From Candidatus Poseidoniaceae archaeon (GTDB lineage Archaea; Thermoplasmatota; Poseidoniia; Poseidoniales; Poseidoniaceae): 64,000 bases of DNA. The notes beneath the pieces were generated by a model that made no database searches, was not told where the DNA came from, and worked only from the letters and a program-made list of their open reading frames with translations. The DNA lies in assembly GCA_016777125.1 (NCBI GenBank), contig JADHSC010000009.1:1-64000 (forward strand), read 5' to 3'. The translations under genes were made by a program, and so were the position numbers. Numbering within the stretch: the stretch's first letter is position 1; every line of letters begins with the position of its first letter. Of the stretch, positions 1 through 64,000 are shown in pieces.

Positions 1-158
1 ATCTTTTCGCATGGTAGTCTCTAGACCTTCCTTGCTATAAACTAATCGTGAATTTCGTGACTTTATTGAGGTGTATACGAAAAATTCCAAAAACGACAAA
101 AAATGTTCAAACAAGTTTCCACACTTGCCTAGTTAAGAAGAGTTTCCGGAATAAGAGT

Positions 159-230
159 GCTCGTACCGGGATTTGAACCCGGGTCAAAGGAATGAGAGTC
201 CTTTATGATGGGCCACTACACTATACGAGC
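159..230 (-). tRNA. tRNA-Glu (CTC anticodon)
   Basis: Reverse complement GCTCGTA...AAGGA-CTCTCAT-TCCTT...GGGTTCAAATCCC...TACGAGC folds as a cloverleaf; anticodon CTC; no encoded CCA. Confidence 0.95.
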
Positions 231-257
231 GTGGTATTCGTTCCTGCAACGTCATCT

Positions 258-362
258 ATTTAGAAATGGCGTCCTTAGATGAGACTGATAGTTTCACTTT
301 TCGTTTCTAAATAATCATCTAAACGGCGTCTAGAGAGCCATGTGCACTTTCACTTTTCGTTT
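258..362. promoter_or_regulatory. Intergenic block with inverted repeat ATTTAGAAA/TTTCTAAAT and direct repeat TTTCACTTTTCGTTT x2
   Basis: ATTTAGAAA at 258-266 and TTTCTAAAT at 304-312; TTTCACTTTTCGTTT at 292-306 and 348-362, between tRNA-Glu and the divergent CDS at 409. Confidence 0.45.
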
Positions 363-408
363 ACCTCTCGTTCATTGATTGATATACGGCCGCCGGTGAA
401 TTTGCTTC

Positions 409-648
409 ATGGACAACCAAATCCCAACAACTTTTGCTGCCTTGACAGCCTCGCATACCGATGCCACTGAACCATTGTGGAATCACCGAACAACAACGCA
501 TTTCGCTGATCAGAGTGGAAGACTTCCACTTCGTATGGCAGATATGACATGGGAATCGTGGCATCAACCAGGACAGCCTACAAAGATTCCAGTTACCACA
601 TCATTGACTCACCTTCTACGAAGAGCATCTCTCCGAGGTGAAGCTTGA
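409..648 (+). CDS. hypothetical protein (79 aa)
   Basis: ORF; stop overlaps the downstream start (TGATG), suggesting translational coupling. Confidence 0.55.
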   Translation: MDNQIPTTFAALTASHTDATEPLWNHRTTTHFADQSGRLPLRMADMTWESWHQPGQPTKIPVTTSLTHLLRRASLRGEA

Positions 649-887
649 TGTCACGCACAAAGAGATTGCGAGATGCTATTGATGAGTATCTCGAATCAGT
701 GGATGCTGCCAACACAACAGATATCCTCGACCATGTTAACCAGCGATTTAGGTGGGGTGCAACCATGAACCAATTAGGAAATGTTCTCGCTCGTGATCGT
801 CGATTTATCAAAGTTGGATTCGATGAAAACACCGACATCGGTGGTTTCCGCATGAGAGTCTGTGTTTGGGCAAGAGTCGCTGCTTGA
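648..887 (+). CDS. small protein, possible winged-helix-like fold
   Basis: ATG at 648 overlapping upstream TGA; helical, charged sequence RLRDAIDEYLESVDAANTTDILDHVNQRFRWGATMNQLGNVLARDRRFIKVG. Confidence 0.6.
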   Translation: MSRTKRLRDAIDEYLESVDAANTTDILDHVNQRFRWGATMNQLGNVLARDRRFIKVGFDENTDIGGFRMRVCVWARVAA

Positions 888-926
888 GATAGAAGAGACA
901 AAAACTGCAATCCTACTGGCCACTGT

Positions 927-1796
927 ATGGCCAACAAGATTCTCGCATCATTTGAATTGATGCGAATGAAGAATATCTTGCTTGCCAGCATTGCAACTCC
1001 TGTAGGAGCATTACTTGCACTGGGTGATTTAACATCAATTACGAATTATCCTGAAGTCGTCTTTGCAACAACTTCAGTTCTCTTTTTCATGGGTGCAGGG
1101 AATGCAATGAACGATTTGAGAGATATTGAAATCGATCGTGTTGCACATCCAAATCGTCCATTGGCGAGAGAGGCCTTGTCGGAAAAAGAGGCTAAAAGAC
1201 TCACGATTTCTTTAGCCCTCCTAAGCCTTAGCTCCCTCGTAGCATGTTGTTTAATGATGGATGATGAAAGATCGTATACACTATCCATTTACGGTATTGT
1301 TGCACTCCTCATGCTTTCATACGATTCTTTTTTGGAATTGAAAAATAAAGGATTAGTCGGAAATGTTAGTATTTCACTTCTCGTAGCAGCCGTAACATTG
1401 TATGGCGCATCTTCAGTGGGTGAATTAACAAATCCGCTCATTTGGTATGTTTCAGGTGTGGTTTTCTTTGTAAATCTAGCTCGAGAGATTATCAAAGATT
1501 GTCAAGATCTTGATGCTGATTCTGAAACACGTGTTACATTACCCATGAAAATAGGATTAGAAAATAGTCGAATGGTGGCCTATGTACTCACACTGTTTGG
1601 TATCGTGATGTTGTATATCCCCTACTGGCAGGGACCTTTTGAATTCGGACAATTATTATTCCAAGCACCAGCAATGTTGGTCTTGATTACACTCAATGGA
1701 CCTATGTGGAAAGGAGATGACTATGTTGCAGCCACACGGCTACGAATTGCTATGCTCCTTGGTTTACTCGGATTCATCCTGACACTTGTTGTTTAG
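927..1796 (+). CDS. UbiA-family prenyltransferase (probable digeranylgeranylglyceryl phosphate synthase)
   Basis: NDLRDIEIDRVAHPNRPLA motif and second REIIKDCQDLDAD motif, multiple TM segments. Confidence 0.88.
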   Translation: MANKILASFELMRMKNILLASIATPVGALLALGDLTSITNYPEVVFATTSVLFFMGAGNAMNDLRDIEIDRVAHPNRPLAREALSEKEAKRLTISLALLSLSSLVACCLMMDDERSYTLSIYGIVALLMLSYDSFLELKNKGLVGNVSISLLVAAVTLYGASSVGELTNPLIWYVSGVVFFVNLAREIIKDCQDLDADSETRVTLPMKIGLENSRMVAYVLTLFGIVMLYIPYWQGPFEFGQLLFQAPAMLVLITLNGPMWKGDDYVAATRLRIAMLLGLLGFILTLVV

Positions 1797-2761
1797 ACAA
1801 GTCCCATGAATTCACCCATTGCACTCCAAGCATCTGGTGAAATAAAGTAGCACAAAAGAGACATTTGAGCCCACATTCTGTTCTCTGCTTGGTCAAAGAC
1901 AATTGATTGTTCATGGTCCATAACCCAATCAGTTACTTCATCTCCACGATGAGCAGGTAAACAATGCATGAATCTCCAGCCTTTGTCCATGTTTGATACC
2001 ATTTCCTCATTGACTTGATAGCCTTCAAATGATTTCATCTTGTCTTCCATGTGTTCTTCGCCCATCGAGATGAAGACGTCAGTATACACAACATGCGCTG
2101 CGTCTGTTGCTTCTTTGGGATCGACAGTTCGCAATAATTCCGATTTGTTCTCAGCGGCATATGCTGTTGATCGTTCTACGACATCTTCATCCGGCTCATA
2201 TCCTTCAGGAACTGCATATCTGAAATCAATGCCAAGCATTGTACAGGCGAGCATCAAATCATGGAGAACGTTATTTCCGTCTCCAACCCATGTTACAATG
2301 AGGTTCTCACGGTTATCGAAATTTTCCATGATGGTCATTAAGTCAGCAGCTGCTTGACATGGATGGTGTTTGTATGAAAGGGCATTCAGTACGGGTACAG
2401 TAGCATGCTTTGCAAGTTCGGTTACATCTTCATGGCCAAAGCATCTGTAGGTCATACCGCCTAGGTAACGAGAAAGAACTTGAGATGTGTCTCCAATCGT
2501 TTCAGATTTACCAAGTTGGATATCGTTCTTGAGAAGTGTTAGGGCGTTTCCACCCAATCTGTCAATACCTACTTCGAAAGATACTCGAGTTCTTGTGGAA
2601 GGTTTTTCGTAAATGGAACCAATAGTCATTGTATCAAGAGGCATAAAGTTCAGAGCAACTTCGTCCCCTTGCTTCCACAAACGTTTGAATTCAATTCCCC
2701 ATTTGAGAATTTGCTCAAGGTCATCTTTTACGTCATCGATTGCAAGAAGGTGCTCTACCAT
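1793..2761 (-). CDS. argF: ornithine carbamoyltransferase
   Basis: STRTRVSFEVG carbamoyl-phosphate motif, HPCQAAADL, HCLPAHRG. Confidence 0.95.
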   Translation of the reverse strand: MVEHLLAIDDVKDDLEQILKWGIEFKRLWKQGDEVALNFMPLDTMTIGSIYEKPSTRTRVSFEVGIDRLGGNALTLLKNDIQLGKSETIGDTSQVLSRYLGGMTYRCFGHEDVTELAKHATVPVLNALSYKHHPCQAAADLMTIMENFDNRENLIVTWVGDGNNVLHDLMLACTMLGIDFRYAVPEGYEPDEDVVERSTAYAAENKSELLRTVDPKEATDAAHVVYTDVFISMGEEHMEDKMKSFEGYQVNEEMVSNMDKGWRFMHCLPAHRGDEVTDWVMDHEQSIVFDQAENRMWAQMSLLCYFISPDAWSAMGEFMGLV

Positions 2762-2795
2762 GCGTTACGCTCGGTAAAGAAGGTTACAATGTTTT

Positions 2796-3668
2796 TCAAA
2801 TGAAATCGTCCTGATCCTTCTCGTGTTCGATGTCACTCGCAAAGCCATCACGGGCATCACTCATACCACCAAACAAGGCTTGTGCAAAGGTAAGGATATC
2901 AGCAAGACCTTCCTCAAGTTCGCTTGAGAGAGGTGTTAATCCTGGACTTTGTGCGAATTGTTGCATCAATCGAAGTTGATTAATTGCAAACTCTGTTCTC
3001 TGACCACCTGCTTCGTCATACAAGGCTAACTCAAGAATCTCAAGACGTTCGGACCATTCCAGAATTTTCTCAAGTTCATCAGGATCGAGAAGGTCGCTCT
3101 TTGAGAGGAAATTCTTGGTTGGTAATCCTAAACGGAATTCGACAATTGAGGACAAAAGCATTTGGGAAACGAATCCAGAAGGAGAACGAGATAGCATTGG
3201 GTCAAACAAGTAAATAATTGCTGACTGTTCTCTACCTATGACTTCAATCAAATGATTACTGGCTTCTCGGAAAGCAAATAATTCCACTTGACCAGGAGTA
3301 TCGACGATCATCATTTCTCCTGTCAATGAATGAAGTTGCTCAGCAACATCACCTGCTTGAGATGCAAGTAAATCCGCTGCAAGGATTTGAGCGCCATTTG
3401 GACCAAGATCGTATTCTGTCATAACCTCGGTCAAGGAAATTAAATCTCTAACGTCGAATTCAGCATCATAATGGACACGTTCTGCCCCAGGATCGAGATT
3501 GACTGCGATGACATCTGTTTCCAAAAATCGGGACCAACGTTGAAAAGAAGTTACCAGCGATGATTTACCTGCTCCTGCAGTTCCAACAACAAACAGTACT
3601 GGAGGTGTTCCACTATCGAGTCCGACCATGTCTGTGCCTCCTGCCCAACATACATGAACTAAGCGCAA
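2796..3668 (-). CDS. GPN-loop GTPase family protein
   Basis: P-loop GTAGAGKSSLV; GPNGAQ; VDTPGQVELF. Confidence 0.92.
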   Translation of the reverse strand: MRLVHVCWAGGTDMVGLDSGTPPVLFVVGTAGAGKSSLVTSFQRWSRFLETDVIAVNLDPGAERVHYDAEFDVRDLISLTEVMTEYDLGPNGAQILAADLLASQAGDVAEQLHSLTGEMMIVDTPGQVELFAFREASNHLIEVIGREQSAIIYLFDPMLSRSPSGFVSQMLLSSIVEFRLGLPTKNFLSKSDLLDPDELEKILEWSERLEILELALYDEAGGQRTEFAINQLRLMQQFAQSPGLTPLSSELEEGLADILTFAQALFGGMSDARDGFASDIEHEKDQDDFI

Positions 3669-3759
3669 AATTAGCCTTGATTTCCAAAACTAACCAGCAG
3701 AACGGTTATGTGCTAGACAACAATGGCAAGGATGCAGATTCCTGCACGGAGGAGAGAAA

Positions 3760-6700
3760 ATGTCTGACGAAGAAACAAATCAACCTGAAGCACCACCGGG
3801 CTTACCGCCTATGCCACCTATGCCTGAAGCGCCACCTGCGCCACCAGGTATGCCTGCCATGCCGCCTATGCCTGAAGCTCCGCCTGCACCACCGGGTATG
3901 CCTGCCATGCCACCTATGCCGGAAGCACCTCCTGCACCACCGGGTATGCCTGCCATGCCGCCAATGCCGGAAGCACCTCCTGCGCCTCCGGGTATGCCTG
4001 CTATGCCGCCAATGCCGGAAGCACCTCCTGCACCACCGGGTATGCCTGCTATGCCTCCAATGCCAGAAGCACCTCCTGCACCACCGGGTATGCCTGCTAT
4101 GCCTCCAATGCCAGAAGCACCTCCTGCACCTCCTGAAATGCCTCCAATGCCGGAAGCACCACCGGCACCTCCTGAAATGCCTCCAATGCCAGAAGCACCT
4201 CCGGGTCTTGATCTCCTAGCACCGGCACCTCCTGCTATGCCAGAAGCACCGCCGGCACCTCCTGAAATGCCTCCAATGCCAGAAGCACCTCCGGGTCTTG
4301 ATCTTCTAGCACCGGCTCCTCCTGAAATGCCTCCAATGCCAGAAGCACCTCCGGGTCTTGATCTTCTAGCACCGGCACCTCCTGAAATGCCTCCAATGCC
4401 AGAAGCACCACCGGCACCTCCTGAAATGCCTCCAATGCCAGAAGCATCTCTGGGTCTAGATTTGTTGGCTCCAGTAGAGCCTGCTGAAGAGGATGCACCT
4501 CCTGCACCTCCGAGCATGGATTTACTCTCACCACTAACACCAGTTGAAGAGACTGTAGATTCACCAGAAGATGAACTACTCACCCCACTGGCGACACCAG
4601 ATCCACTCGCTGCAATGGATACTTTGACTCCTACAGATGAAAACCCAGTTGCTGCTGGGGAAATCGCTGGAGCTACAATCCGCTCAAGTGTTGAAGTTGA
4701 CGAAGTTCCTGGAGACAAACTTGAAGGAACACTTCATGAAATTGAGGAATCAACACTTACTGCAGAAGGTACAATTGTAAAGCAATCGATTAAAGGAACA
4801 CTAACTGTAAATAATCCATCTGCTGATGATCGTATTTACGACATTGACGTTCTTCTCGACAATGCGGACTCAACAGATATCGGCGGAGACCAAATCTCTG
4901 TTGATGAACTCGAAGCCGGTAAGAATTACGTCAAGAAATACTCAGTTTCTGACGCACAAATGCTTGTGCTAAGAGAGAAACTTGATACAAATCCTGCCCG
5001 TAACAACGAGCGTTCACTAAGTATTGCACTTTCTGAAGAACCTGGAACAATTGCTCTTGAAATGGAAGTCGAAAACGTATCATCCGTTGCTCTACGAGAC
5101 ATTGTTGTCACACGTAACTTACCTGATAGTGTCCAATTCAACCACACTGCTGGAGCAACTGTTGAAGGAAACACAATGACTTGGGAAGTTGGTGCTTTGC
5201 ACCCTGGTGAAAAGCAAGTTCTCTCCATCGAAGGCCACATTACCGTCACATCATCCAAGACAATTAAGGCTGGATCTGCTCAAGCAACATACAAAGCAGA
5301 TGCAACACTTTCGAACCTATCATTCCGTGATCTTGATGCATTCTGCCGAGGATTCACCTACATGAGAGTTCGAGAAGACGAGCGCCCAGATAACTGGATT
5401 TGTCAGACCATCTTCGAAAACCGTTCATCCTTCGCTGTCGACCTTGTCAAGTTACAGGTTCGAATGAAGGGTAGCGACGATCTCTTGTTTGACGTCAATG
5501 ACGTAAAGCAAGATGTACATCCACAAGGTAAGTGGGAAAGTGAAGAGCGAAATGTCATGGCCACCGCTGAGCCTGATTTCACATACGATCTATCCTACAC
5601 AGTACTGCCAAGAGCTGTTCAGAAGACAGAAGGTACAATCAAACTTGAAGAGAGCAGTTTAACTGTCGTTGACGCTGATATTTCTAAGAATTATTCGACT
5701 GACACACTCAAGTCGTTCAGACAACAACATGTCTCTGCCTCACTCAAGGTAAAGAACACTGGATCTGCGACAATAAATCTCATGCGTATTACAGACGATA
5801 TTCCTGGATTATTCCAAGCCCCAGACATGGATGCAATGGCCATCATCATCGATGGAAAAGAATTACCTGTAGACCAATGGAAGGGAGAACTTTCTGCTGG
5901 AATCACTCTTGAAAAGGAACATCGTTCACCAGATGGCGAAGGTCACACAATGACTCTAACCGTAGGTACGAAAGGACCAATCGGTCTCAAACCTGGCAAG
6001 ACAATGGAAGTCAAGTACAAACTCAATGCACCTGACCCATCACCTGCTAACGAGAGAGTTGATGCTCCTGCTCGCTTCCAATTCAGTTCAGAACAATTCG
6101 GACCAGTATGTCTTCGAGATGTCCCTGACGCACCATCCGTTCGTGTTAGCCACCTGAGGAGAAACTTCTCAGCAGGAAAGCAAGCAATTCCAATGGGCGG
6201 AAAGGGTCGCTACGAAGTTCTCATTCTCTTTGAGAACAATGGCGACACTGCACTACAGGATGTTTTCATCAAGGACGTCATCCCATCCAACTTTGAAATC
6301 AAGGATTGGCATGTTCGAGGCGCAGGTGGAGAAAAGCGTACGGACGTTGACATGACAACAAACGAAACTGAAGACGGTATCCAAATTACATGGAAACTTC
6401 CAGTTGTTGGTAAGGGCGAGCGTCTCGATGTATCCTTTGAAATCAAGGGTGAAGGCGAGATCGATGCTGAAGCACTCAACAGATTCCATGGCGCTCATTT
6501 CGGAGACGAACTTGAATCTGCAGAAGATGATACACCGGCCGAAGTTTCAGAAGAAACAACTGAAGAAGCACCTGCTGCTGAAGAAGAATCTGTTGAAGAA
6601 GAAACTGCTGAAGAAGAATCTGTTGAAGAAGAAATTGCTGAAGAAAAAGTTGTGGCCGAAGAACCAGCCATCAAATTCAGAGAAGACATCATGCTAAGAG

Positions 6701-6984
6701 TCATGGAAGAGTTCGGAATCGAAGACCGAGATGCTTTCCTTGAACACTCAATGAACTTTGATCTCGATGACAATGGGTACCTCAAGAAGGCAGAATTTGT
6801 TGCTGCTGCTGAAGCATTCACTGCAGGAGATGCATCCGAAGAAGAATCAACGGAAGAAGAATCTGTAGAAGATGCTGAATCAGAGGTAGAAGAATCCTCT
6901 GAATCCAAAACATGTCCTATCTGTTCAACATCGAATGATGCTCATGCAGATACATGTACTGCATGTGGCTACACGTTTGAATGA
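3760..6984 (+). CDS. large repeat protein: N-terminal Met/Pro/Ala repeats, DUF11-like beta domains, EF-hand-like motif, C-terminal zinc ribbon
   Basis: Strong SD (GGAGGAG) upstream; repeats MPEAPPAPPGMPAMPP; FDLDDNGYLKKAEF; CPICSTSNDAHADTCTACGYTFE. Confidence 0.92.
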   Translation: MSDEETNQPEAPPGLPPMPPMPEAPPAPPGMPAMPPMPEAPPAPPGMPAMPPMPEAPPAPPGMPAMPPMPEAPPAPPGMPAMPPMPEAPPAPPGMPAMPPMPEAPPAPPGMPAMPPMPEAPPAPPEMPPMPEAPPAPPEMPPMPEAPPGLDLLAPAPPAMPEAPPAPPEMPPMPEAPPGLDLLAPAPPEMPPMPEAPPGLDLLAPAPPEMPPMPEAPPAPPEMPPMPEASLGLDLLAPVEPAEEDAPPAPPSMDLLSPLTPVEETVDSPEDELLTPLATPDPLAAMDTLTPTDENPVAAGEIAGATIRSSVEVDEVPGDKLEGTLHEIEESTLTAEGTIVKQSIKGTLTVNNPSADDRIYDIDVLLDNADSTDIGGDQISVDELEAGKNYVKKYSVSDAQMLVLREKLDTNPARNNERSLSIALSEEPGTIALEMEVENVSSVALRDIVVTRNLPDSVQFNHTAGATVEGNTMTWEVGALHPGEKQVLSIEGHITVTSSKTIKAGSAQATYKADATLSNLSFRDLDAFCRGFTYMRVREDERPDNWICQTIFENRSSFAVDLVKLQVRMKGSDDLLFDVNDVKQDVHPQGKWESEERNVMATAEPDFTYDLSYTVLPRAVQKTEGTIKLEESSLTVVDADISKNYSTDTLKSFRQQHVSASLKVKNTGSATINLMRITDDIPGLFQAPDMDAMAIIIDGKELPVDQWKGELSAGITLEKEHRSPDGEGHTMTLTVGTKGPIGLKPGKTMEVKYKLNAPDPSPANERVDAPARFQFSSEQFGPVCLRDVPDAPSVRVSHLRRNFSAGKQAIPMGGKGRYEVLILFENNGDTALQDVFIKDVIPSNFEIKDWHVRGAGGEKRTDVDMTTNETEDGIQITWKLPVVGKGERLDVSFEIKGEGEIDAEALNRFHGAHFGDELESAEDDTPAEVSEETTEEAPAAEEESVEEETAEEESVEEEIAEEKVVAEEPAIKFREDIMLRVMEEFGIEDRDAFLEHSMNFDLDDNGYLKKAEFVAAAEAFTAGDASEEESTEEESVEDAESEVEESSESKTCPICSTSNDAHADTCTACGYTFE
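3800..4450 (+). repeat. in-frame degenerate tandem repeats encoding (MPEAPPAPPGMPAMPP)n, (MPEAPPAPPEMPP)n and (MPEAPPGLDLLAPAPPEMPP)n
   Basis: Visible ~48, ~39 and ~60 bp units in the sequence. Confidence 0.9.
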
Positions 6985-6985
6985 T

Positions 6986-7405
6986 TCAAAACGGTAAGTT
7001 CCATTGTGGCCATTCCTCATGATCTGAGGAACTGCTCACGAGAACGATGATGTTTCGTCCTGTGTTTTGAAGAACTTCATTGAGAGATCTATGTGTTGAA
7101 GGTGGAATGACTCCATCGCGCAGGTCCACAGCTAGCCATGCGGTTGGGTATTGTTTGAGACATGCTTCAAGTTCAGCCTCAATTCCTTTCGGAGGTACGC
7201 CTTGACGTACACTTGCTAAAAAGGACCAATCTGAAATGGTACGACGCTCGCTGTCCGTCCAAAGGATGACACGTTCAGTCATCTGAATCTTTTCCAATTG
7301 TTCAAGCGCTTCAAATTCAGTGCAGCAAACGGGTCTTCCTGGCATTGGCATAGGAACTGGGTGCTGCCATGTGGGGGTCACATCGAGTGGTTCTTTCCGG
7401 CGCAT
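6986..7405 (-). CDS. hypothetical protein (139 aa)
   Basis: Convergent with the upstream gene, well-formed ORF. Confidence 0.6.
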   Translation of the reverse strand: MRRKEPLDVTPTWQHPVPMPMPGRPVCCTEFEALEQLEKIQMTERVILWTDSERRTISDWSFLASVRQGVPPKGIEAELEACLKQYPTAWLAVDLRDGVIPPSTHRSLNEVLQNTGRNIIVLVSSSSDHEEWPQWNLPF

Positions 7406-7482
7406 GTGTAGAGGACTACATCCTATCGTTTGAATTCAACGGAAGACCAACCTTCATGACCTTCATGCTTCACAGTTGTACC

Positions 7483-8388
7483 ATGGCGAGCCGACCATCA
7501 CCCCCACCACCCCCTCCACCAAATGGTTCGATGCTCACAATGTTGCTCGTCATGATTCTGATGAGTTTCCTTATTATCAATCCAAATATCCGTAATTCAC
7601 TTGGAAACATGGCCGACCCAATTCTTGCTCCAGTCCTGCCAGAAACTGAATTCTTCGTACTTACAGTCCTCATCTTAGGAACTTTCTCCATGACGATGAA
7701 TACTGTACTTCGGAATCTCTTCATGGATCCAATTGCACAAGCACACATTGCTCACCGACAAGGCCAAGTTCGTCGAATGATGAACGATGGTCGAATGAGT
7801 CGTGACCCAATCCTAATGGAAAAGGCGAACACACTTCGTGAACAAATGATGCCTGAACAGTTGAAAGTTCAGATGGGGGCAATGCGTCCAATGATGTTCA
7901 CAATGATTTTCATTATCGGAATCTTTGCTTGGCTAACGACTGCGGTAGAATCATTCCGAGTTGATTACGTATCTCTTCCATGGACTCCTCGTTGGGATTT
8001 GCTCGATGATAAATTTCTCTTCTTCCCTGCATGGATTTGCGCCTACATTTGTATGAGTGCCCCTCTAGGTAGAATTGTTGACCGTCATATCAAATTGATT
8101 CGCTACAGGAATCATCCAGTAGTTCTGGCTAACGAAAAGTTGAGCGAACCATTGCTTCATCTTGTTGTATCCGAGGAATCTGAATCTAAACAAGCCAAGA
8201 ACCGACGAAGTAAATCTCGTAGAAACGGTCCTAAGAAGCAACAGCAAGAGGCTGTTAAGACGGAAGCAAAATCTGAAATTAAGAAATCTACATCAGAACA
8301 TGTCTGTCCTGAATGTATGAGTGAAGATGTTGGAAAGAAAGGACCTCGATCTCTTCGATGCAATGTTTGCTACCATGAATGGGTGTGA
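7483..8388 (+). CDS. DUF106 (EMC3/YidC-related) membrane protein with C-terminal zinc ribbon
   Basis: TM layout and position before cmk/cbf5; C-terminal CPEC...CNVC; internal ATG at 7483 preferred over 7369. Confidence 0.8.
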   Translation: MASRPSPPPPPPPNGSMLTMLLVMILMSFLIINPNIRNSLGNMADPILAPVLPETEFFVLTVLILGTFSMTMNTVLRNLFMDPIAQAHIAHRQGQVRRMMNDGRMSRDPILMEKANTLREQMMPEQLKVQMGAMRPMMFTMIFIIGIFAWLTTAVESFRVDYVSLPWTPRWDLLDDKFLFFPAWICAYICMSAPLGRIVDRHIKLIRYRNHPVVLANEKLSEPLLHLVVSEESESKQAKNRRSKSRRNGPKKQQQEAVKTEAKSEIKKSTSEHVCPECMSEDVGKKGPRSLRCNVCYHEWV

Positions 8389-8391
8389 ACA

Positions 8392-8931
8392 ATGCTCCAG
8401 ATGACCATCTCTGGGCATCCAGGAAGTGGCACAAGTACTCTTGTATCCTTACTTCGTGAATCGAAAGGCTGGTCATCCCTCAACGGTGGAGAATTGTTTC
8501 GTCAAGAAGCGAAGCGACGTAATATGAGTCTCTCTGAGTTTGGTCAACTCTGCAAGGAAGATCTCGAAGTAGATCGACAACTCGATGCTTTGCTAAAGGA
8601 AGAAATGATGCGAACTGATGATGAAGCGCCCTCTATTGTTGAAAGTCGCCTCTCTGGATGGTGGGCATACAAACTTGGGCTTTCTACACCCCGTATTTGG
8701 TTGGAAGTTGATGATCTTGAACGAGCAAAGCGCGTTCAAGCACGAGAAGGAGGAGATTTGAATTCCATTGTTGAAGCCAACAAACAACGCTCAAAAGTAG
8801 ATGAGCAACGATTCGAGGAATTGTATGGTTTGCTTCCTCAACAAACCGAACCGTACACCCACATCATCAATGCCTCTGACCTAAACCCTCAAGAAGTGCT
8901 GGCCTTGGTTCTTGACATATTGGAGGAATAA
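8392..8931 (+). CDS. cmk: cytidylate kinase, archaeal type
   Basis: P-loop ISGHPGSGTSTLV, GELFRQEAKRRNMSLSEF, ESRLSGWWA. Confidence 0.9.
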   Translation: MLQMTISGHPGSGTSTLVSLLRESKGWSSLNGGELFRQEAKRRNMSLSEFGQLCKEDLEVDRQLDALLKEEMMRTDDEAPSIVESRLSGWWAYKLGLSTPRIWLEVDDLERAKRVQAREGGDLNSIVEANKQRSKVDEQRFEELYGLLPQQTEPYTHIINASDLNPQEVLALVLDILEE

Positions 8932-8933
8932 TA

Positions 8934-9896
8934 ATGAGTTCTGCAACTATGATATTAGATGAAAAAGCTTCAACTGATGAGGCTCTAGGAACATATCCTG
9001 ATCAAAAAACCATCGAGCAGCGTCTCGAAGGGGGATTCTTTCTCCTCGACAAAGGAGCAGGTCCTACTTCTCACCAAGTCTCCGCTTGGGTTCGTGATCT
9101 ACTTGGATTAACACGTCTGGGTCATGGAGGAACGCTCGATCCATTCGCAACAGGTGTACTTCCACTCATGGCAGGTAAGTCCATGCGCTTAACCAAACAG
9201 ATTCTTGAGCATGATAAGACCTATATTGCAATCTTTCAAATGAAGACTCCAGTCGATGAAGATCGTATGGATGAAGTCATTCAACAACTGACAGGACGCA
9301 TCTACAACGTACCTCCTGAGGTTTCAGCAGTTCGTGTTCAAGTTCGAACACGAAGAATCCATGAGTTCACAGTTCTCGACCGTAATGAAAAGCATATTGT
9401 TACCCGTATTCGATGTGAAGCGGGAACCTATATTCGAACAATGGCAAAAGACATGGGCTTGTTATTGGATCAACCAATCACATTGAGAGAACTTCGAAGA
9501 GAAGATTCAGGAAACTTTGACCTCAAAGACTGTGTTCAACTCCACGATATTGCAGATGCAGTTTGGTTGTGGAAGGAATGCAATGAACCAGAAGCACTCT
9601 CAAGAATGCTCCATCCTATTGAAAAGTTGATGACCCATCTGCCAAGAATCATTGTTAAAGACAGTGCAGTAGCGGCATTAGCTCATGGAGCACCATTGTT
9701 GCGACCAGGGTTAGTATCAATTCCAGGTGACCTTTCAGTTGGACAAAATGTCCTTGTAACAAGCATCAAAGGCGAAGCAGTCTGCTTTGTTAAAGTAAAT
9801 TTCAACAGTAAGGATATCTCAACTATGGAAAAGGGCGAAATTGCACGACCATCAGCGGTATTGATCGGAGATAATGTCTATCCCCGACGCTGGTGA
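8934..9896 (+). CDS. tRNA/rRNA pseudouridine synthase Cbf5/TruB family with PUA-like C-terminus
   Basis: GHGGTLDPFATGVLPL catalytic motif; CEAGTYIRTMAKDMG. Confidence 0.93.
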   Translation: MSSATMILDEKASTDEALGTYPDQKTIEQRLEGGFFLLDKGAGPTSHQVSAWVRDLLGLTRLGHGGTLDPFATGVLPLMAGKSMRLTKQILEHDKTYIAIFQMKTPVDEDRMDEVIQQLTGRIYNVPPEVSAVRVQVRTRRIHEFTVLDRNEKHIVTRIRCEAGTYIRTMAKDMGLLLDQPITLRELRREDSGNFDLKDCVQLHDIADAVWLWKECNEPEALSRMLHPIEKLMTHLPRIIVKDSAVAALAHGAPLLRPGLVSIPGDLSVGQNVLVTSIKGEAVCFVKVNFNSKDISTMEKGEIARPSAVLIGDNVYPRRW

Positions 9897-9897
9897 T

Positions 9898-9963
9898 TCA
9901 AGCTTCGTAGTACTCTTCGTAGATGTATTCTTCTGTTTCTATTCGTATTTTTAATTCTGACAT
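9898..9963 (-). CDS. candidate 21-aa acidic micropeptide MSELKIRIETEEYIYEEYYEA
   Basis: ATG-to-TGA reading frame in an otherwise non-coding gap; upstream GTGGGG. Confidence 0.2.
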   Translation of the reverse strand: MSELKIRIETEEYIYEEYYEA

Positions 9964-10144
9964 GTCCCCACACCCATTCCATCAGTCAAACTGAACGACC
10001 CCCACAGTCTTGGAATAATCGCCGCTTTGGCATCTCCGTTATGAAGATTCACGTGTATATTGGGATTATCCGACAAGCGGATATTGGTTTCAATTGAGGT
10101 CTAACGTAGTAATAATCAGTCTTGAACTAGGATCAAAGTTCAAT

Positions 10145-10774
10145 CTAGGGGAATGAAATTGGTTCATCACCATTTTGCCATTGCTTATGTTTGACCATGC
10201 ATGCTTTGAACAAATGACTCTCGAGGATACCTTCAAGCCAATTGAGGAGATGTGGCAAGGGAAGTTGGTCAAACCACGCTCGATTTGTATTCGCAAATTG
10301 GCGAACAAATGGAGAAAGAGCGAGGTCTGCTAAACTGATAGAATCACCACAAAGGTAGGCTTGATTGGATAATCGCTCTTCATACATCTTTAGAATCGAT
10401 ACTGCATGTTCCCTGTGTTCCTCAGAAGAGAGGACATTCTCGTAACGATTGTTATACTTGTATCGATCAAGATGATGTTTGAAATCACCATCATTGACAT
10501 CAATAAGATCCTTCCAATCACCAACAAGCCATGATTCATCTAAACTCCATAGCATAATGTCGAGACTCTCTTCAATAACTGTTCCATCTGGTAAGAGAAG
10601 AACAGGTACAGTTCCCTTTGGAGATATTTCCATCATGTGTTCAGGACGATCTCTAAGGATGACTTCTCGAAGTTCAACTTCCACATCAGATTCAAGTAAG
10701 GACATTCTTGCTCGCATTGCGTAAGGGCATCGACGGAAACTGTAGAGAATCGGATTCGACATTTCATCACTCAT
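10145..10774 (-). CDS. glutathione S-transferase family protein
   Basis: YSFRRCPYAMRARMSL...SPKGTVPVLLLPDGTVIEESLDIMLW thioredoxin-fold N-domain and helical C-domain; start moved to ATG overlapping the upstream stop. Confidence 0.85.
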   Translation of the reverse strand: MSDEMSNPILYSFRRCPYAMRARMSLLESDVEVELREVILRDRPEHMMEISPKGTVPVLLLPDGTVIEESLDIMLWSLDESWLVGDWKDLIDVNDGDFKHHLDRYKYNNRYENVLSSEEHREHAVSILKMYEERLSNQAYLCGDSISLADLALSPFVRQFANTNRAWFDQLPLPHLLNWLEGILESHLFKACMVKHKQWQNGDEPISFP

Positions 10775-13193
10775 ACTTTCGTATCTTAGCTGGAGCGAAG
10801 AAAGTGAATCCACCGATGATAGCGACAAGCACAAGGATGCTGATGATCCAAATGGTTGTAGTCGAGATACCTTCATCTGAACTTACATCATCGATAACAG
10901 TTGATTCAATCAGTATGAGATTCACGGACCCCTCATTGTTGGTTTCATCACCCTCATCGATGATTTCACCACCATCAACAATTGCTTCAATTCGAAGCAA
11001 TTGGCCTTGATATGGTGCTTGGAATTCACATGTAGCAATTGACATTGCTCCTGGCTCAAGGGTTGTAATAGTAGCAATATCACCCACCATTCCATTCACA
11101 GTACAGCGAATCGTAACCATTTCAGCATTGATAAAGCCATCATTTGCCACATAAACTCGAGTGGTTACATAAGAGCCAAGTTCGACTTCAGAGAGTTCCA
11201 CAAAGGTCCCATCTGCAGAACCTTCCCCTACAACAACGGATTCAATCCGTAAGTCAGGGAGTGAACGCACGTCCAAGTCCAATACTCTGTCAACACATGT
11301 CGTTTGATCACAAAGTGTCAATTTAACAGATGTATATCCGGGTGTTGGAGCTGTAATGAGGAGAGAACTGTTGATCAAATCGACTTCAACCCACGTCTTA
11401 TTACTAGAGATTGTGAGATCTGCAGGTATTGTATCAACATCGGACCAGATGAAACTCAATGGTGTAGCAACAGCATGTTCAACTCGAACTAATGAAGGGA
11501 ATTCATTCAGTACAGGTGCATCATCGATCGAATCTACGATGATGTTGAACGATTCCACATGACTGTTCCCTGCTTCATCAGAAACGGTCAACAAAATCTG
11601 AGCAGAACCTGATTGTTCTGAAAGAAGAGATACTCGAACTTCACCTTGGTTCAGACTTACGTCAACCAAATCAGGTTGGGAGTTTTCAAATTCTACATTT
11701 AGAAGTGTTGGGTCTGTTCTGTCATCAGTACAACGAGTCAGTAATGGAACGAATATTCCACCACCATCTTCTGAAAGTTGCTGGTCTCCAACAAGTTGGC
11801 ATATTGGATCCTCATCATAGAAAATATCGAATCCACCACTCACATCTATAGAATTTACTTCCAATGCAGTTGTACTCGCACTACCATCTGAATCCCACGT
11901 AAACCATGTTTTGACCATGATGCTAAGTTCAGTTTGCCCTGGACTCATGTAAGCCCCGATTGGAATCTGATGATTGAACTGACCGACGGAAACCGGGAGA
12001 TTTGCTACTGTGCTTCCACCTACAGATAGAGTCCATCTGGAATAGTTTCCATCAATTCCAGAACCATCCCCGTAGATTCTACCTGCAATACTCAATGTCG
12101 GATCATTAACGTCGACTCGAACTGAGGTGATACAAGATGTATCTGTGAGCACACGCACCTTGAGATATTCAGTCATTGGCAAAGCATCCGTGTTATGCAT
12201 TGCAAAGGCAGAAAAGGATTCGCCATCGGCAGATGTTGCGTATTGAACGCTTACGTTTCCTTCAGTCCCAGATTCATTCACATCGAAGTGAATGCGTCCA
12301 AAATACTGCTCTGCTGGACGTTGAAGAGCTGCGCTTGTCCAAGAGCCAATGGTACTTGTATCGGTTGACTCCAAGCCACATACAGAAAGGGACATGCCAT
12401 TGTATTCACCTTGACTCATATCGATTTCTTGAATGGGCATATCGTGCCCAGAAGCTGTTGAAACTGCTTGGGCTACTTCCCCGCCGTACCATGCTGTTTC
12501 CATCGTCACTTCGATACCTATAGCATCCAATTCTAAACGAGCATCATCGGTCTGACCTACTGAAACATAATCCATGGTAAGGCCAATCGACGAGAGCATG
12601 GACCAAGACCAGTCATCGACTGAACTTATGCTCAATCGATATGCAGAATTATTGATGTGATCAACTGCTCCATTCGTATTTGACCATGTGCGCATGATAT
12701 CAGTCCCATTCGACCAATCCATAGAAAGGCGAACGGAATCAATGCTCAATGAATCTGTAATCTTGAATGCTACGAGAACATCAACAGATGTAATGACATA
12801 TTGGGTTGAAGCTGAAAAATCAAAGCCATCAACACTCATGACAGGACCAGTTGACCAAGCAAATAATCCATCTGGAGAGCCGACTACATTGTCTGATTCC
12901 GTCGGACTGTTCGTACCCCAATAGTCCATGGAGTCAAGATTCTGTGGACGCTGATGAACCATTGTAATTCGTTGGTCAGCGACCATAGTATCGGTGTATG
13001 TCGCAGGTTGAGAAGTAAAGGACGTCGTCGCCTGGAGCGACCAATCTGCTGGATTGGTGAGTTCCCCTTGCGGGAACAAATCATACTCTGCCGTTTCATG
13101 GACACTACGAGCACTCGCTGGATTGAGCGTAGGTACGAGGAGCACACCGAAAAACATCATACATAGAAAGACGGAAGTTAACTTGGCTCGCAT
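10767..13193 (-). CDS. secreted/membrane-anchored surface protein with CARDB-like domain and C-terminal TM
   Basis: Signal peptide MRAKLTSVFLCMMFFGVLLVPTLNPASA; LPDLRIESVVVGEGS...DEGDETNNEGSVNL; C-terminal TM TTIWIISILVLVAIIGGFTFF. Confidence 0.85.
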   Translation of the reverse strand: MRAKLTSVFLCMMFFGVLLVPTLNPASARSVHETAEYDLFPQGELTNPADWSLQATTSFTSQPATYTDTMVADQRITMVHQRPQNLDSMDYWGTNSPTESDNVVGSPDGLFAWSTGPVMSVDGFDFSASTQYVITSVDVLVAFKITDSLSIDSVRLSMDWSNGTDIMRTWSNTNGAVDHINNSAYRLSISSVDDWSWSMLSSIGLTMDYVSVGQTDDARLELDAIGIEVTMETAWYGGEVAQAVSTASGHDMPIQEIDMSQGEYNGMSLSVCGLESTDTSTIGSWTSAALQRPAEQYFGRIHFDVNESGTEGNVSVQYATSADGESFSAFAMHNTDALPMTEYLKVRVLTDTSCITSVRVDVNDPTLSIAGRIYGDGSGIDGNYSRWTLSVGGSTVANLPVSVGQFNHQIPIGAYMSPGQTELSIMVKTWFTWDSDGSASTTALEVNSIDVSGGFDIFYDEDPICQLVGDQQLSEDGGGIFVPLLTRCTDDRTDPTLLNVEFENSQPDLVDVSLNQGEVRVSLLSEQSGSAQILLTVSDEAGNSHVESFNIIVDSIDDAPVLNEFPSLVRVEHAVATPLSFIWSDVDTIPADLTISSNKTWVEVDLINSSLLITAPTPGYTSVKLTLCDQTTCVDRVLDLDVRSLPDLRIESVVVGEGSADGTFVELSEVELGSYVTTRVYVANDGFINAEMVTIRCTVNGMVGDIATITTLEPGAMSIATCEFQAPYQGQLLRIEAIVDGGEIIDEGDETNNEGSVNLILIESTVIDDVSSDEGISTTTIWIISILVLVAIIGGFTFFAPAKIRKYE

Positions 13194-13288
13194 GGTTTGC
13201 ACATTCAGCGGTAGCATTTCAATGAACGGGTTTCTCGATTGCTCGTAGGATTGTTGAAATACCTCGCTCATGACGGCTAATTCTCTAT

Positions 13289-13364
13289 GGCTGTGGTGGT
13301 GTAGGGGTTAGCACGGCAGATTGTGGTTCTGCCAGCCCGGGTTCAATTCCCGGCCACGGCCCCA
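13289..13364 (+). tRNA. tRNA-His (GTG anticodon), CCA encoded
   Basis: GGCTGTGG...GGCAGA-TTGTGGT-TCTGCC...GGGTTCAATTCCC...CCACGGCCCCA; G-1 present. Confidence 0.95.
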
Positions 13365-13365
13365 T

Positions 13366-13968
13366 TTATTCTAATTCAGACGAGTCAATGACATGACCCA
13401 TACGGTGAATTTTGGTTTGTAAATAGTCGAGATTTTCTTCACCGACACCGGCAATGAGCGGGACTTTCTCTGCTACTTCAATACCATGTTCCTCGAGTTG
13501 TTTGACTTTGTCAGGGTTGTTCGTAAGCAGTGCAACTGAATTGATACCAAGATCCGAAAGCATTGTAGCAGCAATTCCGTAATCTCTTCCATCTGCAGGA
13601 TGGCCGAGCATTAAATTGGCGTCAAGAGTATCAGCACCTCGATCTTGGAGATGATAGGCTTGAATCTTAGCATGAAGACCAATGCCTCTACCTTCCTGAC
13701 GCAGATACAACAAGCAGCCGTATCCATTGGTTGCTATTGCAGACAATGCCGCATCCAATTGAGGGCCACAGTCACATCGTAATGATGTGAATGCGTCTCC
13801 TGTCAAACATTCTGAATGAACTCTGAGAAGAACAGGATCAGGTCCTTCCATCGATCCCATCATCAAGGCAACATGGTCAAGACCTGTTTTTTCTTCATGA
13901 TGGACATGGATGTCAAACAGACCCCACTTTGTTGGCAATTTTGCTGAACTTGGAACATCGGACACCAT
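13366..13968 (-). CDS. ribA: GTP cyclohydrolase II
   Basis: [38 protein letters not shown]. Confidence 0.94.
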
Positions 13969-14217
13969 TTACATCACCTCAATTAGAAATGTGAATTCAC
14001 CTTGACTTTGTTTAACGTCCAGGATATGATGAGGTGTTCTCTCGATCATCATAGGAATATCATGCAGTGTTTCTGGGTCACTCGCCAGCACTTCAAGAAC
14101 TGACCCTTCAGCCATCGAAGAGAGTGCTTGCTTCGCTTCTGCAACAGGGACGGGGCAAAAGAAACCAAGTACATCAAGACGATGCGTGGCCTGCTTCTTT
14201 GGCTCATCCATACACAA
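13969..14217 (-). CDS. TusA-like sulfurtransferase family protein
   Basis: LDVLGFFCPVPVAEAKQALSSMAEGSVLEVLASDP. Confidence 0.88.
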   Translation of the reverse strand: MCMDEPKKQATHRLDVLGFFCPVPVAEAKQALSSMAEGSVLEVLASDPETLHDIPMMIERTPHHILDVKQSQGEFTFLIEVM

Positions 14218-14304
14218 GCCAATCGATTCACCTTTTCAACACATCCGCAGGGGAATATCCTGTCACACAACATGTTCAAGTGGAGCAGCCCCAAGCACTA
14301 ACCG

Positions 14305-15363
14305 ATGGCTGCTTCCGCCTCGACGAAACATAACGATGACATGAGTTGGTCCGAAGTGGGCCAACTTGGTCTTCAATATGGGAAGATTCCATTGGCTTTA
14401 CTTGCAGTTGAAGCCCTCTATTGGTTCATTACGCAACCATCGGATACACTTGCATTTATTCAGGTTACAGAAGCCTACATCTGGAACGAAGTGACACAAC
14501 TAATGTTTGGTGAATCTGCTTCCGTACTATCCGAACACAGCGGTTGGATGACTCGGATAGATTTCTATCATGAATCATTTCCAGGACAATTCGATTCGGT
14601 CGGTCTTTACGTCTCAGACGAATGTGCTGGAATTCATGAGATGATCTTCGTTTCAACGCTCGTTTTGATGACAGACGGTGTTTCACAACGTCAACGATTC
14701 AAAGCAGTGGGAGTGATGTGTGCTCTTGTATATGTCCTCAACATTGTTCGTCTCGTAGCCTTCTATCCAATCGCAGTAGACGGTTGCCTTGATAATCCAA
14801 ATCAAGCTGATTGCTTGAACAATATGTGGGAATATCACAACTTTGTGTACAAGTGGGGTTTCCTCATTGTTCTTTTACTCATGTGGCTTGTATGGTTCCG
14901 ATATATTGGTGCAAGTTCACGCACACTCCAAGCTAGCCAAGAAAAGAAGGAACAATGGAGAATCATTTTCAGGAGACGATGGTCCAAATTGCACTATGGA
15001 TTACTCATTACTATGGTTCTGTTTTTCGTGATTTCATGGATGTGGATTAATGCCAACGCTGATGCGACTAATGCCAAAGAAGTGATTGATTATTGCGAGT
15101 TTAGCGAACTTACAACTGGAACCTGTATCGAAGCCCAAGCCAATTGGGACAATGCGATTCAAGGAGCTTGGTCTTTTGCAGTTCTGGGATTAGTTCTTGG
15201 AACAACTGGAATCTATGAGATTGAGCGGAAAGATGCTTCTGGAGAATGGCCAGAGCGTCCAACAAAGAAAGTGGAAGAACCTACCCAAGCAATTGAAACC
15301 AAATCCAAAGAAAAGCCAAAAGGCTCATGGAGAAGTCGTTCAAATTCTTCAGAAGAAGAATGA
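14305..15363 (+). CDS. exosortase/archaeosortase family protein
   Basis: Polytopic membrane protein with Cys (DECAGIHEM), Arg (NIVRLVAFYP) and His (YHNFVYKWGF) arranged as in exosortases/archaeosortases. Confidence 0.82.
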   Translation: MAASASTKHNDDMSWSEVGQLGLQYGKIPLALLAVEALYWFITQPSDTLAFIQVTEAYIWNEVTQLMFGESASVLSEHSGWMTRIDFYHESFPGQFDSVGLYVSDECAGIHEMIFVSTLVLMTDGVSQRQRFKAVGVMCALVYVLNIVRLVAFYPIAVDGCLDNPNQADCLNNMWEYHNFVYKWGFLIVLLLMWLVWFRYIGASSRTLQASQEKKEQWRIIFRRRWSKLHYGLLITMVLFFVISWMWINANADATNAKEVIDYCEFSELTTGTCIEAQANWDNAIQGAWSFAVLGLVLGTTGIYEIERKDASGEWPERPTKKVEEPTQAIETKSKEKPKGSWRSRSNSSEEE

Positions 15364-16782
15364 TCAGAGAACAGATGCTTGAACGATTGCATCACCCATT
15401 GGATGAACGTTAAGCGCTTTCATAGCCAATCCAAGTTTGCTACTGTGGATAGAAACGACTGTAGAATCACCATCATAACTAACATCACCAATAGCGAGAG
15501 AATCACAACGAATATGTTGTTCAAACCATGTTGCTATGGTTCGAGGTGAACCAAGTTCTTCCCGCGTTGAATGAATCCTGATCGAAACAAATCCATACAC
15601 GTCTGCAGTTTCACCGTAATCATCTTGCTTCTTGACTGGATCTCTGTCAACACCTTCTGGAAGATCAGGTGCTTCTGAATCAAGGATATGCAAATTGTAG
15701 GTGGCAATGATTTTGTTCATCTGAGGAGCATCATCCTTTGAGACAAGACTCCATGCTTCTCCATGACGGCCGATTCGACCAGTTCGTCCAATCCGATGAA
15801 TGAATGAATCAATATCGGAAGGTACGTCATAGTTGACCACGAGGGTAATGCCATCAATGTCAATACCACGAGCAGCTACGTCTGTAGCGATAACGGTCTT
15901 TATTTCGCCTTTACGGAATGAATCGATAATACGCTCTCTTTGATTTTGATTCAAATCACCATGAAGACTTGCAACATCGAATCGATGCTTCTTCAAGCGT
16001 TGAACAGCTAAGTCAACCATACGCTTTGTGTTACAGAAGACGATGCTCTGGTCATCATCACCCATGCGAACGAGAAGGCGTCCAAGGGCCCAGAGTTTGT
16101 TGGTACGGCCAATAGAAATGTTGAACAGATCGATTGGAGGGACATCCAACTCTTCTTGATTGGTCATAACGAATTCAGGTGTGTTCATGAACTCGTTTGC
16201 AGCATCAAGAATCTCTTGAGGGAATGTTGCTGAGAAAAGCAAGGTTTGCTTTCGAGAAGTTGTTCTCTCAAGAATCCATATGATATCTGGAAGGAATCCC
16301 ATATCGAGCATGCGGTCTGCTTCATCAAGACAAAACATCTGAACCATTGAAAGATCGATGTGACCTCGTTGGCTCATGTCCATGACACGTCCAGGAGTTC
16401 CAACGATGATGTCAACACCGTCATCGAGTCCACGTGCTTGCTTTTCGAGATCTGTACCACCATAGACGGTCATAATCTTCAACCCAGAATCGCCTTGAAG
16501 TTGCGTCATTTCTTCAGCAACTTGTTGTGCAAGTTCACGAGTTGGAGCTAAGAGGAGTGATTGGAGTGTACCGCTTGCCTCACAGGATTCCAAGATTGGC
16601 AAACCAAAGGCTGCAGTCTTTCCTGAACCTGTTCTCGCTTGACCAATGACATCACGGCCGCTTCTGGCCAATGGAATTGTGTCTCGCTGAACTTCAGTAA
16701 GACATTCCCATCCCATTGCAGTAATTGCATCCATGAGATGCTCAGGTAGGTCGAGGGAATCGAATCTCGTTTTGGTGAACAT
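15364..16782 (-). CDS. DEAD-box RNA helicase
   Basis: ARTGSGKT, PTRELAQQ, LDEADRMLDMGF, SATF, HRIGRTGR. Confidence 0.96.
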   Translation of the reverse strand: MFTKTRFDSLDLPEHLMDAITAMGWECLTEVQRDTIPLARSGRDVIGQARTGSGKTAAFGLPILESCEASGTLQSLLLAPTRELAQQVAEEMTQLQGDSGLKIMTVYGGTDLEKQARGLDDGVDIIVGTPGRVMDMSQRGHIDLSMVQMFCLDEADRMLDMGFLPDIIWILERTTSRKQTLLFSATFPQEILDAANEFMNTPEFVMTNQEELDVPPIDLFNISIGRTNKLWALGRLLVRMGDDDQSIVFCNTKRMVDLAVQRLKKHRFDVASLHGDLNQNQRERIIDSFRKGEIKTVIATDVAARGIDIDGITLVVNYDVPSDIDSFIHRIGRTGRIGRHGEAWSLVSKDDAPQMNKIIATYNLHILDSEAPDLPEGVDRDPVKKQDDYGETADVYGFVSIRIHSTREELGSPRTIATWFEQHIRCDSLAIGDVSYDGDSTVVSIHSSKLGLAMKALNVHPMGDAIVQASVL

Positions 16783-16785
16783 GTT

Positions 16786-16832
16786 GCTCCTTCCGTTTCA
16801 TTCGGTTCAGGCCACCGAAACGGAAGTGGCCT
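16786..16832 (-). promoter_or_regulatory. structured leader of the DEAD-box helicase gene
   Basis: Transcript-sense AGGCCACTTCCGTTTCGGTGGCCTGAACCGAATGAAACGGAAGGAGCAACATG contains pairings AGGCCAC/GTGGCCT, TTCCGTTTC/GAAACGGAA and TTCGGT/ACCGAA next to SD GGAG. Confidence 0.6.
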
Positions 16833-16842
16833 CCACTACACT

Positions 16843-17046
16843 TCAAAAGTTCTCGCGCTCTTTCTTTTCTGCCTGGAGAATACCCAACCAGTACTTCTTT
16901 GCGTTGTCACGGTTGAGTGGTCGACGCATTTGTCGAACGTGCTCTAGGATGTATTGTCGAAATTTAAGAGCCTTAGTACGGTTCACTCCTTTTGGTGTGA
17001 TTCCTTCCCAAAGTCTGTCGAATTGTAATTCTTTGTCGTCCATCAT
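16843..17046 (-). CDS. hypothetical protein (67 aa)
   Basis: Basic, charged small ORF between HEAT-repeat and helicase genes on the same strand. Confidence 0.6.
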   Translation of the reverse strand: MMDDKELQFDRLWEGITPKGVNRTKALKFRQYILEHVRQMRRPLNRDNAKKYWLGILQAEKKERENF

Positions 17047-17096
17047 GTGATGACCTCGATGGCCAACCGACTCAACACCCCCTCATAACCATGTCG

Positions 17097-18311
17097 TTAT
17101 GGGTCTTGAGACAAATCATCCTTCGATTCGAGTTGAGGGCGGAGATCTAAGGGTGCAGATTCTAAGCCAACAGCTTGTCCTTGAGCCTGGGCAACTTCCC
17201 GTTCCAATGCAGGAACGGGTAAGGCTGGAGCAAGGAAAGAATTCTTCTGAGCCTCAGTACCTTCGATTGAAGCATCAAAGGTGTATTCATTGAGCATCTT
17301 CTTGAGTTCAGCATCGGTTTCAGTTTGAAGCAACTCAGTAGCAATAAGTCGCAACTTATCCTCAACCAAGAGCATTGGAAGCATCTCAATACATGACCTG
17401 CGAACTTCAACATTCGTGTGCCGGGTACCATTCATAATCAGTGTTCGAGCACGTGAATCGTCAGTATCCATCGAACGAATGGCCCTCAACGCATTGTTAC
17501 GAACTTTCGCATCAGCGTCGAGAATGGCTCGCTCAGTGAGCATTATGGCAATACGTGGTTCCTTCTTCGACAGGGAAGCAAGAGTTCCTGAAGCATTTCT
17601 CCGAACATCAGGGTCTGCATCATTAAGGGCCCAAGAAATCAAATCCCAACCCATGGCTCCAGCTCTTTGTACAATATTTCTTAACAACTTTGAGGCTTTT
17701 CTCCGTAGCATTACATCATCGACAAGAAGTAACTCGTCTATGTGATCACATGCAACTTCAGGCCATGTTTCAGTAAGACCTTTCAAACCTCTCCATGCAG
17801 GTTCGCTTCGAACCTTAAGAGGTGAGCGAAGTTCCTGCGCCAAAGAACTATCAATTCCAGACGGAAATGTTGGTGCAGAATCTTCTAGACATTGACTCGC
17901 TGCTTTTCGTACAGTTTCGTCATCATCATCAAGGAGAACTGAAAGCCAATCAAATAGTTCATCTGAACGTTGCTCACCAACTATTGGGAGAACTTCGAGT
18001 GCTGCAATTCGAATGCTTGGTTCATCCGATTCCAATGCTTTGAGCAGACAGGCGTGTGCTCTATCAGCCCAAACGCCCTTCAATCTGCCAAGACCTCGGA
18101 TGCCATCTTCGCGAGGCAGCGTGTATCGGCGACCACCCCAATCGATCTGAAGTTGTGGAATTTCTCCATTTGCAAGAGCGAGAATATCTTTTCTGGAACA
18201 TTCCTGCCACGGACCAGTGACCTGTTTTTTAGTGCCTTTCTTACGTGGCTGACGCCCTGTGGCAATCGGAAGCCCTGTGCGAGGGTCGCGTGCAACGTAG
18301 TCTTTTGCCAT
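17097..18311 (-). CDS. HEAT-repeat protein
   Basis: Repeated helical pairs with VRRNASGTLASLS, VRKAASQCLEDSA; start at MAKDYVARDPRTG preferred. Confidence 0.8.
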   Translation of the reverse strand: MAKDYVARDPRTGLPIATGRQPRKKGTKKQVTGPWQECSRKDILALANGEIPQLQIDWGGRRYTLPREDGIRGLGRLKGVWADRAHACLLKALESDEPSIRIAALEVLPIVGEQRSDELFDWLSVLLDDDDETVRKAASQCLEDSAPTFPSGIDSSLAQELRSPLKVRSEPAWRGLKGLTETWPEVACDHIDELLLVDDVMLRRKASKLLRNIVQRAGAMGWDLISWALNDADPDVRRNASGTLASLSKKEPRIAIMLTERAILDADAKVRNNALRAIRSMDTDDSRARTLIMNGTRHTNVEVRRSCIEMLPMLLVEDKLRLIATELLQTETDAELKKMLNEYTFDASIEGTEAQKNSFLAPALPVPALEREVAQAQGQAVGLESAPLDLRPQLESKDDLSQDP

Positions 18312-18417
18312 ACACCAATCGAAGGTTGCAGTCGCCCAGAAGATATGAACTTTCACAATGAACAGGTCTGTCCAAACATTGGCAATGCTCAAGAATGTGA
18401 TGAAACACAGACGTGCT

Positions 18418-21400
18418 ATGAGGAAAGGCAAGATTGTACTTCATTTCATCATAACGGGATTCATACTTCTTGGAACAATCCAACCAAACCTATCTCTATT
18501 CGGAACACAGCACGATGAAGTAGAGCATGCCAGTGGCGAGGAAACAACATTTACCGACCCTGGATTTCTTCTTAACAAAGTTGCACGTAACGCAACTATC
18601 TCAGAATTAGAACTTGTACGCCCTGATATCACATGGTCGCCTACAACTGGAGGAGGCCTTTTGATTACCAGAGCCCATGGGTGCATGGCACACGATACAA
18701 CAAACGATCTCGTCTACCTGATGGGGGGGAAAACAGATCCTGACCCTCAGCAACAAAGCGATGAGGCTGCAACGAATTTGATTGAAATTTTCAACATTTC
18801 AACAGAAACTTGGTCCCTCTCTTCGTCAAGTATGCCAAACAGTCAACAATATCATGAATGTGTGCAAGTTAATGACAAGATATACTCGATTGGTGATTGG
18901 TATCCAGGTTCAAGCCCTGCACAAAAATCAACTGGACAAATGCAAGTCTATGACATCTTAACTGATTCATGGTCTACAACACCACCTGCCATGCCTGCAA
19001 CGAAAGAAGTGGGTAATTTTGGAATGGCTGCCATTGGTAGCAAAATTTACATCGCTGGAGGCGTACAAAACGCCTCGGCTAATGATGTTACAGATCGATT
19101 ACTGGAATACGACACACTTACCGGATTATGGACTGAATTAGCGAATATGTCTTACAAGCGATTTGCCTTCCCATTGGTTGAATATCACGGGAAGTTGTAC
19201 GCCTTCGGAGGCTTAGAAGGAGCCTATTCATGGTCAGGGCAACCTGTCCATAATACATCTGAAGTCTATGATCCAGCAACTGATACATGGACAAATCTTC
19301 CAAATATGACCTTCCATATGTTTGGAATGGCTGCTTCTGTACACAATGATGAGATCGTGTTAATTGGCGGCCATGATAAGAATGCTAAGTCAAAGGAAAC
19401 CTGGGGATATGTTCCTGAATCAAATCAATGGCGCCGTCATGACGACCTCGCAATAGGCGTTTTCGACTTAGCTGCTATTGATGTTGATGGATTAACTGTC
19501 TTTGCTGGCGGTGACATCTCAGGTTCACCGTATTTTTCTTCCTGGGGAATCGTCTACTTGGATGAAAGCGAAATCGCTCCACGAATCGAGAATCACACAG
19601 GTTGGATTTCATCTCCTGTGAACGTACTATCGAGCACTGAACATGGCTCAGGCTCGCTCATGTGGATGAGCTTAGCAGGTACAGAGCCAACTGGAACCAC
19701 ATTAGGGCTTCAGTATAGAATTTCCAACTCAGAATCAGGACTGGCCAGTGAAACGTGGAACCCAGTCGACACCACGAATCCTGCAAATCTCGCACTTCTT
19801 GGAATTGGAAATCATTCGCTTTCAGGCATCGCTGGAAGCGACAATGGACTCATGGAATACAGAATACAGATGTTCACTGAGGAAGTCCAAGATTGGATTA
19901 TACCAGATTTGGACTCCATAAAATGGGGAGCTGAAGAAGCTTCATTCGCTCTGAACAATCCAGTTGCGATCCAACCAAATGCACCACAACTCACATTTTC
20001 AACACACCATGCTGCAATGGAAGATCAACTGACTTCACCTGCAGTGTTTGAATTTGCAATGATTAAGGCAACTGCAGAAGGTTTCTTTTATCCAAATGCT
20101 GAATGGACAACGATTCGATTATCATCAGATGGATCGAATACAGTAATTAGCGACACGGATGGTTTGTTGAAAACGAATTCAATAACGATGCCAAACCCAC
20201 TCAATGGTGTCCAAACAGTCAACTGGGCGATGTCCTTCAATGATATGGATTCTGACAAGGTCCTCATTCGTACTTCGACCGAAGGGGTTGCAACCTCAAC
20301 ATATACTCACCCAGTACCTGTCGATATTGACCGTACTGTATCGGTATACATCAATGAAGTTACATCGAATTTCTCAACTCAAGGCGATCAGTCAATCGAG
20401 ACGAACGAAGTCATCATCGGCGGCTCGACACTCACCGTATCAGTGGATCATGGATATACAACCAGTGGACTTCGGCCATTGTCGAACAACATCAAAGTGC
20501 GAGTCAATGTCGATATTGCTGGAGAAACACCTGGTGATGTGAACCAACCAATCGCGTGGTACAATACTTCAACATCGTATGTAAATCTCAATAGTAATCA
20601 ACACACTGAATTCGTAACTACGCTTCCCTCCAACATATCAGGATATGCTTACATAACAATCGATGCCCAAACAATCGATGCTATAACGCTGCAAACGGAT
20701 TCTCAAATATCCACATTTACCTTGGATTCCTTTGCCCCGATTCTCGCAACAACATCACCCATTTCCGAATCATATCTGAACGTTGAACAGAATCGTAGCG
20801 TCGAGATCAATATATTTGATATCGCTGGATTCGATGAAGATGCAATAGAAACATGGGCATGGATGAAGGGTGTCCATGATTTGAATTCAAATGGTCTTTC
20901 AGAACCAAATGAACGAATCAATGTTCCAAATGATGTCATCAATATCGGAACCGCTTGGCAAATCAACTTCAACATCAACGAATCAGGAAACCAAGAGGGT
21001 GATGCGATTCAAATTTATCTTGAAGGAACCGACAAAGATGGACGCTTAATCGAAACAGACGGTACTGAACAGGGTCATTTGTACTGGACCAGCCGATTAC
21101 CAACCAAGGCTGAAATCGTATCCGTTGAGGAGCGATATCCAACAGAGAGCGGTATTCCACAACTTCTCCAACCGACAAAATATGCAGGGTGGAACGTTAT
21201 TGTTCGAGATGGAAACGGATTAAGTGATTTGAATACTGTTCGTCTTTCACTCGGAGGAGATGATGACCTTGGCATCCTCTTTAGAATGAACGAGGGTTGT
21301 TCAGCTATCGATGCAAGACTTACCATTACAGATGCATGTATTGGAACAGTCATTGCAGATGAACTCCATATCCAATTTGATTTTGAGGTTATGTGGGATC

Positions 21401-23022
21401 TTACTTCGAACGGAGTGAATGTTGGACTCATGGAAATACGAACGTATGATACAGATGGATTCATGTTCCATAACGAGAACTCGGCGTGGACATTTGATCG
21501 TATAATCGACATCACGATTAATTCTATAAAAGATGTGACCGGGACTTCAACCACAGAAAGTATCACCACTGATTCCATCCTTGTAGCAAATGATTTCATT
21601 GAGATTCAAGGAACGGTGTTCCATTCCAATACCAACGAACCATACACTGGTTCCATCGCTTTGAGATGGGATGGAATGTTCCAAGTTTCATCATGGACAG
21701 GTGGGCAATCAATCCAAGTTAAAAATGGAGCTTTTACCACGACTTTCCAAGTCCCTGAATCAAGTGGAAGTATCTATGATGCTACACTTGAATTCTGGGA
21801 TCCTATTGAAATCGATAAATTCCTAGCAATGGACTTACCAGATATCAAAATTGACGCTGACGCTCCACTCCTGCTTGAGACCACCCTCAATCCGGTTTCG
21901 AGATATCATCTCAACAATGTCGAGATTGGTGCGAATATCGACGAGCCACAACTTTGGTCTGGAAACTTATCCGTAACTTGTCAGATTCGTTCAACGACGA
22001 TCAATTGGGAACCGATGGTCATGAATCGTCAACCGATCAGCGTCTTTGATGGTCGGACTCTGTTCTCGTTCAGATTTAATTTCTCAGAATCAGGACAACC
22101 AGCAGAACTCGGTTCTCAAGCCTCATTAAATTGCTGGGCAACAGGTTCGGATGATGCAGGTTGGCAGTTGATCGCCCAAGGTTCAAATTCTGAAGAAACC
22201 CCTTGGATTACTCTTCCACTTACCTCGGAAGGTCCTGATTTGCAAGTTACGAAGGTCTCCTTTGATGCTGATTTCATCGAGGGAGAGGATGTAACTGCTA
22301 CAATTCAATTATTCAACTCTGGTGAGCGAATTACAGAATCGTTCAACGTGAGTGTGTTTTTAATTCGTGGAGATACAACTGAACTCGTGGCGTTGAAACA
22401 ATACGATGGCCTCGATACATCTGAATCGACTAACATGCGTGCGAAATTCACAACGCCAAAATCTAATTGGAATCTTGAAGTGATTATTGATTCCAGCGAT
22501 TCGATTGCAGAATTAGATGAAGAAAATAATATTTGGAATAAAGACTATTCCTCAAGTGAAGAAGGATTCTCAACACTTGTTATTGCAGGTACTGCATCTG
22601 GAGTATTGGTGATCATACTCGGAATTGTTTTCCTTCTCAATCAAAGAAGAAAACCCATGATTGAAGAAACGGTTCAGGAGGAGGTAGGCCCTGAGGCACC
22701 TCAAGAGAAGAAAAAAGGCCCATCGAACGTATCCTCTTCCCCAAGTACATCATCACCAAAGAAAGGCCCGCCTCCTGCTAAGAAGAAAGTGCCTGAAATT
22801 TCGACTCAAACACCAGCAGAACAGGCTGCAGCCTCTTTTGCTGCACTTGATAGCCTCGCTCCAAATGAAGTAGAGACCCCAGAAAGAGTCGCTACGTGGA
22901 ATGATTTACCGAGCGGAGGAGAGTATGATTATACCGCTGATGGAACATTCTATGATGGCGTTGAATGTGGTCGTTGGAAACTCTTGGAAGATGGTCAATT
23001 CGAGAAAGTCGAAGAGCGGTGA
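18418..23022 (+). CDS. kelch-repeat beta-propeller surface protein with CARDB-like domain, TM and cytoplasmic tail
   Basis: About six kelch-like units (e.g. FGMAAIGSKIYIAGGV, VEYHGKLYAFGGL); CARDB-like DLQVTKVSF...ELDEENNIW; TM LVIAGTASGVLVIILGIVFLL. Confidence 0.88.
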   Translation: MRKGKIVLHFIITGFILLGTIQPNLSLFGTQHDEVEHASGEETTFTDPGFLLNKVARNATISELELVRPDITWSPTTGGGLLITRAHGCMAHDTTNDLVYLMGGKTDPDPQQQSDEAATNLIEIFNISTETWSLSSSSMPNSQQYHECVQVNDKIYSIGDWYPGSSPAQKSTGQMQVYDILTDSWSTTPPAMPATKEVGNFGMAAIGSKIYIAGGVQNASANDVTDRLLEYDTLTGLWTELANMSYKRFAFPLVEYHGKLYAFGGLEGAYSWSGQPVHNTSEVYDPATDTWTNLPNMTFHMFGMAASVHNDEIVLIGGHDKNAKSKETWGYVPESNQWRRHDDLAIGVFDLAAIDVDGLTVFAGGDISGSPYFSSWGIVYLDESEIAPRIENHTGWISSPVNVLSSTEHGSGSLMWMSLAGTEPTGTTLGLQYRISNSESGLASETWNPVDTTNPANLALLGIGNHSLSGIAGSDNGLMEYRIQMFTEEVQDWIIPDLDSIKWGAEEASFALNNPVAIQPNAPQLTFSTHHAAMEDQLTSPAVFEFAMIKATAEGFFYPNAEWTTIRLSSDGSNTVISDTDGLLKTNSITMPNPLNGVQTVNWAMSFNDMDSDKVLIRTSTEGVATSTYTHPVPVDIDRTVSVYINEVTSNFSTQGDQSIETNEVIIGGSTLTVSVDHGYTTSGLRPLSNNIKVRVNVDIAGETPGDVNQPIAWYNTSTSYVNLNSNQHTEFVTTLPSNISGYAYITIDAQTIDAITLQTDSQISTFTLDSFAPILATTSPISESYLNVEQNRSVEINIFDIAGFDEDAIETWAWMKGVHDLNSNGLSEPNERINVPNDVINIGTAWQINFNINESGNQEGDAIQIYLEGTDKDGRLIETDGTEQGHLYWTSRLPTKAEIVSVEERYPTESGIPQLLQPTKYAGWNVIVRDGNGLSDLNTVRLSLGGDDDLGILFRMNEGCSAIDARLTITDACIGTVIADELHIQFDFEVMWDLTSNGVNVGLMEIRTYDTDGFMFHNENSAWTFDRIIDITINSIKDVTGTSTTESITTDSILVANDFIEIQGTVFHSNTNEPYTGSIALRWDGMFQVSSWTGGQSIQVKNGAFTTTFQVPESSGSIYDATLEFWDPIEIDKFLAMDLPDIKIDADAPLLLETTLNPVSRYHLNNVEIGANIDEPQLWSGNLSVTCQIRSTTINWEPMVMNRQPISVFDGRTLFSFRFNFSESGQPAELGSQASLNCWATGSDDAGWQLIAQGSNSEETPWITLPLTSEGPDLQVTKVSFDADFIEGEDVTATIQLFNSGERITESFNVSVFLIRGDTTELVALKQYDGLDTSESTNMRAKFTTPKSNWNLEVIIDSSDSIAELDEENNIWNKDYSSSEEGFSTLVIAGTASGVLVIILGIVFLLNQRRKPMIEETVQEEVGPEAPQEKKKGPSNVSSSPSTSSPKKGPPPAKKKVPEISTQTPAEQAAASFAALDSLAPNEVETPERVATWNDLPSGGEYDYTADGTFYDGVECGRWKLLEDGQFEKVEER

Positions 23023-23027
23023 AAGAG

Positions 23028-23597
23028 ATGAGTTCTGAAAACGAAGACATCAAACGGGTACTTGCCCTTTGTTTCCGTGGAGAAGAAACACTCGATGCAC
23101 TCGACTTAGAACGAATGCTTTCCTTTGACATGGGATGGCTTACACCAGATCAAGCAACAGAAGCAGTCCAAGCCTTGATTCGAACAGGATGGTTGACAGG
23201 AGATGAAGAAAGACTTTCGCCAATCAATCGATTCCAGGATTCAATCACACCTCTTGGCTGGCATCCTCGTCCAGAACGACTCTACACACCGGTTGATTAC
23301 ACGAACGATTCCATTGATTCTTCAACTGTAGAACAAACGGCTACAAAGGTTCCAAAGGTCGAACAAAAGAAATCCATTCCAAATCTACAGACTGCTGACG
23401 ATGATCCTCGGGCTCGAACAACCAAGCGATTATTGAAATTCATAGCACGCTCATCAGGACTTTCTTCGGAGGAAGTTCAACGTCGAGCAGCAAGGAAGCA
23501 ACGAGCGTTACAGCATGTTACTGCTTGGATGGCACTTGCATTAGTGGCTCGAGAGCAAGGTTTGGAAATGAACAGTGTCATCGAAGCCCTATCATAA
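23028..23597 (+). CDS. DUF2240-like protein
   Basis: LDLERMLSFDMGWLTPDQATEAVQALIRTGWL followed by C-terminal helical region; family call from memory. Confidence 0.65.
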   Translation: MSSENEDIKRVLALCFRGEETLDALDLERMLSFDMGWLTPDQATEAVQALIRTGWLTGDEERLSPINRFQDSITPLGWHPRPERLYTPVDYTNDSIDSSTVEQTATKVPKVEQKKSIPNLQTADDDPRARTTKRLLKFIARSSGLSSEEVQRRAARKQRALQHVTAWMALALVAREQGLEMNSVIEALS

Positions 23598-26165
23598 TCA
23601 CGAATTGGATTCTTCAGCAGCTTCTTGTGAACGTGCTGCAAGTTCGAGCAGAACTGGTAGAAGAACAAGTGCAAGAACCAGTGAGAAGAAGACCGTAACA
23701 GCCGTAATCAATCCAAAGTCCTGAATAACTGGCATTGGGGAAAGAAGCAGAACAATGAATCCTGCTGCAGTCGTTGCAGCAGAGAGCATCAATGCAACAC
23801 CGGTTGTTTCCAAAGAGGTCTTTAGAGCAGCCCAGTGATCATCTTGACGCTTGAGTTCCCATTCAATACGGCGCCACATGTGTATCGTGTAATCGATACC
23901 GATTCCAAGAGTTAATGCAGTAACAAGAACTGTGAGTACGTTCCATTTCAAGCCAAGAACGGCCATTGAACCGACAACCCATAGAGAGGCCATTCCAACA
24001 GGCAAGAGAACGATCAGAGCAGGAAGAACTCTTCGTGTAAGGAGAAGCAAGACAATGAACGAAACAACAAGTGAAATCGCAGTGGATTTAACTTGTGAGG
24101 AAGACAATCCTTCCAGAACTTGCTGGAGTATGACTAAGTCTCCTGTAACGTGAATAACTGCATGTTCCTTGAGTGATTCTCGCAGTTGTCCTTCATCGGA
24201 AGTCGAACCGAACATTGATTCGAATTCTGAAACAACCCGCTTCGATTCATCAGAGGTCGTCGCCTCTACTCTGACTTCGGTTCTTAGGTGAGCGATGTTT
24301 GTTCCATCAAGATGAACTGTAGCATTGACACGATCGCTCCATGTCTTTCCAGAGACAGGATCGGCAAGCGTGTAGTTCAATTGTAAATCTTTGAATACAG
24401 AGCCTAAGTCAACAGTTACTCCATTCTTTTCATAAACATCACCTGCAAAGACTTCTAGCCCGTGGATAGACCCAAAGGATTCGTTGCGCATGATCGCATC
24501 TCTAAGGACAACATATGGCCCTTCATACGAAGGTGAAGGGAATCGCTCATCCGTACCCACTACATCGTGATTTGATTCTAATTTAGAATGAAGATTACGT
24601 AATTGATCGAGTAAGATCCCATCATCGGGAATAACACCACCATCCACTGGTTCCATAAGCACATAGACGTATTTCCATCCAGCACTATCGTAGTTTTCGT
24701 TGATATCATTTCGGACGGACATAATCTCCATCTCTTCGTTGACGAAATCTGAAAGGTCGAAGTCGGTCTCAAGTTGCATTGCTCCAACAACGGATGCTCC
24801 AGAAATTGCAATTGCAACCATAAGAATTGCAACTTGTTGCTTTTTGTGGAGTTGAAGAAGAGGTTTTGTCAGATTTGTTAAGCGAAGTGCTGGCCTTGAT
24901 TTCGATTGCTTACCGTTGTCAAATACTACGTGTAATGCTCCGATGAGGAGTGTTGATGAAAGGAATGCACAGATGACACCAAACGCCAATGCAATACCAA
25001 ATGTGGCTAGAGGAGGAAGAGGTGAGATGATGTTCGCAAGGAAGGCTGCAACAGTTGTTACGACTGCAAGTGTCAACGGAACACTGAGTTTACCACATGA
25101 TCGCATCCACGCTTCAGCCGTATCATCGACCTTTTCTTTAATATCCGAAAGGGCACGTTGTAGATGGATGGCATAGTCAATTCCAAGACCGAGGACTAAT
25201 GGAGCAACAGCAACTTCTAATGCTGTAAACTTCATATTAAACAGATTCATTGTACCGTAGGTCCATACGAGTGCAACATTAAGACTGAGGAATGGGAACA
25301 CAACACCCTTCACGCTTCTAAACGCAAGGAAGAGAAGCAGGACGACAACTAAGGTTGCAAAGATGATGAGTATTGCCAAGTTGTCAAATGTGCCTTTATC
25401 GATATCATAGGACATCAAATCCAAGGATGCTGAAGCATAGTTCATATTTGATGAAGAACTGATTTCAGAGAGGACAATACGAATATCGTTTTGAACTTCA
25501 CGTCGCTCATCTTCAGGCATCTCTGGATCGATCTCAAGAACCCATGCGGTGGATGCTGCTGTAGGAACTGCATCGCCTTCACCTGTCGAAAGATAATTGC
25601 ATGTTGCTGAAATATCAAGATTCTTATTGACCAAAGCTGAACCCACAAAATTGACTGTGCTTAGTAGAGCATCATCAGGATTAAGTTCACATTTTGTATC
25701 TTCATCAACGATAGCATCAACCAACTGCCCCCAGTTATCATAATCTGTGAGTGTCGTATTCGGTGATTGTTCATCAAGAGCAATTTGTATCATTCCTGGT
25801 GAAGTCGTCCATGAATCAACAGCAACGAGATTGACACGTTCATCTGCTTGAAGTGTTTCCAAATCAGTTTTCATATCCTTTAGCGAGTCAATACTCAGAA
25901 CATTCCCATCGTTACTCCTCGTAACGTGAATGAACATTGGCCTCGATTCATCTGGAAAGTGTTCATGGATTCTGTCATGAGCATCGTTTGAATCTGAACT
26001 CGGAGCAAAGTCGTTAAGATCAGTCCTGAATTCAGGTGGAGACGTAATCAAATGAAGTCCTAGTCCAACGGTGAGGAGCGCAGAGACGATGAGAATTGGC
26101 AATGCTGACTTCTTGAATGTACCAGCAAAGGTAGCAAATCGGTCCTCATAGGAAGAGGTGCCCAT
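23598..26165 (-). CDS. RND/MMPL superfamily transporter
   Basis: Two repeats of large extracellular loop + TM clusters; LGLGIDYAIHLQRAL and LGIGIDYTIHMWRRI. Confidence 0.92.
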   Translation of the reverse strand: MGTSSYEDRFATFAGTFKKSALPILIVSALLTVGLGLHLITSPPEFRTDLNDFAPSSDSNDAHDRIHEHFPDESRPMFIHVTRSNDGNVLSIDSLKDMKTDLETLQADERVNLVAVDSWTTSPGMIQIALDEQSPNTTLTDYDNWGQLVDAIVDEDTKCELNPDDALLSTVNFVGSALVNKNLDISATCNYLSTGEGDAVPTAASTAWVLEIDPEMPEDERREVQNDIRIVLSEISSSSNMNYASASLDLMSYDIDKGTFDNLAILIIFATLVVVLLLFLAFRSVKGVVFPFLSLNVALVWTYGTMNLFNMKFTALEVAVAPLVLGLGIDYAIHLQRALSDIKEKVDDTAEAWMRSCGKLSVPLTLAVVTTVAAFLANIISPLPPLATFGIALAFGVICAFLSSTLLIGALHVVFDNGKQSKSRPALRLTNLTKPLLQLHKKQQVAILMVAIAISGASVVGAMQLETDFDLSDFVNEEMEIMSVRNDINENYDSAGWKYVYVLMEPVDGGVIPDDGILLDQLRNLHSKLESNHDVVGTDERFPSPSYEGPYVVLRDAIMRNESFGSIHGLEVFAGDVYEKNGVTVDLGSVFKDLQLNYTLADPVSGKTWSDRVNATVHLDGTNIAHLRTEVRVEATTSDESKRVVSEFESMFGSTSDEGQLRESLKEHAVIHVTGDLVILQQVLEGLSSSQVKSTAISLVVSFIVLLLLTRRVLPALIVLLPVGMASLWVVGSMAVLGLKWNVLTVLVTALTLGIGIDYTIHMWRRIEWELKRQDDHWAALKTSLETTGVALMLSAATTAAGFIVLLLSPMPVIQDFGLITAVTVFFSLVLALVLLPVLLELAARSQEAAEESNS

Positions 26166-26289
26166 GATTCATCCGAAACTGTATCGGTGTTTAAGCAACA
26201 GGGTTCCATGAACACCCTCAGAGGTCAATTTTACTTCTCTTGTCAACGGGAAGGTTCAAAACACCAGTTCAGGTCGGTTGGTCGATAGC

Positions 26290-26547
26290 ATGCCTGTTAA
26301 AGTTCTCATTAACGAAAAAAATGAACTCCGACTCCGCATTACGGGCGAATCCCATACCGCTTTGCAAATGCTCCGTGATCGTTTGAACAATCATAAGTCT
26401 GTGGAGTATGCCAACTACTTCCCAGGTCACCCTGAGCTCGACTCACCTGAATTTTACATTCGCACCACTGGAAAGGCAAAACCTCAATCTGTCCTCGATG
26501 AAATTGTTGCAAGCCTCTCCTCTGAATTTGACAACCTCGCACTTTGA
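26290..26547 (+). CDS. rpoL: DNA-directed RNA polymerase subunit L
   Basis: GESHTALQMLRDRLNNHKSVEYANYFPGHPELDSPEFYIRT, Rpb11/RpoL signature. Confidence 0.92.
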   Translation: MPVKVLINEKNELRLRITGESHTALQMLRDRLNNHKSVEYANYFPGHPELDSPEFYIRTTGKAKPQSVLDEIVASLSSEFDNLAL

Positions 26548-27959
26548 GGTGTACCTTCTTGCAGCCAACAGATACCTTGGCTGAAGCCATCGGATTAGTT
26601 GGCTATGCGACAGATGATACTGGCATTGGCGGAGTCCTAAAATCAAGGGTCGCTGATTTTCGTGTCGATGAAATCGCTACAAAGATTACATTGAATCCAA
26701 AAGGCCGATTTACCGTTGCGAAAGTCACTCTTACCAACTGGGAAACAAACCGGTTCTGTAATAATTTATCCAAGAAACTTGGAATCTCTCGTAACCGTAT
26801 CTTCTTTGCTGGAACAAAAGATAAGCGAGCGGTCACATCTCAACTCTTTGTGATCGATGCACCTCAATCCAAAGTTGCAGACGTTGAAATCAACGATGTT
26901 GTCATAGAAGTACTTGGACGTACACATCAAAAGATTGGATTCGGAAACCATCGAGGCAATCGATTCACAATCGTCGTTCGTGGTTGTGCTCATCCTGATG
27001 GATCTCCAATGACTGAAGATGAAGCACTGGATGAAGTTGAAACAATCAAATCCAATATGGTACAAATGCTTGGTGAAGGAAGAGCTCCAAACTGGATTGG
27101 ACCACAACGATTCGGAAGCGGTAGAGCCATCACCGCAGAAGTCGGAGCACGTGTTGTTCAAGAACGATGGGAAGATGCTGCACTCACCTATATTGCCAAA
27201 GAAGGTGCAGATGAGAAAGATACTGTCGCAGCATTCCGAGCCCATGTACGAGAACATGGGATCACTGAAGAAGGCCTTGCTCTCGCTCCAGATTGGCTTG
27301 GATTTGAGCGACGAATGGTCGAACATTTACTCAAGAATCCAGAAGACTTTATTGGAGCATTTAGGAAACTTCCGAACAATCTCCAACTTATGACAGTCCA
27401 TGCATTACAATCCGTAGTGTTCAATCGATCTCTCAAGAAACGTCTTGAAAACGGGTTGAGCATTACTACACCAGTAACGGGTGATTTGGTTGGAAGACTC
27501 GATGAAAAGGGACAACTTGCTGTAAGCAGTTGTGTTACTGTTGAAGACCGAACAGCACCCCGTATCGGACGAAACTGCGATCTGGGAAGACTCACTGTAA
27601 CAGGTCCACTTCCCGGACGAGACATACGCACATGTGAAGGGATACCCGGTGAATTTGAACAATCTGTACTCGAGGAAATGGAACTTGCTGAAACATCATG
27701 GATGGTTGAAGCAATTCCACGTTTGACAACTTCAGGAACCCGACGTTCGTTAACAACATCTTTTTCTGACTTTTCAGTTGAAGTAACACCAAAGGCTGCT
27801 GAAGAAACCCTCGGTGAACGCTGGAATCAAGGTCCTGGCGAAAACAGTCGATGGCATCCAGACGGAGCCTGTTTGAAATTTAGATTTACACTTCCAAGCG
27901 GATCGTATGCTACGATTCTTCTCAGAGAATATATGAGAGGACCTTTGAATCAACTTTGA
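26544..27959 (+). CDS. truD: tRNA pseudouridine(13) synthase TruD family
   Basis: ISRNRIFFAGTKDKRAVTSQ; NWIGPQRFGSGR. Confidence 0.93.
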   Translation: MRCTFLQPTDTLAEAIGLVGYATDDTGIGGVLKSRVADFRVDEIATKITLNPKGRFTVAKVTLTNWETNRFCNNLSKKLGISRNRIFFAGTKDKRAVTSQLFVIDAPQSKVADVEINDVVIEVLGRTHQKIGFGNHRGNRFTIVVRGCAHPDGSPMTEDEALDEVETIKSNMVQMLGEGRAPNWIGPQRFGSGRAITAEVGARVVQERWEDAALTYIAKEGADEKDTVAAFRAHVREHGITEEGLALAPDWLGFERRMVEHLLKNPEDFIGAFRKLPNNLQLMTVHALQSVVFNRSLKKRLENGLSITTPVTGDLVGRLDEKGQLAVSSCVTVEDRTAPRIGRNCDLGRLTVTGPLPGRDIRTCEGIPGEFEQSVLEEMELAETSWMVEAIPRLTTSGTRRSLTTSFSDFSVEVTPKAAEETLGERWNQGPGENSRWHPDGACLKFRFTLPSGSYATILLREYMRGPLNQL

Positions 27960-27960
27960 T

Positions 27961-28233
27961 TCAAAGAAGGCCCATCGAAATAACTTCGATTTCGCCAACA
28001 CCGGAAATGCTTGCCATCTTTTCTTCGAAAGCATCAGCAAGTCCTTCACCATCGTTCATAACGACGTGAACTTGTACGAATTTAAGTCCGAAAGCAAGAG
28101 GCTTGATTTCGACGAGTTGAACGTTGTAAGTATCGTCTCCGAGACCTTGAACAGTTGAAGCGATCATCGATGTATCAACATCTTCCATTTCAGCGTCAGG
28201 ATTTACTTTGTATGTCATTGCTACCATGCCCAT
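27961..28233 (-). CDS. translation elongation factor aEF-1beta
   Basis: IKPLAFGLKFVQVHVVMNDGEG, VGEIEVISMGLL. Confidence 0.92.
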   Translation of the reverse strand: MGMVAMTYKVNPDAEMEDVDTSMIASTVQGLGDDTYNVQLVEIKPLAFGLKFVQVHVVMNDGEGLADAFEEKMASISGVGEIEVISMGLL

Positions 28234-28242
28234 GTTCTCACC

Positions 28243-28410
28243 TCAGGGTCCAACGAAGCCGCATTCTGAGCACGTGTAGGAGACACCTTGGTCACGACAT
28301 CGTGGGCTTCGTCCAATGGAGTTGCCGCAGTTTGGACATGGGAAAGCTGTAGAGCCAACTTCTGTCAATGGTATGCCGGATGATGTGCAATTCTTTGCTC
28401 TCTCTGTCAT
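28243..28410 (-). CDS. 55-aa zinc-ribbon protein (HVO_2753-like), absent from the ORF track
   Basis: Hand translation MTERAKNCTSSGIPLTEVGSTAFPCPNCGNSIGRSPRCRDQGVSYTCSECGFVGP; SD GAGG upstream; 10 bp from aEF-1beta. Confidence 0.88.
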   Translation of the reverse strand: MTERAKNCTSSGIPLTEVGSTAFPCPNCGNSIGRSPRCRDQGVSYTCSECGFVGP

Positions 28411-28451
28411 ATTGGTGCCTCAGTTGTAGTTTGCCCACGACCTCCCCTTCT

Positions 28452-28754
28452 TTATGGTTGCGTGCGAAACGTAAGCCTTGATTGGCGACCAACACTAAGC
28501 CAAAGGCTACCATCTTTTTGATAACACCATACATTGTGAATCTGAATAGATTGACCTCTAGCTGCATCAATAGCGTCTTGACCCCATAACTTTACTCGAA
28601 TCCAACCACTGCAATCAGAGAGAACAACATGACGCACGGGCATTGGTTCGTTCTCAACACAAGCCATCGCTAATGGATAACAACGAATCAACTCACCACG
28701 AAAGGAATAGATGAAACGTTTTGATTGAAGATCATGGACGCATGTAGGAGCCAT
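28452..28754 (-). CDS. small OB-fold-like protein
   Basis: RHVVLSDCSGWIRVKLWGQDAIDAARGQSIQIHNVWCYQKDGSLWLSVGRQSRL resembles nucleic-acid-binding OB strands. Confidence 0.6.
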   Translation of the reverse strand: MAPTCVHDLQSKRFIYSFRGELIRCYPLAMACVENEPMPVRHVVLSDCSGWIRVKLWGQDAIDAARGQSIQIHNVWCYQKDGSLWLSVGRQSRLTFRTQP

Positions 28755-28780
28755 GCATCAAACAGACACATTAACGATTA

Positions 28781-29527
28781 TTACTCTTCAGATGAATTTT
28801 TCTTCCGACGAACTGTAAATTTGGTTTTCGTTGCAACAACATCATCATCGATTTCATCGCCACCCAGAATTTTGTTGACTTCTGTTTCATAATCTACGAG
28901 AACGGAACCAGTTTCAGTCTTCCAAGGAATATAATTACGACAAATGAGGTACACTTCAGATGATGAATTCCGAGAAGCTTCAGGCGAATAACGACGAACT
29001 GTTGAGAAATGTGGCTTAACAGCATTAATCAATTCTTCAACTCCAACTCCTTGGAACAACTTGGTGACAAAAGAACCACCATTGCAGAGTAGTGGCAGAG
29101 CAAAATCGAACACTTTGGCCACAAGCGTCATTGCTACAGCTTGGTCAATGTTCCATTTGCCAGTGATGTCAGGAGAAATATCTGATACGACTGAATTCAC
29201 TTTACGGCGTTTTAATTCAGTTACTATACGTTCTTGAGTCATTGGATCAGTAATGTCCCCAACCATCAACAGAGCCCCATCAACTGGTTGGCATGGTTCG
29301 AGATCAATTCCAATAACCAATCCAGAAGAACCAACCTCTTCTACTGCAACTTGCGCCCAACCGCCAGGATGGCATCCGACATCAAGAATGACATCACCTT
29401 GACGCATTAATTCAAATCGTGATTGGATTTGCTTTAATTTGAAAGCTGAACGAGCACGATACCCGCTTGCCTTGGCTTGTTTACGCCAAGAATCACGCTT
29501 GTGATTTTCAATCCAGTGATCTGCCAT
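28781..29527 (-). CDS. FtsJ/RrmJ-like rRNA 2'-O-methyltransferase
   Basis: YRARSAFKLKQIQ, VILDVGCHPGGWAQVA, SDISPDITG. Confidence 0.94.
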   Translation of the reverse strand: MADHWIENHKRDSWRKQAKASGYRARSAFKLKQIQSRFELMRQGDVILDVGCHPGGWAQVAVEEVGSSGLVIGIDLEPCQPVDGALLMVGDITDPMTQERIVTELKRRKVNSVVSDISPDITGKWNIDQAVAMTLVAKVFDFALPLLCNGGSFVTKLFQGVGVEELINAVKPHFSTVRRYSPEASRNSSSEVYLICRNYIPWKTETGSVLVDYETEVNKILGGDEIDDDVVATKTKFTVRRKKNSSEE

Positions 29528-29629
29528 TGCAATCCCCTAAACCAAATGCTGGAACTCATCATCATAACACCTTCCCAGTATTCATGGTCAAAACGATGAG
29601 ATGAAGGAGGACAAGTACGTCGCCAAGTC

Positions 29630-30559
29630 ATGAGCGGAGTTCGAAAGGCATTGTTTTTGACAATCCTTCTGGCACTTATCCCTCCTGCAGATGCGATTCG
29701 TATCAATCCCGAATCATGGTCGGGTTCTGCATTTGTAGAAGGAGGATTCACTATTCTTGTTGAAGAATACACAACGACATGGTGTGAAAGCTGTGCTCAA
29801 ATCGATGAAGATTTAGAAATTATCACCGATGATCATGGCAGTCGAATATCGATGATTGCTTACCATCCCAGCGATGGAGTCGACGCTTTTCAACCACCTG
29901 CTTCAGAACACAGGCTTGAACGATTACGACTTCAACACTCCGACCTTGCTGGTACACCTTCCTTCATTGTTCAAAACGGATTAGTACGAGAAGGGGTTGA
30001 ATCATGGCCCGATGTTCAAAGTGATATCTTGAAGGAAGAATCAAGTCAACGTGGCTTTACAGAACTGAAAGTTACAGCAGAAACAAACGAAACAGAACTT
30101 ATGGTTACCGTCTTCCCTCCTATCGATCTCAATTACGACAACGACACCCAAATTAGCATCCTCTTTTTGGAACACAACAAAGAGGTTCAAGATGAGTTCA
30201 TCAATCCCGGAACGAATTCCAGAGATAGAGTTCTTGTCGGACTTGCAGAATTCCCCATGATTGGCAATCCCGTATCCATTGATACAACCATTATCGCTCC
30301 ATATGTAGCGAGTTATCCAATCGACTCAATCGACCAATGGAGTGTTGTTGTTGTGCACGAATACACAACTGAAGCGTTAGCAAACAAAACCTTAGCCGAT
30401 TCAAAACCATTGGGAGTTGTAGAGATTAGTCTCAAAGATCCTCATCGTGAAGAAGCAGCAGAACTTCCAATTATCCTCCCTATACTTATCTTCGTAGCCA
30501 TAGGAACTCTGGGTATTATTTCATCCGGTAAAAAGAAAAAGGTAAAAGAAGAGGAATAA
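29630..30559 (+). CDS. secreted thioredoxin-fold protein with C-terminal TM
   Basis: Signal peptide; EEYTTTWCESCAQIDEDL; LAGTPSFIVQNG; C-terminal TM + KKKK. Confidence 0.8.
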   Translation: MSGVRKALFLTILLALIPPADAIRINPESWSGSAFVEGGFTILVEEYTTTWCESCAQIDEDLEIITDDHGSRISMIAYHPSDGVDAFQPPASEHRLERLRLQHSDLAGTPSFIVQNGLVREGVESWPDVQSDILKEESSQRGFTELKVTAETNETELMVTVFPPIDLNYDNDTQISILFLEHNKEVQDEFINPGTNSRDRVLVGLAEFPMIGNPVSIDTTIIAPYVASYPIDSIDQWSVVVVHEYTTEALANKTLADSKPLGVVEISLKDPHREEAAELPIILPILIFVAIGTLGIISSGKKKKVKEEE

Positions 30560-30662
30560 ATGTATCAAAACAGTTCTCTTTTCGGGGATTTAATACCGGA
30601 ATCTGGAATTTGTTTATGCAAAACACCCATTCATTCATAAGGTATTGTGACAATATAGTATC

Positions 30663-30926
30663 ATGGAAGAAACATTTGAAGCGAACACGCAAGATGATGA
30701 CCATGTCAAGGAATGGATGGTGGAATTCATTGCAGTGGTTAACGATACAACGAACCAACATCTTTCAGTTCTCTATGGAACAGATAAAGAAGATGTTCAA
30801 CGGGCTTTATTGCATGAATTGAGAAGGATCTATACTGATACCGATCGAATTGATGTTACCATCGTTCGCCTTGAAGAATGCAAATCTGAGGAAGGCACCA
30901 TCTTTGAAGGACTCTTTATCCCTTAA
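30663..30926 (+). CDS. hypothetical protein (87 aa)
   Basis: ATG ORF with convergent 4-bp overlap with next gene. Confidence 0.6.
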   Translation: MEETFEANTQDDDHVKEWMVEFIAVVNDTTNQHLSVLYGTDKEDVQRALLHELRRIYTDTDRIDVTIVRLEECKSEEGTIFEGLFIP

Positions 30927-31459
30927 GCTCGTTCTCGATAACTAATGATGATGTCTTGGTTATTTTGGAGGATGTAGTTGTCGAATGAATCAATCTCTTC
31001 AAGTGTACCGTTCGCATCACGATTGTACATGACCAGTTCGTGAGTTGAATTGACTCTGTAGTCAAAGATACCAGTCTCATCGAAATGTTGACCCCAAATA
31101 TCGAAAAATACACCGAGTTCTACATCCTCTTCGGTTTGCATTTCTAGGTGGAGTTTACCATCTGAAGAATGCGTGTGGACTACGTGCATATTCGCACCAG
31201 ATTCGTTACAGACGTCACTATTTACACCTACATTTTCAGATATTGTAACAAATTGTTCTTCAATTTGAATGGTCAGATACATGTGATCATGACGTGTGAG
31301 TTCTCCATGAGAGAGACAGGTCGAAGCAAGTGGATGTATTTCATCAAGGGAATTTCTTTGTTCTGTTTCATTCGTAATCTCATTAACTGAAGTTGAGGTT
31401 GAATCATCATTGGAGAGAATGTAGCCGCCTTGATAAGCGACTGCAAGAAGAGCAGTCAA
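30923..31459 (-). CDS. hypothetical membrane-anchored protein
   Basis: Hydrophobic N-terminus TAIVVIALTALLAVAYQGGYIL continues upstream of the TTG at 31459, so the true start is probably a non-ATG codon further upstream. Confidence 0.65.
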   Translation of the reverse strand: MTALLAVAYQGGYILSNDDSTSTSVNEITNETEQRNSLDEIHPLASTCLSHGELTRHDHMYLTIQIEEQFVTISENVGVNSDVCNESGANMHVVHTHSSDGKLHLEMQTEEDVELGVFFDIWGQHFDETGIFDYRVNSTHELVMYNRDANGTLEEIDSFDNYILQNNQDIIISYRERA

Positions 31460-31496
31460 TGCAATGACTACAATTGCTGTATCTCGATTCAGAGAA

Positions 31497-32105
31497 TCAC
31501 TTCCGAGTTTTCTTTAACTCAGGAGCCCACTCTTCTGATTCGTACAACCTAAGCAAGAAGAAGAAAGCACCCAATGCAATAAGATTGGCAATGTGAGCAG
31601 TTGTACAAAATGGACAAATCAATCCTTCTTTGATCTCATAACTAACGAGAAGGCCAATCACTGGAAGACCTGCAATCGTTGCCCCTAGACCTGCTTTGAG
31701 GAAGGTGGGTGTGGTTAAAGCGAGTGGTTCTTTAGCGATTGTAATAACAATCCAAAGAAGAACACAGAAGGCCACCATTCCGAGAAGGCCCCATGGTTGA
31801 TTGATGAATGGAACGGTATTGTATTCAGGGTTTCCAATAAGACCGTCACAATTGAGGATTGAACTTCCTGTGCAAACGCTTTCCCCTTCACTGAGTTTAT
31901 TGTGCATCCATAGCGTATGTGCAGATACTGTGAATCCGCCTGTACAAACCAGCATTAAACCTGCTAGCGTACGACCACGCTTGGTTGAGGTTGAAGGCCA
32001 TTTGTTGACAAGGAATCCATTCATTGATTCACCCAATGGGGTCATTAGAAGGACACCAAAAGCGATGATAACAGCGTGAAATGAGAGAAGAGTGTACTCA
32101 TTCAT
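31497..32105 (-). CDS. vitamin K epoxide reductase (VKOR)-like membrane protein
   Basis: NCDGLIGNPEYNTVPFINQPWGLLGM and EGLICPFCTTAH (CxxC in TM). Confidence 0.85.
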   Translation of the reverse strand: MNEYTLLSFHAVIIAFGVLLMTPLGESMNGFLVNKWPSTSTKRGRTLAGLMLVCTGGFTVSAHTLWMHNKLSEGESVCTGSSILNCDGLIGNPEYNTVPFINQPWGLLGMVAFCVLLWIVITIAKEPLALTTPTFLKAGLGATIAGLPVIGLLVSYEIKEGLICPFCTTAHIANLIALGAFFFLLRLYESEEWAPELKKTRK

Positions 32106-32833
32106 TGTGTTCCACCTCCATATTTCTTTGTCAATTGCTCAATCGCTTCATTGAGTTCGATATAATTATCTCCTGTATAGTCTGTTAGAGGAAATACTTC
32201 TTCGTTTACAGCATCCCAGCCGATAGAGTTAGAACTCTGTCCAGAATTCCAGGCAACCATACCGTCAGGTTGTACCAAGAAGTATGTCGGTGTGGCGCCA
32301 ACATCCCAATCTGCAGCGATATCAACGTCCAAATCATCAACATATGCGAACGTATGTTCGTAGGTATCTCTAAATTCCTTGATTTCGGCACGTGATGAAT
32401 CACTAACGAATTCAACAGCGATTGCAATGAAAATTACCTCAGGACCGTCCCAAACCGAGGATGAATATTGCTCAGCCCAGTTTCCAACATCTTCTGCACT
32501 TTGCTTACAATAGCCACAGTCAGTATCTAAAAATTCAACGGCTATCCAAGGAGCATCACCCGTTGAGTTCGGGCTCCACTCAGGCGTTAAGAGATCATCA
32601 AAAACAAAGGTCTGCCAACCGTTTCCGTTGTAGGCTTCCGATGTAAAAAGAGGGGCTCGCTCTCCAGGTTGTGTACCTGTTGCGATAGGATTGGATGTGA
32701 AAGCTACGACAAGAAGTCCTACAAAGAACAGGGATATCACGATTATAGCGGCTTCACCACGGGCGCTGGCTTCTTCGGAGCGGTATAGATTCTTCATCAT
32801 CTCACTAGTTAAGTCCAAGCAATCCTCAGACAT
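32102..32833 (-). CDS. membrane-anchored thioredoxin/TlpA-like protein
   Basis: FLDTDCGYCKQSAEDVGNW; VGATPTYFLVQPDG; ATGA overlap with VKOR start. Confidence 0.85.
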   Translation of the reverse strand: MSEDCLDLTSEMMKNLYRSEEASARGEAAIIVISLFFVGLLVVAFTSNPIATGTQPGERAPLFTSEAYNGNGWQTFVFDDLLTPEWSPNSTGDAPWIAVEFLDTDCGYCKQSAEDVGNWAEQYSSSVWDGPEVIFIAIAVEFVSDSSRAEIKEFRDTYEHTFAYVDDLDVDIAADWDVGATPTYFLVQPDGMVAWNSGQSSNSIGWDAVNEEVFPLTDYTGDNYIELNEAIEQLTKKYGGGTQ

Positions 32834-32864
32834 AAGGGCGATGGTATTGTGCAGAAGACTTCGG

Positions 32865-33809
32865 TCAATTATCAAGACCAATTTCTTGAATCAAAACACG
32901 AGCAGTGTGCCGAACGGCTTCTTCACTGTTGAATTTTACATTGAAACCAGAGGCAATCATTTTGTCAATGGCAAGCATAGCACGTGGAATATCTCCTGCC
33001 CAACCTCGAGAACCACCTGTATATGCAATCTGAGCATCGGCATATCCCGTTTCTTCAACAACAATTTCCGCAATACGTCGGACACTGCATGTATCATGGC
33101 TGCCCAGGTTGAAAAGATTGAGCGGTTCATTTTGGTGTTCCATCACATGAAGAATGCCACTGACGCAATCTCCAACTTCCATGTAGGACTTTTCTTGTCG
33201 CCCATCGCCAAGAACTTCGAGCTCAGCAGGGTTTTTCTTGAGTTTATGGATGAAATCAAAGATTACGCCGTGTGTTCCACGATCGCCGATGATGTTTGCA
33301 AATCTGAAGATGTAGCCTTGGAGGCCAAACGTTCCAACCCAACTGCTGACCAGCGATTCACCTGCTGATTTACTTGCCCCATACAATGAGATTGGCATGC
33401 ATGGACCGTGATTCTCAGGCGTTGGCATCGGCGCATTTTCGCCATAAACGACTGAAGAGGAAGCAAACATAATTTTTGGAACACCATGTACTCGCATAGA
33501 TTCAACAACATTGTACGTTGCAAGGGTTCCTTGTTTGAGATCAGTATCTGTGATTTGAGTACCTAATCGAATATCTGGATTGGCAGCAAAATGGAAGACA
33601 ACATCGACACCTTCGAAGTATTGAGACATTGCTTCATAATCTGTAATATCGACATGATGATGGGTGACTTGGCTGGAATGATGGGCAAGAAATTCCTCTT
33701 TTCCGCTCGATAAATTATCGAGGACAATAACATCATCTCCACGCTCAACCAAACGGTCAATCAAATGTGAACCAATAAATCCAGCACCGCCAGTGACTAA
33801 ACTTCGCAT
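32865..33809 (-). CDS. NAD-dependent epimerase/dehydratase (UDP-glucose 4-epimerase-like)
   Basis: VTGGAGFIGSHLIDRL; FASSSVVYG; YGASKSAGE. Confidence 0.93.
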   Translation of the reverse strand: MRSLVTGGAGFIGSHLIDRLVERGDDVIVLDNLSSGKEEFLAHHSSQVTHHHVDITDYEAMSQYFEGVDVVFHFAANPDIRLGTQITDTDLKQGTLATYNVVESMRVHGVPKIMFASSSVVYGENAPMPTPENHGPCMPISLYGASKSAGESLVSSWVGTFGLQGYIFRFANIIGDRGTHGVIFDFIHKLKKNPAELEVLGDGRQEKSYMEVGDCVSGILHVMEHQNEPLNLFNLGSHDTCSVRRIAEIVVEETGYADAQIAYTGGSRGWAGDIPRAMLAIDKMIASGFNVKFNSEEAVRHTARVLIQEIGLDN

Positions 33810-33873
33810 GATTTCGCGTAGCCATACTCTATGTCAAAGTTTGCTATTGCATCGAAGCAAGGTTTTCTATGCT

Positions 33874-36800
33874 ATGTCGGATAAGAAACAACTCATGCGA
33901 GTAGGCCTTGTTTTGGTATTCCTCCTCGTATCAGGCCCTCTTTCGTTCGTTCATGCTGAAGTTTCAGAAGATGTTTTTGAGTGTCAAGGTCGAGAACTTT
34001 CCTTTGGCGTCAACAACGCTTTCCTTAGAGCGATGACTGATGACTCATCCCAACCGAGTGAATCATGGCTGTTGTACATGCCTGCAATGTGTGGGCAATC
34101 AGAATCGGATTTGAGAGAGGCTCTACCATTCCAAATCAAAACCATCGAACAACCCATTCAAATCCAAGGTTCATTCATCATCGAGATCGCTCAACCGAAC
34201 GATCTTCGAGACCAACTCGACTCAATTGATTTCATTGAACGTTGGTCTGCCATACAAGAACATACAAACATACCACGATTTATTCCAAACGACCCTTCGT
34301 TTTCATCACAATGGCACCTGCTCAATACGGGACAAGGATCGGGCACAGTAGGCGAGGATGCAAATGTAACCGGTGCATGGAATAGTGCCACGGGAAACGG
34401 GGTACTCATCTCAGTTGTCGATGATGGTGTTGATCATCAACATAGCGATCTCTCACCAAACTATCTCACCTCAATCGACTACGATTACTGTGGGAATGAT
34501 GGGGATCCAACACCAACCTCCAATGATGGACACGGCACGGCTGCCGCAGGTGTTGCAGCTGCAAAAGGAAACGACAACAATGGCGTAGCCGGTGCTGCTC
34601 TGGATGCTGATCTTATTGGTCTTCGATTAATCGCGTGCTCAAATACAGACCAAGATGAAGCGAACGCAATAGGGCACAGGAGAGACATCGTCGGCGTCTC
34701 CTCTAACTCCTGGGGGCCGAGTGATAATGGTCGAACACTCAAAGGCCCTGAACCACTTTTGCAAGCCTCATTGGAAGATAATGTATACCTCGGCAGAGGG
34801 GGCCTAGGAACCATTACAACACTCGCAGGTGGTAACGGCCGAACCAGTGGTGACAATTCTAATTATGACGGATATGCAAATACTCGATTTACAATAGGAG
34901 TTGCAGCCATTAGCGACTCTGGAGAACAATCCTACTACAGTGAAGATGGAGCCAATATTCTGGTTGCTGCCCACTCAAACGGCGGTTCACAAGGAATCAC
35001 AACAACAGATATTCGTGGTTCGGGCGGTTATACATCCTCAGACATCTACAATAACTTTGGAGGCACGAGCAGTGCAACACCTCTCACATCGGGCGTCGTT
35101 GCCCTCATGCTTGATGCAAATCCAGCATTGACCTATCGTGATGTCCAACATATATTGGTCCATAGTGCACGTACAAATAATGCTACAGATAATGACTGGA
35201 GTGTTAACGGTGCAGGTCATGATTTTAATCACAAATACGGCCATGGAGCCCTTGATGCAGGTCTTGCCGTTCACATCGCTGCCAATTGGACAAATGTAAA
35301 TCCTGAACTGAATTGGACCAGCGGTGAAAAATCTGTTTCTCAAGCAATACCCGATAACACGGCGAATGGATTGTCCGATTCAGTCCTGGTTAATGCAGGC
35401 TTATTGGTTGAAACGGTTGAAATCCGATTCGATGCCGATCACACCTATAGGGGCGATATCGAAGTCAGTTTAACCTCACCAGATGGAACCATTTCACGAT
35501 TAGCTGAAGTCCATAATGACTACAATAACAACTACAACGAATGGGTCTTTTCTTCAGTGTTGCATTGGGATGAATCTTCTGATGGAACATGGACAATTGA
35601 AGTCAATGATAACCAAAACGGTGGAACTGGAACTTGGAACCACTGGGAACTACTTATTCATGGGGCTGAGGAAGTCATCGATACAGATAACGATGGATTA
35701 CCAGATGAGGATGAAGAGAACATACACAATACCGACCCATTCGACTCAGATACTGATAACGACAATCTACCAGATGGTTTTGAGATATTCAATTCTTCAA
35801 CGAGTCCAACCGATGATGATACCGATGATGATTTGCTCCTCGATGGTCAAGAGGTTCTGACATTCCTAACCAATCCATTACAAAGCGATACTGACTCAGA
35901 TGGATTGGATGATGGTACAGAAGTGCTTGTAACAAATAGCAATCCTCTCGTTTATGATGTCGATGCTGATGCAGACGGATGGTATTGGTTCCAAGATTGC
36001 GATGACACGAATCCACTGATCAAGCCAATGGTTCCTGAATTATTGGACGGTATCGATAACAATTGCATAGACGGGATTGACGAAGGTTTCGCACAACTGG
36101 ATTCGGATAATGATCGCCTAAGTGACTGGGCAGAATTCCATGTTCAAAACACAGATTGGTTAGATTCGGATTCAGATGACGATGGTCTCGAGGATGGAGA
36201 TGAAGTCCAGATCTACTTTTCTGACCCCACAACATATGATCCTGATGAAGATCTTGATGGATATTATTGGTTCCAAGATTGCGATGATACAAATCCAGAT
36301 CGCAACCCTGGTCTTGATGAATGGCTCAATGGAATCGATGATGATTGTGATGAATCCATCGATGAGGATTTCATAGGTGTAGATCGTGATCGAGATGGAT
36401 TGATGGATCTCGATGAGTTTAACATCTATGGAACAGATTGGTTGGATGCTGATACGGATAATGATGGACTTCAGGATGGGTATGAACTCCTCATCAATAC
36501 AAATCCATTATTTGCTGACCTCGATAACGATGGAGATGGAGTTCGATGGTTCAATGATTGCAACGATAATGACTCAAGCATCAGTCCATTCAAGGAAGAA
36601 GTACGTAATGGAATTGATGATAATTGCAACGGTGAAATTGATGAAGGCATACAACCCCTTGCTCCTGAAATCTTGATCGTATCCATCTCTGATGCGGAAC
36701 AAGTGGTCAAAGAATCAATCCAAATCATAACGTATGTGAATCAAGATACTCTGGAAATGATCTATGAGTTTGAGCCCGGTCTGTCCATTGAACTTCAACA

Positions 36801-37158
36801 AAATAAGGCCATAGTTACTACGCTCAATCCAGGAACATATGGAGGTAGTGTGTGTGCAATTGCAGATTCAACCATCGACTGCCAACAATTTGATTTCACT
36901 TTTGTTGAAGAACAAGAGACTGTTGTTGAACCTATTGCAATAGAAGATTCCAAACAAAGTTCGTCATATGCAAGTCAAGTTTCACAACATTTCATGCTCA
37001 TAGCAATAGGAGTTCTGATTCTTCTGGGCATCGTTGGCATCGGTTGGAAAAGAGAAAAAACTGATGGAATATGGCAGCCAATTCAATCTGAAATACCAGG
37101 TAATGTCCCTAGTGCACCCGATCTAAGCCTCTTAACCAGTGGCTTTGATAACCGTTGA
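33874..37158 (+). CDS. secreted subtilisin-family (S8) protease with P-domain, Asp-rich Ca-type repeats, MopE-like motifs and C-terminal TM
   Basis: ISVVDDGVDHQHSDL (D), GHGTAAAG (H), GTSSATPLTSG (S); P-domain SGEKSVSQAIPDN...WNHWELLIHG; three DCDDTNP...NGIDDNC..IDE units. Confidence 0.92.
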   Translation: MSDKKQLMRVGLVLVFLLVSGPLSFVHAEVSEDVFECQGRELSFGVNNAFLRAMTDDSSQPSESWLLYMPAMCGQSESDLREALPFQIKTIEQPIQIQGSFIIEIAQPNDLRDQLDSIDFIERWSAIQEHTNIPRFIPNDPSFSSQWHLLNTGQGSGTVGEDANVTGAWNSATGNGVLISVVDDGVDHQHSDLSPNYLTSIDYDYCGNDGDPTPTSNDGHGTAAAGVAAAKGNDNNGVAGAALDADLIGLRLIACSNTDQDEANAIGHRRDIVGVSSNSWGPSDNGRTLKGPEPLLQASLEDNVYLGRGGLGTITTLAGGNGRTSGDNSNYDGYANTRFTIGVAAISDSGEQSYYSEDGANILVAAHSNGGSQGITTTDIRGSGGYTSSDIYNNFGGTSSATPLTSGVVALMLDANPALTYRDVQHILVHSARTNNATDNDWSVNGAGHDFNHKYGHGALDAGLAVHIAANWTNVNPELNWTSGEKSVSQAIPDNTANGLSDSVLVNAGLLVETVEIRFDADHTYRGDIEVSLTSPDGTISRLAEVHNDYNNNYNEWVFSSVLHWDESSDGTWTIEVNDNQNGGTGTWNHWELLIHGAEEVIDTDNDGLPDEDEENIHNTDPFDSDTDNDNLPDGFEIFNSSTSPTDDDTDDDLLLDGQEVLTFLTNPLQSDTDSDGLDDGTEVLVTNSNPLVYDVDADADGWYWFQDCDDTNPLIKPMVPELLDGIDNNCIDGIDEGFAQLDSDNDRLSDWAEFHVQNTDWLDSDSDDDGLEDGDEVQIYFSDPTTYDPDEDLDGYYWFQDCDDTNPDRNPGLDEWLNGIDDDCDESIDEDFIGVDRDRDGLMDLDEFNIYGTDWLDADTDNDGLQDGYELLINTNPLFADLDNDGDGVRWFNDCNDNDSSISPFKEEVRNGIDDNCNGEIDEGIQPLAPEILIVSISDAEQVVKESIQIITYVNQDTLEMIYEFEPGLSIELQQNKAIVTTLNPGTYGGSVCAIADSTIDCQQFDFTFVEEQETVVEPIAIEDSKQSSSYASQVSQHFMLIAIGVLILLGIVGIGWKREKTDGIWQPIQSEIPGNVPSAPDLSLLTSGFDNR

Positions 37159-37204
37159 AGTTCATCGTTAACATTACCTCACCGAGTGAGGAGATGTGTT
37201 GAAA

Positions 37205-37450
37205 ATGAGCAAGACAAAGAAAGAAACGAAGCAAGAAGAAAGCCGAACCCTATTGGTTGGATATGCCCGCCGCAGTAATGCTGGTGGTGCGATTAAATTA
37301 TCCATCAATACTGCAACGTTCGCAGATTGTGAAACCTATGAAACAAGCGACGGGGAATCCTATGTTCCTCTCGTATTGTCCATGGCAGCTCTGCAAAGAG
37401 TGATCGCTGGGGAACGTGCAGTTACAACAGTTTCTCAACTCCTAGATTAG
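37205..37450 (+). CDS. hypothetical protein (81 aa)
   Basis: Starts MSKTKKETKQEESRTLLVGYARRSNAGGAIKLSI. Confidence 0.65.
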   Translation: MSKTKKETKQEESRTLLVGYARRSNAGGAIKLSINTATFADCETYETSDGESYVPLVLSMAALQRVIAGERAVTTVSQLLD

Positions 37451-37472
37451 GATGAAACACGGTTGTAGTAAT

Positions 37473-37560
37473 CATGTTCATTTATGGACATGAAGCCGGT
37501 CGGTAAAGAGTTCAGGCTCTGCATCGCCCTTTTCCTTCTAAAAAGTCTAATTTTTCAATT
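37473..37560 (+). terminator. hairpin CATGTTC-ATTTAT-GGACATG followed by T-rich tract
   Basis: Inverted repeat 37473-37492 and downstream CCCTTTTCCTTCT / AATTTTTC. Confidence 0.35.
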
Positions 37561-37565
37561 ACGAC

Positions 37566-37580
37566 TATATATTCTATATT
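37566..37580 (+). promoter_or_regulatory. TATA-box-like element TATATATTCTATAT
   Basis: About 25 nt upstream of the ATG at 37596, consistent with a leaderless archaeal promoter. Confidence 0.5.
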
Positions 37581-37595
37581 TGCGAGGTCTTACTA

Positions 37596-38525
37596 ATGGG
37601 CAAGGATGAATCGGCCCCTCGCATCATTGCGGGTATGCCGATGTACAACGAAGAAGAGACCATTGGTACTGTTGTAACAATGGCTCTTCGACACGCAGAT
37701 GAAGTCATCTGTATCGACGATGGATCTTCTGATTCAAGTGCTCGTATTGCAGAAGCCTGTGGAGCGACTGTCATTCGACATCGAAGCAACCAAGGCTACG
37801 GGGCTGCTCTGAAAACACTCTTCCAAACAACGAATACACGAGATGCTGATGTTCTTGTCGTCCTTGATTCCGATGGACAGCATGATACATCTGACATTCC
37901 TAAATTGATTCAACCGATTCTTGATGGAGAGGCTGACTTCACAATCGGATCGAGATTCGTCGAAGGTGGTGAAGGAAATTCAATGCCTGCATATCGACGC
38001 TTGGGGATCAAAGTCATCACAGCTGCAAGCAATCTAACCAGTGATTTAGGGATTAAAGACACTCAATCAGGTTTCCGAGCCTTTTCAAGAACTGCAGTCG
38101 AGCGACTACGCTTTGATGCAGATGGAATGGAATTGTCACTGGAGATGCTTGAAGATGCGAAAGAAAAGCAACTCATCATTCAAGAAGTACCAACCGTCAT
38201 TCGATATGATGTTCCTAAAGGATCAAACTTTACTGCAGTTTCACACGGATTCACCGTATTGACATGGGCACTGCTTTCACTGTCTCAGAAAAAGCCGCTT
38301 CTTACTCTAGGAGTTCCAGGACTTGGTCTACTCGCAACTGGTGCTGCTATGGGGATGCAAACTGCACAAGGCGTAACAACTCAACTTGATTCAGTGCTTG
38401 GTGATGGACTCACTGCAATATGGGTCGGTGTACTCGGATTAGCCTTGATTACAACTGGTTTTATTTTGCAAACTGTTCGTGGATTCTTGAGAATCCTTCT
38501 GGTTCGTGAATTTGGACTAGACTGA
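37596..38525 (+). CDS. GT2-family glycosyltransferase with C-terminal TM pair
   Basis: AGMPMYNEEETIGTVV, CIDDGSSDSSA, VLDSDGQHD, NQGYGAALKTLF. Confidence 0.93.
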   Translation: MGKDESAPRIIAGMPMYNEEETIGTVVTMALRHADEVICIDDGSSDSSARIAEACGATVIRHRSNQGYGAALKTLFQTTNTRDADVLVVLDSDGQHDTSDIPKLIQPILDGEADFTIGSRFVEGGEGNSMPAYRRLGIKVITAASNLTSDLGIKDTQSGFRAFSRTAVERLRFDADGMELSLEMLEDAKEKQLIIQEVPTVIRYDVPKGSNFTAVSHGFTVLTWALLSLSQKKPLLTLGVPGLGLLATGAAMGMQTAQGVTTQLDSVLGDGLTAIWVGVLGLALITTGFILQTVRGFLRILLVREFGLD

Positions 38526-38572
38526 ATACAAATCGTCGCATTGTTCATCAATCAAGTGCGTCTGGTTACATC

Positions 38573-41509
38573 ATGGCAGGTCAACTCTCAGAGATGATTG
38601 AGAGTTTCCGTCAAGCGACGGAACCTGTTCGAGAAAAGATGGATTCGTGGAAAGAAAGCATCAATGGATACGCAAGTAAACGTACAGAACAGATGTACCG
38701 TTCAGTTCTAGCATCTCCTGCAATCTTTGTTACGCTCCTCATCATCATTGCCGCATTCCTTGGGCAACGAGGATTGGACTTCCAAGATCAGATTGAAGAT
38801 GACGTAGAGATCTTTTTGCCCGATGGGGCAGAATCAACAGACCTCTTACTCGAAGTGAGAGAAGAATGGTCGACTGATATTGCTGTCATTTACATTCAAA
38901 CAGATAATGCTCAACTCGGAGGTGGTTTAGGTGACAACATTACTGATGAGAAAATTCTCAAAGAGATAAGTTGGGTTGAAGGCGATGACGATAACGTCGG
39001 TGCTGGCTCTTTTACTGGAAGAGGCATGGATCCGGATAAGGAAGATTATGGAGCATTAGATGGCGTTCTCTGGATTATTTCACCTGCCCAAATTATGAAA
39101 GAAATCAATTCTGCTGATGGACGATTCAATGAATCTATGTGTGTTCACGGAGTGAACACTCGACTGCCTGTCGATATTGATTGTTCAAATTTAGCCGGAG
39201 GAGGCAGGTATGCTATTCCAGATCAAAATACGATCGATCAGATTATTGAGAACTCAAGTGGTTCATTTGAAGCACTCATCAAGGACACCAACGATAACGA
39301 TTTGAGTTTTGATAGTGATGGAGATGGCGACCCAACCAATGACATGGATGGCGATGGTGTTTGGGACACTACAGCCATTATCGTAGGGATGCGTTCTGAT
39401 GTCCCTGAAATTTGGGATGGTGATTTTGCAAATCTCCTGGATCACTTTCAAGATGTTATTGACAATCGATCATCAGAATTACAGTCGACAGAAATGACTG
39501 TCACCGGATTAACAAAAACCTTGGAAGACATCTCAGATGCAATCTATAAAGATCTTATCAAAATGATGCCATTTTCTGTTTTGATGACAATCCTTGTGAT
39601 CTCATTTCTTCACAGATCTGCAAAGGTAGTCATCATCACCGGAACCCCAATTCTTCTAGCTCTTGCAGTTACATTTGGAGCATCAGTTGTCCTGAAATGG
39701 ACGCTAACTCCCATGATTGTTGCAACGTTTCCGATTTTAATTGGGCTGGGTGTGGATTATGCCCTGCACATGGTGAATCGGATTGAAGAAGTCCGGCGAA
39801 AAGAACTTGAACGTATTTTTGATGAAAATGAAAAAAGAAGACGACAAGGAAAAGAGCAAATCGAAGAACCTGATTTGTGGGATAAAGAATTCTACATTGA
39901 ATGTGTAACGAAAATGGCTGGTTCAACAGGAGTTGCTGTCTTTTTATCCGCCCTGACAACGATTGTTGGTTTCTCAGTATTGATCGCACCACAGATTGTC
40001 AGCATCGCTCCAATACGCTCAGTTGGATTAACCCTCGTTGTAGGTATCATGTCAACGCTTATGCTCTCAATTGTGCTCGTACCTGCACTGGCTTGGCTTT
40101 TGAAATTCCATAAACGAAGCAATCCAGGAATGTGGAAAAACATAGGAAAAGTCCCTGTTCGATTCTTTGTAGTCATCTTGTTGGTAACAGGCAGCATCAC
40201 TGCATATGGAGTAGCAAATATGGACGAACTAAACAAACCAATTACAGGTTCTAGTGAGGCTCCAGAAGGGATTGAATCCCTCGATAAGATTGCACAATAT
40301 TCTGAGCAGTTCGATAGTGGACAAACATCTATGTTTGTCTTTGATGCTACGAATCGTCCAAATGACAACGGAACTTCGAACATTCGGGATTTACCAGTCA
40401 TGGATGCTGTCGATCGACTTGAACAAAAGATCGATGCTGTTGAGAGCACAAATACAACCAGCATCATCACCTTCCTCAAAGCAGTACCCGTAAGTATACA
40501 ACTTACAGATGACATCGTATTCTACGACGGTTCGCTTTGGGATTTATTGCATGATGAATGTTGGGAAACAAATAGTACAGAATGTGCACCTTGGATTTTA
40601 CTTGATGCGACTGGACCTGGAGGACGTGAAGCTCTTCGTAGAGACATGGTAAACGCAGCCTTTGATACGCTTTCACTCGAAGTTCGCTCTATGCTTTTGA
40701 ATCAAGATGAAACAAAGGCGATTATCTATGTTGATCAGCCATATATGAATCTCAATATCGCTTCAGGTCTACGTGATCAAATCGATGAGATATTGACACA
40801 GCCGCCCGAATTGAGTCAAACTCGAACATCAAAACTCACTGGTGGGTTACCTGTTTCTCTCGATATCAATGAAGGAATTCATGACACTCAATCACTAACA
40901 ACAATTCTTACGCTCATTATCTTGACCATTGTCTTAGCCATTGTATTCCGCTCTGTCCGCTTAGGAGTGATTACAATGATTCCAGTTGCTGTTGTAATTT
41001 TATGGCAACCACTTCTTATGCAAAGCGGAGATGTAAACGTCAATATTTTCACGGCAATGATCGGAACCATCGTCTTTGGAATTGGAGTCGATGATGCTAT
41101 TCACGTGATGCATAGAATACAAGAAGAAGGTGAAAATTCAACAGGTATTGCACATTCTATAGAAGAGACTGGGCAGACCATCTTCGAAACCACCATCACG
41201 ACTGTGGCTGGTATTTCGGCAGGATTCTTACCCGGCTGGATCTTTGGATGGGATGGATTCCCTGGACTAGAGAATTTCTTTATGCTGATGTGCATGCTGA
41301 TCATCTTTGCCTTCTTGACCAGTTCATTCCTACTACCAAGTATTTTGGTTGCAGACCATACAGGACGAGACCTGATTAAAGGACGAACTACAATACAAGA
41401 CGTGCTCAGTGGAGATGATCCTTGGAGGGATATGTCTGGAGATATGACTGTTACAAAAGGTTCCGAATTGAAACCGCTGGATGCAGTGTTACAACCGAAG
41501 TCAGATTAG
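38573..41509 (+). CDS. RND/MMPL superfamily transporter
   Basis: LIGLGVDYALHMVNRIEE and FGIGVDDAIHVMHRIQEE, duplicated TM blocks. Confidence 0.92.
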   Translation: MAGQLSEMIESFRQATEPVREKMDSWKESINGYASKRTEQMYRSVLASPAIFVTLLIIIAAFLGQRGLDFQDQIEDDVEIFLPDGAESTDLLLEVREEWSTDIAVIYIQTDNAQLGGGLGDNITDEKILKEISWVEGDDDNVGAGSFTGRGMDPDKEDYGALDGVLWIISPAQIMKEINSADGRFNESMCVHGVNTRLPVDIDCSNLAGGGRYAIPDQNTIDQIIENSSGSFEALIKDTNDNDLSFDSDGDGDPTNDMDGDGVWDTTAIIVGMRSDVPEIWDGDFANLLDHFQDVIDNRSSELQSTEMTVTGLTKTLEDISDAIYKDLIKMMPFSVLMTILVISFLHRSAKVVIITGTPILLALAVTFGASVVLKWTLTPMIVATFPILIGLGVDYALHMVNRIEEVRRKELERIFDENEKRRRQGKEQIEEPDLWDKEFYIECVTKMAGSTGVAVFLSALTTIVGFSVLIAPQIVSIAPIRSVGLTLVVGIMSTLMLSIVLVPALAWLLKFHKRSNPGMWKNIGKVPVRFFVVILLVTGSITAYGVANMDELNKPITGSSEAPEGIESLDKIAQYSEQFDSGQTSMFVFDATNRPNDNGTSNIRDLPVMDAVDRLEQKIDAVESTNTTSIITFLKAVPVSIQLTDDIVFYDGSLWDLLHDECWETNSTECAPWILLDATGPGGREALRRDMVNAAFDTLSLEVRSMLLNQDETKAIIYVDQPYMNLNIASGLRDQIDEILTQPPELSQTRTSKLTGGLPVSLDINEGIHDTQSLTTILTLIILTIVLAIVFRSVRLGVITMIPVAVVILWQPLLMQSGDVNVNIFTAMIGTIVFGIGVDDAIHVMHRIQEEGENSTGIAHSIEETGQTIFETTITTVAGISAGFLPGWIFGWDGFPGLENFFMLMCMLIIFAFLTSSFLLPSILVADHTGRDLIKGRTTIQDVLSGDDPWRDMSGDMTVTKGSELKPLDAVLQPKSD

Positions 41510-41997
41510 ACTGAACGTCTCTTGATGGCAAAGAACCACGAGATTCCGATTGCAACAAGCAATCCAGTCCCCACAACGATTGAGGTTACTGGGAGTCCCT
41601 CAGCGGTACTTGCTTTGACTTCAGGTTCGTCTACAACAGCCTGTTCAACATCCTGTACTGTAATTTCACCTTGCATTCCTACTGCAGCATGAGGCTCACA
41701 GACGTAATCATAGACGCCTGCTGACTCGTAATCAAAGAAAAACTCATAGTTTACATCACGGGCAGGTTCACCAGAATCAAACACTTCATTTGCTTCGACT
41801 GCATTGTGTGGAAGTGCTTGACCACCCCACACAAATCGAACGCTGTCTCCTTCATTGAGTGTAATGGTGGATGGATTGAATCGTAGATTTGTACTGTCGA
41901 CTGTAACGACCTTGACTTCCCCTTCTTGTTCTGCAATCAAATCAATACTTCCTTGCAAAAAGAAGAGTACAAGTGCAAGACAGATAACTCGACGCAT
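41506..41997 (-). CDS. membrane-anchored cupredoxin/plastocyanin-like protein
   Basis: FNPSTITLNEGDSVRFVWGGQALPHNAVE...YDYVCEPHAAVGMQGEITV gives His, Cys-x2-His, Met ligands; C-terminal TM. Confidence 0.88.
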   Translation of the reverse strand: MRRVICLALVLFFLQGSIDLIAEQEGEVKVVTVDSTNLRFNPSTITLNEGDSVRFVWGGQALPHNAVEANEVFDSGEPARDVNYEFFFDYESAGVYDYVCEPHAAVGMQGEITVQDVEQAVVDEPEVKASTAEGLPVTSIVVGTGLLVAIGISWFFAIKRRSV

Positions 41998-42022
41998 AGT
42001 GTTACTTTCAGCACCCAATATA

Positions 42023-42036
42023 TGAACACGTGTTCA
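42023..42036. promoter_or_regulatory. 14-bp perfect palindrome TGAACACGTGTTCA upstream of the cupredoxin gene
   Basis: Read directly; abuts a TATA-like CATATATTG ~24 nt upstream of the ATG at 41997. Confidence 0.55.
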
Positions 42037-42072
42037 ATGAATACACTCGAAGACTAAATTTCAAGCAGGTGG

Positions 42073-42374
42073 AGGGAGTGAGGAGTAAGCCCCTTTTTGT
42101 TACCTTACGGCGATTGCATTCAACTTAGCATCCTACCTGTCCCTGTGCGTGCAGCATGAGCGGGACGATTTGGACTTGCTCCAGTGGGGTTGCTCGTTCC
42201 ATCAACACTCAGGCAACCTCCGTCTTTCAACATCATTGTACACACCTGGTATCGTATCGTTTCTGTGGCATTGACCTGACCATTTCTGATCTTTCACTTC
42301 TGTGAACCACTTGCACTACGGAGAGGGGACTTTCCTCAGAGTCGAACTCTGTCAGCAATCCTCTCACTCCCTCC
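42073..42374 (-). ncRNA. rnpB: RNase P RNA
   Basis: Minus strand starts GGAGGGAGTGAG and ends CTCACTCCCTCC (12-bp P1); CR-I GAGGAAAGTCC; GCCACAGAAACGATAC; AACAAAAAGGGGCTTA near the 3' end. Confidence 0.92.
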
Positions 42375-42413
42375 ATGTGTCTGTGGACCCACTTGCATAT
42401 GAATCCATCAGAT

Positions 42414-45400
42414 TCACTGGTAAGGGTTCTGACCGACATCAGCAGATTGATTTTGGGCACCATAGGGTCCTTGTTGTGGAGTTTCAGGTTGCGCTTGAGC
42501 CAAGGCAGGAAGGGACGTTTCAGCCTTCTGCATTTGTTGAGTGAATTTCTTTTGATTAACAGGGCGACGTTGAGGTTCTGATCGCAATCCAAAGACGAGG
42601 AGTCCAACAAGAACGATACTCAATACGCCAAGAATACCAAGCATCAATGGATTGACTTCGGATACTGTTCCGAGGAATCCTTCACTTTCAGCTTCTTTGA
42701 CTCTCAGAGTTGGTGTTTGAGCGGTCTCTCCGCCCATGATTTGAACTTCGAGCCACATTGTTCCAGTTCGTGTTGGAATCCAAGTGCTCTCGTAAACAAC
42801 AGTCGAATCCGGTGCAACTTGCAATAATCGAGCGTCAACACGTGTACGTGCCCCATTCGATTCAACCAGTTCTAGAACGATTTGGACGCTTCCATCAGCA
42901 TTTCCATTATTGATGATGGTTGCAGTAATTGGAACTGAATCATCAACACGTACAGTTCCACTATTCTTCAATCCTGGTTCACCAACGAATTCAAATTCTG
43001 GCACGCGTTGTTCCAAATCCCATACATTGTAAGCAGCATCGATATCATTGAAATCTTCAGAAAATGCGTTCCCAGCCATATCAGAACCAGTCACCCATAT
43101 TCTCAGTTCAAGAGGCTCGGAACGTTCCTCTTCCGAAATCAATTCATCAATATTCAGACTAGCAGAAATTGGGATAGATTCACCGAATGCACGCCCACCT
43201 AGCAAGACCATTGGCTCGGAACCTTCGTACATTGATGCAACATTGGTTCCGAGACCTGCAGGATGGATGGAATAGTGAAGATTGAGTGAATCTGGATCAA
43301 GTTGAGCCAGTTCACGAACGGATAGAGTGACATCAATAGAGGACCAATCTGCTTCAGCAATCGTTACGCTTCCATCAGGTCGACTCAGTTCCATAAGAAT
43401 TGGAGCAGAATTATCAACAAAAATAGTCGTTAGAGGTCCATCTGTTAAACCTCGTAAAACCGCACCGCTTGGAGGATTATACATTGAAACAAACAGACCA
43501 TGTTCACCAGGTTGAGTTGGAACAGACCGTCGATAAGAGAAATTTCCATGGGATTCTACGACCGATTCTTCTCCATTAATTCTCATGAGGATATCAAGTG
43601 ATTGATCAATTGTACGCTGACTGCGATACCAAACCATTTCTCCATCAAAGGCCATAGTGGATTCTGGGGAGGCCCATGCTCCATGAGGCGAGACCACTGT
43701 GTCATCTATTGAAAGTGAGGTCTGTGAGGTATCAAGAGTTAATTCACCACTGTAGTGCCAAGATGCATCGTATAGAGGAACCGTAACGAATTGTCCGAGA
43801 CGATCTTTTAGATAAATCGAAGGAACTCGCAAGAGGGTTGGATCTGGGTCAAAGCCCCATTCAATACTGAAATTCACATTGAATGCCCCTTGTTCAGAAA
43901 AGACATCATCTCCGCCAATAAGTATGCAGGATTCAACATCGACATATACGTGATTACTGTAACATTGTTCTGTATTGGAATTCCAATAAATCATAGCAGG
44001 GTCGGTTGTTGTTGAACCAAGGTCTAATTCAATGTGTTCGATATCTGTAATTCCATTCTTATCCCAGATTGGAATTTGTAAGAGATTTGCCTCACCAGGA
44101 TGCAACCATCCATCTTCATGTTGACCCCACATGAGGGCGAATTCAGTTCCGAGTGATGGGGTTCCATCCGCACGTAGTTGGATGTTGAAGAGAGGGGCGT
44201 AGATGTTTCCACCTTCGATCATAATATTGCCTGCACCATCAGCGACAGACAACCATCCTTGCACATAATCACCTTCAGAAGCGCTCGATGTATCCATTGT
44301 AAGTGAAAACTCACCGGTGCTTGCAAGCATATTATCTGGAGCTTTCAATGGCATCTCTTGAATCTCATCTTCATCGATTTGACCGTCCATATTGGAATCA
44401 TCCATCCATGATCTCCAAATCAATGCGTTGGCATGATGAGGGAGAGTCGGATTGTCTCCAATGATGAATGATACCTCGGTTGCTGGAGAAGCATCTCTGT
44501 GATCAAACTCATCAATGTCCATCGAGATTAACATTGGAGCGATTGTATCCATTGTGAACGAAGCAATTGGATTTACCTCATAGGATGCTCCTTGTCCAAG
44601 AAGAGGTGTCACTTCGAGTTCCATCGTCAAGTTTTGTACTGTACTTGGAACATTGTAAATAATTGATGCGACTCCATCAACAACCAAATTTGTTGAACCT
44701 TTATCTTGTCCATCAACAAGCAATCGAACGAGTGCTTGTCCAGTACGAGGAACTGCATTGGATACATCCTCGAAGCCCAAATAAGCATGAACTGTGACAA
44801 ATGTATTTGGTATCAAGAGAGCAGATTCCGCATCGGTTTCAATACCTGATTGAGATTCGATGGTGAAGCGCTTCAATGATACGTCGTTTTCGATACCATT
44901 TGCGTGTCCCAATCCAAAGACGTGGTTCAGAGGTAAAGTCGGCCCAGTTGGGCTGACCAACATCACATTCAGAGAAGCATATGGCTCATCATCCCATGTC
45001 ATCGGCATTTGGAAACGATGTGTAAATTGGATATATGCTCCACTTCCAATCATACTAATCTCTCCATTGGAATCCGTATCGCTCCATCCCAAACTGTATC
45101 CACTCTGTTGGCAACTTGAGGTCGATGCCCCGTTGAGGGGTAAGAGAACGCTGCTGCATCGAACAGACGAGGTCGCTGTTGCACCTCGCAAACTCATATC
45201 GATACTCCAGCCGTTATTTTTCACATACGATTCAGCATTGCTGACTCCGAGTGGTGAAAGATCAAAGGTTGAATTAACGGTAATCCAATCCGTCGAAGGC
45301 GTAAGCGTATCGATCGGTGGAGAGATAGCAATAGACACTGGATTTAGAGTAGGTGTTGTCGAGATCGAATTCAGTGTTAATTTGATCGAACCAGACGACA

Positions 45401-47489
45401 TCATGCGAATAGGAATTCGAACTTCCTTCACTCCACCGATACTTACGATAGAGGAGAGTTGCTGATTCATAGCTTGCACGACGGAAGAAGTTGAAACGAG
45501 ATTCAAGTTAATACCGGCCTCATAGGGAGCGAAGATACCACATAGCGTAACGTCTGCAGTAGATTGTGAAGATCCAATGGTAATGCTTACTCTTGCCATA
45601 GGTAATCCAAGAATCCCTCGGTCATCAGCCGCATTCGATAAAGCACTGTTCAAAGCGCCTAGTTCAGTTTGAGAAAATGAGATGAGTTGAGCATTTTGGA
45701 AATTCGCAAACCCTCTATTTGTCACATCAGAACCAGCGATTTTGATGTTCATAAATGGTGATTGCATTACATTATCAGAACTGAGTGTAAAGGCGAAATC
45801 ATTGACACCTGCAAGCGGTAAGAGGACGTCAAACATTGAGGAAGTACTAGGTGAAGAGGCAATCGTCTGGCACATTTGTCCAGTAGCAAGTCTATTTTGG
45901 AATCCAAATGATCCGGTATTTGCCCCGTCAAGACCCCAATCTGATACGCCGTCAGGACCAATATCGATCCGCATTCCTGTGCTTGGATTAGAGCGAACTG
46001 TTTCAACATCAAACGAATCAACCGAATACGAACCGCTTACAGATGTGAAACGGAATTGTACTGTGTGACTTACTTCATCAAGGATATCGTATCCATCAAG
46101 AGGGACAGATTGCCATCCAGTATCATCAACATTCGCTTCAAGCAAGGGGCTACCTGTTGCTGTAATCGAAGTAGAAAGTGCACCAAACCCATTCGAGATC
46201 TTGTATATTGGAGAAGTTAGAGAGCCAGTTCCTGAAACTGCTCCTGTTGTCGATGACCAAGTTGTTCCTGCGAGTGTCCAATCATGTGTTGCAGGATTCG
46301 CACTAAAGGATTCATGAATTGCACCGCTGATACCCAAACTGTGGATCTTAGGACCACCTGATTGGCCTGTAATCATGTGCGTTTGGAATCGTAGAGAAGG
46401 TGTTGCTTCCCAATCGATTCCTCCCAAATCAACTTGTAAATCAGTCATCTGGGAATAGCCAGGAACTGCAGTTCCTGTTGCTGCATCGATAAGGGACCAT
46501 TCAAACAGAGCACCTGCTGGCACTTCAGCATCGATGACCATCAAACCGTAAGAAGATGGTTCAGAACCAGTGCCTGCACCAGGACCAAACGGTTGAGAAG
46601 TCCAGTTCCCCTCACCTGTTGAGACAGCAGAAGCCTTTGGAAGAATTTCGACATCATCGACATTCCAGCCAGTATATTGAACGCTTCCGTCAGAGGAACC
46701 AAGGCCAAAACGAACTTGGAAATTGGAGTTGCCAGCAACATAATTTGAAATCGTAATGGTTTGGGTGGTGTATGAACCATCATTCACAGTTCCGGAATTC
46801 GACCATACATTCACCCAATTCCCTGCATTGTTTTTCACTGAAACATAGGCATGATCGTAATAATTTGATTCAACACCTAGCCTTTTCTGGAATTTAAGAT
46901 CCCAGCCACCCGAACAGCCACCGCAATTCATCACTGGTGAAGTGGCCCAGTATGGACCTCCCATGTAACTTGGATAATTCCCATTGTAGGTATACAGAGC
47001 CTTAGAACCACTGCTAACACCGTTTGATGATCCGAGGCTGCTATCGTATCCCCAGAACCAGACATTGTTACCGCTAAACGTCCATGAGTTCGTCCCTTCC
47101 ATGTCATAGGTCCAACCTTGAGGCAACAGTTCCAAACTGGTTCCATTAACATCGACTCCGTCATAAACTGCTTGTGGATGATCATAATCTGCAGGAGAAT
47201 TCCATGCCTTGGCCGCAGTTACGGGAAGAACATTTTCGTCAAGTGAAAGGTCGATGGACGTAACGGCTTCTCCACTTGGAACATTAATTGAAATTGCATC
47301 GTTTACGCCGTCAGGATAAGAACCAATACTGACAATATTGGATTGCCCAGTAGGTGTTGTATTGGACACGCTTACATCCTCAAAAACGAGGTCTTGCGAG
47401 GTGTTATCCACCAGTGGACTACCTAATGAAATCAGAAAAACTGACAGCATCAAACCGACGACCATTACGTTACGGCTGCGTCCACCCAT
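42414..47489 (-). CDS. giant (~1691 aa) surface protein with C-terminal TM
   Basis: Signal peptide MGGRSRNVMVVGLMLSVFLISLGSPLVDN; long beta-rich ectodomain; TM LMLGILGVLSIVLVGLLVFGL; internal start chosen because the ORF otherwise runs antisense across rpiA. Confidence 0.85.
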   Translation of the reverse strand: MGGRSRNVMVVGLMLSVFLISLGSPLVDNTSQDLVFEDVSVSNTTPTGQSNIVSIGSYPDGVNDAISINVPSGEAVTSIDLSLDENVLPVTAAKAWNSPADYDHPQAVYDGVDVNGTSLELLPQGWTYDMEGTNSWTFSGNNVWFWGYDSSLGSSNGVSSGSKALYTYNGNYPSYMGGPYWATSPVMNCGGCSGGWDLKFQKRLGVESNYYDHAYVSVKNNAGNWVNVWSNSGTVNDGSYTTQTITISNYVAGNSNFQVRFGLGSSDGSVQYTGWNVDDVEILPKASAVSTGEGNWTSQPFGPGAGTGSEPSSYGLMVIDAEVPAGALFEWSLIDAATGTAVPGYSQMTDLQVDLGGIDWEATPSLRFQTHMITGQSGGPKIHSLGISGAIHESFSANPATHDWTLAGTTWSSTTGAVSGTGSLTSPIYKISNGFGALSTSITATGSPLLEANVDDTGWQSVPLDGYDILDEVSHTVQFRFTSVSGSYSVDSFDVETVRSNPSTGMRIDIGPDGVSDWGLDGANTGSFGFQNRLATGQMCQTIASSPSTSSMFDVLLPLAGVNDFAFTLSSDNVMQSPFMNIKIAGSDVTNRGFANFQNAQLISFSQTELGALNSALSNAADDRGILGLPMARVSITIGSSQSTADVTLCGIFAPYEAGINLNLVSTSSVVQAMNQQLSSIVSIGGVKEVRIPIRMMSSGSIKLTLNSISTTPTLNPVSIAISPPIDTLTPSTDWITVNSTFDLSPLGVSNAESYVKNNGWSIDMSLRGATATSSVRCSSVLLPLNGASTSSCQQSGYSLGWSDTDSNGEISMIGSGAYIQFTHRFQMPMTWDDEPYASLNVMLVSPTGPTLPLNHVFGLGHANGIENDVSLKRFTIESQSGIETDAESALLIPNTFVTVHAYLGFEDVSNAVPRTGQALVRLLVDGQDKGSTNLVVDGVASIIYNVPSTVQNLTMELEVTPLLGQGASYEVNPIASFTMDTIAPMLISMDIDEFDHRDASPATEVSFIIGDNPTLPHHANALIWRSWMDDSNMDGQIDEDEIQEMPLKAPDNMLASTGEFSLTMDTSSASEGDYVQGWLSVADGAGNIMIEGGNIYAPLFNIQLRADGTPSLGTEFALMWGQHEDGWLHPGEANLLQIPIWDKNGITDIEHIELDLGSTTTDPAMIYWNSNTEQCYSNHVYVDVESCILIGGDDVFSEQGAFNVNFSIEWGFDPDPTLLRVPSIYLKDRLGQFVTVPLYDASWHYSGELTLDTSQTSLSIDDTVVSPHGAWASPESTMAFDGEMVWYRSQRTIDQSLDILMRINGEESVVESHGNFSYRRSVPTQPGEHGLFVSMYNPPSGAVLRGLTDGPLTTIFVDNSAPILMELSRPDGSVTIAEADWSSIDVTLSVRELAQLDPDSLNLHYSIHPAGLGTNVASMYEGSEPMVLLGGRAFGESIPISASLNIDELISEEERSEPLELRIWVTGSDMAGNAFSEDFNDIDAAYNVWDLEQRVPEFEFVGEPGLKNSGTVRVDDSVPITATIINNGNADGSVQIVLELVESNGARTRVDARLLQVAPDSTVVYESTWIPTRTGTMWLEVQIMGGETAQTPTLRVKEAESEGFLGTVSEVNPLMLGILGVLSIVLVGLLVFGLRSEPQRRPVNQKKFTQQMQKAETSLPALAQAQPETPQQGPYGAQNQSADVGQNPYQ

Positions 47490-47586
47490 GTTCCTCCCTA
47501 TTCTTTCCACCCAAAAAGCATTCTTGCAAGAAATCTGACTCATAATTTTAACAATCAATATCAACCGTCCGAAACAAGGGTGCACT

Positions 47587-48288
47587 ATGAGCGATGCTGA
47601 AGCACTCAAAAAACTCGCAGGTGAAGCCGCTTGTTCGTACGTAAAATCAGGAATGAACGTAGGCCTAGGAACGGGTTCAACGGTCAAGTATACTGTCTTA
47701 GAACTCGGAAGAAGAATCAGGGAAGAAGGACTTGAAATCGTTGGCGTCCCAACCTCGGTTGCTACAGAAGAACTCGCAAATGAAGTTGGTATACCATTGG
47801 TCGAACTTGGATCGGTCGCTGGTTTGGACATCGTCATCGATGGAACAGATGAATTCGACCCACAATTCCAACTCATCAAAGGCGGAGGAGCTGCATTACT
47901 CCGAGAGAAGATTGTCGCACAGCAATCGGCCTCAATGGTTGTTGTTGCCGATGGCAGAAAGCAAGTCGATTGCCTTGGAGCATTTGGAATTCCAATCGAG
48001 ATCACTCCTTTTTCATCGGACGTAACCGTACGAGCACTCGAAGCTCTGTTGAATTGTAACGTAACCCTTCGCTCTCATGAAGAAGGACTTATCCATACAG
48101 ATAACGGAAATTGTATCGCTGATGCAAATGTTGGTGCAACAATTGACGATCCACTCTTGATGGAAACCCAAATCCTCAACATCGCTGGAGTAGTTCAAGT
48201 TGGACTCTTCAATGATATGTGTGATGTTGTCGTCTTAGCCAACGATGGAAAAGTAACGACATTAGTCAACCCAGCGGGTCGATTGTGA
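47587..48288 (+). CDS. rpiA: ribose-5-phosphate isomerase A
   Basis: MNVGLGTGSTVKYTV, VIDGTDEFDPQFQLIKGGGAALLREKIVA. Confidence 0.95.
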   Translation: MSDAEALKKLAGEAACSYVKSGMNVGLGTGSTVKYTVLELGRRIREEGLEIVGVPTSVATEELANEVGIPLVELGSVAGLDIVIDGTDEFDPQFQLIKGGGAALLREKIVAQQSASMVVVADGRKQVDCLGAFGIPIEITPFSSDVTVRALEALLNCNVTLRSHEEGLIHTDNGNCIADANVGATIDDPLLMETQILNIAGVVQVGLFNDMCDVVVLANDGKVTTLVNPAGRL

Positions 48289-48291
48289 AGG

Positions 48292-48365
48292 CGGGCCTGA
48301 CGGGGTTCGAACCCGCGACCTACGGATTAAGAGTCCGTCGCTCTACCTGACTAAGCTACAGGCCC
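48292..48365 (-). tRNA. tRNA-Lys (CTT anticodon)
   Basis: Reverse complement GGGCCTG...ACGGA-CTCTTAA-TCCGT...GGGTTCGAACCCC...CAGGCCC. Confidence 0.95.
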
Positions 48366-48389
48366 ACGCTGGCCTCTGTCAAGATGTAT

Positions 48390-49304
48390 TTAATCATCAT
48401 GGGACAAAGTCGTCCCAGCATCCTCTCGTAGTGCAGAAAGGGCATCTCCTGGTTTACAAAGGATTGAACGCATCCCTGGTGAATGACGTACTGCTTCGAT
48501 CATGCTTGAAATCTTTGGACCCATTGATCCTTCCGGAAAATGACCTTCAGCGAGAAAGTTCTCTGCTTGTGAAACACTTAATGTTCGATGTTCTTTTTGT
48601 TTAGTTGAACCAAAATCAGTGAATACTGCTTCAACACCAGTGGAAATAATCAGTGCTTCTGCACCTAATTCCGAAGCGAGTAAGGCAGAAAGACGGTCTT
48701 TGTCGATGACGGATGGAATCCCTTTGAATTGCTTATCATCATTTATAATTGGAATACCTCCTCCACCTCCACAAATAACAACTGCACGTTGCTGAACAAG
48801 CGTCCGAATCACATCAATGTCGAGCACACTCATTGGCATAGGGCTCGCAACAACACGACGAGGCCCATTGATTGTCGTTGCAATATCCCAATCCCTGGCC
48901 ATGACTTCTTCTGCGCTCAATACAGGACCAACAGGTTTGGTTGGAAACGAAAAAGCTTCATCTTCTGCATCAACAAGAACACGTGTCAGAACGACAGCCG
49001 TTCGCTCAGGACGATGGCGGTGTGAAAGAATACTATTGAGTTGAAGAGAAAGTGTGTGGCCAATCATGCCTTGTGTTGCTGCAACCCATTCATCCATTGT
49101 GTGGATTACATCTGCATCCATCGACATCAATTTGCCTACTTGTGGACCATTCCCATGTGTCAGAACCACGGACCAGTCTGCTTCCAGTAAATCAACAACA
49201 TCGCTCATCACTTGAGCCAAGATCAATGCATGTTCATCACCAGAAGCCCCGCCTGGTGGCGCCAGAGCATTGCCTCCGATTGCATACACCACTATTTTTG
49301 ACAC
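48390..49304 (-). CDS. arcC: carbamate kinase
   Basis: AIGGNALAPPG; LTHGNGPQVGKL; CGGGGGIPI; IDKDRLSALLASELGAE; GSMGPKISS. Confidence 0.95.
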   Translation of the reverse strand: MSKIVVYAIGGNALAPPGGASGDEHALILAQVMSDVVDLLEADWSVVLTHGNGPQVGKLMSMDADVIHTMDEWVAATQGMIGHTLSLQLNSILSHRHRPERTAVVLTRVLVDAEDEAFSFPTKPVGPVLSAEEVMARDWDIATTINGPRRVVASPMPMSVLDIDVIRTLVQQRAVVICGGGGGIPIINDDKQFKGIPSVIDKDRLSALLASELGAEALIISTGVEAVFTDFGSTKQKEHRTLSVSQAENFLAEGHFPEGSMGPKISSMIEAVRHSPGMRSILCKPGDALSALREDAGTTLSHDD

Positions 49305-49414
49305 AGTAAGTTAACTGAACTCGACATGTTTGATGCTTTCGCTGTTTTGATTAAACAAGCGCTCAAATCCGTATGTGTTGGAAAACTCCAGACTTCAAAC
49401 ATGATATGCTATGA

Positions 49415-49432
49415 CATGAACGGACGTTCATG
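49415..49432. promoter_or_regulatory. 18-bp palindrome CATGAACG-GA-CGTTCATG overlapping the asnS start codon
   Basis: Read directly; start ATG lies at 49430-49432. Confidence 0.5.
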
Positions 49433-50761
49433 GCCAAAGACATCTGGATTGGCGACGTCCAAAACGGCGACCATGATGGCGCTGAAGTAGAACTGAAAGG
49501 ATGGGTTAAGAGAACTCGTGGTTCCAATAAGATACGATTCGTTGTTCTTCGCGACTCTACAGGAACGATCCAATGTGTTGCAAAGCGTGATGCTGTTGGG
49601 GATGATCAATTCGAATCCATCGCTTCTGCATTAATCGAATCTTCTGTCATCATCACTGGAACTGTCAATGTCGACGAACGAAGTGAAGGAGGGCATGAAC
49701 TCGTGGTTTCCTCAATTGAAATCGTTGGACCTGTTGACCCTGAACGGCCATTTCCAATTACCGAATCTGCAATGAAGGCTGCAGATGGAGGCGAAACTGA
49801 GTTCTTGTTGGATAACAGACATCTGTATCTTCGAACGAGTCGAATGACGACAATGCTCAAGATGCGATCATCTGTCTTCGGAGCGATTCACAGCTATTTC
49901 AGAGACTTGGATTTCATCGAGTATCAAGCACCGAACTTTGTCGCAGGTGCTGTCGAAGGGGGTTCGACATTGTTCGAAGTCCCTTACTTTGGAAGAAAAG
50001 CCTACCTGACACAATCATGGCAACTCTATGCTGAAGCTGCAATGCCTGCACTCGAGCGGTTGTATACGATTGCTCCTTCTTTCAGAGCCGAAAAATCACG
50101 AACTCGACGACATCTTACTGAATTCTGGCATGCTGAAATGGAAATTGCTTGGGCTACAAACGCTGAGGTTATGGCTCATGGTGAAGGCGTTGTGCGCCAT
50201 ATTGCATCTACACTGCTTGAAGAGAGAAGTACAGAACTTGAGGATCTTGGACGTGATTTAGAACTCATTGGACGTTATGCTGACACCCCATTCCCACGAA
50301 TGCGTTATGATGAGGCGGTTGAAATTCTCCAAGGAAAAGGAGTTGATGTTGCATGGGGTCAAGATTTGGATTATTCGAAAGAGAAAATCTTGACACAAGA
50401 TTTCGATGTTCCTCACTTCCTTACACATTATCCGAAGATTGCTAAACCATTCTATCATCGCGAAGACCCAACCGATGACAAATATGTCCTTTGTCATGAT
50501 CTTCTAGCACCGGAAGGCTATGGTGAAATCATTGGTGGAGGCGAACGAACCTGGTCAGAAGAAGAGATTCTTGCTCGACTCGCTGAAGAAGGAACATCAC
50601 CTGAAGCATACCAATTCTACATCGACACACGAAGTTACGGTGGTGTACCTCACGGTGGATTCGGACTCGGTGTTGACCGGGTTTGTTCTTGGCTTAGTGG
50701 TGCAGATCACATTCGAGAAGTCATTCCATTCCCGAGAGATTCTCGACGCGTTACGCCCTGA
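49430..50761 (+). CDS. asnS: asparaginyl-tRNA synthetase (class II, AsnRS/archaeal-type)
   Basis: OB-fold N-domain; FEVPYFGRKAYLTQSWQLYAE; FRAEKSRTRRHLTEFWHAEMEIA; GFGLGVDRV. Confidence 0.92.
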   Translation: MAKDIWIGDVQNGDHDGAEVELKGWVKRTRGSNKIRFVVLRDSTGTIQCVAKRDAVGDDQFESIASALIESSVIITGTVNVDERSEGGHELVVSSIEIVGPVDPERPFPITESAMKAADGGETEFLLDNRHLYLRTSRMTTMLKMRSSVFGAIHSYFRDLDFIEYQAPNFVAGAVEGGSTLFEVPYFGRKAYLTQSWQLYAEAAMPALERLYTIAPSFRAEKSRTRRHLTEFWHAEMEIAWATNAEVMAHGEGVVRHIASTLLEERSTELEDLGRDLELIGRYADTPFPRMRYDEAVEILQGKGVDVAWGQDLDYSKEKILTQDFDVPHFLTHYPKIAKPFYHREDPTDDKYVLCHDLLAPEGYGEIIGGGERTWSEEEILARLAEEGTSPEAYQFYIDTRSYGGVPHGGFGLGVDRVCSWLSGADHIREVIPFPRDSRRVTP

Positions 50762-50770
50762 GGGTGAGTA

Positions 50771-51808
50771 ATGACAACAATTGTTGCACTTGGTTGCGGA
50801 TTGGTTGGAGAGTTTGTTGTTCAACGACTCGTTGATGACGGACATTCGGTTGTTGCAGTGGACCTACACTTACCAGATTCAATCAAGAATAACACTCAAA
50901 TTAAATCTATAGAAGGAGATGCAAAGGAATATATTAAGTCTCTCAATGGTGACGAAATCATCATCAATATGCTCCCTGGAAGAATTGGCCATGGTATTCG
51001 CAAAGACCTTGTTGTTGGAGGTCACAACATCGTTGACCTTGCCTTCACGGCAGAAGATCCTCAACAATTTGATGAACTTGCTAAACAACATGGGTCGACT
51101 ATGATTTGGGACATTGGAATCGCTCCTGGTCTGTCCAACATGCTCCTTGCACATGCTCAAAGAGAACTCGGATTCCTAGAAAAGGCAACAATCCATGTTG
51201 GAGGAAATCCTACAGAGCCCGACGATGAATGGTCGTACATGGCTCCTTTTTCACCATCTGATGTTATTGAAGAATACACGAGACCTGCTCGAATTCTTAG
51301 AGATCAAACAGTTGTGGAAGTACCAGCTCTTACGGAACGACATCAGATTGATGTTGAAGGAACTAATGGAATGGAAGCATTCCTAACTGATGGACTGAGA
51401 AGTGTCCTCGATACAATCAATGCGAACGATATGGCAGAATACACCGTTCGTTGGCCCCAGCATATCGACCGATGGATTGCTGAAGGTCATTCAACGCCTG
51501 AAGAAGACCTTCTCAAAGCCTGGAAATTTGATTCGAACAGAACTGAATTCACTTGGATGAAAGTCTACTGTGAAAGCAAGCAGGATTCAAAACAATGGAT
51601 TGTAGCAGACTATGGTAAAGACGGGAATGGATCTATGGCACGTACAACTGGTCTGGTCACTTATGCACTTGCATCACGCTTTGCTACACTTGGTACGGAA
51701 GCATGTGGACTTGATACCGGAGTTCATCCACCTGAGAATGTCAATGAAGAAACCCTTAATGCAGTACTTGAAATCTTCAAATTGCATGATGTAAACGTTG
51801 TATCATAA
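50771..51808 (+). CDS. saccharopine dehydrogenase family protein
   Basis: VALGCGLVGEFVVQRLVDDGHSVVAVD; DIGIAPGLSNMLLAHA. Confidence 0.88.
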   Translation: MTTIVALGCGLVGEFVVQRLVDDGHSVVAVDLHLPDSIKNNTQIKSIEGDAKEYIKSLNGDEIIINMLPGRIGHGIRKDLVVGGHNIVDLAFTAEDPQQFDELAKQHGSTMIWDIGIAPGLSNMLLAHAQRELGFLEKATIHVGGNPTEPDDEWSYMAPFSPSDVIEEYTRPARILRDQTVVEVPALTERHQIDVEGTNGMEAFLTDGLRSVLDTINANDMAEYTVRWPQHIDRWIAEGHSTPEEDLLKAWKFDSNRTEFTWMKVYCESKQDSKQWIVADYGKDGNGSMARTTGLVTYALASRFATLGTEACGLDTGVHPPENVNEETLNAVLEIFKLHDVNVVS

Positions 51809-51913
51809 CATTGGCTCATCACAATGAGGACACGGCATTCCAGGAATAAATTCTCCGAGAAGAAAACCGCAATTCAGGCACATTGTTGACACCATGTCGT
51901 CAAAATCTGACAT
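51803..51913 (-). CDS. 36-aa zinc-ribbon micropeptide, absent from the ORF track
   Basis: MSDFDDMVSTMCLNCGFLLGEFIPGMPCPHCDEPML; two CxxC knuckles; AT-rich TATA-like element ~25 nt upstream. Confidence 0.65.
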   Translation of the reverse strand: MSDFDDMVSTMCLNCGFLLGEFIPGMPCPHCDEPML

Positions 51914-51943
51914 GGTTACCCATGCGCATGGACCTATTTTATT

Positions 51944-52192
51944 CTAAGGAAGAGGGTTTGCCTCTTCTTTACCTGTAAATTTCTTAATGAAGCGAAAGAG
52001 GATTCTTGAGAAGATCATTGAAGCGATGAAGATTAGAGCAGTTGCCCACCATGGTGCATCTGTACTGGTTGCAAAGAAATATGCAACGAGCAGAATACCG
52101 ATACCATAAACAGCACGAAATGCGGAATATATCATGAATGAATGAAAAAGCGGGTGCTTTTTGATACGGTTAATCAAAGACGGTTTAGTCAA
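51944..52192 (-). CDS. small membrane protein
   Basis: Two TM segments, LVAYFFATSTDAPWWATALIFIASMIFSRILF. Confidence 0.7.
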   Translation of the reverse strand: MTKPSLINRIKKHPLFHSFMIYSAFRAVYGIGILLVAYFFATSTDAPWWATALIFIASMIFSRILFRFIKKFTGKEEANPLP

Positions 52193-52207
52193 AATTAAAC
52201 ACCATAT

Positions 52208-52972
52208 TCATTTGTTGGGATTAAGAAATGATTGACACGATTGAAGAACAAGAACCAAGTCCTTTTCACGAATCACTTCGTTCGCATAAGGAATAGGACG
52301 TTCATCCCACGGATTGAAGCAAATTGCATGAGCTGCTTCCTCAAACATACCGATATCCCCTGCTGAATCACCAACTGCAATGATGCGATTGGAATCGACT
52401 CCTAGTCTCCTTTGAAGCATACGAACAAGCGCTCCTTTACCATCCATTTGAACTTGATAACGCCCAAAATCTGCAACAGGCAATGAACCATCTGCATTTG
52501 CAGAACCTACAAGCCAACCATTTGTAAAAACGTGCAATCGTGTATCATAACCATTTGCAAGTCGCTTTGAGGTGTGACGATCGATTCCTCCCCAACGCCT
52601 CTTCCATTTCTTATCGCTTGGGAAAAGAGCAGAAATATCACGTGCAGTTTGTTGTAAGCCACCACTTACAATGGCTACTTGATGGCCATCATCAAGTAAT
52701 TCTTGGATAAGGAGTTTGTAATTCTTCATCATCGGCATGCCTTCCATACAAGCACGTAAGTCAGCATCGCTTATGGGAAAACCATGCTTCTCAAGCCAAC
52801 TGTCTTTGATCAATGCTACATCGAGTTTAATCCAGTCCCATTCATCAAGAAGGCCTTGATTGTATAATTCAAAGGATTCATCGTTGTTGATTCCTAAATT
52901 ATCGTATACGAATTGCCAAGTCGAAAGGTGATCGACTAACACTCTGTCCATATCCAAACAAATCAATCCAGT
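52208..52972 (-). CDS. HAD-superfamily phosphatase (SerB-like)
   Basis: LICLDMDRVLVDH motif I; AIVSGGLQQTA; VGDSAGDIGMFEEA. Confidence 0.88.
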   Translation of the reverse strand, partial: TGLICLDMDRVLVDHLSTWQFVYDNLGINNDESFELYNQGLLDEWDWIKLDVALIKDSWLEKHGFPISDADLRACMEGMPMMKNYKLLIQELLDDGHQVAIVSGGLQQTARDISALFPSDKKWKRRWGGIDRHTSKRLANGYDTRLHVFTNGWLVGSANADGSLPVADFGRYQVQMDGKGALVRMLQRRLGVDSNRIIAVGDSAGDIGMFEEAAHAICFNPWDERPIPYANEVIREKDLVLVLQSCQSFLNPNK

Positions 52973-52979
52973 CATCGAA

Positions 52980-53816
52980 TCACTCCTTATTTGGCCACTC
53001 ATATTGGGCTTGTATTTGCTCAACCTGCTTGCCCATGATATAGAGCATCAGTGCAATCATCATAGCAAAGAGTCCAAACAACGTCATTGCAATTGTTGCA
53101 AAGGTAACACCAAGCGATTCTGTTGTTAATTCCGTAAAGGTATCAACAACACCTCCCGAGAGACGATATCCAAGAACAAACAACACTAAGCCTGGAATTC
53201 CAAACAAGAACAGTGGATGTCTTGATTGGATCATCCACATGAATAATTGAGCAAATCGTGAAGCGGTTGCAAGTGACTCACGTTGAGGAAGTGTCGGCAG
53301 AGCGGTTGATTGAACAATACGTACCCGAAGAGCAGCAGAAAGGTCATGCGCTGTACAAGACATAGGCGATTTTGAGAGTTCTTCCAGACCATTATGACTC
53401 AATGAACAATGTTGGAACCTCGATTCAGAAAGAATACTTTCTGATGGGTTATCCACATCACCAGAATCAGATACAAGACCAACGTAAACATCCCATCCCT
53501 CTCTTGAACGATTGAGATGAAGAGGAAACTCTCGCAAAGACCATTCTTTGTTTATATTGATGATCGAATAATTATCAACGGGTTCAAGATTCGATTCATC
53601 TAGTACCTTTGTGAGATTGAGTAAGTTATTCTCGTCTGTTTCAAGGAGCGTGCAACCGATTTCTTCAACGAGAATTTTAGTTTCATCTTTGGAACCAAGG
53701 TCAATGAAAACGACATCATCAGTCACTTGGCGTGCTCGAGTGAGAAAAGATACGACACGAAGTTCGATATCTTGTCCGACGCCAATTACTCGCAACGTGC
53801 CTTTAACCACAACCAC
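52980..53816 (-). CDS. degenerate GT2-like membrane protein
   Basis: VVFIDLGSKDETKILVEEIGCTLLE GT2-like core without DDGS/DxD; C-terminal TM pair resembling the GT2 at 37596. Confidence 0.65.
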   Translation of the reverse strand: MVVVKGTLRVIGVGQDIELRVVSFLTRARQVTDDVVFIDLGSKDETKILVEEIGCTLLETDENNLLNLTKVLDESNLEPVDNYSIININKEWSLREFPLHLNRSREGWDVYVGLVSDSGDVDNPSESILSESRFQHCSLSHNGLEELSKSPMSCTAHDLSAALRVRIVQSTALPTLPQRESLATASRFAQLFMWMIQSRHPLFLFGIPGLVLFVLGYRLSGGVVDTFTELTTESLGVTFATIAMTLFGLFAMMIALMLYIMGKQVEQIQAQYEWPNKE

Positions 53817-53890
53817 TGGTCGACGTCCTACCTTTCAATTCTCCCTCATGGGGATTGGGACACAACCCCTTTTGTGGACGAACGATTGGA

Positions 53891-54793
53891 ATGTACATGC
53901 TGGAAGGACAATACATCGGTGTTGTCATCCCTGCCCGTAATGAAGAACAGCATATAGGAACAGTCTTGGAAACTCTTCCCGAGTTTATTGATATGGCTGT
54001 TGTCATTGATGATGGCTCAACAGATAAGACAACTCAACGAGCCAATTCCATCCAAACTTCATTTGAGAAAATCATCCTACAGACCAATGGAATAGGCGTA
54101 GGTGGAGCTATTGATCGAGGCCATCAATATATTCTCAACAATCTAGGACATCCATTCATCAGTGTCGTCATGGCAGGTGATGGGCAAATGGATCCAGATA
54201 ATTTGGAGTCGCTTCTGCAACCAATTTTAGCAGGAAATACCGATTTTGTCAAAGGAAATCGGATGATGAATACAACCGATATCAAACAAATGCCGAAGAC
54301 AAGGCGTCGTGCATCAAAGGTTCTTGGATGGTTGACGACATTAGCAAGTGGAAGAACGGTATCAGACCCTCAGTGTGGATATACTGCATCCTCATCGACG
54401 TTGCTTCAACACTGGAATTGGAACAACTCATGGAACGGCTATGGTTATCCAAATTATTGGCTCATACACCTCTCATCTGAAGGTTGGAACGTCAAAGATG
54501 TACCAGTTCGAGCAGTCTATGGAAACGAAATATCAGGAATTAAGCCCAAACGCTTCTTTTTCAGTGTTGGATTAATGATGACTAAAGAACATCACAAGCG
54601 TTGTTTTCGACATTTGAAAACCTCCCCACTCATGTGGTTAGCGTTTGCAGCATATCTGCTTGGATACGCAAGCCTATTTTTGGGGACAATAAATCCCTTA
54701 GCAGTTTTTGCCCTCCCCCTGTTTTGGTGGATTGCACATCGAGTCGATCGACTCGCAATGTACCGATATGATGGTGGGCGTACCAAGATTTGA
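53891..54793 (+). CDS. GT2-family glycosyltransferase
   Basis: GVVIPARNEEQHIGTVLETLP, VIDDGSTDKT, AGDGQMDPDN. Confidence 0.9.
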   Translation: MYMLEGQYIGVVIPARNEEQHIGTVLETLPEFIDMAVVIDDGSTDKTTQRANSIQTSFEKIILQTNGIGVGGAIDRGHQYILNNLGHPFISVVMAGDGQMDPDNLESLLQPILAGNTDFVKGNRMMNTTDIKQMPKTRRRASKVLGWLTTLASGRTVSDPQCGYTASSSTLLQHWNWNNSWNGYGYPNYWLIHLSSEGWNVKDVPVRAVYGNEISGIKPKRFFFSVGLMMTKEHHKRCFRHLKTSPLMWLAFAAYLLGYASLFLGTINPLAVFALPLFWWIAHRVDRLAMYRYDGGRTKI

Positions 54794-54849
54794 ACTTGGG
54801 TCCAAGCGTCCCAAACGCCCGAGTATAGGCCAAACTAACCCATACGCCC
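54775..54849 (-). tRNA. tRNA-Pro (TGG anticodon)
   Basis: Reverse complement GGGCGTA...GGGCG-TTTGGGA-CGCTT...AAGTTCAAATCTT...TACGCCC. Confidence 0.92.
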
Positions 54850-54882
54850 TTAGTTTGGGGGACGCCATTCGCCATATGAAGT

Positions 54883-55317
54883 TCACTCAAGGAGTTGCCA
54901 GGTTCCGTCTTGTCGACGAATGATGGTTCCATTGATTTCGAGTTGATCTAAAAGGTCATCAGCATCCATGTCGGACTCAACTTTGAGCAAAACTTCCTCG
55001 ACATCATCACGACGAATAATACCACTCTTTCCTGCTTGCTCAAGAATCAGCGTATACAAGCGCCGAGGTGATGTTGAATTGATGGCAACAAGAGGCTCTT
55101 CTGAGGCCTCTAGTTTTTTGCGGAGTTCATCACGAATCTCTTCGGGAGTATTGGCTAAAGCCACTTCAATTCTTAATTGGGCTGCTGAATCAGCTGTGGC
55201 TACAATAGGAGTACTGCTTGGTAGAGTCTGCCCGCAATGCGGACATTGTCGGGCGCGAGTACGTGTGCCATGACAATTCCTGCAAGCAGGACACCGTACA
55301 ACACTCCATTTCTCCAT
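54883..55317 (-). CDS. zinc-ribbon/winged-helix-like protein (DUF5817-like)
   Basis: CPACRNCHGTRTRARQCPHCG; C-terminal LEINGTIIRRQDGTWQLLE. Confidence 0.65.
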   Translation of the reverse strand: MEKWSVVRCPACRNCHGTRTRARQCPHCGQTLPSSTPIVATADSAAQLRIEVALANTPEEIRDELRKKLEASEEPLVAINSTSPRRLYTLILEQAGKSGIIRRDDVEEVLLKVESDMDADDLLDQLEINGTIIRRQDGTWQLLE

Positions 55318-55349
55318 GAAGGAGGTTTACGGCAACAGATTAAGAAGAT

Positions 55350-56003
55350 TCACAAACTAAAATCTGGACTAGACCTTTGGGGTTGTCCTCCAGGACGTCG
55401 TGCTGGAGCCGCAGGTGCTTTGGTGTCAACACGCTTCTTTTCAGGCTCGGCACTGCGTGTTAGTGCGCCACGGATTGTACCGGTTCTTCCACGACCTGCC
55501 ATTCGTAATGAATCTGGTAGAATCAAGGCTGCAATAGCAACACCGTGATGATCTGCTCCCGCAGTCACTTCATCAACAGCAACATCAAATGCAACAACTT
55601 CTAAATCACGAGAAGCGAGTTTACGCTGAATGTTTCTGCGTAAGAGGAGAACTGTTTCTTCATAGTCTACTTCGGTTGTAATCGTAGCAACAATTGCACA
55701 TTCTTCACCTTCTGGTGTTTCACAAAGCGCATAGCCAACTCCTGCGCAAGCCGTTGAACCAGACCAAGCATATGCAGTCGCAAGATGACATTCAACAAGA
55801 GAACCCATTGGCAATGCTTCATGAGGAACAATGTTGAATCCTAGAGGAAGCATAGCACCCTGAACTTGGATTAATCTTGCATCACCTAGGCCAAGTTCAA
55901 CCAGACCTTGATCAAATGCATCTTCTCCGTTTTCTCCCCAAGGAGCAACTGCAGTCATGAGCCATCCACGTGAGGATTTGGACCCACCTTCTTGTCCCGC
56001 CAT
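55350..56003 (-). CDS. pyruvoyl-dependent arginine decarboxylase family homolog
   Basis: LGLGDARLIQVQGAMLPLGFNIVPHEALPMGSLVECHLATAY aligns to the archaeal PvlArgDC core GIGNVNLIRISSIMPP...LPMGALVPTAYGY. Confidence 0.8.
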   Translation of the reverse strand: MAGQEGGSKSSRGWLMTAVAPWGENGEDAFDQGLVELGLGDARLIQVQGAMLPLGFNIVPHEALPMGSLVECHLATAYAWSGSTACAGVGYALCETPEGEECAIVATITTEVDYEETVLLLRRNIQRKLASRDLEVVAFDVAVDEVTAGADHHGVAIAALILPDSLRMAGRGRTGTIRGALTRSAEPEKKRVDTKAPAAPARRPGGQPQRSSPDFSL

Positions 56004-56069
56004 GAGTTGAAAGAGTCAAATCGGTTCTTGAACAACGTGGTCAATAATGAACGTAATGAAAGAAATGCT

Positions 56070-56387
56070 ATGGCAAATCACTTCTTCGCCGATGATATGG
56101 CGAACGCCTCTCGGATGCTGTTAATGGTTTCAGCAGTCGGCTTGTTGATCACAGCAGTGGTCCTTTTGTTCAAGAATAGTGATTCAACACTCATGATCAT
56201 TCCAATCATTGGTGGTGCGATTCTAATGGGTTTCGGATATTTCTTATTTGACGCAAAAGATGAGGAGAATCAAGGAAGTACTGCTGGAGTCATCATGCAA
56301 AAGGGAGGAAACTCCTCTGGAATTGAACCTGCTGGAGATGAATTACCGGACTTAATTTCATCCGATTACGAGATACCAATTCTTTAG
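56070..56387 (+). CDS. small membrane protein (two TM segments)
   Basis: LLMVSAVGLLITAVVLLF...MIIPIIGGAILMGFGYFLFDAKDEE. Confidence 0.7.
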   Translation: MANHFFADDMANASRMLLMVSAVGLLITAVVLLFKNSDSTLMIIPIIGGAILMGFGYFLFDAKDEENQGSTAGVIMQKGGNSSGIEPAGDELPDLISSDYEIPIL

Positions 56388-56389
56388 AA

Positions 56390-58765
56390 TCAGTTCTCGT
56401 CTTGACTCATGTATTTTCCAAACCATGCATCTTCTTCAGTCGATGGAAGACCCTTTGGAGCTTTCTTCGGAGATGTACGAACAAGGAGCAACACAACCAG
56501 AAGACCGAGTAATGCACATACAGAAATCAAGATCATTTGGTTTGAATCTGAGCCCTTTCCTTTCTTCGAATCCTCATCGTTGTCATCAGTGTCGGATGGT
56601 TCGATAATCACTTGAGGTTCGATCAAACATGTTGTGCAGAACATCGTGTCGAATGTGATGATGTTCCCTGCATCATCTGTAATCGTAAAGGAGAATGAGA
56701 TGTTTTCAACGGACTCTAAAATAGCGACATCAATATGTGGAGTCGACTGACTAAGGTCAAGAACTTGTAATTGAGTTTCAGATGAACGCACATATGTTAC
56801 GGAGACAACATCATCTGATAGTGTAAACTGAATGGAATAAGTATCCGATTCAAGATTGGAGAATGTAGCGTCTTCGCCTCCAGTAAACCATCGACTTGTT
56901 TCCAATGATTGTGAAGAATCAAACAATTTGAGTTGTGTTTGTGGTGTTTGACGATCTTCCTCAACAGAACTACTCAGTTTCCAGTTGGTAAATTCAATCG
57001 AATTCCCATACGCATCGATGCCTCCAATAGCATAAACTGGAGTGACGAGTTCACCCTCTTGAGCAACTGTGTCGACATACAATGTGTGTACTGAGACACC
57101 ATCATTCATCATCTGGCCAACCGAGACCCAAAGGGATTCATCGGACAAATCACTGTTCAAGTTTCGATAAAGCATCCATTCAGTTCCAGTTTCATCAGCA
57201 CGCCCAGCCCAACGAAGTTGAGTTGTTCCATTAGCAAAATATTCAGCATCAAGAGCGAGCGGTGCTTCAGGAGAGGTCGTGTCCTCAACGATTGGTAACA
57301 TCATTGAATTGTAAGACATGGTGATGTTTGTTTGTGCATAGGTCACGTTTTGTGTGCCAAAGGAAGCAATCACTGTAACCGCATACCAAGCGTTTCCAGA
57401 GGTGCCTGCTGCAATTGTATTGTTGAAATGTTCTTGACCTGATTCTATAACTGCGAGTAACTCAACATTAATGCCCGACAATGAAGTTGTGTTAATTCTG
57501 CTTACAGTGGATTTCCAGACCTGGTATGTTGCTTCAGGATGACCAGTGATATCAGTCCAAGTGATCTGAGTAATTCCTTCTGAGAATGTTGCATCAATAT
57601 CATCGATGATGTTTTCTTCAGGAATCAGTGTGTATTCGAAAATCGCTGCATTCGGTGCAGTTGCAAGGTTCGATTGCTGATTACCGAGTTGATCTGAAAG
57701 CGTAATGAGGTAATACGATACACCACTGTAACTTGATTCTACAGAATAATTGTACTCTGTTGTGTTTGCTTGAAGTTGAGCAAGTTCAGTCACTTCATCT
57801 GAGGAAAGGTCAACAATCATTGAAGGACTTCTCCAGATGTGTAGTGTATGGTTTTCATCTTCAATTGTCGATCCGCTCCAATTGAGTGATGTGATGGAAG
57901 ATGTCGAATCGAATGAAGCGATGAGCGTACCAGTGATGGAGGAACCTGTATTGTCTTCAAGAATTCCTTGAGCCAATGTATTACCAGACAACAGCCGTGA
58001 GTCTGATTCTCCAGCAAATGTATGCAAAACGGTGTAGAACATTATTTGGCTTACTGGTTGTGAATGTACAATTTCGAATTGAGCTATATCTGAACTCAGA
58101 TTTGAAGCAATTTCGGTCTTTACTAAAGAATCCCAATTGGTTGGATTAGCAGCGCTTGTGTGACTCCACAGAGATGTTGTGTGAGTATCAGTCATCGAAG
58201 AATCAACCGTTGAAATATCAATCCATGTCAAGGTTGTTGTTGAATTATCTACATCGTAAGATCCTTGCAATGCATACGGTGATGCAATTGGTGAACCATA
58301 CTCGAGGATGGGCTGACTAAGCGCCGCATCTCCTGCAGTGAAATTACTGATGATCGTACCGTTGTGGTTACTTACTACACCGTAGTAGAAACTTCCATTG
58401 GTCGACGGAGGAATTGAATTGGTTACTGTGTGAAGACGTTCTTTGCATTCTGCCAAGGAATCTGCGGGAAGGCATGCTTGTATTTGTTCGGCAATAAGTT
58501 GAGATTCCAGGAAATTCGAAGTGTTGAGGGGTTCATCTGAGCGATAAAGAGAATAATTGGTGAACTTCAAATCATTGAGAACAACGAAATCATTTGTATC
58601 GACATTACCCCAAGAGAGTGTTGTTGTTTCATTGTCTGAATCGACGACTGCAGAGAAGTTTTTAGCCTCTAAAACAGGTCCTTCTACTTCATCAGCACTC
58701 GCTGTATCGATGAGTGGTACGAGCAAGAGAAGAACAAGGAAAATTGAGACCGTTTGCTTTGACAT
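56390..58765 (-). CDS. secreted surface protein with Fn3-like repeats and C-terminal TM
   Basis: Signal peptide MSKQTVSIFLVLLLLVPLIDTASA; repeated TTTLTWIDI/ITSLNWSG/TTQLRWAG strands; C-terminal TM. Confidence 0.82.
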   Translation of the reverse strand: MSKQTVSIFLVLLLLVPLIDTASADEVEGPVLEAKNFSAVVDSDNETTTLSWGNVDTNDFVVLNDLKFTNYSLYRSDEPLNTSNFLESQLIAEQIQACLPADSLAECKERLHTVTNSIPPSTNGSFYYGVVSNHNGTIISNFTAGDAALSQPILEYGSPIASPYALQGSYDVDNSTTTLTWIDISTVDSSMTDTHTTSLWSHTSAANPTNWDSLVKTEIASNLSSDIAQFEIVHSQPVSQIMFYTVLHTFAGESDSRLLSGNTLAQGILEDNTGSSITGTLIASFDSTSSITSLNWSGSTIEDENHTLHIWRSPSMIVDLSSDEVTELAQLQANTTEYNYSVESSYSGVSYYLITLSDQLGNQQSNLATAPNAAIFEYTLIPEENIIDDIDATFSEGITQITWTDITGHPEATYQVWKSTVSRINTTSLSGINVELLAVIESGQEHFNNTIAAGTSGNAWYAVTVIASFGTQNVTYAQTNITMSYNSMMLPIVEDTTSPEAPLALDAEYFANGTTQLRWAGRADETGTEWMLYRNLNSDLSDESLWVSVGQMMNDGVSVHTLYVDTVAQEGELVTPVYAIGGIDAYGNSIEFTNWKLSSSVEEDRQTPQTQLKLFDSSQSLETSRWFTGGEDATFSNLESDTYSIQFTLSDDVVSVTYVRSSETQLQVLDLSQSTPHIDVAILESVENISFSFTITDDAGNIITFDTMFCTTCLIEPQVIIEPSDTDDNDEDSKKGKGSDSNQMILISVCALLGLLVVLLLVRTSPKKAPKGLPSTEEDAWFGKYMSQDEN

Positions 58766-58864
58766 AGTGAACCCCTTAACCAATCCTAACCGAACCAACC
58801 TTATGTGAATTTTCCATCTACACTCAACCAAAATACTCATGAATGGCGGTTGTGAGGAGGGAGC

Positions 58865-59287
58865 ATGCTTCACGACATCGTCCACCAAATGGAACCGTCT
58901 GAACGATTCCAATACGCTCAACTTCTTGCCTATCTAGCAAGCGTAGACAACAGTATTTCTAAACCTGAAATGGCTTTTTACGAACAACGTCTCGGAGCAA
59001 CCTTACTTTCTCCTGAGCGAAAAGAACAACTCCGAAAGAAATTGAATGCAAACCTCAACCTCGATAAGCATCTTGCTTCAATGAATCCCCGTTCGATCAA
59101 ACTTGCTCTACGAGACATCTGCTTGATGACAATGGCCGATCGTGAAGTCGAAGAATCAGAACGAGAGGTTCTACTGAAGGTTGCAGCTGCTGCTGGCCTT
59201 ACGGACAAACACGTTGATGCGTTGCTTCAATGGACCATCAAAGGATTCCACTGGATGCAAGAAGGCTACAATGCCCTCGACATCTGA
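58865..59287 (+). CDS. TerB-like protein
   Basis: YAQLLAYLASVDNSISKPEMAFYEQRL...MTMADREVEESEREVLLKVAAAAGL. Confidence 0.8.
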   Translation: MLHDIVHQMEPSERFQYAQLLAYLASVDNSISKPEMAFYEQRLGATLLSPERKEQLRKKLNANLNLDKHLASMNPRSIKLALRDICLMTMADREVEESEREVLLKVAAAAGLTDKHVDALLQWTIKGFHWMQEGYNALDI

Positions 59288-59302
59288 AGAAGGAAATTCC
59301 CT

Positions 59303-61207
59303 TCACAGAATTCGAACTGTTTCAAGGTTCTTTGGAGCATAGGTTCGGCATCGATACTTATCTCTCAACTCTTTTCCGAGTTCACTGCACTTGTAGTAAT
59401 CTCCGTGATGACAGATGATGTTACGAGGCTTTGGATTCATGGAATCGACGAAAGCAAGTAATTGCCGTCGGTCTGAATGCCCACTGAATCCATCGATCGT
59501 AGCCATTTCACAACCAACCTTGACGATTTCAGTACGACCATCAATCAGCATAGGAACTTCACCAAATCCTTTCTGGAGACGACGACCTAGGGTACCTTCT
59601 GCTTGGTATCCAACGAAGCAGAGTGAATTTCGTTCTTCATGCGCCCAGTTTTGGAAGTAATTCATGACAGGGCCTCCGTTGAGCATACCGGATGTTGCAA
59701 GAACGATGCATGGACTTGTATCCATAACGATACTTTCTCTTCGTTGTGCTCCTTCAACGGTTCTAAACCAAGGACTTGTAAATGGATTCTCACCATCATC
59801 CTGTTGCAATGATTTTCGTAGAGCAGCAGTGAGATAATTTGGATGGCTTGCGTGAATGGCTGTTGCCTCTTGAATCATACCATCGAGCCATACCGGGACA
59901 GGTTCAACTGCACCTGAACGGAAGAGATCATCAATAGCAATCATAACTTCTTGAGAACGACCTACAGCGAATACAGGACATATCAGTTTACCGTTCCTTT
60001 GCAAGGTACGTGTAACAATATCCTGGAGTTCTTGGTTTGCTTCTTCACGTGATGGTTGGTAATCACCAGCTGCACCATATGTCGATTCAATGACAAGTGT
60101 TTCACATCGAGGGAAACGGGTATTTGCAGCATCGAAGAGCCAAGACTTCTCGAACTTTTGATCGCCAGAGAAAACAATGTTATGCTTACCATCAGCGATG
60201 TTGAGATGGACTGCTGAAGAACCAAGAATATGTCCCGCATTCGAGAATGTCATCTTTACGTCAGGTGCAACATCAGTGGTTTGATTCCAATCAACATCAA
60301 CAACGTGACGCATGCACATACGGATGTCTTCCATATCGTAAGGAGCACGCTTACCTTCCGCTCCACCGACTTTGAGATAGTCTGTTTGAAGAAGCAACAT
60401 CAAATCTCGAGTTGGAGGCGTACAGAAGACTGGCCCTCGATATCCATACTTGAATAGGACAGGAAGCATTCCTGCGTGATCCAAGTGAGCATGAGTCAAA
60501 ACCACTGCATCGATTTGTTCCAATGGGAGTGCTTCAGGTGCAGTGAAGTATGGCATAGGGTCGGTATCGGATGCGATGTTAACACCAACGTCGATCATAA
60601 TTCTCGATTCATTCGTGGTGACAAAGTGGCAAGCACGTCCAACTTCCTGATAGGATCCAAGAGCAGTGACACGAGCCCAAGTTGAACCTGGTCGCTTTGG
60701 TCTGTGAATATTCAAACCAAAGTTTCTCAATAACTTCCTGCGCTCTTCAGCGTGTGCTTCTCGATATCCACGGATATCACGTACGGTCTTGGAGATGATT
60801 GGTGGGGTTCGCTCAACGGTGACTTCCCATCCAGTTTTAATTAGGATTTCTCTGGCAATTGCACCTCTTCGGCCAACTGCTTCTGAGGGATTCTTACATT
60901 GTATGATGACTTTCCAAATACAAGGATCGAAGAATAATTCCGATATCTCAGCTGTTTCAGGTACGAGGTCATTGATGACTGCAGTTGTTGCTTCCTTATC
61001 CATGACAATATCAGCATTCGGACGCATAACGATTCGACGCTTGATTTTCTTCGAGATTTTTCCAGCAAGTCCTTCAGAACCTACGAACTTGTCAATTTCA
61101 CTTGTGAATATGGCAATATCGCCCGCTTCTAAATCAGCTTTGTACTCGATATCACGAGGTACAATCTTACTTATCTCATCTTTGATTTCCTTGAAGGTTA
61201 ATCGCAT
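59303..61207 (-). CDS. beta-CASP ribonuclease aCPSF1 (FttA) with N-terminal KH domains
   Basis: LTHAHLDHAGMLP; beta-CASP LATSGMLNGGP; SGHSDRRQLL; KH region GRRGAIAREILIKTGW. Confidence 0.95.
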   Translation of the reverse strand: MRLTFKEIKDEISKIVPRDIEYKADLEAGDIAIFTSEIDKFVGSEGLAGKISKKIKRRIVMRPNADIVMDKEATTAVINDLVPETAEISELFFDPCIWKVIIQCKNPSEAVGRRGAIAREILIKTGWEVTVERTPPIISKTVRDIRGYREAHAEERRKLLRNFGLNIHRPKRPGSTWARVTALGSYQEVGRACHFVTTNESRIMIDVGVNIASDTDPMPYFTAPEALPLEQIDAVVLTHAHLDHAGMLPVLFKYGYRGPVFCTPPTRDLMLLLQTDYLKVGGAEGKRAPYDMEDIRMCMRHVVDVDWNQTTDVAPDVKMTFSNAGHILGSSAVHLNIADGKHNIVFSGDQKFEKSWLFDAANTRFPRCETLVIESTYGAAGDYQPSREEANQELQDIVTRTLQRNGKLICPVFAVGRSQEVMIAIDDLFRSGAVEPVPVWLDGMIQEATAIHASHPNYLTAALRKSLQQDDGENPFTSPWFRTVEGAQRRESIVMDTSPCIVLATSGMLNGGPVMNYFQNWAHEERNSLCFVGYQAEGTLGRRLQKGFGEVPMLIDGRTEIVKVGCEMATIDGFSGHSDRRQLLAFVDSMNPKPRNIICHHGDYYKCSELGKELRDKYRCRTYAPKNLETVRIL

Positions 61208-61284
61208 TCTTACATCTCCTGCCGCTACTCAGCATGCTACGCATATCCATAGGAATACGGCTAAGCCGCGGGAGGGTAAGGACT

Positions 61285-61911
61285 TCACTTCTTCTTTAGA
61301 AGAGAATCAATTTCGGATTGCTCGACTGGGACGTAACCGTCCTTTGCCGTAATGACTGCGAGATCCATTCCGTTTCCAGATGCAGCGTCTCTTTGGCCAG
61401 AGGCACTCAGAGCACGAGCAGCAAGACGAACTGTATCAGCACGGTTCATTCCTTCGGAGAATCCATCTTCAAGAACACCGTACATGTAAGGTGAACCTGA
61501 ACCTGTTGCACAGTAGACATCGGGAATGGAACCACCTGCGGAGTCGATTGAGTAAACGTGAGAACCGTCTGCATCAACACCAACGATGAGAAGTTGTACC
61601 CAGTGAGGGCGTCCAGAAAGAAGGTTGGCAGTGAAAGTTGCTGCGCCTTTGACGGTCATGTTTTGTCCTCTTCGAAGTTGGTAAAGTGAAACTTCAGCAG
61701 CGAGGGTACGAGAGAGTGATTGTGCGTGGCCAACAAGACCTGCGGTTGTTAGAGCGAGATTGTCACCAATCTTGAACAATTTCTGAACACTTTTGTTTGC
61801 AATAAAGTGACCCATAGTTGCTCTGTGATCGGCACCAACAACGACACCTCCGTTGAAGGTAATTCCTACTGTGCTTGTTCCAGTTTTCAATACACCATCT
61901 TGTGCTTCCAT
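61285..61911 (-). CDS. psmB: proteasome beta subunit
   Basis: TGTSTVGITFNGGVVVGADHRATMGHFIANK; GSGSPYMYGVLEDGF; catalytic Thr after Gly. Confidence 0.95.
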   Translation of the reverse strand: MEAQDGVLKTGTSTVGITFNGGVVVGADHRATMGHFIANKSVQKLFKIGDNLALTTAGLVGHAQSLSRTLAAEVSLYQLRRGQNMTVKGAATFTANLLSGRPHWVQLLIVGVDADGSHVYSIDSAGGSIPDVYCATGSGSPYMYGVLEDGFSEGMNRADTVRLAARALSASGQRDAASGNGMDLAVITAKDGYVPVEQSEIDSLLKKK

Positions 61912-62060
61912 GTTTTTCACCTTATTGCCACCCCATATGAACTGCGGGGTCTGCAATCTTACCCTGCCACAGGCCCCTTATCAACTCGCCGTTTAGAAAG
62001 CATCATTTTTCATCATCAACAAAGAAAGCATTCTTGTGCCACCGCACATAGCGCTGTCAT

Positions 62061-62624
62061 ATGGCAAGGAAACGCCCCTCTGAACCTGATGAAGGGCAGT
62101 TCTCACTCGATGATTTCATGAATCAACAGCCTGCGAGTTCAGATACCGTTCCTGATATGATCGATTTAGCCGAAGAACCTCAGCAACCAGTGGGCAAACC
62201 CTTGCGTACCTTCTCAATGCCCAGTGGTGTTAGCAGTGTGGCTGATGAACCAATACCGCCTCCAAGTTCAGGACTCTTTCACAATCTAGGGAAGCGATTT
62301 CCAAATCCGCCAATTCCGATGAACGATGGAGGCATGGTCCTTCACCGTGCAACCTTAATCGATATGACTGGAGTCGATACCCTACTCGATTGGGTCTCGG
62401 ATGGACATGCTGCTTTGGTCGAAATGGCACGACTCATGAACAGAGAGCAGGAAGTTACCAACGTTCTAGCAAGACTCCATCTCTTCGTAGAAAACGACAT
62501 GGGTGGACAAATCGTTCAAATCACCGAAACACGAGTCATGCTTCTCCCACCCGGATGTGTTGGGCTCAATGGACTCGAAGATGAAGCATTCAATGGTGAA
62601 GCCGAACGTCTTGGAGGACTTTGA
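62061..62624 (+). CDS. SepF-like (DUF552) cell-division protein
   Basis: Disordered N-terminus then VLHRATLIDMTGVDTLLDWVSDGHAALVEMARLMNREQEVTNVLARLHLFVENDMGGQIVQITETRVMLLPPGCVGL. Confidence 0.75.
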   Translation: MARKRPSEPDEGQFSLDDFMNQQPASSDTVPDMIDLAEEPQQPVGKPLRTFSMPSGVSSVADEPIPPPSSGLFHNLGKRFPNPPIPMNDGGMVLHRATLIDMTGVDTLLDWVSDGHAALVEMARLMNREQEVTNVLARLHLFVENDMGGQIVQITETRVMLLPPGCVGLNGLEDEAFNGEAERLGGL

Positions 62625-63208
62625 TGGAAGAACAAGCAATCGAGATGCCTTGTCCCATGTGCCAGGAAGAAGGTCAACTCGGGATGATGGCCCATGTTGA
62701 TGAGATTCCCTATTTCGGTGAGCACACCCAAGTGACCGTTCTTTGTCATGCATGTGGATGGAGACAAACAGATTTCATTCCAGCAGAAGGAAGAAAACCA
62801 GGTGGATGGGACTTTGAAATCGCTTCTGAGAAGGACCTCAATGCTCGAGTCATCCGTTCTTCATCATGCACTGTGTCCATACCTGAACTCGATCTTGAAG
62901 TCAACCCGGGCGGTAATGCAACTGGCTATGTAACGAACATGGAAGGTTTACTCAATCGATTCATCAAGATTGTAGAGATGGTCATGAAAGATTTAGAAGG
63001 GGACGAAGAAGAGAACTTGAAGACGCTTCAGCATATGCTTCATCGGCTCCAAAAAGCAGGCTTGGAAGGAGATGGACTCCAGATTGAACTTCTTGATCCG
63101 CATGGATTATCTCAAATCCTGCATCCAGACGCTGTTGACAGAGATTTGACTGAAGACGAATTAAGGCGACTACCTGTTGGACCAGACCCAGCAGTGTTCT
63201 CAAAGTGA
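62624..63208 (+). CDS. ZPR1 zinc-finger domain protein
   Basis: CPMCQEEGQLGMMAHVDEIPYFGEHTQVTVLCHACGWRQTDF; SCTVSIPELDLEVNPG. Confidence 0.92.
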   Translation: MEEQAIEMPCPMCQEEGQLGMMAHVDEIPYFGEHTQVTVLCHACGWRQTDFIPAEGRKPGGWDFEIASEKDLNARVIRSSSCTVSIPELDLEVNPGGNATGYVTNMEGLLNRFIKIVEMVMKDLEGDEEENLKTLQHMLHRLQKAGLEGDGLQIELLDPHGLSQILHPDAVDRDLTEDELRRLPVGPDPAVFSK

Positions 63209-64000
63209 TTTTTCATCGAAGAACTCATCGACAAGATGTGCTGTTTCATCTTTCTTCTCTTGATGGTTTGAAAGCCATTCAGTAGCTCGGTCTATACAAA
63301 GTTGCTTCATCTCTCCAGCAAGGAGAGCACCCGAGCGATAGTGTTGGTTTATCTCTTGAAGATAATCGTCATCATCTTCGAAGAAATACATCATGTATTG
63401 GTAAGCAACATCAATATCTGGATTGCCACCAAGTCTTCGATGCTCTTCGATGGTTGGTTGACCACCTGAGAAAGCACGCTTGATCTTCTTCTCAACCGCA
63501 GCGATTTCATCGTCTAGGAAGATGGTTGTTTTCGGCTTACTACTCGACATTTTATCGCCGGTCAACCCAACAGCAAAGTGATGGTATGTGGAAGATGGTG
63601 CAAGCAATCCTTGTCCGCCTAAAGTTCGCTCATAAGCCAGAAGTTGCATTCGAATACGATGGATATCTTGTGATGTCGCACTTGGAACCATAACAGTCCC
63701 TTCCTTCGGATTGGACATGATATCAGAAAAGCCCATTGCTTCCATGTTGTTGACAATTCCATCAAAGATTGATTGTCGCTTAGCACGGTCGATTCTACCA
63801 TTAGGAGATTGACCAAGAGCTTCTGCATTCTCTTCTTGAACAGATAAACGAATCAAGGCTCCACTTCGCTTACCAGGACCAACATTGAACCAGTTCGTCT
63901 TACCTGCTAGACCACGAGTGAGTCGAAGGTGCGGATCTTGGTCAACACCTACTGGAACAACGATTGGACGAAGGCCTCCATATTCATCTAATTGAGGATG
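63200..64000 (-). CDS. trpS: tryptophanyl-tRNA synthetase, 5' truncated by window edge
   Basis: PVGVDQDPHLRLTRG (frame read through to 64000) and GDKMSSSKPKTTIFL. Confidence 0.92.
   Translation of the reverse strand, partial: HPQLDEYGGLRPIVVPVGVDQDPHLRLTRGLAGKTNWFNVGPGKRSGALIRLSVQEENAEALGQSPNGRIDRAKRQSIFDGIVNNMEAMGFSDIMSNPKEGTVMVPSATSQDIHRIRMQLLAYERTLGGQGLLAPSSTYHHFAVGLTGDKMSSSKPKTTIFLDDEIAAVEKKIKRAFSGGQPTIEEHRRLGGNPDIDVAYQYMMYFFEDDDDYLQEINQHYRSGALLAGEMKQLCIDRATEWLSNHQEKKDETAHLVDEFFDEKSL

What the first reader, a model, noticed from the sequence alone, without database searches (positions are those of the whole stretch)
16786..16832. DEAD-box helicase leader with three overlapping alternative stems ending at the Shine-Dalgarno
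In transcript sense the 60-nt intercistronic leader reads AGGCCAC-TTCCGTTTC-G-GTGGCCT-GAACCGAAT-GAAACGGAA-GGAGCAAC-ATG. Stem A pairs AGGCCAC (16826-16832) with GTGGCCT (16809-16815). Stem B pairs its loop TTCCGTTTC (16817-16825) with GAAACGGAA (16791-16799), which runs directly into the SD. Stem C pairs TTCGGT with ACCGAA (16814-16819 with 16801-16806). A and B can form a partial H-type pseudoknot or switch. This looks like an expression platform (thermosensor, helicase-autoregulated leader or protein-binding site); function is inference.
Basis: partly seen in the sequence, partly recalled or inferred. Interest (0 to 1): 0.65.

Follow-up and report, generated by a model that had tools for sequence, protein, structure and literature searches.

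The report
Pseudoknot before archaeal RNA helicase gene
In a family of abundant surface-ocean archaea, the messenger RNA of one RNA-unwinding enzyme carries a tightly conserved knotted RNA fold ending at its ribosome-binding site, which most likely switches production of the enzyme and has not been catalogued before.

Summary
They are the two helices of one H-type pseudoknot: S1 7-8 bp, S2 about 7 bp, loop 1 of 0-3 nt, no junction loop, loop 3 of about 8-14 nt. It fills the gap between a conserved 66-aa ORF and a DbpA-like DEAD-box helicase in Poseidoniaceae (Marine Group II archaea). It was fitted in 109 of 113 helicase leaders, covering 10 of 11 genera. Both helices have compensatory changes: 11 of 15 pairs, and 29 inferred double events on a tree against at most 5 when partners are slid. 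There is one copy per genome, always before this gene. It is absent from the sister family (50 of 50) and from genus g2 (4 of 4), where the two genes nearly abut. Stem C is not conserved. No Rfam family or paper found describes it. Every column conserved at 90% or more is base-paired, and the helices are too stable to melt at sea temperatures, so a riboswitch or simple thermometer is unlikely. S2 overlaps or lies close to the Shine-Dalgarno in most leaders. Best reading: a cis-acting translational operator, probably autogenous through the helicase. Regulation is inferred, not shown.

The parts
16783..16842 (-). 60-nt intercistronic leader holding the pseudoknot
   Evidence: Sequence. Pseudoknot plus SD is 95.5% conserved in the genus, against 69.2% at helicase third codon positions.
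16826..16832 (-).
   Evidence: helix 1 is 97.2% paired, 5 of 8 pairs with double changes; 15 double events in S1.
16824..16825 (-). Loop 1 (TT), 0-3 nt in the fits to relatives
   Evidence: Descriptor fits
16817..16823 (-).
   Evidence: helix 2 is 96.1% paired, 6 of 7 pairs with double changes; 14 double events in S2.
16809..16815 (-). S1 3' strand GTGGCCT
16800..16808 (-). Loop 3 GAACCGAAT; sequence not conserved, about 8-14 nt in most relatives
16793..16799 (-). S2 3' strand GAAACGG, abutting the Shine-Dalgarno
16787..16790 (-). Shine-Dalgarno GGAG
   Evidence: In most relatives the best SD match overlaps S2 or starts 0-5 nt after it.
15364..16782 (-). DEAD-box RNA helicase with C-terminal RRM-like (DbpA-like) domain, 472 aa
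   Evidence: Pfam DEAD and Helicase_C. AlphaFold model of residues 396-472 has beta-alpha-beta-beta-alpha-beta order. Best PDB match is DbpA over 471 columns.
16843..17043 (-). Conserved 66-aa ORF immediately upstream, predicted all-helical, no known family

Best explanation
The leader of the helicase mRNA folds into an H-type pseudoknot whose second helix ends at the Shine-Dalgarno. While folded it hinders 30S binding or accommodation at the helicase start codon, so helicase translation depends on whether the knot is opened or clamped. The likeliest controller is the helicase itself: its C-terminal RRM-like domain (DbpA type) would recognise the knot when helicase is in excess over its normal RNA target and repress its own translation, in the way S15 (rpsO) and T4 gp32 act on their pseudoknots. 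SHOWN here: the conserved pseudoknot at RNA level, its position, its strict linkage to this gene, one clade of bearers, and the DbpA-like architecture of the product. INFERRED: effect on translation (about 0.7), autogenous control (about 0.4), and direction of control (repression somewhat more likely than self-activation by unwinding).
For: Both helices covary: 96.7% of cells paired, 11/15 pairs with double changes, 138 cells against 36 shuffled and at most 49 slid. On a tree from flanking coding DNA there are 29 double events against at most 5 slid. 113 G-U but 14 A-C cells show selection on the transcript strand. Each genome with a hit has one CM hit, adjacent to this helicase wherever the helicase start was also located. 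S2 overlaps or lies within about 5 nt of the SD in most leaders, and S2 ends 7-18 nt before ATG. Conserved columns are almost all paired. The bearers form one clade, 96/92. The product resembles DbpA end to end. The sister family and g2 have a 9-20 nt gap with no leader. Precedents: rpsO and S15 (PMC3858243); T4 gene 32 (PMC3014915).
Against: No transcript, translation or binding data are held. RRM-like helicases without the leader occur in the sister family, so the domain does not require it. Pseudoknot-free folding predicts a nested stem B for this one sequence, and such a program cannot propose the knot at all. Most genomes were scored with stricter covariance-model filters, so further weak copies could be missed. 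Autogenous control rests on analogy only.
Confidence: 0.6

Rival explanations
1. Self-activation or helicase sensor: the helicase (or a general RNA-unwinding activity) opens the knot to allow its own translation, so expression reports unwinding capacity, for example in the cold.
For: The gene product unwinds short RNA helices by family, and S2 lies at the SD.
Against: Positive feedback gives no homeostasis by itself. No temperature data. The helices are stable at every sea temperature.
Confidence: 0.2
2. The knot is bound by another protein, for example the conserved 66-aa helical protein encoded just upstream or a ribosomal protein, which sets helicase translation.
For: The small ORF is adjacent in every locus where both genes were found and is highly conserved (81% mean column identity) with a confident helical model. 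Conserved paired sequence beyond structure suggests a protein partner.
Against: The ORF is equally adjacent to the helicase in families without the leader. It has no recognisable RNA-binding fold.
Confidence: 0.15
3. Uncoupling or stability element: the knot starts where a ribosome terminating on the upstream ORF ends, and it insulates the helicase from translational coupling or protects mRNA from exonucleases, with no regulation.
For: Stop-to-S1 distance is 8-13 nt in nearly all leaders. Relatives without the knot have near-abutting genes. It arose as an extra of about 45 nt.
Against: A simple hairpin would do; 29 compensatory events keep two interlocked helices. S2 is kept at the SD.
Confidence: 0.2
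4. Recoding signal: the pseudoknot 8-13 nt after the stop codon stimulates readthrough or frameshifting of the small ORF.
For: Spacing resembles known readthrough and frameshift stimulators (own knowledge).
Against: Gap length is 0, 1 or 2 mod 3 in 29, 35 and 43 leaders; the helicase frame is closed inside the gap in 80 of 107; the small-ORF frame meets a further stop in 63 of 107. No obvious slippery site seen.
Confidence: 0.03
5. Small-molecule riboswitch or RNA thermometer.
For: SAM-II, preQ1-I and SAM-V aptamers are also H-type pseudoknots ending at an SD (own knowledge).
Against: No unpaired column reaches 90% identity. The gene is not metabolic. There is no Rfam match. Single helices average -12.6 and -10.6 kcal/mol at 37 C, too stable to melt in sea water.
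Confidence: 0.04

Closest known systems
rpsO (S15) translational operator of E. coli
   Same: An mRNA pseudoknot at the ribosome-binding site of the gene of an RNA-binding protein; the product stabilises it and repression is autogenous (PMC3858243)
   Different: Bacterial ribosomal protein. [quoted passage not shown] No sequence relation was sought or claimed. Autogenous action untested here.
T4/T2 gene 32 leader pseudoknot
   Same: A leader pseudoknot of coaxially stacked helices in the mRNA of a nucleic-acid-binding protein that represses its own translation (PMC3014915)
   Different: That knot sits far upstream (67 nt) and nucleates cooperative binding over an A+U-rich RBS; here the knot touches the SD and there is no A+U-rich tract. 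Phage against archaeon.
SAM-II / preQ1-I / SAM-V type riboswitches (from memory)
   Same: H-type pseudoknot whose last helix ends at the Shine-Dalgarno
   Different: No conserved unpaired pocket, no metabolic gene, no Rfam match
DbpA/YxiN-type DEAD-box helicases
   Same: Two RecA domains plus a C-terminal RRM-like domain; DbpA is the best structural match over the whole length
   Different: About 32% identity; scores below the DbpA equivalog cut-off (377 against 524 bits). No such mRNA leader was found described for them in the searches made.

Membership tests
H-type (classical) RNA pseudoknot | Loop of hairpin S1 pairs with downstream sequence to form S2, both helices real | tested here: met
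   Compensatory changes in both helices
H-type (classical) RNA pseudoknot | Short loop 1 over S2, no or minimal loop 2, longer loop 3 over S1 | tested here: met
   Fits: L1 0-3 nt (mean 0.9), L2 0 in nearly all, L3 mean 10 nt
H-type (classical) RNA pseudoknot | Coaxial stacking / folded three-dimensional structure | not testable with these tools
   Needs probing or NMR
Translational operator with autogenous control (rpsO / gene 32 kind) | Element overlaps or adjoins the ribosome-binding site of the regulated gene | tested here: met
Translational operator with autogenous control (rpsO / gene 32 kind) | Gene product binds RNA specifically | tested here: inconclusive
   DEAD-box helicase with predicted RRM-like C-terminal domain; no binding data
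Translational operator with autogenous control (rpsO / gene 32 kind) | Excess product represses its own translation through the element | not testable with these tools
   Needs reporter and binding assays
Any Rfam 15 family | Covariance-model match | tested here: not met
   No match up to E 5 in the window region, up to E 1 in ten relatives
Metabolite riboswitch (SAM-II/preQ1 kind) | Conserved unpaired ligand-pocket nucleotides | tested here: not met
   All columns at 90% or more are paired; the only unpaired column above 75% is the A next to the SD
RNA thermometer | Helix sequestering the SD that melts near growth temperature | tested here: not met
   Predicted helix energies are large; melting itself not measured
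Programmed readthrough/frameshift stimulator | Downstream frame open and in fixed phase | tested here: not met
   Phase mixed, frames mostly closed

The most novel reading that the evidence does not exclude
A lineage-specific archaeal regulatory RNA in which a DbpA-like DEAD-box helicase governs its own translation through a pseudoknot, with the enzyme's RRM-like domain or unwinding activity as the sensor: an autogenous pseudoknot operator in Archaea and for an RNA helicase. It replaced ancestral translational coupling to the upstream gene.
Probability: 0.4. Interest if true: 0.75.

Novelty: new variant of a known kind. Interest (0 to 1): 0.62.

Why it matters
Few cis-regulatory RNAs are known in Archaea, and none was found described for Marine Group II, among the commonest archaea of the surface ocean and uncultured. 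This element has unusually clean covariation in both helices of a pseudoknot, a single target gene and a clear evolutionary before and after (near-abutting genes without it, separated genes with it). It therefore makes the question of how an RNA-remodelling enzyme senses its own level directly testable with a leader of about 60 nt and one protein.

Tried and rejected
Three-way switch with stem C: stem C is not conserved. Readthrough or frameshift signal: phase and frames exclude a fusion as a general function. Terminator: no T-tract follows the stems, and neither terminator-like site found nearby lies on this strand. Repeat family or mobile element: one copy in the genome, no second CM match better than E 6, no plasmid match. 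Known Rfam family: none. Literature searches on pseudoknot leaders, archaeal DEAD-box helicases and Poseidoniales found no description. The main text of Weinberg 2010 (104 motifs, PMC2864571) does not mention a helicase. Fold search of the small ORF found no match.

Full report
WHAT IS THERE. The window lies in a 1.87-Mb archaeal assembly. Close relatives in GTDB are named Candidatus Poseidoniaceae / Poseidoniales, one of them MGIIa-L2 (identity of genera by matching contig lengths is my inference). On the minus strand a 66-aa ORF (16843-17043) is followed by a 60-nt gap and a 472-aa DEAD-box helicase (15364-16782).

CHANCE. A descriptor for H-type pseudoknots gives the leader 41.6. None of 3000 dinucleotide shuffles reaches it (maximum 37.3), and no other place on either strand of the window scores higher. 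Pseudoknot-free folding gives z -3.3 for the 63-nt gap and -3.8 for the 50-nt element, with nested stem B as the minimum.

COMPARATIVE TEST. The leader was found by DNA similarity in 21 of 24 genomes of the genus. Helicase orthologues were then located in all 11 genera of the family, and their upstream regions were read. The pseudoknot fits 109 of 113 leaders: S1 mean 7.7 bp, L1 mean 0.9 nt, S2 mean 7.7 bp, L3 mean 10 nt. Examples: g1 GGGCCACC-TCCGTCTC-GGTGGCCT; g5 GGGTTGCC-a-CCGTCTC-GGCGACCC; g3 GGGTCACC-c-CCGTCCC-GGTGGCCC; g10 TGGGTGC-CTCCACTC-g-GCGCCCG, each followed by a matching S2 3' strand. Fits in g4 and g7 are weaker. In genus g2 (4 genomes, helicase only 43-45% identical) there is no leader.

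COVARIATION. On a plain MAFFT alignment of 92 distinct leaders (A1; g4, g7, g8 and g10 left out), 96.7% of cells pair. 11 of 15 pairs have changes on both sides, and 138 cells have double changes, against 36 (sd 12) in shuffles and at most 49 in slid controls, whose pairing is at most 47%. On a tree built from flanking coding DNA, parsimony finds 29 double compensatory events (15 in S1, 14 in S2), 59 single changes that keep pairing and 21 that break it. Slid partners give at most 5 double events. Random re-pairing of stem columns gives a mean of 3.2 and a maximum of 13. 113 G-U cells against 14 A-C cells show that the minus-strand RNA is what is selected. Stem C pairs in 44.5% of cells, no better than a slid control. 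In the genus the knot plus SD is 95.5% conserved, against 69.2% at helicase third codon positions.

DISTRIBUTION. A covariance model of the leader finds one strong site in the own genome (E 2.8e-10; next E 6). It finds one site per genome in 129 of 319 genomes of the order, all in this family, and the class search lists none outside it at E 1e-5. Where both were located, the site adjoins the helicase start. In 50 of 50 loci of the other family of the order (presumably Thalassarchaeaceae, inferred) the small ORF and helicase are adjacent with a gap of only 9-20 nt and no leader; g2 has 13 nt. On the helicase tree the bearers are one clade (support 96/92). So the element most likely arose once, between two nearly abutting genes; loss in g2 or a basal position of g2 cannot be told apart.

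POSITION. S1 begins 8-13 nt after the upstream stop codon (one exception), about where the leading edge of a terminating ribosome would lie (inference). S2 ends 7-18 nt before ATG, and in most leaders the best SD match overlaps S2 or starts 0-5 nt after it. The gap length is of mixed phase and the helicase frame is mostly closed inside it, so recoding is excluded as a general function.

THE GENE. Pfam gives the DEAD and Helicase_C domains and no known C-terminal domain. The AlphaFold model (mean pLDDT 87.7) adds a C-terminal domain, residues 396-472, with beta-alpha-beta-beta-alpha-beta order (RRM-like), and Foldseek's best match over the full length is DbpA. It scores below the curated cut-off for DbpA, so it is DbpA-like in architecture, not a proven DbpA. 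The upstream ORF is an all-helical small protein (pLDDT 91.6) without known relatives.

MECHANISM. Shown: a conserved RNA pseudoknot in the leader of one gene, ending at its SD. Inferred: the folded knot hinders initiation (about 0.7). Inferred by analogy with rpsO/S15 (PMC3858243) and T4 gene 32 (PMC3014915): the product binds it (about 0.4). A metabolite riboswitch is disfavoured, since conserved columns are almost all paired. A thermometer is disfavoured, since single helices average -12.6 and -10.6 kcal/mol at 37 C. Conserved base-paired sequence beyond what pairing needs suggests a protein partner.

NOVELTY. No Rfam 15 match and no paper found in the open-access library. Leader pseudoknots that control translation are a known kind; this one is a new family, in Archaea and on an RNA helicase gene, hence a new variant of a known kind. 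Limits: literature in subscription journals was not searched, and no expression data were available.

Noticed in passing
16843-17043 (-): Small 66-aa ORF with about 81% mean column identity across the family, always directly upstream of the helicase, no family or fold match; predicted four helices. In many genomes of the sister family it carries an insert of about 20-35 residues in the middle.
   Followed up: partly
L053-L056 / L313-L316: Genus g2 helicases are far more diverged (43-45% identity) than in other genera of the family and lack the leader; accelerated evolution or a basal position.
   Followed up: partly
14305-15363 (+): Exosortase/archaeosortase family protein (TIGR04178) convergent with the helicase; large surface-like proteins lie nearby (10767-13271 -, 18358-23022 + with a Kelch-like stretch).
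   Followed up: no
13366-14217 (-): GTP cyclohydrolase II (RibA) with a TusA-like sulfurtransferase gene directly upstream of it.
   Followed up: no
17097-18431 (-): HEAT-repeat protein upstream of the small ORF.
   Followed up: no
L228 (CALDQY010000154.1): Public record titled 'uncultured Rhodobiaceae bacterium' carries this Poseidoniaceae locus: probably a mislabelled or contaminated assembly.
   Followed up: no
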